Shown here piece by piece: positions 1 through 36,730 of a stretch of DNA of 36,730 nucleotides. The translations under genes were made by a program, and so were the position numbers. The DNA is from Lachnospiraceae bacterium (GTDB lineage Bacteria > Bacillota > Clostridia > Lachnospirales > Lachnospiraceae): assembly GCA_030524525.1 (NCBI GenBank), contig JAUNGI010000025.1, forward strand, positions 1 through 36,730. The letters are read 5' to 3'. Positions within the stretch are counted from its first letter, which is position 1. Each line of letters starts with the position of its first letter. The notes below the pieces were generated by a model. It had not been told where the DNA came from, did not search any database, and worked only from the letters and a program-made list of their open reading frames with translations.

Positions 1-14
1 ATCCCCGCGGAGCG

Positions 15-55
15 TTTTTTGTTTCATAGGACGCATTTTCCTATGAAACAAAAAA
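15..55. repeat. Perfect 16-bp inverted repeat (hairpin)
   Basis: Positions 15-30 (six T then GTTTCATAGG) are perfectly complementary to 40-55, leaving a 9-nt loop. On either strand the T-run comes before the 5' arm and the A-run follows the 3' arm, so this is not a standard intrinsic terminator, which needs T after the hairpin. It lies just beyond the tRNA terminator. It could be an end-of-transcript stabilising hairpin for the gene to the left or a remnant of a small repeat. Its function is unknown. Confidence 0.6.
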
Positions 56-79
56 AAGGAAGCCGCTTGGACGGCTTCC
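51..79 (-). terminator. Intrinsic terminator of the tRNA-Leu gene
   Basis: Read on the minus strand, an 8-bp GC-rich stem (GGAAGCCG / CGGCTTCC, loop TCCAAG, positions 58-79) is followed directly by seven T (51-57). It begins 6 nt past the 3' end of the tRNA, the textbook layout for a Rho-independent terminator. Confidence 0.85.
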
Positions 80-84
80 CGAAT

Positions 85-166
85 GCGGATGGCGGGACTT
101 GAACCCGCACGAGTGTGAACCCGGCAGATTTTGAGTCTGCTGCGTCTGCCATTCCGCCACATCCGC
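85..166 (-). tRNA. tRNA-Leu (anticodon CAA)
   Basis: The minus strand folds into an 82-nt class II tRNA. It has a 7-bp acceptor stem (GCGGATG / CATCCGC), a D-arm, an anticodon stem GCAGA/TCTGC with loop CTCAAAA giving anticodon CAA (reads UUG), a long variable arm and a T-arm GCGGG-TTCAAGT-CCCGC. The long variable arm and the anticodon both indicate leucine. The 3' CCA is not encoded, so it must be added after transcription. It is a single gene with its own promoter and terminator, transcribed divergently from the anti-sigma-like gene. Confidence 0.95.
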
Positions 167-177
167 TAACGAATGGC

Positions 178-206
178 ATTTTACCATAAGATTTTTCGTT
201 TTGCAA
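178..206 (-). promoter_or_regulatory. Sigma-A type promoter of the tRNA-Leu gene
   Basis: On the minus strand TTGCAA (201-206) and TAAAAT (178-183) are separated by exactly 17 nt, and the -10 box ends 11 nt before the mature tRNA 5' end. Spacing and position fit a housekeeping promoter for a stable RNA with a short 5' leader. Confidence 0.75.
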
Positions 207-243
207 TACCCAAAAAAAGTTTTTGCGTAGGTGAGGAAAAAAA

Positions 244-747
244 GTGAACTGTAAGGAAGCCAAATCCCTGATTCAACCGTATATCGAGCATCGTTTGCCG
301 GAAGGAAAGCTGCCGCAGTTTCTGGAGCATATGGAGACCTGCAAGGACTGCTTGGACGACTTGCAGGTACAGTACGCGATCTGTACCGCCATCGACCAGC
401 TCAACCGAGGGGAGGATTTCTCGGACGACTACAATACCGAGGTGCTGCAGGGGCTGGCAAGAGAACGGGCGCATCTGCTCCGGCACGGCAGAAAGCTGCG
501 TTTTCTCCGGGGCGTCACGCTGCTTTTGTTCTTGGCGTCGGGGCTTGCCATCGGGCTGACCAACACAAAAAACGTGTTCCGGACGTATCTGCCGCCGACG
601 CAGGAATCCAGCTTTTCCTTGGACTACTACGGGATCGACCGGGCGCGGGACCCGGTCTATCGCGCCATACAGGAATATAACGACGAGGTGATCGCCCGGC
701 TGCGCGAATTGGAGGCGGAGCAGGGGACGGAAAACGCGGAAAAATAA
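244..747 (+). CDS. Zinc-finger (zf-HC2) anti-sigma-like membrane protein
   Basis: The 167-residue product starts at GTG, with GGTGAGG about 7 nt upstream. The N-terminal cytosolic part carries C3, H29, C33 and C36, the Cys...His-x3-Cys-x2-Cys spacing of the zf-HC2 fold found in zinc-binding anti-sigma factors such as RsiW. A single hydrophobic segment (about residues 86-104) follows, then a short outer or C-terminal region. The family usually binds an ECF sigma factor and releases it on stress, but no sigma-factor gene lies in this window and the next gene is polA, 13 nt downstream. A role as a solitary anti-sigma-like regulator is therefore inferred. It could equally be a zinc-finger membrane protein with no sigma partner. 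The domain call is firm and the function is not. Confidence 0.7.
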   Translation: MNCKEAKSLIQPYIEHRLPEGKLPQFLEHMETCKDCLDDLQVQYAICTAIDQLNRGEDFSDDYNTEVLQGLARERAHLLRHGRKLRFLRGVTLLLFLASGLAIGLTNTKNVFRTYLPPTQESSFSLDYYGIDRARDPVYRAIQEYNDEVIARLRELEAEQGTENAEK

Positions 748-760
748 AAAGTGAGGGAAC

Positions 761-3517
761 ATGAAGGAGTATCTGCTGATCATCGACGGCTCAAGTCTGC
801 TGTCAACACAATTTTACGGAAATCTTCCGAGGGAGGTGCTTCTGGCAAAAACGCCGGAGGAAAAGGAACGGTTTTTTTATAAGATCATGAAAACCTCCAC
901 GGGGGTCTATACGAACGGAATTTACGGCTTTCTGCGCACGCTGTTCAAGATCATGGAACAGCAGAGCCCGAAATATCTGGCGGTCGCGTGGGATCTGACA
1001 AGGGATACGTTCCGACGGGAGCTGTACGCCGATTATAAGGGCAATCGTTCCGAGACGATGGCTCCGCTTGCCGAGCAGTTCGCGGGAATGCAGGAGATTC
1101 TTCGGCGGATGGGCGTGCGTCAGTTTATGGACACGCGCTACGAGGCGGACGATTTCAGCGGAACGCTGGCGCGTCGGTTTGAGGCGGAGGTGCCGGTCTG
1201 CATTCTGACGAAGGATCACGATTATTTGCAGCTTGCGACGGAGCGGACCACGATCTGGATGCTGCATTCCGCACAGAAAAAGGCGGACGAGCTGTTTGCC
1301 AAATACGGCATGAAAAAAGAGGCGGCGGAATGCCCGGAAAAGGTGTTCCCGCTGAATCCGGAGCGCGTCCGGCAGGAGTACGGCGTGCCCCCGGAGTCCA
1401 TCGCCGCGCTCAAGGGTCTGATGGGCGACAGCTCCGACAACATCAAGGGCGTGCCGGGAGTCGGTCCGGCGACCGCCGCCGCGCTGATCGCGCATTACGG
1501 CTCGGTGGAGGAGCTGTACCGCGCCATTGACGGGGACGCCGCCTCCGGATATCGGAATCTGACGGCGCAGTGGAAGCAGGAGCTTGGCGTCAAGCGCAAT
1601 CCGATCGGCTGCCTGACAAAGGAGTCCGAAGAGGAGCTGACCGGAAGAAAGGCGGCGTTTTTGAGCGAACGGCTGGCGACGATCCGGACGGATCTGCCGG
1701 TTTCCGAGAGCCTTTCCGACCTGCTGCTGGCACCGGACTGGCAGGAGACCTCCCGCATTCTTCGGGAGCTGGAGATCACGAGCCTTCATTTGCCGCAGGG
1801 CTACGAGGACGGGGGAACCGAAGAGGTCAAATGGAAGCGCCCCGAACGCGAGGAGCGGGTTTCGGATCTTTCGCGGGCGGAGCAGGTGCTTTCGGGAAAC
1901 GGACTGCGGGGCGAATGGCTGGGCGTCGCGCGTGAGGAGACGGACGGGGCGACGGTCTGGTGGATCGCCGACGAGAAAGCGGCCTATGGCTTGGAGCTCG
2001 GCGGCTTTCTTTCGGAAGAGCTTCTTTCCGAACGGCTTTTGCAGCTTGCCGAACGGGGCTTTCGCTTTGCCGTCTGGGACTGGAAGGCGCATCTGCCGGT
2101 GCTGCCGAAGGACAGCCGCTTTGTTTTTGACCTGAGTCTTGCGGACTATCTGCTGCGCCCTTTGACCACGGAACACGGTCCGGAGGAGGCGGCCGCCGTC
2201 TGGTACGAGGCGTCCGGTGAGGGGCTTGCGGGAGCCGGGCTGGCGGCGTTTGCGCTGGCGGCGCGGGAACGTCTTTTGGCGGAGCTTTCCGAACGGGAGC
2301 TGCGCCCGCTTTACGAGACGATCGAGCTGCCGCTCGTGCCGGTTCTGTACGAGATGGAGAGCAACGGCATACGCGCCGACTACGAGGCGCTTGTCGCCTA
2401 CGGCGAGACGATGGTTTCCGCGATCGAGGAGGAACAGCGGAGGATCTATGAGCTGTCCGGCGAGCGGTTCAACATCAATTCGCCGAAGCAGCTCGGGGAG
2501 GTGCTGTTCGTGAAGATGAAGCTCCCCTACGGAAAGAAGACGAAAAGCGGTTATTCCACCGCGTCGGATATTTTGGAAAAATTGCAGGACGACTATGAGA
2601 TCGTGCGTCATATTCTGCATTATCGGCAGCTGACGAAGCTGAAATCGACCTATGTGGACGGAATGAAGGACTACATTCGGACGGACGGTCGGATCCACAG
2701 CAAATTCAATCAGATGGTTACGGCGACCGGACGGCTCAGCTCCACCGAGCCGAATTTGCAGAATATTCCGATCCGCTTTGCGCTCGGCAGAGAGCTTCGC
2801 AAGGTCTTTGTCCCGGAGGAGGGCTTTGTCTTTCTGGACGCGGACTATTCCCAGATCGAGCTTCGGCTGATGGCGCATATGTCGGGAGACGAGTCGCTGA
2901 TCGCGGCGTTCCGGAATCACGAGGACATTCACCGCTCGACGGCGGCGCAGGTCTTTGGGCTTCCCTACGAGCAGGTGACCGCCGAGCTGCGAAGCGCCGC
3001 GAAAGCCGTCAATTTCGGAATTATTTATGGGATCAGTTCGTTTTCGCTCGGACAGGATCTGAACATTTCCCGAAAGCAGGCGGAGGAGTATATTCAAAAT
3101 TATTTTGCGCGCTATCCGAAGGTAAAGCAGTATCTGGATAAGCTTGTAGCCGATGCGAAGGAGCGGGGGGAAGCAAGAACGCTTTACGGCCGCGTCCGTC
3201 CCATCCCGGAGCTTGCCTCCTCCAATTTCATGCAGCGCTCCTTCGGCGAGCGGGTCGCCATGAACATGCCGATCCAAGGGACGGCGGCGGATATTATGAA
3301 GCTTGCCATGCTGCGCGTTTCGCGCGCCCTGAAGGAACAGGGGCTTCGCTCCCGGCTGCTTTTGCAGGTACACGACGAGCTGCTGATCGAGACGGCGCAG
3401 GAGGAGATCGAGCAGGTGACGGCGCTTTTGCGCGAGGCGATGGTGCATGCGGCGGAGCTTTCCGTCGAACTGGAGATCGACATTCATCAGGGCGGCAGTT
3501 GGTATGAGGCGAAATAG
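761..3517 (+). CDS. polA: DNA polymerase I
   Basis: The 918-residue family A polymerase fills gaps and removes RNA primers during Okazaki-fragment maturation and repair. The N-terminal 5' nuclease domain (about 1-330) shows DGSS, YEADD and GDSSDNI metal-site motifs and a helix-hairpin-helix (GVPGVGPATA). The middle 3'-5' exonuclease-like domain lacks the DxE metal motif, and the position expected to carry the second catalytic Asp reads as DWKAH. It is therefore probably inactive for proofreading, as in several Bacillota Pol I enzymes. The polymerase domain has motif A DYSQIELR (about 693), motif B with K-x3-FGIIYG (about 747) and motif C QVHDE (about 871). About 20 extra residues sit between the first nuclease Asp motif and the GIYGF segment compared with E. 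coli. GTGAGGGA precedes the ATG. Confidence 0.97.
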   Translation: MKEYLLIIDGSSLLSTQFYGNLPREVLLAKTPEEKERFFYKIMKTSTGVYTNGIYGFLRTLFKIMEQQSPKYLAVAWDLTRDTFRRELYADYKGNRSETMAPLAEQFAGMQEILRRMGVRQFMDTRYEADDFSGTLARRFEAEVPVCILTKDHDYLQLATERTTIWMLHSAQKKADELFAKYGMKKEAAECPEKVFPLNPERVRQEYGVPPESIAALKGLMGDSSDNIKGVPGVGPATAAALIAHYGSVEELYRAIDGDAASGYRNLTAQWKQELGVKRNPIGCLTKESEEELTGRKAAFLSERLATIRTDLPVSESLSDLLLAPDWQETSRILRELEITSLHLPQGYEDGGTEEVKWKRPEREERVSDLSRAEQVLSGNGLRGEWLGVAREETDGATVWWIADEKAAYGLELGGFLSEELLSERLLQLAERGFRFAVWDWKAHLPVLPKDSRFVFDLSLADYLLRPLTTEHGPEEAAAVWYEASGEGLAGAGLAAFALAARERLLAELSERELRPLYETIELPLVPVLYEMESNGIRADYEALVAYGETMVSAIEEEQRRIYELSGERFNINSPKQLGEVLFVKMKLPYGKKTKSGYSTASDILEKLQDDYEIVRHILHYRQLTKLKSTYVDGMKDYIRTDGRIHSKFNQMVTATGRLSSTEPNLQNIPIRFALGRELRKVFVPEEGFVFLDADYSQIELRLMAHMSGDESLIAAFRNHEDIHRSTAAQVFGLPYEQVTAELRSAAKAVNFGIIYGISSFSLGQDLNISRKQAEEYIQNYFARYPKVKQYLDKLVADAKERGEARTLYGRVRPIPELASSNFMQRSFGERVAMNMPIQGTAADIMKLAMLRVSRALKEQGLRSRLLLQVHDELLIETAQEEIEQVTALLREAMVHAAELSVELEIDIHQGGSWYEAK

Positions 3518-3575
3518 GAGATCACTCGTCGCCTCTTCGCGACAAGTCGCTCGGAAATGAGAAATGAGGATTGGC

Positions 3576-4925
3576 ATGAAGATTGTAGGCATTACGGGCG
3601 GCGCAGGAAGCGGAAAAAGTCATGTCTGCCGTTTGATCGCCCAGCGGTTCCCCTATCCGGTCATCGACTCCGACGCCGTGACGCGGGAGCTGATGGCGGC
3701 GGGCTCGCCGATGCTGCAAAGCGTGGCGGAGGAATTCGGCTCGGAATTTTTGCTTGCCGACGGAAATCTGGATCGGGCAAAAATGGCGGCGCTTGTTTTC
3801 CGCGACGAAGCCGCGCTTGCCAGACTGAACGCGCTGACCCACCCCGCCACCATTGCGGAAATTGTCCGCAGGTTGAAACGTTACGAAAAAGAGGGAAGAA
3901 AAATTGCGGTGGTCGAATCGGCGCTTGCGGATAAGGCGGATTACCGGAGCTTCTGCGACGAGCTGTGGCTTGTTGCCGCCTCCGAGCAGACAAGGGCGGA
4001 GCGGCTTCGGCGGCAGCGGGGGTATTCGGCGGAGCGCATCCGTCAGGTGATGGAAAGCCAGTCCACGCAGGCACAGTTCGCCTTGGCGTGCCAAAGGACG
4101 ATCCGAAACGAAGCGGACACGGACGACGAGGAGCTGCTCCGGCAGCTTGACGTTTTGTTTTCTGCCTTGGAGGACGGTGCGGGAACGGACTTTACCATAC
4201 GGATCGCGGAGCGCCGCGTTGCCGTTCGCGCGCGGTACGCTTCCACGCGCAGCTTTTGCCGCGATTATCTGACCGAAGAGGAACCGGAGCTTACGGTTGC
4301 GGTTTCAGGTGCCGATCTTGCGTTCGAACGGGAAAGAGCGGCTCGCGAGGAGGCGGCGGAGGGGATCCCCGCCCGGTGCTTTTCGGATGCCTATCTGGAA
4401 ACGCTTGCCGTTTATCGCAAAATTGCGGAGGCGCTTCCGGCGTACGATACGCTTCTGTTTCACGGCTCCGTGGTCGCCGTTGACGGAGAGGCGTATCTGT
4501 TTACCGCCAAGAGCGGAACGGGGAAAAGCACGCATACGCGGCTTTGGCGGGAGGTCTTCGGAGACCGCGCGGTGATGATCAACGACGACAAGCCGTTGAT
4601 CCGGGTCGGCGAGGCGGGGGCAACGGTTTACGGAACGCCGTGGAACGGCAAGCATCGCCTCGGAAGCAACACGGCGGCTCCGCTGAAAGCGATCTGCATC
4701 TTGGAACGCGCGGACCAGAACCGTATCGTTCCGATTTCGTTTTCCGAGGCGCTGCCGATGCTTATGCAGCAAGCCTACCGTCCGTCCGAGCCGGAGCCGC
4801 TGAAAAAAACTCTGGCACTGGCAGAACGGCTGGGGGAAAGCGTGCGGCTGTACCGAATGGGCTGCAATATGGAACCGGCAGCCGCCCGGACGGCTTATGA
4901 AGGAATGAAGGAGGGAATAGATTGA
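3576..4925 (+). CDS. coaE: Dephospho-CoA kinase fused to an HprK-like kinase domain
   Basis: One uninterrupted 449-codon frame encodes two P-loop proteins. Residues 1 to about 200 are a complete CoaE, the last step of CoA synthesis: GGAGSGKS P-loop, DSDAVTR, THPA, a lid-type helix rich in Arg, and the final RNEAD segment. After a short linker, about residues 205-449 match the HPr kinase/PEP-carboxykinase-like proteins found beside PqqD and nucleotidyltransferase genes: HGSVV, a second P-loop AKSGTGKST near 311, and INDDKPL. CoaE is normally about 200 residues, so the second half is an added domain. No in-frame start with a ribosome site is visible at the junction, which argues for a real fusion. 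The start at 3576 is preferred because TGAGGA lies 5 nt upstream; 3564 is also possible. The substrate of the second kinase is unknown. Confidence 0.88.
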   Translation: MKIVGITGGAGSGKSHVCRLIAQRFPYPVIDSDAVTRELMAAGSPMLQSVAEEFGSEFLLADGNLDRAKMAALVFRDEAALARLNALTHPATIAEIVRRLKRYEKEGRKIAVVESALADKADYRSFCDELWLVAASEQTRAERLRRQRGYSAERIRQVMESQSTQAQFALACQRTIRNEADTDDEELLRQLDVLFSALEDGAGTDFTIRIAERRVAVRARYASTRSFCRDYLTEEEPELTVAVSGADLAFERERAAREEAAEGIPARCFSDAYLETLAVYRKIAEALPAYDTLLFHGSVVAVDGEAYLFTAKSGTGKSTHTRLWREVFGDRAVMINDDKPLIRVGEAGATVYGTPWNGKHRLGSNTAAPLKAICILERADQNRIVPISFSEALPMLMQQAYRPSEPEPLKKTLALAERLGESVRLYRMGCNMEPAAARTAYEGMKEGID

Positions 4926-5048
4926 AAAATCACACCGATGTGTTGATTTTTCAATCGGCAATTTGTGCCGGAGCATCACAAATTGCTTTGATCGCAGAAG
5001 AGAAATCGCCTTCGCGAATTTCTCTTCGCCCCGTCGCAAATGCTCCGG
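4921..5048. repeat. Highly structured intergenic element (three hairpins plus long-range pairing)
   Basis: This 128-bp stretch between the kinase fusion and the PqqD gene is almost entirely inverted repeats. Hairpin 1 (4921-4955) has a 15-bp stem with one bulge and starts within the coaE stop region. Hairpin 2 (4958-4986) has a perfect 10-bp stem GCAATTTGTG / CACAAATTGC. Hairpin 3 (4997-5027) has a 13-bp stem with one bulged A and a CTTC loop. The 9-nt loop of hairpin 2 (CCGGAGCAT, 4968-4976) is perfectly complementary to 5040-5048, which would form a pseudoknot or an alternative fold. The right edge abuts the ribosome site of the next gene. No T-tract follows, so it is not a simple terminator. 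It may be a leader RNA or a small palindromic repeat element. Confidence 0.6.
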
Positions 5049-5061
5049 AATGGAGATTACA

Positions 5062-5322
5062 GTGAAACTCAAGGAAGGATTTATTACGCATGAAAGCGCC
5101 GGAGAGCAGATTATGGTCGCCGCCGGCAGCGCAGGCTTTGCGGGGATCGTACGCAGCAATCAGACCGCCGCGTTTATCGTGGACTGCCTGAAGAACGATA
5201 CGACCCCGGAGCGGATCGTGGAGGCAATGGCGGAGACCTACGACGCGCCGAGAGAGGTGATCGCAAGGGACGTCGAAGCGATTCTTGGAAAGCTGAGGGG
5301 CATCGGCGCTTTGGAAGAGTAG
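5062..5322 (+). CDS. PqqD-family small protein (RRE-like peptide-binding fold)
   Basis: The 86-residue protein starts at GTG 5062, chosen because GGAG at 5052-5055 is 6 nt upstream and the product then begins MKLKEGFITH as in the family. An upstream in-frame ATG at 5050 has only a weak site. The body shows the usual PqqD pattern: an N-terminal strand pair, then a helical part with LKNDTTPERIVEAM and a final amphipathic helix. PqqD-like domains act as RiPP recognition elements that bind precursor peptides. Stand-alone copies also occur beside HprK-like kinases and nucleotidyltransferases, as here. It lies between the kinase fusion and an exporter, suggesting a substrate-presenting adaptor. No precursor peptide is recognisable nearby, so the role is inferred. 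Confidence 0.75.
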   Translation: MKLKEGFITHESAGEQIMVAAGSAGFAGIVRSNQTAAFIVDCLKNDTTPERIVEAMAETYDAPREVIARDVEAILGKLRGIGALEE

Positions 5323-5390
5323 CCTTTGCGATCGGGACGGCGGTTTTGCGCTGCCGGAGACGGGCGGCGCATGCGAAGGAAAGGGAAACG

Positions 5391-7136
5391 ATGAAGAAGG
5401 ACGGTACCTCCTCCCTGCATTGGCTTTGGAGGATCTCCGGCAAAAAAAGAAGGAAGATCTTGTGGCTCATGCTGCTGCAAATGCTGCTCGGCGTTTTCAG
5501 CGTGGGCTTTGTTTGGCTGCTCCGCGGACTGATCGATGCGGCTGCGGGCGGAAGGGAAACGCGGTTTTGGGGATATGCGGCGGGGCTTTTGGGGCTTACG
5601 CTTCTCCAGCTTGCGCTGCGGGCGCTGCTCCGGCATCTTTTGGAGGATACCAAAGCGACGCTTGAGAACCGCCTGAAGGAGCGGCTGTTTTCGGTGCTGC
5701 TGTCAAAGGACTACGCGGCGGTCACGGCGGTGCATTCCGAGGAATGGATGAATCGCCTGACCTCCGATACCGCGGTGACCGCGGAGGGGCTAAGCACCAT
5801 TCTGCCGGAGGCGGCGGGACTGCTTGTGAAGCTGGCGGGCGCGCTGCTTCTGCTCGTGTATCTGGTGCCGGGGCTGGTTCTGGTTCTGTTTCCGGCGGGC
5901 TTGCTTTTCGGGCTGCTGACCTACGGCTTTCGGAAGCTTTTGAAGCGGCTGCATAAGCGCATTCAGGAGGCGGACGGACGGCTTCGCGTTTTCCTTTCGG
6001 AACGTCTGGCAAGCCTTCTTGTGGTACGCGCGTTTGCGATCGAGGAGCAGACGGCGGCGGAGGCGGAGGAAAAAGCGGCGGAGCATCGGGCGGCGCGGAT
6101 GAAGCGAAACGCGGTCTCGAATCTGTGCAACACCGGCTTCGGCGTGCTGATGTCGGGCATCTATCTGCTGGGCGCCGTATACTGCGGGCACGGTATTCTA
6201 ACGGACACCATGACCTATGGGACGTTTACCGCCGTGCTGCAGTTGATCGGACAGATCCGCGCGCCGTTTGCAAACCTGACCGGATATCTGCCGAAATATT
6301 ACGCCATGCTTGCGAGCGCCGAGCGCCTGATGGAGGCGGAGGGCTATACGGACGGCGGGATCGAAGCGCGAAGGGAGAAGGAGAGCCTGCGGGAATTTTA
6401 CCGGAACGAGTTTCGCGCCATGGGGCTGCGCGGCGCTGCGTTTACCTATCTGCCGCCGGCGCGGGAGGCTTGCGGCGAACCGCGGAGCGAAGAAAAGCGT
6501 CCCGTGGTGCTTCAGAATATTGACTTGGAGATCGAACGCGGGGAATATGTCGCGTTTACCGGCGCGTCCGGCTGCGGAAAAAGCACGCTGCTCAAGCTGT
6601 TCCTTTGCTTATATCCGTTGGACTGCGGGGAACGGTATTTGAAGCTTGCGGACGGCGGGGAGATCCCGCTGGACGGAAGCTTCGCCCGTCTGTTCGCCTA
6701 TGTTCCGCAGGGGAATCATTTGATGAGCGGAAGCATTCGGGACGTTGTTACCTTTGCCGACGCTTCCCGGGGCGAGGAGGCGGTATGGAACGCGCTTCGC
6801 ATCGCGTGTGTGGAGGAGGTCGTCAGGGAGCTGCCGGACGGCTTGGACACGCTGCTCGGCGAGCGCGGTACGGGACTTTCCGAGGGGCAGATGCAGCGGA
6901 TCGCCATTGCAAGGGCCGTTTACTCGGACAATCCGATCCTGATGCTCGACGAATCCACGAGCGCGCTGGACGAGCAGACCGAGGCGCGGCTGCTTGCCAA
7001 TCTGCGTTCCATGACGGACAAAACGGTGCTGCTTGTCACGCACCGCCCCGCAACCTTAGCGATCTGCGACCGGCAGGTGACGATGCGGGAGAATTTTGCG
7101 GCGGAAGCGCGCGCAGAGGGGAGGCGTGGAGAATGA
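5391..7136 (+). CDS. ABC transporter, fused membrane and ATPase domains
   Basis: The 581-residue half-transporter starts at ATG 5391, with AAAGGG just upstream; the frame is open further 5' but without a better start. Residues about 20-310 form a six-helix type IV exporter membrane domain. The ATPase domain follows with Walker A GASGCGKST, Q-loop YVPQG, signature LSEGQ (a variant of LSGGQ), Walker B ILMLDE and H-loop THRP. It probably works as a homodimer exporting a peptide, lipid or modified metabolite. There is no C39 peptidase domain, so it would not process a double-glycine leader. Its stop overlaps the start of the nucleotidyltransferase gene (ATGA), and the block with the PqqD protein and kinase suggests that it exports their product. 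Confidence 0.9.
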   Translation: MKKDGTSSLHWLWRISGKKRRKILWLMLLQMLLGVFSVGFVWLLRGLIDAAAGGRETRFWGYAAGLLGLTLLQLALRALLRHLLEDTKATLENRLKERLFSVLLSKDYAAVTAVHSEEWMNRLTSDTAVTAEGLSTILPEAAGLLVKLAGALLLLVYLVPGLVLVLFPAGLLFGLLTYGFRKLLKRLHKRIQEADGRLRVFLSERLASLLVVRAFAIEEQTAAEAEEKAAEHRAARMKRNAVSNLCNTGFGVLMSGIYLLGAVYCGHGILTDTMTYGTFTAVLQLIGQIRAPFANLTGYLPKYYAMLASAERLMEAEGYTDGGIEARREKESLREFYRNEFRAMGLRGAAFTYLPPAREACGEPRSEEKRPVVLQNIDLEIERGEYVAFTGASGCGKSTLLKLFLCLYPLDCGERYLKLADGGEIPLDGSFARLFAYVPQGNHLMSGSIRDVVTFADASRGEEAVWNALRIACVEEVVRELPDGLDTLLGERGTGLSEGQMQRIAIARAVYSDNPILMLDESTSALDEQTEARLLANLRSMTDKTVLLVTHRPATLAICDRQVTMRENFAAEARAEGRRGE

Positions 7137-8338
7137 CGACGGAAGAACGGAAAAGGACGGGCTACGAGCTGATCTACCTGACGGCGTGCGCCCTGCACGG
7201 CGCGGAACCGGACGAGGCCGTGACGGCGGGGATGGAGCTTTCAAGAGGATTTCGCCTTGCGCGCGCCCATGCGCTAGGGGCCGTTTACTGTATGGCGCTG
7301 GAGAACACCGCGGCTTATCAGCACGCGGCGCCGGAGCTGCAAAAGAAGATGCAGGAGGCGAAAAATAAGGCGATCCGCAAAAACCTGCTGCTGGACGCCG
7401 AGCGGGAACAGCTTTTTGCATGGATGGACGCCGAGGCGATCTGGCATATGCCGTTAAAGGGTGTTCTGTTAAAAGAGCTTTATCCGAAAGCCGGGATGCG
7501 GCAGATGTCCGACAACGACATCCTGTTTGACGCCGCCGCCCAATCCCGCGTCCGCGATCATATGAAGGCGCGGGGATATACGGCGGTCAGCTATGGAAAA
7601 GGAAATCACGATGTTTATAAGAAGCCGCCCGTTTATAATTTTGAGATGCATACGGCGCTGTTTGGAGCCGCCCACGATCCGCTCTGGCAGGAGTATTACG
7701 CAGACATAAAGGAACGGCTGCTCCGCGATTCGGATACTTCGTTCGGCTATCACTTCCGGGAGGAAGATTTTTATTTGTATTTTATGGTGCACGCCTGCAA
7801 GCATTATTCGACCGGCGGGACGGGGCTTCGCACGCTTACCGACGCCTATGTCTATATCCGCAGCAAGGAGGATCCGGACCGGAGTTATATCGCCGCAGAA
7901 GCGGAAAAGCTTGGGATCTCGGAATTTGAGGAGGCCGTCCGGAGTCTGGCGGAAAAGCTGTTTCGCGCGCCGGTCCTTCTTTCGGAAGCGGAGCTTACGA
8001 AGGAGGAGCAGGAGATGCTTTCCTACTTTCTGTATTCCGGCACCTACGGAACGACCGAAAATCACGTGAAAAACAAACTGGAGCAATTACAGCGGGACGG
8101 GGCTCCGGTCACGAAAAAGACGAAACGGAAATATCTTCTGCGGCGAATTTTCCCCGATATGGAGTGGTACAAAAGCTATGCGCCCTTCTGTTATCGTCAC
8201 AGATGGGCGATCCCGTTTTTCTGGGTTTGGCGTTTGGTGCGCGGCGCGCTGGTAAAGCGGAAGCGGATCGCGGGGGAGCTGGAAGCGGTAAAGAAGACCG
8301 GGGCGGAGCCTCAGCCGGAAAATCTTGCCCGCAAATAA
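7133..8338 (+). CDS. Nucleotidyltransferase family protein (PF14907-like)
   Basis: The 401-residue protein starts at the ATG overlapping the ABC transporter stop codon by 4 nt. Residues about 107-133 show the family core: LKGVLLKELYP, then G-x-R-QMSDNDILF, in which the S-D-x-D pair is the expected metal and nucleotide site of a Pol-beta-type nucleotidyltransferase. The central part has HTALFG and MVHACKHY-type segments, and the C terminus is basic with an aromatic cluster (WAIPFFWVW). This family often sits in operons with PqqD-like proteins, HprK-like kinases and ABC exporters, and accompanies some lasso-peptide clusters as a tailoring enzyme. The acceptor and nucleotide here are unknown. 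The frame extends upstream inside the transporter gene, but that part is a shadow. Confidence 0.82.
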   Translation: MTTEERKRTGYELIYLTACALHGAEPDEAVTAGMELSRGFRLARAHALGAVYCMALENTAAYQHAAPELQKKMQEAKNKAIRKNLLLDAEREQLFAWMDAEAIWHMPLKGVLLKELYPKAGMRQMSDNDILFDAAAQSRVRDHMKARGYTAVSYGKGNHDVYKKPPVYNFEMHTALFGAAHDPLWQEYYADIKERLLRDSDTSFGYHFREEDFYLYFMVHACKHYSTGGTGLRTLTDAYVYIRSKEDPDRSYIAAEAEKLGISEFEEAVRSLAEKLFRAPVLLSEAELTKEEQEMLSYFLYSGTYGTTENHVKNKLEQLQRDGAPVTKKTKRKYLLRRIFPDMEWYKSYAPFCYRHRWAIPFFWVWRLVRGALVKRKRIAGELEAVKKTGAEPQPENLARK

Positions 8339-8371
8339 TGGCATTTTTTACAAAAATGTAAGGAGCGGGGA

Positions 8372-8998
8372 ATGGAAAATATCAAGTGTCTGTTTTTTGA
8401 CGTCGGCTCAACATTGGTAGACGAATGCAAGGCATATGAAAGCAGAATGCGGAGCATTGCAGAGGCGGCAAACGTATCCTATGAAACGGTTTACGAAACC
8501 GCGTTGAGGTTCTATAAGCAGAATAAAAAGGGCGATTTGGAAACGATAAAAAAGCTGAAGGTGGAAATGCCCAAATGGCGCAGCGAATGCGAGGTTCTGT
8601 ATCCGGATGCGGAGGAATGTTTGAAACGGCTGAGCAGGAAGTATAAAATCGGAGTGATTGCCAATCAGTCGCTTGGAACGGAGAAACGGCTGGAGCGGTT
8701 TGGAATCTTGCGCTACATAGATCCGGTGATCGCTTCGGCGGAGGAGGGCGTCGCGAAGCCGGACGAAAGAATTTTTGAGATCGCCTTAAAACGGGCGAAG
8801 TGTAGTCCGGAGCAGGCGGTTATGATCGGGGACAGAATTGACAACGATATCGTTCCCGCAAAAAAGCTGGGGATGAGAACCGTGTGGGTAAAGCAGGGAT
8901 TCGGGAAATATTGGAATATTACCGGCGAAGGGGAACGGGCGGATTATGAGGTAAACCATTTATCGGAGCTTTTGCCAATTTTTATTCCTCCATTGTGA
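8372..8998 (+). CDS. HAD-superfamily hydrolase
   Basis: This 208-residue HAD phosphatase-like protein starts at ATG 8372, with AAGGAG and GGGG upstream. Motif I reads FFDVGSTL: the nucleophile Asp is present, but the Asp two residues later, which normally acts as acid/base, is replaced by Gly. Motif II is ANQS, the conserved Lys lies in KPDERIF and motif III is GDRIDND. A helical cap lies between motifs I and II. Some HAD subfamilies naturally have the DVGST form, so activity cannot be excluded; the substrate is unknown. Codons look more A/T-rich than those of the neighbours, hinting at a different history. An inverted repeat (CATTTTT / AAAAATG, 8342-8358) precedes it. The promoter for the next operon overlaps its stop codon. 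Confidence 0.85.
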   Translation: MENIKCLFFDVGSTLVDECKAYESRMRSIAEAANVSYETVYETALRFYKQNKKGDLETIKKLKVEMPKWRSECEVLYPDAEECLKRLSRKYKIGVIANQSLGTEKRLERFGILRYIDPVIASAEEGVAKPDERIFEIALKRAKCSPEQAVMIGDRIDNDIVPAKKLGMRTVWVKQGFGKYWNITGEGERADYEVNHLSELLPIFIPPL

Positions 8999-9021
8999 TT
9001 TTCAAAAAGGCGTGCTATAAT
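8993..9021 (+). promoter_or_regulatory. Sigma-A type promoter with extended -10
   Basis: TTGTGA (8993-8998, overlapping the HAD stop codon) and a perfect TATAAT (9016-9021) are 17 nt apart, and TGC before the -10 makes the extended TGn motif. It drives the WalJ-like/ACT/UPF0210 group. It also rules out the in-frame ATG at 9020, which lies inside the -10 box, as a translation start. Confidence 0.8.
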
Positions 9022-9097
9022 GTGCGCGGAGGCAAAGCCGGGCGGCGAAAGCTTCGCGGGAAGAGCGGAGCCGACCGGAGAAGAGGGAGGAAGAGTT

Positions 9098-9922
9098 GTG
9101 GAATTCTTCAGCATTGCAAGCGGCAGCAGCGGGAACTGCGTCTGCATCGGCACCGAGGCGGGACGCTTTCTGGTGGATGCGGGGATCAGTACCAAGCGTA
9201 TCGCTGCCGGGCTGCAAACGCAGTGGATTCAGGGAGAGGACATCCGGGGACTGTTTGTCACCCACGAGCACAGCGATCACATTAAGGGACTGCCGGTGCT
9301 TGTAAAAAAATATCGGATCCCGGTATACGGAACGGCGGAGACGCTGCGGAAGATCCGCGCCACGGCGCAGGGGGCCGAGCTGCCGGGCGAGCTGCTGCAT
9401 CCCATCCAAGCGGGAGAAACGCTGCGCTTTGATCGCCTGAAGGTGAAAGCGTTTTCCGTTCCCCACGACGCCGCCAATCCGGTGGCGTACACTTTTTGCG
9501 AAAACGGTACGAAGATCGCGCTTGCGACGGATCTGGGCTATGTGGACGAGTGTATCCTGCGGCAGCTGCGGGACGCAAATCTGCTCTACATAGAATCGAA
9601 TTACGACCGGAATATGCTTCTGGTGGGCATCTATCCCTATCCGCTCAAGCAGCGGATCCTTGGGGAATACGGACATCTTTCAAACGACGATTCCGCCGCC
9701 GTGGTGCGGAGCGTGCTGCACGAAAATTTGAAGGCGGTCGTGCTGGCGCATTTGAGTAAGGAAAACAATTATCCGGAGCTTGCCTATCAGACGATGGAAA
9801 ACGAGCTGCGGGCGTCGTGGCATTACGCGGGGGAGCCGCCGCGTCTGCTGGTTGCAAGGCGGGATGAGCCGACGGAGATGATAACGGTATCTTGCGGCGA
9901 GCCGTGTGTGGGATCGCTGTAA
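9098..9922 (+). CDS. walJ: MBL-fold metallohydrolase, WalJ/YycJ type
   Basis: The 274-residue protein starts at GTG 9098, with GGGAGG 7 nt upstream and the typical N terminus FFSIASGSSGNC. The metal site THEHSDH (H-x-H-x-D-H) comes within the first 70 residues, followed by HDAANPVAY, ATDLG, ESNYD and AHLSKENN, all matching the WalJ/YycJ group of metallo-beta-lactamase hydrolases. In Bacillus the gene belongs to the walRK region and is linked to coordinating cell division with replication, possibly as a DNA exonuclease. Here no walRK is visible. It instead leads an operon with ACT and UPF0210 genes. Confidence 0.85.
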   Translation: MEFFSIASGSSGNCVCIGTEAGRFLVDAGISTKRIAAGLQTQWIQGEDIRGLFVTHEHSDHIKGLPVLVKKYRIPVYGTAETLRKIRATAQGAELPGELLHPIQAGETLRFDRLKVKAFSVPHDAANPVAYTFCENGTKIALATDLGYVDECILRQLRDANLLYIESNYDRNMLLVGIYPYPLKQRILGEYGHLSNDDSAAVVRSVLHENLKAVVLAHLSKENNYPELAYQTMENELRASWHYAGEPPRLLVARRDEPTEMITVSCGEPCVGSL

Positions 9923-9939
9923 AACGGAGGAAAGAAAGA

Positions 9940-10212
9940 ATGAAAAAGGCAATTATTACGGTAATCGGACAGGATCGGGTCGGAATTATCGCCAAGGTGT
10001 GTACCTATCTGGCGGAAACGCAGGTCAATGTTCTGGATATTTCGCAGACCATCGTTTCCGGGTATTTCAATATGATGATGATCGTGGACGTGGCGGACGC
10101 GGCGGTTCCGTACGATACGCTTGGCGAACAGCTTGAGGCGGTCGGAAGCGAAATCGGCTGCATCATTAAGATCCAGCTTGAGGACATCTTCAATATGATG
10201 CACCGCATCTAA
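9940..10212 (+). CDS. ACT domain protein (UPF0237)
   Basis: The 90-residue protein starts at ATG 9940, with GGAGG 9 nt upstream. The sequence is essentially one ACT domain: it begins [16 protein letters not shown], with the Asp-Arg-x-Gly loop typical of ligand-binding ACT modules, and continues with [10 protein letters not shown]. It contains no catalytic domain, so it should be a small regulatory, possibly amino-acid-sensing, subunit. It is 16 nt upstream of the UPF0210 gene. That pairing is conserved across Gram-positive bacteria and suggests joint function, though the ligand is unknown. Confidence 0.9.
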
Positions 10213-10228
10213 GAGACCGGAGGTAATT

Positions 10229-11593
10229 ATGCTGAACCGAAGTGAAATTTTGGAAACGAACCAGATGATCGAAAAAGAAAATCTGGATGTTCGGACGATC
10301 ACGCTCGGGATCTCCCTGCTGGACTGCATCGACAGCGATCCGGAGCGTCTGAATCGGAAAATTTACGATAAGATCACGACGCTTGCGCAAAATTTGGTCG
10401 CGACCGGAGAGGAGATCAGCCGGGAGTACGGAATTCCGATTGTAAACAAGCGAATCTCGCTCACGCCGATCGCCCTTGTGGGCGGCGCCGCCTGTCGGAC
10501 AAAGGAGGATTTTGTCGCGCTGGCAAAGACGCTTGACCGCGCGGCGAAGGAAGTCGGCGTCAACTTTATCGGCGGCTATTCGGCGCTTGTTTCCAAGGGA
10601 ATGACGGCGAGCGATCGGCTGCTGATGGAGTCGATCCCCGAAGCGCTGGCGGCGACCGAGCGCATTTGCAGCTCGGTGAATCTGGGCTCCACCCGCACCG
10701 GCATCAATATGGACGCCGTGCGGCTGATGGGAACGATCATCAAAGAGACGGCGGAGCTGACAAAGGACAACGATTCGTGCGGCTGCGCCAAGCTGGTCGT
10801 ATTCTGCAATGCGCCCGACGACAATCCGTTTATGGCGGGAGCGTTCCACGGCGTGACGGAGGCGGACGCCGTGATCAACGTCGGCGTCAGCGGACCGGGC
10901 GTTGTGAAAAAGGCGCTTGAGAAGGCGCGCGGCAAGGATTTTGAGGTGCTTTGCGAGACCATCAAAAAGACCGCGTTCAAAATCACCCGCGTGGGACAGC
11001 TGGTGGCAAAGCGCGCTTCCGAGATGCTGGGCGTTCCGTTCGGCATCGTCGATCTGTCGCTGGCGCCGACTCCGGCGGTGGGCGACAGCGTAGCGGAGAT
11101 CTTACAGGAGATCGGTCTGGAATATCCCGGCGCGCCGGGAACGACCGCCGCGCTTGCGCTGCTGAACGATCAGGTGAAAAAGGGCGGCGTAATGGCTTCC
11201 TCCTATGTCGGGGGCTTAAGCGGAGCGTTCATTCCGGTCAGTGAGGATCAGGGCATGATCGACGCGGTCAACGCGGGCTGTCTGACGCTGGAAAAGCTGG
11301 AAGCCATGACCTGCGTCTGCTCCGTGGGACTGGATATGATCGCGATTCCGGGAGCGACGAAGGATACGACGATTGCGGGGATCATTGCCGACGAAATGGC
11401 GATCGGCATGATCAATCAGAAGACCACGGCGGTTCGGCTGATCCCCGTGATCGGCAAGAGCGTGGGCGACACGGCGGAATTCGGCGGACTTCTCGGTTAC
11501 GCGCCGATCATGCCGGTCAATTCCTTTTCGTGCGATACTTTTGTGAACCGAACTGGCAGGATTCCGGCACCGATCCACAGTTTTAAGAACTAG
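10229..11593 (+). CDS. UPF0210 (DUF711, PFL-like) family protein
   Basis: The 454-residue cytosolic protein matches the UPF0210 family along its whole length: start [11 protein letters not shown], central [26 protein letters not shown], a long Gly-rich region, and [18 protein letters not shown] near the C terminus. The family has a pyruvate-formate-lyase-like fold by structure, but the radical-bearing Gly motif of true PFL is not evident and no activating enzyme is near. It is encoded directly after the ACT protein (AGAGACCGGAGG upstream of the ATG), so an ACT-regulated enzyme is inferred. Biochemical function is not established. Confidence 0.9.
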
Positions 11594-11595
11594 CA

Positions 11596-12735
11596 ATGAA
11601 TACGAGATACGAAGAAGATTATTATTCCATATACGACGAAGAAGACGCCGAGCAGCTCCCGGTTTCCGGTGCCGGAAAGCGGAGAGGGAAACGGAAGAAG
11701 AAAAGACCGATGAAACGGCTGTTTTTTCTGCTTCTGGGCTGTCTTGTCTGTCTGTGTACGGTGGTTTTTGTTTCCGGTTACTGGAAAACGCTGCTCTCCG
11801 AGTTTGCGGGGGATTTTATCTCGGACAATATGAACAGCTTTACCGAGGAGGAACTGAAAAGCACGTTTGAAAAGCCGGCGGTCATTCCCGACGGCTGGCA
11901 GTACGACGAGAACGTCGTCAACGTCCTGCTTGTGGGGATCGAGGGGATCGGAAGCAACGGCGCATATGCCGGACGTTCCGATTCCATGATCCTTGTTTCC
12001 CTTCGAAAGGATACGGGGCAGATTTCGCTTGTTTCGCTGCTGCGGGACACCTACGTTACGCTGCCGGGTCACGGCGGGGTCAAGCTGAACGCCGCTTACG
12101 CCTACGGCGGACTCGACCTGCTGATCGAGACGATCCAGAATACGTGGAAAATCTATATCGACGGCGTTGTCCGCGTGAATTTCGACGAGTTTGAATCGGT
12201 CATCGACACGCTGGGCGGCGTGACGATCTCTCTGACGCAGGAGGAAGCGGACTATCTGAATCGGACGAATTACATTTCCGATAAGAGCAATCGCGTGATG
12301 GTCGCCGGAAACAACCGGATGAACGGCAATCAGGCGCTTGGCTATTGCCGGGTGCGCAAGGTGGGAACCATGGACGGCGACAAGATGGTCTATAACGACT
12401 ACGGCCGGACGACTCGCCAGAGAAAGCTGCTTTCCGCCATATTTGAAAGCTATCGGAATTACAGCAAAACAAAATTACTATCGGTTACAAAGGAGATTTT
12501 AGGGATTCTGACCTGTAGTCTGAACGAGCCGCAGATCACGGAGTGCATCAGCGCGTATCTGGACCATCCGACCGATCGGCTTTTGCAGCATCAGATCCCG
12601 GCGCAGGGGTATTTTACCGGAGAAACAAAAGATTGTGGGGATTGTCTGGTACCGGACTATGAGGCGAATGTTGCGATCCTGCACCATTACCTGTACGGAA
12701 CGGCGCTGCCGGACGGGATAACATTATCCGAGTAA
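11596..12735 (+). CDS. LytR-CpsA-Psr (LCP) family protein
   Basis: The 379-residue membrane enzyme starts 2 nt after the UPF0210 stop. It has an acidic then strongly basic cytosolic tail (about 1-37, KRRGKRKKKR), one transmembrane helix (about 38-58), and an extracellular LCP domain. In that domain RSDSMILVSL, SLLRDTYV and KLNAAYAYGG carry the Asp/Arg residues that bind the lipid-linked pyrophosphate. LCP proteins transfer glycopolymers such as teichoic acids or capsule from undecaprenyl pyrophosphate to peptidoglycan. The ribosome-binding site is poor, so translation may be coupled to the gene upstream. Confidence 0.92.
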   Translation: MNTRYEEDYYSIYDEEDAEQLPVSGAGKRRGKRKKKRPMKRLFFLLLGCLVCLCTVVFVSGYWKTLLSEFAGDFISDNMNSFTEEELKSTFEKPAVIPDGWQYDENVVNVLLVGIEGIGSNGAYAGRSDSMILVSLRKDTGQISLVSLLRDTYVTLPGHGGVKLNAAYAYGGLDLLIETIQNTWKIYIDGVVRVNFDEFESVIDTLGGVTISLTQEEADYLNRTNYISDKSNRVMVAGNNRMNGNQALGYCRVRKVGTMDGDKMVYNDYGRTTRQRKLLSAIFESYRNYSKTKLLSVTKEILGILTCSLNEPQITECISAYLDHPTDRLLQHQIPAQGYFTGETKDCGDCLVPDYEANVAILHHYLYGTALPDGITLSE

Positions 12736-12756
12736 AGATTAGGAGTTGGGGTTATT

Positions 12757-13560
12757 ATGGAAATACAATTATGGCGAGAGATTCTAGAGCCATATTCCTT
12801 GGCGGTCGATGAGCTGCTGATAAAATTCAATCACGTGCAGCGGGCGTTTCAGAAGGCAAACGACTATTGCCCGATCGAGCTGGTGCAGGGGCGCGTAAAA
12901 ACCATCGCCAGCATTCTGGAAAAGGCGAACCGCAAGCACATTCCGCTGGATACGCTGGAGGACCAGATGGGAGATATTGCGGGCATCCGGCTGATCTGCC
13001 CGTTTGTGGAGGACTGCTATGCGGTGGCGGAGCTGATCCGGAGACGCACCGACATGGAGATCGTCTCGGAGGACGACTATATCGCCCGTCCGAAGGAGAG
13101 CGGCTACCGCAGCTTTCACATTCAGATCCGCTATACGGTGCAGACGCTCCGGGAGCCCAAGACCATCTATGCGGAAATTCAGATCCGTACGCTGGGAATG
13201 AACTGCTGGTCCACGATCGAGCATTCCCTACAGTACAAATACCGGGGGAATGTGCCGGAGGAGCTGAGCCTGCGTCTGCAGCATACGGCGGACGGCATGA
13301 TCGCCACCGATCAGGAGCTTTCGTCCATCCGCGACGAGATCCAAGCCGCCAAGGTGATGCAGGCGGAGGAGGATCGGATCGTAGGGGACATTCTTGTGAC
13401 GATCCAGAATCTCTATAAGCTGGCGAGCCGCCGGGAGGCCGTTCGGATGCAGGAAGAATTTTTCCGCATCTATCAGGAACAGAATCTCGATAAGCTGAAA
13501 CACTTTGCAACCGAGCTGGACATTATCGCCGAGGGGTACCGGGCGCAAAGTCTTGTGTAG
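12757..13560 (+). CDS. Small alarmone synthetase, (p)ppGpp synthetase (RelQ-like)
   Basis: The 267-residue protein contains only the RelA/SpoT synthetase domain and no HD hydrolase, TGS or ACT domains. Key motifs are GDIAGIRLICPF, PKESGYRSFH (the GTP-binding G-loop), AEIQIRTLGMNCW and EHSLQYKY, followed by a helical C-terminal part that in this family supports tetramer formation. It makes ppGpp or related alarmones from ATP and GDP/GTP. AGGAG is followed by ATG 12757. Expression with the LCP gene links alarmone control to the envelope, but that is inference. Confidence 0.93.
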   Translation: MEIQLWREILEPYSLAVDELLIKFNHVQRAFQKANDYCPIELVQGRVKTIASILEKANRKHIPLDTLEDQMGDIAGIRLICPFVEDCYAVAELIRRRTDMEIVSEDDYIARPKESGYRSFHIQIRYTVQTLREPKTIYAEIQIRTLGMNCWSTIEHSLQYKYRGNVPEELSLRLQHTADGMIATDQELSSIRDEIQAAKVMQAEEDRIVGDILVTIQNLYKLASRREAVRMQEEFFRIYQEQNLDKLKHFATELDIIAEGYRAQSLV

Positions 13561-13577
13561 GAAACGAAAGGAACCAA

Positions 13578-14981
13578 ATGGGAAATCTGCCGGAAAAATT
13601 TGAAAAACGGATGGAACGGCTGCTTGACGGGGAATTTCCGGATTTCCTGTCAAGCTTTTCGGTAAAGGCGCGCTCCGGTCTGCGGGTCAATACGCTGAAG
13701 ATCTCCGCGGAGGAATTTGCCGGTCTGACGGACTGGGAGCTGCGGCGGATCCCGTGGATCGAAAACGGCTTCTTTTATCCGGAGACGGCGACGCCCTCGA
13801 AGCATCCGTGGTACTATGCCGGTCTGTATTATCTGCAGGAGCCCAGCGCCATGACGCCGGCGAATCTGCTTCCGGTGGAGCCGGGGATGCGCGTTCTGGA
13901 TCTTTGCGCCGCGCCCGGCGGAAAAAGCACGGAGCTGGCGGCGAAGCTGCGGGGCGAGGGCGTGCTTGTGGCGAACGATATCAGCAGCACCCGCGCGAAG
14001 GCGCTTCTGAAAAATCTGGAGCTGTTCGGCGTGCGCAACGCCCTTGTGACAAGCGAGAATCCGGCGGCGCTCGCCGGGCGTTTTCCGGGCTATTTTGACC
14101 GCATTCTGGTGGACGCCCCCTGCTCCGGCGAGGGCATGTTCCGGAAGCAGCCGGCGATCATGAAGAACTGGGAGCAGTACGGAACCGAATACTATGCAAA
14201 GCTGCAAAGGGAGATTTTGCCCCATGCCGTTTCGATGCTGCGCCCCGGCGGTTATCTGATGTATTCGACCTGCACCTTCTCTCCGGAGGAGGACGAGGAG
14301 ACCGTGGACTTGCTGCTGCGGAGCTTCCCGGAGATGCGGCTTGCGGACGCGGTTCCGGCGGAACGGCGGACGGCGTATCGGGAAATGGGCTTTGCGACCG
14401 GACGGCCGGATTGGATGCGGACGCCGCGGGAGGAGATCGCCAAGACCGTGCGGCTCTTTCCGCACCGTTTGGAGGGCGAGGGGCATTTTCTGGCGCTGCT
14501 GCAAAAGAGCGAAGACGCCGGGCAGGGCGCGGGCTTCGTACCCGAAACCGGCTTTGTGCCGGAGAAGCGGCTTCCCGCCGAGCTGAGGGCGTTTTTTGCG
14601 GACTGCGGGGCGCCGGTGGATCTTTCGCGGATCGCCGCAAAGGACGGAAAGTATTATCTGCTTCCGGACGGAATTCCGGAGCTTCGCGGACTGCGGCTCC
14701 TGCGCAGCGGTCTGCTTCTGGGTGAGCAGCGAAAGGATCGCTTCGAGCCGAGTCAGGCTCTGGCGTGCGCTTTGAAAAAGCAGGAATATGCCAACGCCTT
14801 TTCTCTGCCGCCGGAGGACGAACGGGTCGTCCGCTATTTGAAATGCGAGACGATCGAGCTTCCGGAAAGCGTGCCGGACGGCCATGTGCTTTTGTGCGCG
14901 GGCGCTTATCCGCTCGGCTTTGTCAAGAAAAAGGGGAGCGGCGTGAAAAACAGGTATCTGCCGGGCTGGCGCCTGATGTAA
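13578..14981 (+). CDS. RsmF/NOL1-NOP2-Sun family rRNA m5C methyltransferase
   Basis: The 467-residue SAM-dependent enzyme shows motif I LDLCAAPGGKST, motif IV DAPCSGEGMF and motif VI MYSTCTFSPEE. Both catalytic cysteines (DAPC and STCT) are present, as required for cytosine C5 methylation. The N-terminal RVNTLK segment helps bind RNA. After residue 300 come the ferredoxin-like and PUA-like C-terminal domains of the RsmF type, ending KKKGSGVKNRYLPGWR. By family it modifies 16S rRNA cytosines; the exact site cannot be read from sequence. It is followed after 10 nt by the RsuA fusion, forming an RNA-modification group. Confidence 0.92.
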   Translation: MGNLPEKFEKRMERLLDGEFPDFLSSFSVKARSGLRVNTLKISAEEFAGLTDWELRRIPWIENGFFYPETATPSKHPWYYAGLYYLQEPSAMTPANLLPVEPGMRVLDLCAAPGGKSTELAAKLRGEGVLVANDISSTRAKALLKNLELFGVRNALVTSENPAALAGRFPGYFDRILVDAPCSGEGMFRKQPAIMKNWEQYGTEYYAKLQREILPHAVSMLRPGGYLMYSTCTFSPEEDEETVDLLLRSFPEMRLADAVPAERRTAYREMGFATGRPDWMRTPREEIAKTVRLFPHRLEGEGHFLALLQKSEDAGQGAGFVPETGFVPEKRLPAELRAFFADCGAPVDLSRIAAKDGKYYLLPDGIPELRGLRLLRSGLLLGEQRKDRFEPSQALACALKKQEYANAFSLPPEDERVVRYLKCETIELPESVPDGHVLLCAGAYPLGFVKKKGSGVKNRYLPGWRLM

Positions 14982-14991
14982 AAGGATCTTT

Positions 14992-16368
14992 ATGTTGATG
15001 CGATTGGACAAGTTTCTGGCTCAGAGCGGGGGCATGACCCGCAGTCAGGCGAAGGACGTACTGAAAAAAAGAAGTGTGACCGTAAACGGACAGCCCGCCA
15101 CCGACGGGGAGCGAAAGGTCGATCCCGAGAACGACGAGATCCGTCTTGCGGGCGCGCGGCTGGGTGCGGAGACCGAGGAATATTATTTGCTTTACAAGCC
15201 GGCGGGCTGCGTTACGGCGGCCTCGGACGCAAAGGAAAAGACCGTTATGGAGCTGTTTCCGGAGACGGTCCGGCGGCGCTGCCGTCCGGTGGGCAGACTG
15301 GACAAGGACACGACGGGACTGCTGCTCGTCACGAGCGACGGGGCGCTTTCGCATGAGCTGACCTCGCCGAGGCGGCATGTGGAAAAGACGTACCGCGTCG
15401 TTGCGGACGGGAAGCTCGGCGAGGAAGAGAGGCGGCGTTTGCAGACCGGGATCGCCTTTGCGGAATTCACGTCGGCTCCGGCGCTGTACCGGGAGCTGGG
15501 ATATGACGAAAGCGCCGACGAGACCACGGCGCTGCTTACGATCTCCGAAGGAAAGTATCATCAGGTGAAGCGGATGTTCCACGCGGTCGGGAACGACGTT
15601 AAACGACTCTCCCGCGTAGCGGTGGGCGGGCTGCGGCTGCCGGACGAACTGGCGGAGGGCGCGTATCGTAAGGTGACGAAGGAGTGGCTGCTTTCGCGGA
15701 TCTATCCGTCCAAACGCCCGCTCTGGGAAACGAAAAAGGCGGTCATTTTTGACCTGGACGGAACGCTTGTGGACTCGATGTGGATGTGGCGGCGGATCGA
15801 CGAGGAATATTTGGGACGCTTCGGGCTTACGGTACCGGAAGGGCTGCAGCGCAGCATTGAGGGCATGAGCTTTCACGAGACCTCCGTATATTTCAAGGAG
15901 CGCTTTGGACTTCCGGACACTTTGGAGCAGATCAAGGCGGATTGGAACCGGATGGCGTTCCGGCATTATCAAAACGACGTGCGCTTAAAGGACGGAGCCG
16001 CGGAATTTCTTGCCGAGCTTCAGAGGCGCGGCATCCGAACCGGGATCGCCACCAGCAATTCGAGAGCGCTTCTCGAAACCGTTCTCGACGCGCTGAAGCT
16101 TCGCGGCTGCTTTACGAGCATCCATACCTCCTGCGAGGTGGAGCGCGGCAAGCCTGCGCCGGACATTTATCTGCATGTTGCGCAGGCGCTTGGCTGCAAG
16201 CCGGAGGACTGCCTCGTGTTTGAGGATATCCTGCCCGGCGTGCAGGCGGGAAAGGCGGCGGGAATGACCGTCTGCGGCGTGGCGGACGATTACTCGAAGG
16301 AAATGCGCTGGCGCATTCGGCAGGAGACGGACGACTATATCTTTTCGTTCCGGGAGCTGCTTAGGTAA
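14992..16368 (+). CDS. RsuA-type pseudouridine synthase fused to a HAD phosphatase
   Basis: The 458-residue protein has two enzymes in one frame. Residues 1-60 are an S4 RNA-binding domain (RLDKFLAQ) and about 60-240 the RsuA/RluB/RluE/RluF catalytic domain with GRLDKDTTGLLL (catalytic Asp) and GKYHQVKRM. From about 245 to the end is a HAD phosphatase of the beta-phosphoglucomutase-like type: VIFDLDGTLVDSM, ATSNS, RGKPAPD and FEDILPG, all catalytic residues present. RsuA enzymes are normally about 230-250 residues. The join is short (SKRPLWETK). The HAD half may act on a metabolite rather than RNA. AAAGGATC supports ATG 14992 over 14998. Confidence 0.92.
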   Translation: MLMRLDKFLAQSGGMTRSQAKDVLKKRSVTVNGQPATDGERKVDPENDEIRLAGARLGAETEEYYLLYKPAGCVTAASDAKEKTVMELFPETVRRRCRPVGRLDKDTTGLLLVTSDGALSHELTSPRRHVEKTYRVVADGKLGEEERRRLQTGIAFAEFTSAPALYRELGYDESADETTALLTISEGKYHQVKRMFHAVGNDVKRLSRVAVGGLRLPDELAEGAYRKVTKEWLLSRIYPSKRPLWETKKAVIFDLDGTLVDSMWMWRRIDEEYLGRFGLTVPEGLQRSIEGMSFHETSVYFKERFGLPDTLEQIKADWNRMAFRHYQNDVRLKDGAAEFLAELQRRGIRTGIATSNSRALLETVLDALKLRGCFTSIHTSCEVERGKPAPDIYLHVAQALGCKPEDCLVFEDILPGVQAGKAAGMTVCGVADDYSKEMRWRIRQETDDYIFSFRELLR

Positions 16369-16436
16369 GGATTTAAGATTTTCGGCGCGGCGCTTCGCAG
16401 GAACACGCTCCGCTATCGGAGGAAGGCAGGAAAAGC

Positions 16437-16982
16437 ATGAAAAAAGGTACGGTCGGTTATCTCCGGAAAAAGACCCGGTTTCAAATTTTATACACGCTGT
16501 TTATCGCGCTGGTTTCGGTGGCGCTGTTCCTGATCGGGTATTTTGCCGCGGGCAGCAGCAAAAATCTGCTGACGGTGGTGGCGGTGCTGGGCGTGCTGCC
16601 GGGCGCAAAATCGCTGGTCACGGTCGTGATCCTGCTGCCGTACCGTTCGCTTGCCCCCTGCAAGGCGGAGGCGTTTTCCCAATGCTGTCCCGAAGGCGCC
16701 CGGACCTACGGGGACATGGTGTTTTCGTCGCCGGAACGCGTGATGCAGCTTTCGTTTTTGTGCATTGTCGGGAACGAGTGCGTGGGACTGACGGAGAAGG
16801 AGAAGCAGATCGAAAAGATCACGTCGTATTTTACCGAAACGATGAAAAAGCAGGGCGTTTCCATCCACATGAAGGTATACGCCTCGGAAGAAGAATTTCA
16901 GAAGCGGCTCCGCAGTCTGAAACCGTCCGAAGCGCCGGTTCCGTCGGAGCTGACCGATTGGATCAAGGCGATACTTGTGTAA
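16437..16982 (+). CDS. Two-helix membrane protein of unknown function
   Basis: The 181-residue protein is not assigned to a family by eye. The N terminus is basic (MKKGTVGYLRKKTR), followed by two hydrophobic segments (about 15-38 and 43-69) with only a short loop between them, then a cytosolic or soluble domain of about 110 residues. That domain has cysteines near 76, 84 and 85 and further on (CIVGNECVG), and a charged helical stretch (TEKEKQIEKITSYF). The start has GGAGG about 12-17 nt upstream. It lies between the RsuA-HAD and RluA-type genes, so it is probably cotranscribed. No function is proposed. Confidence 0.7.
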   Translation: MKKGTVGYLRKKTRFQILYTLFIALVSVALFLIGYFAAGSSKNLLTVVAVLGVLPGAKSLVTVVILLPYRSLAPCKAEAFSQCCPEGARTYGDMVFSSPERVMQLSFLCIVGNECVGLTEKEKQIEKITSYFTETMKKQGVSIHMKVYASEEEFQKRLRSLKPSEAPVPSELTDWIKAILV

Positions 16983-17027
16983 TCGGCTCCGCAAGAGGCG
17001 GGAGCGGCGGAAACGGGAGGAACGCAG

Positions 17028-18086
17028 TTGAAGGAATTGCATGTGACGGCGGCAGAGCAGGGGCAGCGGCTCAATAAATATCTGGGACGCGTCCTGCGGG
17101 AGGCTCCGCAGAGCTTTCTGTATAAAATGCTCCGCAAGAAAAACATAACGCTGAACGGCGCAAGGGCGGACGGCTCGGAGCTTTTGCGGGCGGGGGACCG
17201 CGTCTGTTTTTTTCTTTCGGACGACACCTTTGAAAAATTTGCCGGAGCGCAGCCAAAAAACGAAGCGCCGCGCTTTGCGGAAACGGCGCTTGCGCCGTAC
17301 CATATCCGCTATGAGGACCCGGAGGTTTTGATCGCCTACAAACCGGCGGGGCTTTTGTCCCAGAAGGACAAAAGCGGGCGGGAGGCGATCAACGAACGGA
17401 TCCTGCAATATCTGGCGGATTCCGGACAACTGACTGCGGAGAGCCTGCGGCGGTTCAAGCCCTCGGTCTGCAACCGGCTCGACCGGAACACGAGCGGCTT
17501 GATCTTATTCGCGAAAACCCTTGCCGCGCAGCAGCAGCTCGGAAGGTGCCTGCGGGAACGCACGCTGAAAAAATATTATCTCTGCATCGTGTCGGGAAGG
17601 ATGGACAAGCCGTTTTGGCACGAGGGCTTTTTAAGAAAGGATCCGGAGCGGAACCTTGTGACCGTGGAAACGAGTGAGGCGGGGAAGGAAAACGCTGCGG
17701 AAGCAGCGGCGGAGCGGATCGTCACCTCCGGTGCGCCGCTGGCTGCGCATGAGGAGCTGACGCTGCTTCGGGTCGAGCTGCATACCGGAAAATCGCACCA
17801 GATCCGCGCGGTTCTGGAAGCGCTTTCGCATCCGATCCTTGGCGACCCGAAATACCGGGGCGGAGCGGAAGAAACACGGCGGCGGATGCGCCGTCTGGAG
17901 GAGCGTTACGGGCTGCGCTCGCAGCTTTTGGTCGCCTATGAGCTGGGCTTTCCGGAGATGACCGGCAGTTTGCGGGCGCTGTCCGGCAAACGCTTCTTTT
18001 CCCCGCTGCCCACGGAATTCCGGCGGCTGCTGACGGAGGAATTTCCGGAGGCCGCGCCGGGGCTTCTGCAAGGAGGTACGCAATGA
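17028..18086 (+). CDS. RluA-family pseudouridine synthase
   Basis: The 352-residue protein starts at TTG 17028, with GGGAGG 7 nt upstream. The N-terminal S4-like RNA-binding domain (residues 1-65; GQRLNKYLGRVL) is followed by the RluA catalytic domain: IAYKPAGLLSQKD, CNRLDRNTSGLILFAK with the catalytic Asp in RLD, and HTGKSHQIRA. Related enzymes make uridines 955/2504/2580 of 23S rRNA (RluC) or neighbouring sites; which one cannot be told here. A Glu/Ala-rich insertion lies near the middle. Its stop overlaps the recU start by 4 nt. Confidence 0.92.
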   Translation: MKELHVTAAEQGQRLNKYLGRVLREAPQSFLYKMLRKKNITLNGARADGSELLRAGDRVCFFLSDDTFEKFAGAQPKNEAPRFAETALAPYHIRYEDPEVLIAYKPAGLLSQKDKSGREAINERILQYLADSGQLTAESLRRFKPSVCNRLDRNTSGLILFAKTLAAQQQLGRCLRERTLKKYYLCIVSGRMDKPFWHEGFLRKDPERNLVTVETSEAGKENAAEAAAERIVTSGAPLAAHEELTLLRVELHTGKSHQIRAVLEALSHPILGDPKYRGGAEETRRRMRRLEERYGLRSQLLVAYELGFPEMTGSLRALSGKRFFSPLPTEFRRLLTEEFPEAAPGLLQGGTQ

Positions 18087-18616
18087 GCTGGAAATCCAGA
18101 GGACTGCGCGGATCGTTTTTTGAGGAACTGATCAATCATACGAACGAGCATTACCGAGAACGGTCTTTGGCGCTCGTGCAGAAAATTCCCACGCCGATCA
18201 CGCCGATCGAGATCGAAAAGAGCAGCCGGCATATTACGCTGGCGTACTTCGATCAGAAAAGTACCGTCGATTATCTTGGGATCGCGCAGGGGGTCGCGCT
18301 GTGCTTTGACTGTAAGGAATGCGCGGCGGATACGTTTGCGCTGCAAAACGTCCACGAGCATCAGATCGCCTATATGAAGGATTTTGAAGCGCAGGGCGGC
18401 ATTGCGTTTCTGCTGATCTACTATGTGAAGCGGGAGCAGATCTATTATATGCGCTGCTCGGAGCTTTGCCGTTTCTATGAGCGCGCCCGGCAGGGCGGCA
18501 GAAAGAGCGTTCGCTTTGAGGAGCTGGCCCCGGAATATCTGCATCCGGTGCATCAATCCCTCTATATCAACTATCTGGAATTTGTAAATCAGGATCTGGC
18601 GGAAAGAGACGCTTGA
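18083..18616 (+). CDS. recU: RecU-family Holliday junction resolvase
   Basis: The 177-residue protein aligns across its length with Bacillus RecU: LRGSFFEELINHTN, KIPTPI, then STVDYLG, CFDCKE, LQNVHEHQIAYM, GGIAFLLI and RQGGRKSVRF. The nuclease core is D in VDY followed by the D-x-K of CFDCKE, where Bacillus has E-x-K; Asp for Glu still fits a PD-(D/E)xK site. RecU cuts four-way DNA junctions during recombination and segregation. It is a little shorter at the N terminus than the usual about 200 residues. GGAGG is upstream and the start overlaps the RluA-type gene stop (ATGA). The his promoter lies across its stop codon. Confidence 0.92.
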   Translation: MSWKSRGLRGSFFEELINHTNEHYRERSLALVQKIPTPITPIEIEKSSRHITLAYFDQKSTVDYLGIAQGVALCFDCKECAADTFALQNVHEHQIAYMKDFEAQGGIAFLLIYYVKREQIYYMRCSELCRFYERARQGGRKSVRFEELAPEYLHPVHQSLYINYLEFVNQDLAERDA

Positions 18617-18641
18617 CAAGACGGGATAAATTGGATATAAT
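18613..18641 (+). promoter_or_regulatory. Consensus sigma-A promoter of the his operon
   Basis: TTGACA (18613-18618) and TATAAT (18636-18641) are both perfect and exactly 17 nt apart. The -35 box overlaps the recU stop codon. The leader to hisZ is about 75 nt, with two small hairpins (GTGTTA / TAACAC; CCGGA / TCCGG) but no T-box-like length or T-run, so regulation is not evident from sequence. Confidence 0.92.
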
Positions 18642-18720
18642 CTGCCGTGTTATTTATCTATTGCTTTAACACGATGAAGCGAATCCGGAGGATTCCGGGA
18701 ACGGGAGGAAAAGGGAAGCC

Positions 18721-19848
18721 ATGATTCAGTTGCTGCATACGCCCGAAGGGGTGCGGGATATTTACGGAGAGGAGAGCCGCGTAAAGGAGCTGCTTCGCGC
18801 GTCGATCACCGATTGTCTGCACCGCTACGGATTTCAGGATATCCAGACGCCGTCGTTTGAATTTTTCGACATCTTCAACAAGGAACGGGGGACCGTTCCC
18901 TCGAAGGATATGTATAAATTTTTCGACCGGGACGGCAATACGCTCGTGCTACGGCCGGATATGACCCCGTCAATCGCGCGCTGCGCGGCAAAGTATTTCC
19001 GCGACGAAACAAGGCCGCTGCGGCTGTGCTACTGCGGCAATACATACATTAACAACAACAGCTATCAGGGACGCCTGAAGGAGACCACCCAGATCGGCGC
19101 CGAGCTGTTTGCGGACGCGTCCGTTTTGGCGGACGCCGACCTGATCGCGCTGACGGCGGACTGTCTGCAGGCGGCGGGGCTGACCGAATTTCAGATCGAG
19201 ATCGGCAACGCGGACTTTTTTAAGGGGCTTGTGGAGGAAACGAATCTGACTCTGGAGGAGCAGGAGGAGCTGCGGGTCCTGATCAAAAACAAGAACATCT
19301 TCGGCGTACACGACCTGCTTTCCAAAACGGCGGTTCCCGAAGAACTGCGGGAGCTGTTCGCGAAGCTTCCGGAGCTGTTCGGCTCCATCGAGACGCTCCG
19401 CGCCGTAAAGAGCCAAACGCGGAACCCGCGGGCGCTGCAGGCGCTGGAACGCTTGGAACGGCTCGATTCGCTTCTGCACGCATACGGCTGCGAGAATTAC
19501 GTTTCCTTCGATCTGGGAATGCTGAGCAAATACAATTACTATACGGGCATCATTTTCCGGGCGATCACCTACGGCACCGGGGAGGCGGTCGCTTCGGGCG
19601 GACGCTACAACCGGCTGGCGGGACAGTTCGGCTTTGACGCCCCCGCCATCGGCATGTCGATCACGCTCGATTATCTGATGATCGCGCTGGAACGGCAGAA
19701 CCGGCTGCCCGAAGCCGAGGCGCCGGTAACGTACGTCGCCTATACCCCGGAAACCATGGAGGAAGCGGCGCAAAAGGCGGCGGAGCTTCGGAAAAACGGC
19801 GTTTCGGCGGCGCTTTTCGAACGGACGCAGACGGGGAGGAACGAGTAG
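18721..19848 (+). CDS. hisZ: ATP phosphoribosyltransferase regulatory subunit
   Basis: The 375-residue HisRS paralogue lacks tRNA charging and activates short-form HisG. The class II synthetase-like core is visible: TPEGVRDIYGEE at the start, LRPDMTPSIAR (motif 2 region), YYTGIIFRA and SGGRYNRLAGQFG. GGGAGGAAAAGGG precedes ATG 18721. The C-terminal domain after the core is short and ends quickly, so it is slightly shorter than many HisZ. It is first in the his operon and just upstream of hisG, matching the HisZ-HisG complex expected with a short HisG. Confidence 0.94.
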   Translation: MIQLLHTPEGVRDIYGEESRVKELLRASITDCLHRYGFQDIQTPSFEFFDIFNKERGTVPSKDMYKFFDRDGNTLVLRPDMTPSIARCAAKYFRDETRPLRLCYCGNTYINNNSYQGRLKETTQIGAELFADASVLADADLIALTADCLQAAGLTEFQIEIGNADFFKGLVEETNLTLEEQEELRVLIKNKNIFGVHDLLSKTAVPEELRELFAKLPELFGSIETLRAVKSQTRNPRALQALERLERLDSLLHAYGCENYVSFDLGMLSKYNYYTGIIFRAITYGTGEAVASGGRYNRLAGQFGFDAPAIGMSITLDYLMIALERQNRLPEAEAPVTYVAYTPETMEEAAQKAAELRKNGVSAALFERTQTGRNE

Positions 19849-19851
19849 GAC

Positions 19852-20523
19852 ATGAGAGATATTACGATTGCCCTTGCGAAGGGACGGCTGGCAAGGAAGG
19901 CGATGGAGATCCTCGGAGAAGCGGGCATTTGCTGCGAGGAGATGAACGATAAAAATACCCGGAAGCTGATCTTCCGGAACGACGAGCTGGGAATGCGCTT
20001 TTTCCTTGCGAAGGCGAACGACGTGCCGACCTATGTGGAGTACGGCGCGGCGGACATCGGGATCGTGGGCAAGGACACGATCTTGGAGGAAAACCGCAGG
20101 CTGTACGAGGTTGTGGACCTGAAGATCGGGCGCTGCCGCATGTGCGTCGCAGGGCCGCCGAGCGCGAAGGCGCTGCTCGGAAGCGGGAAGGTGATCCGCG
20201 TGGCAACGAAATATCCGGGCATCGCCAAGGATTATTTCTACAATCAGAAGCACCAGACCGTGGAGATCATCAAGCTGAACGGCTCCATCGAGCTGGCGCC
20301 GATCGTGGGACTTTCCGAGGTGATCGTGGACATTGTGGAGACCGGCTCGACGCTGCGGGAAAACGGGCTGGAGGTGCTGGAGGAGATCGTCCCGCTTTCC
20401 GCGCGGATGGTCGTAAATCAGGTCAGCATGAAGATGGAGCAGGAGCGCATCGGAAAGCTGATCGGCGATATCCGCGCGGTGATCGAAAAGCAGGCGGAGG
20501 AAAAGGGGAAGGACAGAACATGA
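19852..20523 (+). CDS. hisG: ATP phosphoribosyltransferase, short form
   Basis: The 223-residue catalytic subunit joins ATP and PRPP in the first step of histidine synthesis. ALAKGRL at the N terminus, DVPTYVEYGAADIGIVGKD, VATKYP and the phosphate-binding ETGSTLRENGLE are diagnostic. It lacks the C-terminal regulatory ACT-like domain of long HisG and so depends on HisZ for activity and feedback inhibition by histidine. Start and stop are tightly packed between hisZ (3 nt) and hisD (ATGA overlap). Confidence 0.96.
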   Translation: MRDITIALAKGRLARKAMEILGEAGICCEEMNDKNTRKLIFRNDELGMRFFLAKANDVPTYVEYGAADIGIVGKDTILEENRRLYEVVDLKIGRCRMCVAGPPSAKALLGSGKVIRVATKYPGIAKDYFYNQKHQTVEIIKLNGSIELAPIVGLSEVIVDIVETGSTLRENGLEVLEEIVPLSARMVVNQVSMKMEQERIGKLIGDIRAVIEKQAEEKGKDRT

Positions 20524-21815
20524 GAATCGTAACACTGAACAACGAAACCAAGCAGGATCTGCTGGCGAAGCTGCTTCGCCGCAGTCCCAATCAATATCCG
20601 GAGCAGGAAAAGACCGTCGCCGAAATTCTTGCGAACGTCCGCGAAAGGGGCGACGAAGCCGTTTTGGAATATACGGAGCGGTTTGACGGCGTCCGGCTGA
20701 CCCCGGAGACGCTGCGGGTGACCGAGGAGGAGTTTGCGGAAGCGTACGCGCAGGTCGATGCGGAATTTCTCGACGTGCTTCGAAAGGCGAGCGAAAATAT
20801 CCGGAGCTATCACAGCCTTCAGAAGAAAACGAGCTGGTTCGATTACCGGGAGGGTGTGATCCTCGGACAGAAGATCACGCCGGTGGGCTCGGTGGGCGTA
20901 TATGTACCGGGCGGAAAAGCGCCGCTTTCGTCGTCGCTTCTGATGAACGTGCTGCCCGCCAAGGTCGCTGGAGTTGAGAAGATCAGCATTGCGACGCCCT
21001 GCGGCAGGAACGGAAAGGTCGCGCCCGCCGTTCTGGTCGCCGCCAAGGAGGCGGGGGCGGACACCGTTTATAAGGTGGGCGGAGCGCAGGCGATCGGGGC
21101 GTTTGCCTACGGGACGCAGTCGATCCCCAAGGTCGATAAGATCGTGGGACCGGGAAACATCTATGTGGCGCTTGCAAAAAAGGCGGTTTACGGCAACGTG
21201 GGGATCGATTCGATCGCCGGACCGAGCGAGATCCTTGTGTTGGCGGACGAGACCGCAAACGCCCGCTATGTGGCGGCGGATCTGCTTTCGCAGGCGGAGC
21301 ACGATCAGCTTGCGTCCGCCATTCTCATTACCACAAGCCGGGAGCTTGCCGAGCAGGTTTCGCAGGAGGTCGATCGGTTTACCGAGCAGCTTTCCCGGAA
21401 GGACATCATTCGCGCGTCGCTGGAAAACTACGGCTATCTGCTTGTGGCGGAGACAATGGAGGACGCCGTTCAGGCGGCGAACGACATCGCTTCCGAGCAC
21501 TTGGAGATTTTGACGGCAAATCCGATGGAGACGATGACGTACATCAAAAACGCGGGCGCGATCTTCCTCGGAGCGTATGCCAGCGAGCCTCTCGGAGATT
21601 ATTTTGCCGGTCCCAACCACATTCTGCCCACCAACGGCACGGCCAAGTTTTTCTCGCCGCTTGGGGTTGACGATTTTATAAAAAAGAGCAGCATCATCTC
21701 GTACAACCGGGAGGCGCTCGCCGCCTGCGGCAGGGACGTGATCCGGTTCGCGCAGGAAGAGGGACTGACCGCGCACGCCAATTCCATTGCCGTGCGGATG
21801 GAAGATATCGGCTGA
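20520..21815 (+). CDS. hisD: Histidinol dehydrogenase
   Basis: The 431-residue enzyme performs the last two NAD-dependent oxidations, histidinol to histidine. It shows [50 protein letters not shown] and [10 protein letters not shown], covering substrate and zinc sites. The start is the ATG overlapping the hisG stop by 4 nt; a longer open frame upstream runs inside hisG and is not real. The length is normal for the family. Confidence 0.97.
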
Positions 21816-21841
21816 AAACAACGGGAAAAAGGAGGCGTCAA

Positions 21842-22429
21842 ATGCGAAGCTATACCGCAAAGAGAACGACAAAAGAAACCAATATTACTCTGACTCTCAA
21901 TTTGGACGGGAAGGGAACGTCCGACGTAAAGACCGGGATCGGCTTTTTTGACCATATGCTCCAAGGCTTTGCCAAGCACGGTCTGTTCGATCTGCGGGTG
22001 GAGGCGGAGGGCGATCTGTACGTCGATGCGCACCACACGGTGGAGGACGTGGGGATCGTGCTGGGGACCGCCATTCGGGAGGCGCTCGGCGACAAGGCGG
22101 GCATTCGGCGCTACGGAAGCTTCCTGCTGCCGATGGACGAGACGCTCATGCTCTGCGCCATCGACCTGTCGGGACGCCCGTATTTCGTATACGATGTGGC
22201 GACCTCGGTTGACAAGCTGGGGGAGATGGATGTAGAATTAGCAAAAGAGTTTTTCTATGCCATTTCCTACTCCGCCGGAATGAACCTGCATATCCGGATG
22301 CTGTCCGGAGACAACAACCACCATATTTTGGAAGCCATGTTCAAGGCGTTCGGAAAGGCGCTCGATCAGGCGACGCAGGTGGACGAGCGGATCGAAGGGG
22401 TACTCTCTACGAAAGGAACCATCGGATGA
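21842..22429 (+). CDS. hisB: Imidazoleglycerol-phosphate dehydratase
   Basis: The 195-residue single-domain enzyme has the family metal motifs [41 protein letters not shown]-type segments and a duplicated beta-beta-alpha fold. It makes imidazole acetol phosphate. Unlike E. coli HisB, it has no fused histidinol-phosphatase. AAGGAGGCG precedes the ATG, and the stop overlaps the next gene by 4 nt (ATGA). Confidence 0.96.
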
Positions 22430-23703
22430 AAAATATTATTGCCTACATCAATGCGGAGACCGAATACGCTTCGAATGTCTTGGAGCTGGCGCAGCAGTAC
22501 GAGCATAACGGCGCCGACGGGCTGTACATTTATAATTTTGACGACAACGAGACCGCGCAGATGGAATTTTTGCAGACGATCAAGCTCATTTTGAAGCGGG
22601 TGGATATCCCTCTTTATCTGGGCTGCGTCGTTCGGCGCTTTGAGGACGTGAAAAAGGCGCTCTATACCGGCGCCGCCTATGTGGTGATCCCCTACAACCC
22701 GCGCTATCCCGAGGACGAGGTGCGCCGCGCCGTGGAACGCTTCGGAAAAGACAAGCTCATGGTCGAGTTCAACGCGGACGTTTACGCTCCGAGCCGTCCG
22801 TATCTGGAGCCGGGGCTGCTCGACGGCTTGAAGGAGAGCGGGATCGCCGGATTTTTCTTTAAGCATGTGTCGGTGGACGAGCAGACGAAGCGGGTGTTTG
22901 CCGACGCGCCCGCGCCGGTGGTGATCCGCGACAGCCTTGTGCGGAACGACATTGAAACGCTGCTTTCGCTGGAAAACGTCGAGGGCGTGGCGACCAACTA
23001 TTACCGGGAGAAAAATTTGCTTCCGGTCAAAAAAGCGCTGGCGGAGGCGGGCGTCGAGACCAAATGCCTGAAAAGCAGTCTGCCGTTTTCCGAATTTAAG
23101 ACGAACGCGGACGGTCTGATCCCGGTCGTGGTGCAGGATTACCGCACGCTGCAGGTGCTGATGGTCGCATATATGAACGAGGAGGCGTATGACCGCACGA
23201 TCGAGACCGGAAAGATGACCTATTATTCCCGAAGCCGCAGGGAGCAGTGGATAAAAGGGGAGACGTCGGGGCATTATCAGTATTTGAAGGAGATCTCCGT
23301 TGACTGCGACCGCGATACGCTGCTTGCCAAGGTGCGTCAGCTCGGAGCCGCCTGTCATACCGGCAATACGTCCTGCTTTTATACGACGCTTGCCGCAAAG
23401 GAATATGACACGACCAACCCGCTGTCGGTGCTGACCGAGGATTACAACATCATTATGGATCGGAAGGTGCATCCCAAGCCCGGCTCCTACACGAACTACC
23501 TGTTCGAGAAGGGGATCGACAAGATCCTGAAAAAGTGCGGCGAGGAGGCGACGGAGATCGTGATCGCGGCGAAAAATCCGGACGCCGAGGAACTGAAATA
23601 CGAGATCGCCGACTATTTGTATCATCTGATGGTTCTGATGGCGGAGTGCGACGTGGACTGGAACGATATCGTCAAGGAGCTGGCAAACCGCAGAAAATCG
23701 TAA
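22426..23703 (+). CDS. hisIE: HisA/HisF-like barrel fused to HisI-HisE (bifunctional HisIE)
   Basis: The 425-residue protein has three parts. Residues 1 to about 205 look like a degenerate HisA/HisF TIM barrel ([41 protein letters not shown]). The catalytic Asp positions are not convincing: the first strand reads IAYINAE where HisA/HisF carry an Asp, and the mid-barrel strand reads VEFNADV. Residues about 210-315 are phosphoribosyl-AMP cyclohydrolase (HisI), with [26 protein letters not shown] and zinc cysteines in DCD and [10 protein letters not shown]. The C-terminal about 90 residues are phosphoribosyl-ATP pyrophosphatase (HisE), with KKCGEEATE and EIADYLYHL. HisIE alone is about 200-220 residues. 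The barrel may be structural or regulatory. It overlaps hisB by 4 nt. Confidence 0.93.
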
Positions 23704-23733
23704 AGACAAGCGGGCAAAACGGAGGGAACAGGA

Positions 23734-23862
23734 ATGGATTTTATGGTGGAACTGATTCGGAGCGCATTCACTTATTTGATCTATGTTGCGGTGGCGCTGG
23801 TCGGCGTTTTTGCGGGCACAAGCCTCCGGAAGTGGAAAAACAAGAAAAATGCGCAGAAATAA
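23734..23862 (+). CDS. Small single-pass membrane peptide, 42 aa
   Basis: An ATG with GGAGGG 7 nt upstream opens a 42-codon frame, MDFMVELIRSAF onward, ending in TAA. A hydrophobic helix (about residues 12-30, YLIYVAVALVGVFAG) is followed by a very basic tail (RKWKNKKNAQK), giving a positive-inside topology with the C terminus in the cytosol. The strong ribosome site, clean topology and position 30 nt after hisIE support a real gene, probably translated from the his transcript. Function is unknown. Confidence 0.7.
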   Translation: MDFMVELIRSAFTYLIYVAVALVGVFAGTSLRKWKNKKNAQK

Positions 23863-23885
23863 GCCGGAATTCCGGAAAAACGGGG

Positions 23886-23914
23886 TTGCTTTTTTCTGGA
23901 AATTGTGGTATTTT
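23886..23914 (+). promoter_or_regulatory. Probable promoter of the rimP-nusA-infB operon
   Basis: TTGCTT (23886-23891) and TATTTT (23909-23914) are separated by 17 nt, with TGG before the -10 giving an extended element. It lies in the A/T-rich gap between the his region and rimP. The boxes are not perfect, but spacing and location make it the best candidate. The resulting leader would be about 85 nt. Confidence 0.5.
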
Positions 23915-23937
23915 CTATTAGTAACGTATAGGCTAAG

Positions 23938-23965
23938 TAAGGAGTGGGCAGATGTCCACTCCTTA
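23938..23965 (+). promoter_or_regulatory. rimP leader hairpin
   Basis: A perfect 10-bp stem (TAAGGAGTGG / CCACTCCTTA) with loop GCAGATGT lies in the rimP 5' leader, 40 nt before the start codon. No T-tract follows, so it is not an intrinsic terminator by itself. The 5' arm contains a ribosome-site-like AAGGAG that the hairpin hides. It may be a conserved control or stability element for the operon; the role is inferred. Confidence 0.6.
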
Positions 23966-24005
23966 TTGATGTAAGAAAACAACTTCGCAGCAAAGTGAGG
24001 AAGGA

Positions 24006-24470
24006 ATGGCAAAACGAGAAAATTATGAACAGCGTGCGGAGGCGCTTTTGGCGCCGATTTTAGCGGAGCATGGTTTTGAACTGGTGGATCTGGAATATGT
24101 GAAGGAAGCGGGAAACTGGTACCTTCGGGCATATATTGACAAAGAGGGCGGAATTACGATCGACGACTGCGAGACCGTCAGCCGCGCCTTTGGAGATAAG
24201 CTGGACGAAGCGGATCTGATCGAGGATGCGTACATTTTGGAGGTCAGCTCGCCGGGCTTGACAAGACCTTTGAAAAAGGATAAGGATTACGAACGGAATT
24301 TGGGAAAGCTTGTGGAATTCCGGCTGTTTCAGCCGGTCTGCGGCAGCCGGGAGCATACGGCTGTATTGCAGTCCTACAGCCGCGCCGAGATCGTGGTGTT
24401 GATCGACGATCGACCGGTGACCGTGGAGCGTACGAATCTGGCAATGATTCGTCAGGCGTTTGTAGATTAA
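24006..24470 (+). CDS. rimP: Ribosome maturation factor RimP
   Basis: The 154-residue protein needed for 30S subunit assembly has two parts: an N-terminal alpha/beta domain (EQRAEALLAPILAEHGFELVDLEY, TIDDCETVSR, LEVSSPGLTRPL) and a C-terminal SH3-like barrel ending VERTNLAMIRQ. The ATG follows GAGGAAGGA. It leads the translation/transcription operon directly upstream of nusA, the usual order in Bacillota. Confidence 0.95.
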   Translation: MAKRENYEQRAEALLAPILAEHGFELVDLEYVKEAGNWYLRAYIDKEGGITIDDCETVSRAFGDKLDEADLIEDAYILEVSSPGLTRPLKKDKDYERNLGKLVEFRLFQPVCGSREHTAVLQSYSRAEIVVLIDDRPVTVERTNLAMIRQAFVD

Positions 24471-24504
24471 GAAAACAAAAGAAAAACAAAAGGAGGAATC
24501 AGTC

Positions 24505-25563
24505 GTGGAAAAGGAAAATAAGGAATTGATCGAGGCGCTCGACCTCATTGAAAAGGAGAAGGAGATCAGCAAGGAGGTTATGCTGGAGGCCATTGAAAAC
24601 TCTCTGCTTGCCGCCTGCAAAAACGAGTACGGAAAAGCCGACAACATCCGCGTTTCCATCAACCGGGAGACCGGCGCGGTCAGCGTGACCGCGGAATATG
24701 AGATCGTCGAGGAAGTGGAGGACGAGACCTGCCAGCTCACGCTGGAGCAGGCAAGGGTAAAATTCCCGCACAATAAGCTCGCCGTCGGCGACGTTGTCAA
24801 GGCGGAGGTAACGCCGAAGAATTTCGGACGGATCGCGGCGCAGAAGGCAAAGCAGGTCGTTGTGCAGAAGATCCGCGAGGAGGAACGGAAGGTCATTTAC
24901 GGTCAGTTCTGCAATAAGGAAAAGGAAGTCGTGACCGGCATCGTTCAGCGGTACATCGGCAACAACGTAAGCATCAATCTCGGAAAGACCGACGCCATTC
25001 TGACGGAGAGCGAGCAGATCCGCGGAGAGGTTTTCCGTCCGACGGAGCGCGTGAAGGTCTATGTGCTGGAAGTCAAGGATACGACCAAGGGGCCGCGGAT
25101 CACGGTGTCGCGGACGCATCCGGAGCTTGTCAAGCGTCTGTTTGAAAACGAAGTGGCAGAGGTGGCGGACGGAACCGTCGTCATCAAGAGCATCAGCCGC
25201 GAGGCGGGACAGAGAACGAAAATGGCGGTTTGGTCGAATAACCCGAATGTCGATCCGATCGGCGCATGCGTCGGCGTCAACGGCTCCCGGGTCAACGTGA
25301 TCGTTGAGGAGCTCAAGGGCGAGAAGATCGACATTATCAACTGGAGCGAGGACCCGGAGATCCTGATCAAAAACGCGCTTTCCCCGGCGCAGGTCGTTTC
25401 GGTCACCGTGGACCCGGACGAAAAGAGCGCGAGGGTCATCGTGCCGGATTATCAGCTTTCTCTTGCGATCGGCAGGGAAGGACAGAACGCTCGTCTGGCG
25501 GCGAGACTGACCGGTTATAAGATCGACATCAAGAGCGAGTCGCAGGCGGCCGATCTGTACTAG
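24505..25563 (+). CDS. nusA: Transcription termination/antitermination factor NusA
   Basis: The 352-residue protein starts at GTG, with AAGGAGGAA upstream. Domains in order are an N-terminal RNA polymerase-binding domain (about 1-125), S1 (about 135-200, GIVQRYIGNNVSINLG), and two KH domains (PIGACVGVNGSRV and LSLAIGREGQNARLAARLTG). The acidic C-terminal repeats of E. coli NusA are missing, as usual for Gram-positive NusA. It modulates pausing, termination and antitermination. Confidence 0.96.
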   Translation: MEKENKELIEALDLIEKEKEISKEVMLEAIENSLLAACKNEYGKADNIRVSINRETGAVSVTAEYEIVEEVEDETCQLTLEQARVKFPHNKLAVGDVVKAEVTPKNFGRIAAQKAKQVVVQKIREEERKVIYGQFCNKEKEVVTGIVQRYIGNNVSINLGKTDAILTESEQIRGEVFRPTERVKVYVLEVKDTTKGPRITVSRTHPELVKRLFENEVAEVADGTVVIKSISREAGQRTKMAVWSNNPNVDPIGACVGVNGSRVNVIVEELKGEKIDIINWSEDPEILIKNALSPAQVVSVTVDPDEKSARVIVPDYQLSLAIGREGQNARLAARLTGYKIDIKSESQAADLY

Positions 25564-25591
25564 GTTCGGCGGAGCAGAAAAGAGGGAGCGT

Positions 25592-25888
25592 ATGTCACAA
25601 CAGAAATCGGGAACCAAACGGAAAATCCCCATGCGGAAATGCAGCGGATGCGGAGAGATGAAGCCGAAAAAGGAGCTTCTGCGGGTCATCCGCACGCCGG
25701 AAAACGAAGTTGTCCTCGACCTGACGGGGAAGAAGAACGGGAGAGGCGCTTATTTGTGCCGGGATGCGCAGTGCTTTTGGAAGGCGAAGAAGAGCAAGGT
25801 GCTGGAGCGCTCGCTGGAGGTTTCCATCTCGGAGGAGCTCTATGAAACGCTCGGCAAGGAGATGACGCAGGAGAACAATGACGAATAG
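25592..25888 (+). CDS. rnpM: YlxR/RnpM, RNase P modulator
   Basis: The 98-residue basic RNA-binding protein is of the YlxR family, with PMRKCSGCGEMKPKKELLRV at the N terminus, GRGAYLC and CFWKAKKSKVLERSL. This family was identified in Bacillus as a modulator of RNase P and lies between nusA and ylxQ in many Bacillota. The start has AGAGGGAG upstream. Its 3' end overlaps the next gene by 11 nt. Confidence 0.93.
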   Translation: MSQQKSGTKRKIPMRKCSGCGEMKPKKELLRVIRTPENEVVLDLTGKKNGRGAYLCRDAQCFWKAKKSKVLERSLEVSISEELYETLGKEMTQENNDE

Positions 25889-26213
25889 GATCTATTCTAT
25901 GCTGGGAATCGGGAGAAAAGCCGGAAAAGTCTTTGGCGGAGAGTTTAAGACCGAGGAAAGCGTAAAAAACGGAAGGGCGCGGCTGGTGATTTTGGCGGGG
26001 GACGCGTCCGAAAATACGAAAAAAAAATTTCAGAATATGTGCACTTACTACCGGGTTCCCTGCTGCGTGTACGGAACCAAAGAGGAGATCGGTCATGCAA
26101 TCGGACTGGAGTTCCGGGCATCCGTGGTAGTCACAGATGCGGGAATCGCAGACAGGATTGCAGACTACTTAAAATATGGAGGTAACTTGAATGGCAAAAA
26201 TGAAAGTCCATGA
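25878..26213 (+). CDS. ylxQ: YlxQ, L7Ae-family RNA-binding protein
   Basis: The 111-residue protein of the L7Ae/L30e/S12e/Gadd45 fold begins [18 protein letters not shown], with [19 protein letters not shown] and [11 protein letters not shown] giving the typical kink-turn-binding pattern. The start lies inside rnpM (AGGAGAAC upstream) and the end overlaps infB by 23 nt, so its translation is likely coupled to both. Members bind kink-turn RNA; the specific target is unknown. Confidence 0.9.
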
Positions 26214-29037
26214 ATTGGCAAAGGAGCTGGATATTCCAAGCAAGGATCTGGTATCCTATCTTCGTGAAAAAGGCGTAGATATCAAGACCCATTTCAGTGT
26301 GATTGAAGATAAGGAGATTCGGATCGCGGAGGATTTCTTCGGCAGACCGAAAAAGTCGGAAAGCGCCGAGAAAAAAGCGGCTCCGGAAGGAAAACAGAGG
26401 AAACAGCTGTTTGACGCCAATGGAAATCCGATCAAGCGAAAGCTCGATGCGAACGGAAGACCGCTGCCGATCACCGAGCCTGTGTTTGATGCGGACGGGA
26501 AGCCCGTGCAGCTTCGCAGACAGCTTTTCGACGCGAACGGAAATCCGATCAAGCGGAAGCTTGATAAGGACGGAAAGCCGCTGCCGATCACCGGGCCGGT
26601 GTTCGATGCGGACGGGAAGCCCGTGCAGTTAAAGCGGCGCGCGGCTTCGGACGGCGCAGGCAAGGCGGCGGAGACGGAGGCGCCCGCGGAGAAGAAGGAA
26701 ACGGCGGCTCCGGCAGCGGAAAAGAAAGAGACGCCGGAATCCGTCGTGCGCGAGGAAGCGAAAAAGACGGAGCCGGAGGAAAAGACGGCGGAGAAGAAGG
26801 AGCCTACAAAGGAAGCTCCGAACGGCGGGGAACGCCGGACGAGAGAGGCGCAGAGCTACGGAAACGGGGAACGCCGTCAAAGCGGTCAGAACGGCTTTAA
26901 CGGGAACCGCGGAACCGGCAGCTTTGGCGGGAACCGTCCGGCAGGGCAGAATGCGAACGGCTTCCGGAGACCGGCGGGGGCTGCCGGCGGCTTTAACAAG
27001 GGCGGCTTCGATAAGGATAAGGACGACGACAAAAGAAGCTTTCAGCGCAAGAACGATCACAGAGGCGGCCAGAGCGGCAGCATCAAGACCGAGCTTGGCA
27101 AGGAGCTGACGAAGGAGCAGAGAGCGGCGGCATTCAGCGACCGCAGCCGCGATAAAAACCGGAATTCCCGGAATTTTGACGGCGACGAGAGCAGTCGGCG
27201 CGCCAAGAAGAAGGATCCGAACCGGAAGGGCGCGTTTATTATGCCGAAGCCGGTTCCGGTAAAGAAGGAGGACCCGAACGAGATCCGTACGATCACGATC
27301 GGCGAGACCATTACGCTGAAAGAGCTTGCCGACAAGATGAAGCAGAATGCGGCGGCGATCGTAAAGAAGCTGTTCCTTGCCGGAAAGATCGTCAACATCA
27401 ACTCCGATCTGACCTTCGAGGAGGCGGAGGAGATCGCGCTCGAATACAACTGCATCGTCGAGAAGGAAGAGATCGAGGATGTGGTGGAAACGCTGATGAT
27501 GGATATCGAGGATCCGGAGGAAACGCTTGTGAAGCGTCCGCCGATCGTATGCGTTATGGGTCATGTCGATCACGGCAAGACCTCGATCCTCGACGCGATC
27601 CGTTCGACGAACGTAACGTCCCGCGAGGCAGGCGGCATTACCCAGCACATCGGCGCTTATATGGTGGAGATCAACGGCGAAAAGATCACGTTTCTGGATA
27701 CGCCGGGACACGAAGCGTTTACCGCAATGCGGATGCGCGGCGCGAAATCGACGGATATCGCCGTGCTTGTCGTTGCGGCGGACGACGGCGTGATGCCCCA
27801 GACCATCGAGGCGATCAACCATGCAAAGGCTGCCGAGGTACAGATCGTCGTTGCGATGAACAAGATGGATAAAGAGGGAGCCAATCCCGACCGGGTCCTG
27901 ACGGAGCTTTCCGAGCAGGGACTCGTAGCGGAGTCTTGGGGCGGCGATACGGTGGTCGTTCCGGTATCCGCAAAGACCGGCGAGGGCATCGAGCAGCTTC
28001 TGGAAATGATCCTTCTGACCGCTGAGGTGGGCGAGCTGAAAGCCAACCCGAACCGGCGCGCGCGCGGCATCGTGATCGAATCGAAGCTCGATAAGGGCAG
28101 AGGTCCGGTGGCAACGGTGCTGATCCAGAAGGGAACGCTGAAGGTCGGCGACAATGTGGCGATCGGTTCCTGCTACGGAAAGGTCCGCGCCATGATCAAC
28201 GATAAAGGAGTGCGCGTGTCCGCGGCGACCCCTTCCACGCCCGTGGAGCTTCTGGGCTTGGACGGCGTGCCGGGAGCGGGCGATACGATGGTTGCGACCG
28301 AGACCGAAAAGGAAGCCAGAAACATTGCGGAGGCCTTTATCAGCCAGAGCAGAGAGCGTCTGATCGCCGATACGAAGGCAAAGCTTTCGCTGGAGGGTCT
28401 GTTCGATCAGATCCAGTCCGGCAACATGAAGGAACTGAACGTGATTGTCAAGGCGGACGTAATGGGCTCCGTGGAGGCGGTAAAGCAGAGTCTTCTGAAG
28501 CTTTCCAACGAGGAGGTGGCCGTTCGCTGCATCCATGGCGGCGTCGGCAACATCAACGAATCGGACGTTATTTTGGCGAGCGCATCCAACGCAATTATCA
28601 TCGGCTTTAACGTAAAGCCCGACAATACCGCAAAGGATACCGCCGAGCGGGAGAACGTTGACATTCGGCTCTACAGCGTCATTTACAACGCGATCGAGGA
28701 TATTGAGGCGGCAATGAAGGGCATGCTTGACCCGGTTTACGAGGAAAAGGTCATCGGCCACGCCGAGGTGCGTCAGCTGTTCAAGGCAAGCGGGCTGGGC
28801 GTGATCGCCGGTTCCTATGTGCTTGACGGCAAGGTCGTAAGAAACTGCAAGGCAAGGATCACCCGCGGCGGCGAGCAGCTGTTCGACGGCAATCTGGCTT
28901 CTCTGAAGCGTTTCAAGGACGACGCGAAGGAAGTGGCTGCGGGCTACGAATGCGGCCTTGTCTTTGAAAAATTCGGCGACCTTCAGGAGATGGATTCCAT
29001 CGAATTCTATATCATGCAGGAAGTTCCGAGAAAATAA
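26191..29037 (+). CDS. infB: Translation initiation factor IF-2
   Basis: The 948-residue GTPase places initiator tRNA on the 30S subunit. The N-terminal IF2_N domain ([20 protein letters not shown]) is followed by six 13-residue repeats (72-149), a Lys/Glu-rich then Gly/Asn/Arg-rich disordered linker (150 to about 340), a second IF2_N-like domain (TLKELADKM), and the G domain with GHVDHGKT at 457, DTPGHEAF and NKMD. Domains II-IV follow, ending [21 protein letters not shown] is 7 nt before the ATG. Length is within the range of long-linker IF-2. The repeats are the unusual part. Confidence 0.97.
26404..26637 (+). repeat. In-frame tandem repeat in infB (2 x 117 bp, 6 x 13 aa)
   Basis: Residues 72-110 and 111-149 of IF-2 are two 39-residue copies differing at only six positions. 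Each divides into three 13-residue units of the pattern (F/L)DA(N/D)Gx[27 protein letters not shown] and [13 protein letters not shown]. The DNA copies differ mostly at synonymous sites, so the array is not brand new. It lies between the first IF2_N domain and the disordered linker. Confidence 0.9.
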
Positions 29038-29064
29038 CGGAAGTCCCCTGCGCTATGGAGAGTT

Positions 29065-29454
29065 ATGAGAAAAAACAGTATTAAAAATACAAGAATCAAT
29101 CAGGAGGTGCAGAGGGAACTCAGTTCCCTTCTCCTGACCGAGGTCAAGGACCCTCGCATTGCGCCGATGACGTCGGTCTCCGCCGTGGAGGTGGCGCCCG
29201 ATCTGAAGACCGCAAAGGTCTTTATCAGCGTGCTTGGCGACGAGGAAACGAAAGCCGGCACAATGAAAGGGATCAAAAGCGCGGCTCCGTTTCTCCGCTC
29301 GCAGCTTGCGAAAACGCTGAATCTGCGCAACACGCCGGAGCTGCGTTTCGTGCTGGACGATTCCATCGAATACGGGATCCGCATGACCAATATGATCGCC
29401 TCCATGCAGATCTCCGAGGAAGAGGCGGACGAGAGCGGCGAGGAGGAGGCGTAA
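29065..29454 (+). CDS. rbfA: Ribosome-binding factor A
   Basis: The 129-residue KH-like protein for late 16S rRNA and 30S maturation has the family pattern: RINQEVQRELSSLL, VKDPRIAPMTSVSAVEVAPDLKTAKVFIS and LNLRNTPELRFVLDDSIEYG. An acidic tail (EEEADESGEEEA) ends it. The start follows TGGAGAG. The stop is 1 nt before the nrnA start. Confidence 0.96.
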   Translation: MRKNSIKNTRINQEVQRELSSLLLTEVKDPRIAPMTSVSAVEVAPDLKTAKVFISVLGDEETKAGTMKGIKSAAPFLRSQLAKTLNLRNTPELRFVLDDSIEYGIRMTNMIASMQISEEEADESGEEEA

Positions 29455-29455
29455 C

Positions 29456-30406
29456 GTGAACGTTTTGGAAAAGGCGCTTGCCGAAGCTTCGGACATTGCC
29501 GTTGTGGGACACGTGCATCCGGACGGGGACTGCGTCGGAAGCTGTCTTGCGCTGCGGCAGTATCTGGAAGAAAACGAGCCGAAAAAAAAGGTGACCGTTT
29601 ATCTGGAGAGCGTCGGGAAAAATCTGCGCTTTCTTTCCGGCTCGGAGAAGGTGCGGCCCTTGGAGGAGGCTTCCGGCTTTGCCGGGGAGCTGTGCATCTC
29701 GCTGGACGCCAGCAGCGCCGATCGGCTCGGAGCCGGCGCGGCGGCGTTTGAACGCGCGGCGAAAACGCTTGTGATCGATCACCATATTACGAACACACGG
29801 TTCGGCGCGGAAAACTGGGTTGACGGCGACGCCAGCAGCTGCTGTCAGGTGCTTTACGAGCTGCTGGAGGAGGAAAAGATCTCCAAGGCTTGCGCGGAGG
29901 CGCTTTATACCGGAATCATACACGACACCGGCGTTTTTAAGTATAGCTGCACCGGGGAGCGGACGATGCAGATCGCGGGCAGGCTCATGAGCCGAGGACT
30001 TGCGACTGCGGAGATCATCGACCGGAGCTTTTATCAGAAAACCCTGCTGCAGACCAAGGTCATGGCAAAGGTCGTTTCGGAGGCCCGGATGCTCGTGGAG
30101 GACAAGGTCTTTTTCGGCGTATTGTCCTACGAGCAGAGAAACGCCATGGGCGCCTCCGCCGCCGATACCGAGGGCGTGATCGACCAGCTCCGGCTTGTAA
30201 AGGGCGTGGAGGTCGCGGTATTTGCCCGCGAGGATCAGCCGGGCGTTTATAAATTCAGCCTGCGTTCCAACGGCAGGGTTGACGTCGCCTCCATCAGCGG
30301 CTTTTTCGAGGGCGGCGGGCACCGCTTGGCTGCCGGCTTCACTGCCGAGGGCGCGTTGGAGGACATTTTGAATGAGCTGACGGCGATGATCTTATTACAG
30401 CTTTAG
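29456..30406 (+). CDS. nrnA: DHH/DHHA1 phosphoesterase, NrnA type
   Basis: The 316-residue enzyme degrades short RNA oligomers (nanoRNA) and in this family also 3'-phosphoadenosine 5'-phosphate. The DHH domain has GHVHPDGDCVGSCLAL, SLDASSADRLG, the signature IDHHITN and GIIHDTGVFKYS. The DHHA1 domain ends GGGHRLAAGF. The GTG start uses the GGAGGAGG at the end of rbfA as its ribosome site, so translation is coupled. Confidence 0.93.
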   Translation: MNVLEKALAEASDIAVVGHVHPDGDCVGSCLALRQYLEENEPKKKVTVYLESVGKNLRFLSGSEKVRPLEEASGFAGELCISLDASSADRLGAGAAAFERAAKTLVIDHHITNTRFGAENWVDGDASSCCQVLYELLEEEKISKACAEALYTGIIHDTGVFKYSCTGERTMQIAGRLMSRGLATAEIIDRSFYQKTLLQTKVMAKVVSEARMLVEDKVFFGVLSYEQRNAMGASAADTEGVIDQLRLVKGVEVAVFAREDQPGVYKFSLRSNGRVDVASISGFFEGGGHRLAAGFTAEGALEDILNELTAMILLQL

Positions 30407-30421
30407 ACGGTGCGAGGAAGC

Positions 30422-31318
30422 ATGAACGGAATTATTTTAGTCAATAAGGAAATGGGCTATACGTCCCACGACGTGGTCGCCAAGCTGCGCGGAATGCTCC
30501 GGCAGAAAAAGATCGGACATACGGGGACCCTCGATCCGCAGGCGACCGGACTGCTTCCGGTCTGTTTGGGAAATGCGACGCGGATATGCGATCTGCTGAC
30601 AAACAAGGACAAGGAGTACGTTGCCGGCATTCGCTTCGGGGTGGAGACCGACACGCAGGATATTTACGGCGAGGTCGTTTCCCGGAGGCCGGCTACGGTT
30701 GCGGAAGAGGAGCTTTCGCTTGCGCTTTCCGAAATGCTCGGCGAGCAGGAGCAGCTGACGCCGATGTTTTCGGCGCGAAAGGTGGGCGGGCGGAAGCTTT
30801 GCGATCTGGCAAGGCAGGGCGTGACCGTGGAGCGCTCCCCGAAAAAAATCCGTGTGCTGGAGATCGAGCTGCTTTCTTTTGCGGAGGCCGCGGGCGAGGC
30901 GGCGTTTCGGGTCGTCTGCTCCCCCGGTACTTACGTTCGCACGCTGTGTCACGATCTGGGGCGGCGGCTTGGCTGCGGCGCGTGCATGTCGTCTTTGCGG
31001 CGGACACGGGTCGGGGACTTTTCCCTTGCGCAGGCGAAAACGCTTGCGGAGATCGAGGAAAGCATTGCGGACGGAAGCCTTGGCGCCGCCGTGCAGAGCG
31101 TCGATTCGCTGTTTCCGGACTATCCGCAGGCGGAGGTTCGTTCCGAGGAGGGCAGAAGGCTGCTTGCCAACGGCAATCCGCTGCGGGCGGAGCATTTGTC
31201 TGCTTCCGCGGACGGAAGGCTGCGGATCTACGAGGACGGAGAATTCCGGGCGATCTATGAAAACAACGGCACGTTTTATCGTCCTGTAAAAATGTTTTTA
31301 CCAGAAAGAAAAGGATAA
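30422..31318 (+). CDS. truB: tRNA pseudouridine-55 synthase
   Basis: The 298-residue enzyme modifies U55 in the T-loop of tRNAs. It shows the diagnostic NGIILVNKEMGYTSHDVV start, GHTGTLDPQATGLLP with the catalytic Asp, YVAGIRFGVETDTQD and CSPGTYVRTLCHDLG. A PUA-like C-terminal segment follows. The start at ATG 30422 gives the family's standard N terminus with GAGGAA just upstream; an in-frame GTG at 30410 would add four residues. Confidence 0.96.
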   Translation: MNGIILVNKEMGYTSHDVVAKLRGMLRQKKIGHTGTLDPQATGLLPVCLGNATRICDLLTNKDKEYVAGIRFGVETDTQDIYGEVVSRRPATVAEEELSLALSEMLGEQEQLTPMFSARKVGGRKLCDLARQGVTVERSPKKIRVLEIELLSFAEAAGEAAFRVVCSPGTYVRTLCHDLGRRLGCGACMSSLRRTRVGDFSLAQAKTLAEIEESIADGSLGAAVQSVDSLFPDYPQAEVRSEEGRRLLANGNPLRAEHLSASADGRLRIYEDGEFRAIYENNGTFYRPVKMFLPERKG

Positions 31319-31323
31319 GCTAC

Positions 31324-32271
31324 ATGAATCTTTGGGAACATACCGCCGCCTTTCGGACGGAGCCAAGCTCCGTGATGCTTGGAAAATTTGACGGGATCCA
31401 CCGGGGACATCAGGGGCTGCTCCGCTGCATGGAGGAGGACGGGCTTCCGTATCGGAAGGGGCTGCTGACCTTTGATTTTTCCGTTGCCGCCGCCGGCTTT
31501 TCCGACGCCGAGCAGCTGTTTGTCGGGAAGGAGCGGGAACAGATCGCGGGCGCCTACGGCTTTGACTGGATGGTACGGCTGCCCTTTACCGACGCCGTCC
31601 GCACGATGCCGCCGGAGGCGTTTTTTGAAGAATATCTTCTAAAACGCTGTCAGGCAAGGGCGATCTATGTGGGGGAGGATTATCGGTTCGGCTACCGGCG
31701 GCAGGGGGACGCGAAGCTGCTTGCCGGGCTCTGCGAGACCCGAGGCGTTCGTTTTCGGGCGATCCCGGAGATCCGGTACGGAGAAGAAAAAATCAGCAGC
31801 TCCCGGCTGAGGGCAAAGCTGGCTGCGGGCGATCTGAGCGAGACGAGGGCAATGCTCGGCTATCCGTATTTTGTGACCGGAACCGTCGTACACGGGAAAA
31901 AGATCGGGCGGACGATCGAATTTCCGACGGCAAACCTTTCCTGGGGAAACGGCAAGCTGCTGCCGCCGATCGGCGTTTACGACACCTATTCCCTTGTGGA
32001 GGGAATAGGGTATTTCGGCATAACCAACGTGGGAAACAACCCGACGGTGCGCGGAGAGGGCAAAAACGCCCTGACCGTGGAAACGCATCTGCTGGACTTT
32101 TCAAAGGAGATCTACGGAGAACGGATGACGACCTTTTTCCTTGAAAAGACGAGGGAGCAGCAGGCGTTTCCGGGACTGGATGCGCTTCGGACGCAGCTTG
32201 CGCACGATAAGGAGCGTCTGTACCGCGTCCGCGGACGGTATGACCTTGCGGACGTCGAGCGGTTTGCTTGA
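31324..32271 (+). CDS. ribF: Bifunctional riboflavin kinase / FAD synthetase
   Basis: The 315-residue enzyme makes FMN and then FAD. The N-terminal nucleotidyltransferase domain has GKFDGIHRGHQGLL and ISSSRLR. The C-terminal riboflavin kinase domain has GTVVHGKKIGRTIEFPTANL and GITNVGNNPTV. It ends the rimP-ribF block. In many Bacillota rpsO follows; here an envelope-protein gene follows instead. Confidence 0.96.
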   Translation: MNLWEHTAAFRTEPSSVMLGKFDGIHRGHQGLLRCMEEDGLPYRKGLLTFDFSVAAAGFSDAEQLFVGKEREQIAGAYGFDWMVRLPFTDAVRTMPPEAFFEEYLLKRCQARAIYVGEDYRFGYRRQGDAKLLAGLCETRGVRFRAIPEIRYGEEKISSSRLRAKLAAGDLSETRAMLGYPYFVTGTVVHGKKIGRTIEFPTANLSWGNGKLLPPIGVYDTYSLVEGIGYFGITNVGNNPTVRGEGKNALTVETHLLDFSKEIYGERMTTFFLEKTREQQAFPGLDALRTQLAHDKERLYRVRGRYDLADVERFA

Positions 32272-32319
32272 CGGAAAAAATTTGTTGCAGATCCTTTGCT
32301 TTGCTACGGAGGAACCTAT

Positions 32320-32802
32320 ATGAGAGAGAAAAGAAACTATCTGCTTTTGGGCGGAGTGATCGTGGCTCTGGCTTGTATTTTTTTGATTGTTGTTCTGTTT
32401 ATAAAATCGGGCGGTTCCGAAAAAAAGGAAACCGATCCCGACAAAACCCCAAGCGCGCAAGGCGGGCAGACGCAGACGCAGCAGACGGTATACGAGCTTA
32501 CAAAGGATATAAGCTATCAATACGACGCAGAAACGAAAACGGTTACGCTATTCAGCGAGCAGTTTTCCAATTTGCCGGAAAACGAGCGGCTTCTTCGTTA
32601 CAGCGTGCGTCAAAAATCGGACGGCGAGCTCCTGTATGAGTCGGAGCCTCTGCAGCCCGGCGGCTCGTTGGGATCCATTGCGTTTGTTTTTGACGCGGCG
32701 CCCGGGGAATACGAGATCTATTTGATCAGAGCTTCGCTCGATCTGACCACGAGGGAAGAAAAAAATTCGGTCATGACGCCATTGACATTGACGATTCCCT
32801 GA
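32320..32802 (+). CDS. Membrane-anchored extracytoplasmic protein of unknown function
   Basis: The 160-residue protein starts at ATG 32320, with GGAGG about 8 nt upstream; an in-frame start 24 nt earlier has no ribosome site. MREKRNY is followed by one hydrophobic helix (about residues 8-30, LLLGGVIVALACIFLIVVLF), then a Thr/Gln/Lys linker and a beta-rich domain (VYELTKDISYQYD..., APGEYEIYLIR) exposed outside the membrane. There is no lipobox. It stands directly before a large adhesin gene that has its own promoter, so it may be a surface-assembly partner, but nothing in the sequence proves this. Confidence 0.65.
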   Translation: MREKRNYLLLGGVIVALACIFLIVVLFIKSGGSEKKETDPDKTPSAQGGQTQTQQTVYELTKDISYQYDAETKTVTLFSEQFSNLPENERLLRYSVRQKSDGELLYESEPLQPGGSLGSIAFVFDAAPGEYEIYLIRASLDLTTREEKNSVMTPLTLTIP

Positions 32803-32853
32803 ATTTTACGCCGTTTTTCTCGTCGGTTTTGTTAATTTTGACGATTTTTTCTA

Positions 32854-32882
32854 TTGCCGTTTCGGCGTCAGAGTGTTATAAT
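32854..32882 (+). promoter_or_regulatory. Promoter of the adhesin gene
   Basis: TTGCCG (32854-32859) and TATAAT (32877-32882) are 17 nt apart, with TGT before the -10 as an extended element. A second TATAAT lies at 32885-32890. A short inverted repeat (GCCG TTT CGGC) falls across the -35 box and the start of the spacer and could be an operator, but it is too small to be convincing. Confidence 0.75.
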
Positions 32883-32933
32883 TTTATAATCACAGGGGGA
32901 ATGATCATCTGTGCTTTTGGAGGAGAGACGCTT

Positions 32934-35900
32934 ATGAAAGAAAAGACAAAACGCTTTTTGGCAGTGATTCTTTGCTTTCTGATGGTTCTTACGAGCGTGG
33001 GAATTTATCATCGGAGCGAGGCTGCGGAAAACGGATTGACGCTCTCGGATATTACGATATTGGTGGACGGGGAGCCTTTGCAGAACGGACAGACCGTAAA
33101 TAACGGTTCGGTTGTTTCGATCGGCTTTGAATGGAATATTGCAAACGACACCTCCGATCCAAGCTCTGAATTTTCCGTCGATTTGGGAGCGCAGGGAATT
33201 ACACTGACCGATTATCCGCTTTCGGATCTGAAAAACGACGCGGGCAGAGTCGTGGGAAAATATCAGATCATCGACGGAGTTCTGACCGTATTTTTGAACG
33301 AGGATTACTTGGAGGAAAGCGAATTGTCCGGTTATGCGCATATAACCGGCGTTGTTGACGTGGAGCAGGAGTCCGAGGGGGACGCTACGGGGGAAACCAT
33401 CGGCTTCGGCGATAAGACCTATCTTGTTGACGTGGATTTCAACGAGCCCGACAGCTATTTGAACGTGTCCAAGAACGCCGTAGGTTCGGCGGTTCCGGAC
33501 GGTGACGGACAGTGGCTGACACAGGAATTTGAGGTTTCGATGACGGCTTACAACGGCTCGGTTTCCAACCTCACGTTGGAGGACTTTCCGGGTGCCATGC
33601 TGGGCGAGCCTTACGAAATCAACTTTAACGGAACGATCTACGAGAGCATCGACGCTTTGAACGAGGCGCTGCAGGGCATGGTTTTGGAAAATAAGGAAAC
33701 GCTTACGTTTTCTTATAAGGCAAAGGTGAGCGCTGAGGCCTATGCGTCGGACAAGGCGGGGCAGTGCAACAATCGACTGCATGTTTCCTATGAGAGCAGT
33801 CAGAACAACCCGAAGTCCTCGGAAAGCTACAGCGGCGCCAGCGTAAACCGCCCGTCGATCAGCAAAAGAGGCGTTTTGGATGAAGAGAACAAAAAGATCA
33901 CTTGGACGGTAGCGCTGCATCTTGGCGATTTTTCGTTGGACGATATCGAATCCCTTTGGGATGCGCTTGGCGAATACCTTTCTTTTTCTGACGGCTCTGC
34001 CGCCGGGGATTCCAACGTGAATATCGAAAAAGGAGAGCTTACGGCAGAAGAAATGCTGGCAGCCCTTGTGGAACAAATGGGCGCGGAGTACAGCTACGAT
34101 CCCGTGGCCAACATGCTGACGCTCACCTATGAGACGGACGTTGCGGATGAGGCTTTCGGCACTGTGGCGGGCGTGAATGCCGCCAACAGCATTGAAACCA
34201 AGGTCGGGGAGTATTCCTACGGCGCAAACGCATCGGTTGCAATTCCCAAGGCTCCGGCTTTCTTGGAAAAAACGCTGGTGGACGCAAGCTTTACGGAGGA
34301 CGACGCGTCGGCGATCCTGACCTATCAGGTCGAGATCAACATTCCGGAGGGGTTGACCAGCCTGAGTATCAGCGATCGTTATTATACGAACAACGGCGAT
34401 GCAAGCTTGTCGTTTGACGGCAATTTGTATTTGGACGGAGTGCTGGTCGTAGAAAACGGCGCGCTGACCGAAGCCGGCAAGCTGGTTTTGGCAAGCTATA
34501 ACACATGGAGCGAGGGCAGCTTTGATCTGTCGTTTACGGAAGACTACCTGAGAGAGCATGCAGGGGAAAGAGTTCTTTTAACTTATACAATGCGGACCTC
34601 GGGAAATCGGGAGAGGGTTACGTTCACAAACCTGATCAGTTCACGGTACACCGTGAACGGGGAGAACGCAAGCTATCCCGTGCAGGAAGTCGATTGGATG
34701 GACAACCGCGCCCTTGATAAGAGCGGCACGGTACAGGACGATTCGACCATTGATTATACGATCACCGTAAATCTGGAAAGGATCATGAATTTGGAGGTCG
34801 GTAAGGTCGTTACGCTGGAAGATACGCTTCCCGAAGGACTGACGCTGATTGACAATCCAACCTTTGCGGCATATCGCTTTGTGAACATATGGTATTCAGA
34901 GTATCTGGAAAGCTGCAATCCGGAGCTGACCTCGGTAAAACAGAACGGCAATCGCCTGACAATTTCTTTTGTTATTACCGAAGCCATGATGGAAAAGCTT
35001 TTGGCGATCCAAGACGGCAGCGGGGAGTCTATGCAGATTCGCGTGTCCTATTCGATGAGACCGGAGGATCCCGTTGAATTTCTGAAACAGGACGGCGGCA
35101 CTTATGTCAATGTGGTGCAAGGAAAATGCGGCTCGGAAAATCTGGGAAGCAACCGCGTGAGCAATACGATGAAGCCCGCCCCGGTGGTGGAAAAAACGCA
35201 GGAATATCTGATCACGCATCCGGACTATGTGGCTTATACCATAACGGTCAATCCGGACGCTCTTAAACTTTCGGATTCCGAGTGGATCGAGGGCGAGGAC
35301 GTTATGGGAAGCGCGCTGATCCTCGACGCTGCGTCTGTGGCGGTTTCCGCATGGGACGCTGAGGCAGAGGAATGGAAGCCGCTGACTGCCGGAGAAGACT
35401 ATCGTTTTACATATGATCCTGCGACCAATAAAACGGTTTATTTGCTTCCGGATGCGACTTACCTGAAAATTACTTACCATGCGCTGATCAACCTGAAAAC
35501 CTATCAGGATTCGTCGAAAAACGAATGGCTGACTCCGGAGAACTCCGGCAATGCGTTTTCTATTTCCGGTTTTCAGTCGGATGCGGCGGAAAGTACCGTT
35601 TCCTTGGATATGCAGAGCTATTCTCTCGTTGTGGGTGCTTACAGCGAGACAGGAAGCATTACGCTGTTTAAGTATTGGAATGATGAGGATGGGCAGATGC
35701 TCGCCTTGAACGGTTCTGAGTTCAAGCTGGTGGAAAATGAGCTGGATCCGGCAACGGGAACCTTGACGGAAACCGATCGTGTGATCACGAATATTAAGGT
35801 TGAAGAAAATGGCGAAATATTTATTGACGAGCTGAAGTACGATACCATTTACACTTTGTATGAAACCAAGGCTCCGAGCGGCTTTGTCTGCGCAACCGAA

Positions 35901-36730
35901 CCTTATTATTTTGTAATTACCGGTTCTGCACAGGTCGATCTCAGTAAGCTTTCGAGCGATATTCATGTAAGAGAATTCCGAAAGTCGGGACTTCCTGTTT
36001 ACTTTGAAAATACTCCGGGGGAAACGCCGACGCCTGCGCTTGGTTCGATCTCGATCCAGAAGAACGACGGTGACGGAAAAGGACTGGACGGCGTAGAATT
36101 TACGCTGTACAACGACATCTCGCTGAGCGACGATTCAATCGTGGAAGCCAAGACCACAAGCGACGGCGGAAAGCTGAGCTTCACCGACTTGGAGCCGGGC
36201 GACTATTACATCAAAGAAACAAAGGCTTTGGAAGGCTACGTTGTTGACGAAACGGTTTACCATGTGGTGATCTCGCGCAGCGAAGCCAATGAGGTGACGG
36301 TCACGATCAACGACGGAACGGTAACGCTCACGGACGAGACGCTGGTGGTGGTCAACGTGACCGCAACGCCGACCCCGACGCCTGCGCTTGGTTCGATCTC
36401 GATCCAGAAGAACGACGGTGACGGAAAAGGACTGGACGGCGTAGAATTTACGCTGTACAACGACATCTCGCTGAGCGACGATTCAATCGTGGAAGCCAAG
36501 ACCACAAGCGACGGCGGAAAGCTGAGCTTCACCGACTTGGAGCCGGGCGACTATTACATCAAAGAAACAAAGGCTTTGGAAGGCTACGTTGTTGACGAAA
36601 CGGTTTACCATGTGGTGATCTCGCGCAGCGAAGCCAATGAAGTGACGATCACGATCAACGACGGAACGGTAACGATCACGGACGAGACGCTGGTGGTGGT
36701 CAACGTAACCGCAACGCCTACGGCGACGAA
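32934..36730 (+). CDS. Large secreted adhesin-like protein with SpaA/Cna-B domains (partial, 3' end outside window)
   Basis: The open frame starts at ATG 32934 with GGAGG upstream and runs past the window end (over 1265 codons). Residues 1 to about 31 form a signal peptide (basic MKEKTKR, hydrophobic core, cut near SEAA). About 31-900 are beta-rich modules with recurring openings such as ISKRGVLD, LEKTLVDA, LDKSGTVQDDS and VEKTQEYL followed by YxITVN. These resemble isopeptide-type adhesin or DUF11-like stalk domains. A SpaA/Cna-B-like domain (about 903-1000, with LYETKAPSGF) is followed by two near-identical SpaA domains (SISIQKND ... YYIKETKALEGY) joined by Thr-Pro linkers. Lys in IQK and Glu in KET suit intramolecular isopeptide bonds. 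No sortase motif is visible yet. Probable surface adhesion or pilus-like role. Confidence 0.88.
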   Translation, partial: MKEKTKRFLAVILCFLMVLTSVGIYHRSEAAENGLTLSDITILVDGEPLQNGQTVNNGSVVSIGFEWNIANDTSDPSSEFSVDLGAQGITLTDYPLSDLKNDAGRVVGKYQIIDGVLTVFLNEDYLEESELSGYAHITGVVDVEQESEGDATGETIGFGDKTYLVDVDFNEPDSYLNVSKNAVGSAVPDGDGQWLTQEFEVSMTAYNGSVSNLTLEDFPGAMLGEPYEINFNGTIYESIDALNEALQGMVLENKETLTFSYKAKVSAEAYASDKAGQCNNRLHVSYESSQNNPKSSESYSGASVNRPSISKRGVLDEENKKITWTVALHLGDFSLDDIESLWDALGEYLSFSDGSAAGDSNVNIEKGELTAEEMLAALVEQMGAEYSYDPVANMLTLTYETDVADEAFGTVAGVNAANSIETKVGEYSYGANASVAIPKAPAFLEKTLVDASFTEDDASAILTYQVEINIPEGLTSLSISDRYYTNNGDASLSFDGNLYLDGVLVVENGALTEAGKLVLASYNTWSEGSFDLSFTEDYLREHAGERVLLTYTMRTSGNRERVTFTNLISSRYTVNGENASYPVQEVDWMDNRALDKSGTVQDDSTIDYTITVNLERIMNLEVGKVVTLEDTLPEGLTLIDNPTFAAYRFVNIWYSEYLESCNPELTSVKQNGNRLTISFVITEAMMEKLLAIQDGSGESMQIRVSYSMRPEDPVEFLKQDGGTYVNVVQGKCGSENLGSNRVSNTMKPAPVVEKTQEYLITHPDYVAYTITVNPDALKLSDSEWIEGEDVMGSALILDAASVAVSAWDAEAEEWKPLTAGEDYRFTYDPATNKTVYLLPDATYLKITYHALINLKTYQDSSKNEWLTPENSGNAFSISGFQSDAAESTVSLDMQSYSLVVGAYSETGSITLFKYWNDEDGQMLALNGSEFKLVENELDPATGTLTETDRVITNIKVEENGEIFIDELKYDTIYTLYETKAPSGFVCATEPYYFVITGSAQVDLSKLSSDIHVREFRKSGLPVYFENTPGETPTPALGSISIQKNDGDGKGLDGVEFTLYNDISLSDDSIVEAKTTSDGGKLSFTDLEPGDYYIKETKALEGYVVDETVYHVVISRSEANEVTVTINDGTVTLTDETLVVVNVTATPTPTPALGSISIQKNDGDGKGLDGVEFTLYNDISLSDDSIVEAKTTSDGGKLSFTDLEPGDYYIKETKALEGYVVDETVYHVVISRSEANEVTITINDGTVTITDETLVVVNVTATPTAT
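36030..36725 (+). repeat. Near-identical 348-bp tandem repeat (two SpaA domain copies)
   Basis: Copy 1 is 36030-36377 and copy 2 is 36378 to about 36725; the period is 348 bp (116 codons), in frame. By eye the copies match almost base for base until the last quarter, where a few changes appear (GTC to ATC, CTC to ATC, two synonymous). This points to recent duplication or gene conversion. More copies may follow outside the window. Confidence 0.92.

Follow-up and report, generated by a model that had tools for sequence, protein, structure and literature searches.

A kinase, PqqD, exporter and nucleotidyltransferase block in a Lachnospiraceae genome is very probably one half of a split LPP-type RiPP pathway

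The window analysed here is the whole stretch of 36,730 nucleotides of contig JAUNGI010000025.1 from a Lachnospiraceae bacterium (GCA_030524525.1), and it raises the question of which pathway is served by a kinase, a PqqD-like protein, an ABC exporter and a nucleotidyltransferase that stand together with no leader peptidase alongside. The first-pass annotation had placed these four genes at 3576..8338, and both the open reading frames and the domain profile matches confirmed them, all on the plus strand (3564/3576-8338). The first is a single frame of 453 residues, which opens at 3564 and ends at 4925; a CoaE (dephospho-CoA kinase) domain at 3576..4181 (PF01121 at residues 7-187 of the fused protein, E=4e-37; TIGR00152 above cut-off) is followed by an HprK-like kinase domain at 4182..4925. 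Downstream we found a PqqD-like discrete RiPP recognition element (RRE) of 90 residues at 5050..5322 (PF05402, E=3e-14), which starts with ATG at 5050, an MsbA-like exporter at 5391..7136 with permease and ATPase in one protein (PF00664, E=8e-28; PF00005, E=7e-22), and an NTP_transf_5 nucleotidyltransferase of 401 residues at 7133..8338 (PF14907, E=2e-42), whose start overlaps the exporter stop as ATGA. The Pfam matches of the exporter contained no C39 peptidase, and no peptidase domain was found in it. The PqqD and the nucleotidyltransferase are each the sole match of their kind in the genome, and the nucleotidyltransferase residues K109-G110, R123, D127xD129 and E171xH173 are invariant among 12 aligned proteins. 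PDB sequence searches returned no match better than E=0.05 for the window PqqD (the lasso RRE TfuB1 came at 0.19) and none at E<=0.01 for the kinase profile. An interspersed repeat on the plus strand at 4919..5055, between kinase and pqqD, recurs two times on contig 22 of this genome; the matches in L127 are at 89% (120 nt) and 93% (74 nt).

Profile evidence alone for the HprK label is weak. The best NCBIfam match was ScmC (TIGR04249, E=1e-6), followed by HprK_rel_A (0.006) and hpr-ser (0.064), so that the window kinase resembles those of the HPr-rel-A and SynChlorMet cassettes as an HprK-related kinase but scores far below all curated cut-offs (28 bits for a cut-off of 125, and 15.6 for one of 200). 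Alignments of 14 and 25 sequences showed that a P-loop, a histidine (His94) and NDDKP are kept. The domain is 61-62% identical to two stand-alone kinases (L043 and L044) with PqqD, peptidase and nucleotidyltransferase in the same loci. The kept motifs and the LppK-like gene neighbourhood together support its predicted identity as an HprK-like kinase.

The CoaE part is the only full-length CoaE of the genome; the other match covers profile positions 2-72 of 180 (E=6e-6). Since coaE adjoins a metallo-hydrolase gene in all eight same-genus relatives examined, the block was inserted behind coaE. The final gene of this block encodes a HAD-family hydrolase (8372..8998, plus strand; PF13419, E=6e-20), for which tblastn, with a limit of E<=1e-6, found nothing in the interval from coaE to the metallo-hydrolase gene in the eight relatives. 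The fusion may be a by-product of the insertion, either tolerated or useful, and the CoaE half would make CoA. A peptide-pathway kinase joined to the sole full-length CoaE of its genome would tie peptide modification to core metabolism in an unusual way. An assembly or sequencing artefact, in which the stop codon between two genes was lost, is unlikely to account for the fusion: it was seen in this one assembly only, out of 15 genomes that carry the kinase (a CoaE match was found in 14 of them), and a separate kinase could begin at an internal TTG near 4170, but the 453 codons run without frameshift or stop, no ribosome-binding site was seen by inspection before that TTG, and the junction coincides with the point where CoaE ends in the nearest relative. 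The assignment of the pathway is unchanged even if the fusion is an artefact.

We searched the whole genome for the leader peptidase and precursor that the block lacks. A single SipW-like peptidase gene (LppS type) was found on contig 22 (C22:14031-14441, E=9e-60); its Ser, His and Asp are kept and are invariant in 19 aligned relatives, and in a PDB sequence search its profile weakly matched SEC11 and signal peptidase I. One candidate precursor of 32 residues is encoded roughly 0.7 kb upstream of the gene for this peptidase (C22:13239, E=4e-11), and another of 41 residues lies on contig 32 (C32:45462, E=2e-15). Both keep YxxPxM. Neither a simple regular expression nor the precursor HMM, run against window ORFs of up to 170 residues, matched a precursor in the window. 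The LPP-type components of this genome are thus spread over three contigs. An orphan locus, or one without a precursor, was rejected on the strength of the whole-genome searches, which found both the peptidase and candidate precursors.

The candidate precursors form a family that had no match in Pfam or NCBIfam when six of them were searched. In a set of 108, Tyr (82) or Phe (24) fills the first aromatic position in 106 of 107, with Met in the remaining one and Trp in none, while 91 retain Asp19 and 94 retain Ser24; the commonest residues read YExPEMEVIxFExEDVITxSG, and a short variable region often follows the conserved Ser. Core cysteines were present in 13 of 13 precursors near a radical-SAM gene versus 3 of 80 elsewhere (p=2e-13). 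Large surface proteins adjoin some precursors.

The distribution of the genes in relatives was then compared. Of 22 genomes in the genus of the window, an identical 12 have both kinase and PqqD (Fisher p=2e-6, relatedness not corrected for), with peptidase in 10, precursor in 10 and nucleotidyltransferase in 9, while the remaining 10 genomes contain none of the five components searched. The precursor accompanies the kinase in 10 of 12 kinase-bearing genomes versus 0 of 10 without the kinase. Among these 12, the precursor was undetected in two, the nucleotidyltransferase in three and the peptidase in two, namely G019, whose kinase match is weak and partial (E=3e-12), and G021, which is 79% complete. 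Within 6 kb of 80 kinase loci we found PqqD at 62, peptidase at 54, exporter at 35 and nucleotidyltransferase at 34, with a precursor within 3 kb at 35; this count leaves aside L023, which from its equal length looks to be the same contig as L051. A further 60 loci gave PqqD 43, peptidase 44, exporter 15, nucleotidyltransferase 8 and precursor 8. The kinase is common in rumen and gut Clostridia: in one order, 116 of the 394 genomes have it. A kinase gene lies nearby in only 3 of 38 precursor loci of a class-wide sample (L160, L169 and L193). The exact set of the window, four genes with no peptidase alongside, was seen at 0 of the 80 kinase loci. A chance grouping is unlikely because kinase, PqqD, peptidase, exporter and nucleotidyltransferase recur as a set in relatives; the four genes are genuine and form one set. 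The first-pass annotation had proposed looking for a short conserved ORF that co-occurs with the neighbourhood, and such an ORF was found; the pattern that it named as evidence against a system, genes rarely together or with unrelated partners, was not seen in the genus or in the kinase-locus samples.

Among known systems, the nearest is the LPP (Linear Polyphosphorylated Peptide) pathway described in Bacilli in May 2026, with an SpI peptidase, a discrete RRE, an HprK-like kinase, an NTP transferase and an MsbA-like transporter as its core, as in the lppAKBSDN cluster of Paenibacillus alginolyticus (PMC13381572). Four of these five core families are clustered at 3564-8338 as the counterparts of kinase LppK (label weak by profile), RRE protein LppB, exporter LppD and nucleotidyltransferase LppN (PMC13381572), and the fifth, the peptidase, is on contig 22. 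The likeness extends to an SpI/SipW-like leader peptidase with Ser, His and Asp, a YxxPx-like leader motif and a conserved Ser downstream. Set against the Bacilli precursor consensus YxxPxVLxHQxIxFETxxS (PMC13381572), the clostridial candidates have the Tyr/Phe, the hydrophobic position, Phe-Glu and the downstream Ser, whereas HQxI is absent, the Y-to-F spacing is 10 rather than 13 residues, and the Pro of YxxP is present in only 60 of about 107; published recognition and cleavage therefore do not transfer cleanly. Unlike the Bacilli cluster, the window's genome has its parts on three contigs and a kinase fused to CoaE, and in some relatives the set includes a radical-SAM enzyme along with Cys cores, or a companion surface protein whose tail is similar.

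Taken together, the block is very probably one half of an LPP-type RiPP pathway, the half with kinase, RRE, exporter and nucleotidyltransferase, and this pathway is split across the genome. By homology to the published LPP system, a precursor of 32-41 residues from contig 22 or 32 would bind PqqD by way of a Y-x-x-P-x-[MIVL] leader, after which the kinase domain would phosphorylate the conserved core serine, and the SipW-like peptidase of contig 22 would cut off the leader while PqqD holds it. Between phosphorylation and cleavage the nucleotidyltransferase may attach a further group, perhaps to the phosphate, and in the last step the exporter would move the product out. Deletion of lppN gave no detectable change (PMC13381572). 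The sequences themselves show which genes are present, that they co-occur, that the parts are split, where the block was inserted and that the precursors form a family; the nucleotidyltransferase chemistry, the cleavage site and the biological role are inferred. The assignment would extend a RiPP family known from one 2026 Bacilli study to rumen and gut Clostridia. The data also indicate that such a pathway can be dispersed through a genome, so that cluster-based mining would miss such cases. The split, the precursor family and the link between radical-SAM genes and cysteine cores offer concrete handles on the role of the peptides.

It is highly improbable that the true substrate of the enzymes is a protein or something other than a peptide, for instance the companion surface proteins or a cell-wall polymer, with the short ORFs incidental. 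Companion surface proteins with a shared C-terminal tail motif stand beside some cassettes, large surface proteins adjoin some precursors, and few of the class-wide precursors have a kinase gene in their vicinity; against this, the short ORFs keep a leader resembling RRE-binding ones, accompany the kinase within the genus, and shift in core cysteine content with the presence of radical SAM. Least probable of all is a degraded or orphan paeninodin-type lasso cluster that kept its tailoring enzymes and lost the macrocyclase, cysteine leader peptidase and precursor, since, although paeninodin clusters too have kinase, PqqD, exporter and NTP transferase as their accessory set (PMC13381572) and ruminal lasso clusters carry such genes (PMC7533575), the SipW-type peptidase and matching precursors are present in the same genome, kinase and transferase active-site residues are intact, and no asparagine-synthetase-like family was recognised by eye among the 45 largest protein families of the 80 neighbourhoods. 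The window block shares its HprK-like kinase, NTP transferase, PqqD-like RRE and ABC exporter with paeninodin clusters but has no macrolactam synthetase or B2 peptidase among its genes, the leader peptidase of the genome is of another type, and none of the candidate precursors has Trp at the position where a WxxP leader motif would begin. The first-pass annotation is partly borne out: the genes do make up a single system for peptide modification and export, and its enzymes resemble those of paeninodin lasso clusters, while the nearest known system is the linear LPP rather than a lasso pathway, and the leader peptidase and candidate precursors that it took as absent lie on other contigs.

Returning to the LPP-type assignment, some loci encode a companion surface protein whose C-terminus resembles that of the precursor, a weaker and more tentative link that gives a more tentative handle on the role of the peptides. 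The tail motif was defined after the tails were seen, and it occurs in 16% of shuffled tails and 48 of 947 called ORFs of at least 120 residues; in 60 further loci it ends only 3 of 15 secreted low-complexity ORFs. Locus-specific matching of 20 automatically chosen pairs (L051 left out) averaged 18.4 versus 13.2 for permuted partners (p=5e-5), with 12 pairs scoring only 6-16 and the signal coming from 8 pairs at 22 or more. On its own, the discovery set (14 pairs) gave p=5e-5, and the class-wide set and the further loci (3 pairs each) gave p=0.33 each; an earlier test on 15 pairs, some of them picked by hand (L064b and L074 were put in manually, and L042, L192 and L126 omitted), likewise gave p=5e-5. 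It is possible, though doubtful, that clostridial LPP-type systems are two-part, with a short phosphorylated peptide, in some loci also radical-SAM cross-linked, and a membrane-anchored disordered stalk protein that copies the peptide C-terminus at its own extreme C-terminus. If so, peptide and stalk would share one partner, as a secreted signal and its surface-tethered twin, a peptide and a self-protection decoy, or donor and acceptor of one modification. The tail pairs include DELPWVP/DELPWIP, ELPFVPAE/ELPFVPAF and AIELPIIP/VIELPIIT, and that of the window's genome is NELPPDVF/NELPVDWL.

The window carries, all on one strand, polA (761-3517, named from its translation), a 453-aa frame joining CoaE to an HprK-like kinase (3564-4925), pqqD (5050-5322), an MsbA-like ABC exporter (5391-7136), an NTP_transf_5 nucleotidyltransferase (7133-8338) and a HAD hydrolase (8372-8998). 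Pfam and NCBIfam supported the labels from CoaE to the HAD hydrolase, except HprK, for which the kinase domain gave only a weak profile match (ScmC, E=1e-6). Kinase alignments of 14 and 25 sequences nevertheless show conservation of a P-loop, a His and NDDKP, which we take to be the catalytic motifs of the window kinase, and K-G, R, DxD and ExH of the nucleotidyltransferase were kept in all 12 aligned proteins.

The window's genome encodes one PqqD, one NTP_transf_5 protein and one kinase of this type, all inside the window. The first-pass annotation had taken the leader peptidase and precursor to be absent; instead, the genome's one SipW-like peptidase was found on contig 22, which also carries one of two candidate precursors; the other is on contig 32. 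Contig 22 (locus L127) carries, in order, a 32-aa precursor preceded by a strong ribosome-binding site (by eye), a secreted stalk protein and the peptidase. Five relatives (loci L064, L065, L076, L081 and L084) have precursor, surface protein, kinase, PqqD, peptidase, exporter and nucleotidyltransferase in one run, and against this order the cassette looks split into two halves in the window's genome. In the genome G001 the components are scattered over contigs C31 (kinase and peptidase), C25 (PqqD), C10 (nucleotidyltransferase) and C12 (precursor).

The window and contig 22 together hold the gene set of the Linear Polyphosphorylated Peptide (LPP) family of Bacilli (Nat Commun, May 2026, PMC13381572). 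The accessible text of that report describes a precursor with a YxxPx leader, the HprK-like kinase LppK, the RRE protein LppB, the SpI/SipW-like peptidase LppS, the MsbA-like exporter LppD and the NTP transferase LppN; LppK puts several phosphates on a single core Ser, leader cleavage by LppS takes place in the presence of LppB, and lppN deletion caused no detectable change. Because the gene set is the same, we propose an LPP-like route, and by analogy the window system is predicted to work like the LPP pathway: the conserved Ser of the precursor would be phosphorylated under PqqD guidance, the nucleotidyltransferase would modify the peptide, the contig-22 peptidase would cleave the precursor, and the product would be exported. 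The peptidase may cut after T22 or after F-E-x. The gene content agrees with LPP and the precursor only in part, so we call the system a clostridial variant. The block had first been likened to paeninodin-type lasso clusters, and two ruminal lasso surveys, in the text available, place a nucleotidyltransferase (PMC13289728), or HPr kinase and nucleotidyltransferase genes (PMC7533575), in lasso clusters; the gene set fits LPP, and the lasso assignment now looks unlikely. The first-pass annotation was right to suspect a real system, as the recurring cassette and the co-occurrence of its parts in the genus indicate.

Alignment of the kinase against named genomes confirmed at least 593 relatives, of which the best 80, mostly from rumen or gut Clostridia by record title, were taken as loci. 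Looking up to 6 kb from the kinase, we found PqqD in 62 of these 80, a small SipW-like peptidase in 54, the exporter in 35, the nucleotidyltransferase in 34 and all four in 20. The kinase was also found (E<=1e-40) in 116 of 394 genomes of the order of the genome G142; the top 63 of that list, minus G142 (already sampled), G654 and G575, gave 60 further loci, none with a kinase >=95% identical to those of L023-L122. These contained the peptidase in 44, PqqD in 43, the exporter in 15 and the nucleotidyltransferase in 8. The counts in both sets therefore mark kinase, PqqD and peptidase as the tightest core. The window's own set (PqqD, exporter and nucleotidyltransferase without peptidase) occurred in none of the 80 loci, some of whose contigs stop within the cassette. 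In the same-genus locus L025 (495-1812), a membrane protein that by eye is TraX-like separates the kinase from the peptidase downstream.

Among 22 genomes of the genus, the kinase was found in 12, PqqD in exactly those 12, the peptidase and precursors in 10 each and the nucleotidyltransferase in 9 of them; the other 10 had none of the five components at the cut-offs used. Fisher tests against the kinase, uncorrected for relatedness, gave 2e-6 for PqqD, 1e-4 for the peptidase, 1e-4 for the precursors and 5e-4 for the nucleotidyltransferase. The kinase match of the genome G019 is weak and partial. In the full set of 61 genomes, neither the peptidase (13) nor the precursors (13) occurred outside the 15 with a kinase, while PqqD (26) and the nucleotidyltransferase (20, 15 above cut-off) also occurred without it.

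The short conserved ORF that the first-pass annotation had suggested looking for does co-occur: in 35 of the 80 loci it lies no more than 3 kb from the kinase. These ORFs, mostly of 30-60 aa and mostly upstream, share a leader whose commonest residues are K-[EK]-x-Y-E-x-P-E-M-E-V-I-x-F-E-x-E-D-V-I-T-x-S-G; the tail after it varies and is often acidic or Pro-containing. For six candidates tested, no match was found at E up to 1 in NCBIfam or at E up to 0.1 in Pfam. Among 108 candidates from 199 loci, the first aromatic was Tyr or Phe in 106 of 107, Asp19 was present in 91, Ser24 in 94 and Pro in only 60; compared with the LPP precursors in the accessible text of PMC13381572, the consensus lacks HQxI, has shorter spacing and conserves Pro less. 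In a class-wide sample the family occurred in 23 of 392 genomes (E<=1e-6), some of which carried two to four members, often spread over separate contigs. A kinase of this type lay nearby at only 3 of the 38 loci sampled around these precursors (L160, L169 and L193) and a radical-SAM gene at one (L157), so the precursors are often away from the cassette. Proteins of 1200-1900 aa, secreted or surface-exposed by eye, immediately precede a candidate precursor or the kinase at L127 4863-9221, L058 2769-8396 and L034 5757-9371.

A radical-SAM protein was encoded in 11 of 178 loci (L055, L058, L086, L092, L109, L111, L113, L115, L119, L157 and L220). The best NCBIfam matches of four scanned were peptide maturases, all below cut-off, and of two scanned with Pfam both passed Radical_SAM and neither SPASM. 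A core Cys was present in all 13 candidate precursors lying no more than 3 kb from a radical-SAM gene, compared with 3 of the 80 remaining ones (p=2e-13); counted per locus, with related loci not collapsed, this was 11 of 11 against 3 of 71. This tracking supports the short ORFs as substrates of the pathway and suggests that thioether chemistry is added to phosphorylation, making these loci candidate phospho-thioether hybrid RiPPs.

In some loci, the interval between precursor and kinase encodes a protein that has a signal peptide or lipobox and a linker rich in Pro, Thr and Glu. Secreted or lipoprotein stalk proteins with a C-terminal tail like that of the neighbouring precursor were seen at L076 9443-9949, L075 3198-3479, L065 229-798, L220 2381-3010 and L127 9440-9967, the last forming the one like-tailed pair of the window's genome; next to the precursor on contig 32 stands a protein with no such likeness. 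In 139 loci, the tail motif [ILVEQ][LIV][PD] plus one to seven residues ended 13 of 15 companion ORFs downstream of a precursor and 9 of 19 other such ORFs, 7 of these 9 just upstream of a kinase or PqqD gene in other cassettes, against 16% of shuffled tails and 48 of 947 called ORFs. Tails were more alike within than across loci (p=5e-5, 20 pairs), a signal resting on 8 pairs, the other 12 being little alike; small independent pair sets alone did not reach significance. In the 60 further loci the motif ended only 3 of 15 secreted low-complexity ORFs (L220, L223 and L259, the last probably by chance). Because of this rarity we lowered our rating of a two-part surface system, in which the peptide would be made with a membrane-anchored stalk protein copying its C-terminus, and now consider it rather unlikely.

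The literature searches, with most subscription journals outside the scope, turned up the LPP paper and work on lasso peptides and RiPPs; the titles and abstract openings listed showed no report of the clostridial branch, Cys-core variant, companion protein or CoaE-kinase fusion, and the accessible main text of PMC13381572 lacks the words "radical", "clostridia", "rumen", "Ruminococcus", "CoaE" and "lipoprotein".

In all eight same-genus relatives examined (L204-L211), polA, coaE and a metallo-hydrolase gene are directly adjacent, and nothing matching the kinase, PqqD or the nucleotidyltransferase lies between the latter two, as expected if the block was inserted behind coaE in the window. About 4.9 kb, from kinase domain to HAD gene, separates them in the window, and 0.8 kb in G034, a genome of another genus. 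The nearest relative examined, G006 (flanking proteins 78-92% identical, CoaE 63%), has the uninterrupted site and lacks matches to all five components, and its CoaE ends where the window's continues into the kinase. CoaE was found in 57 of 61 genomes and in 14 of the 15 with a kinase; only the window's genome has both in one frame. The CoaE of G034, which has no kinase match, also lies in a 454-aa frame. The fused frame is the only full-length CoaE of the window's genome; a second match (profile positions 2-72 of 180, E=6e-6) is about at cut-off, and most same-genus genomes show weak partial matches. At L120 9710-11575, a kinase of the window's family lies within a 621-aa frame, possibly a second fusion. 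Between kinase and pqqD, the window has an interspersed repeat of ~120-137 bp (4919-5055), which occurs twice, one copy partial, on contig 22 (L127 12408-12527 and 12554-12627). Three similar, apparently secreted proteins of ~200 aa stand there in tandem (L127 11764-13883), with the repeat at the start of the second.
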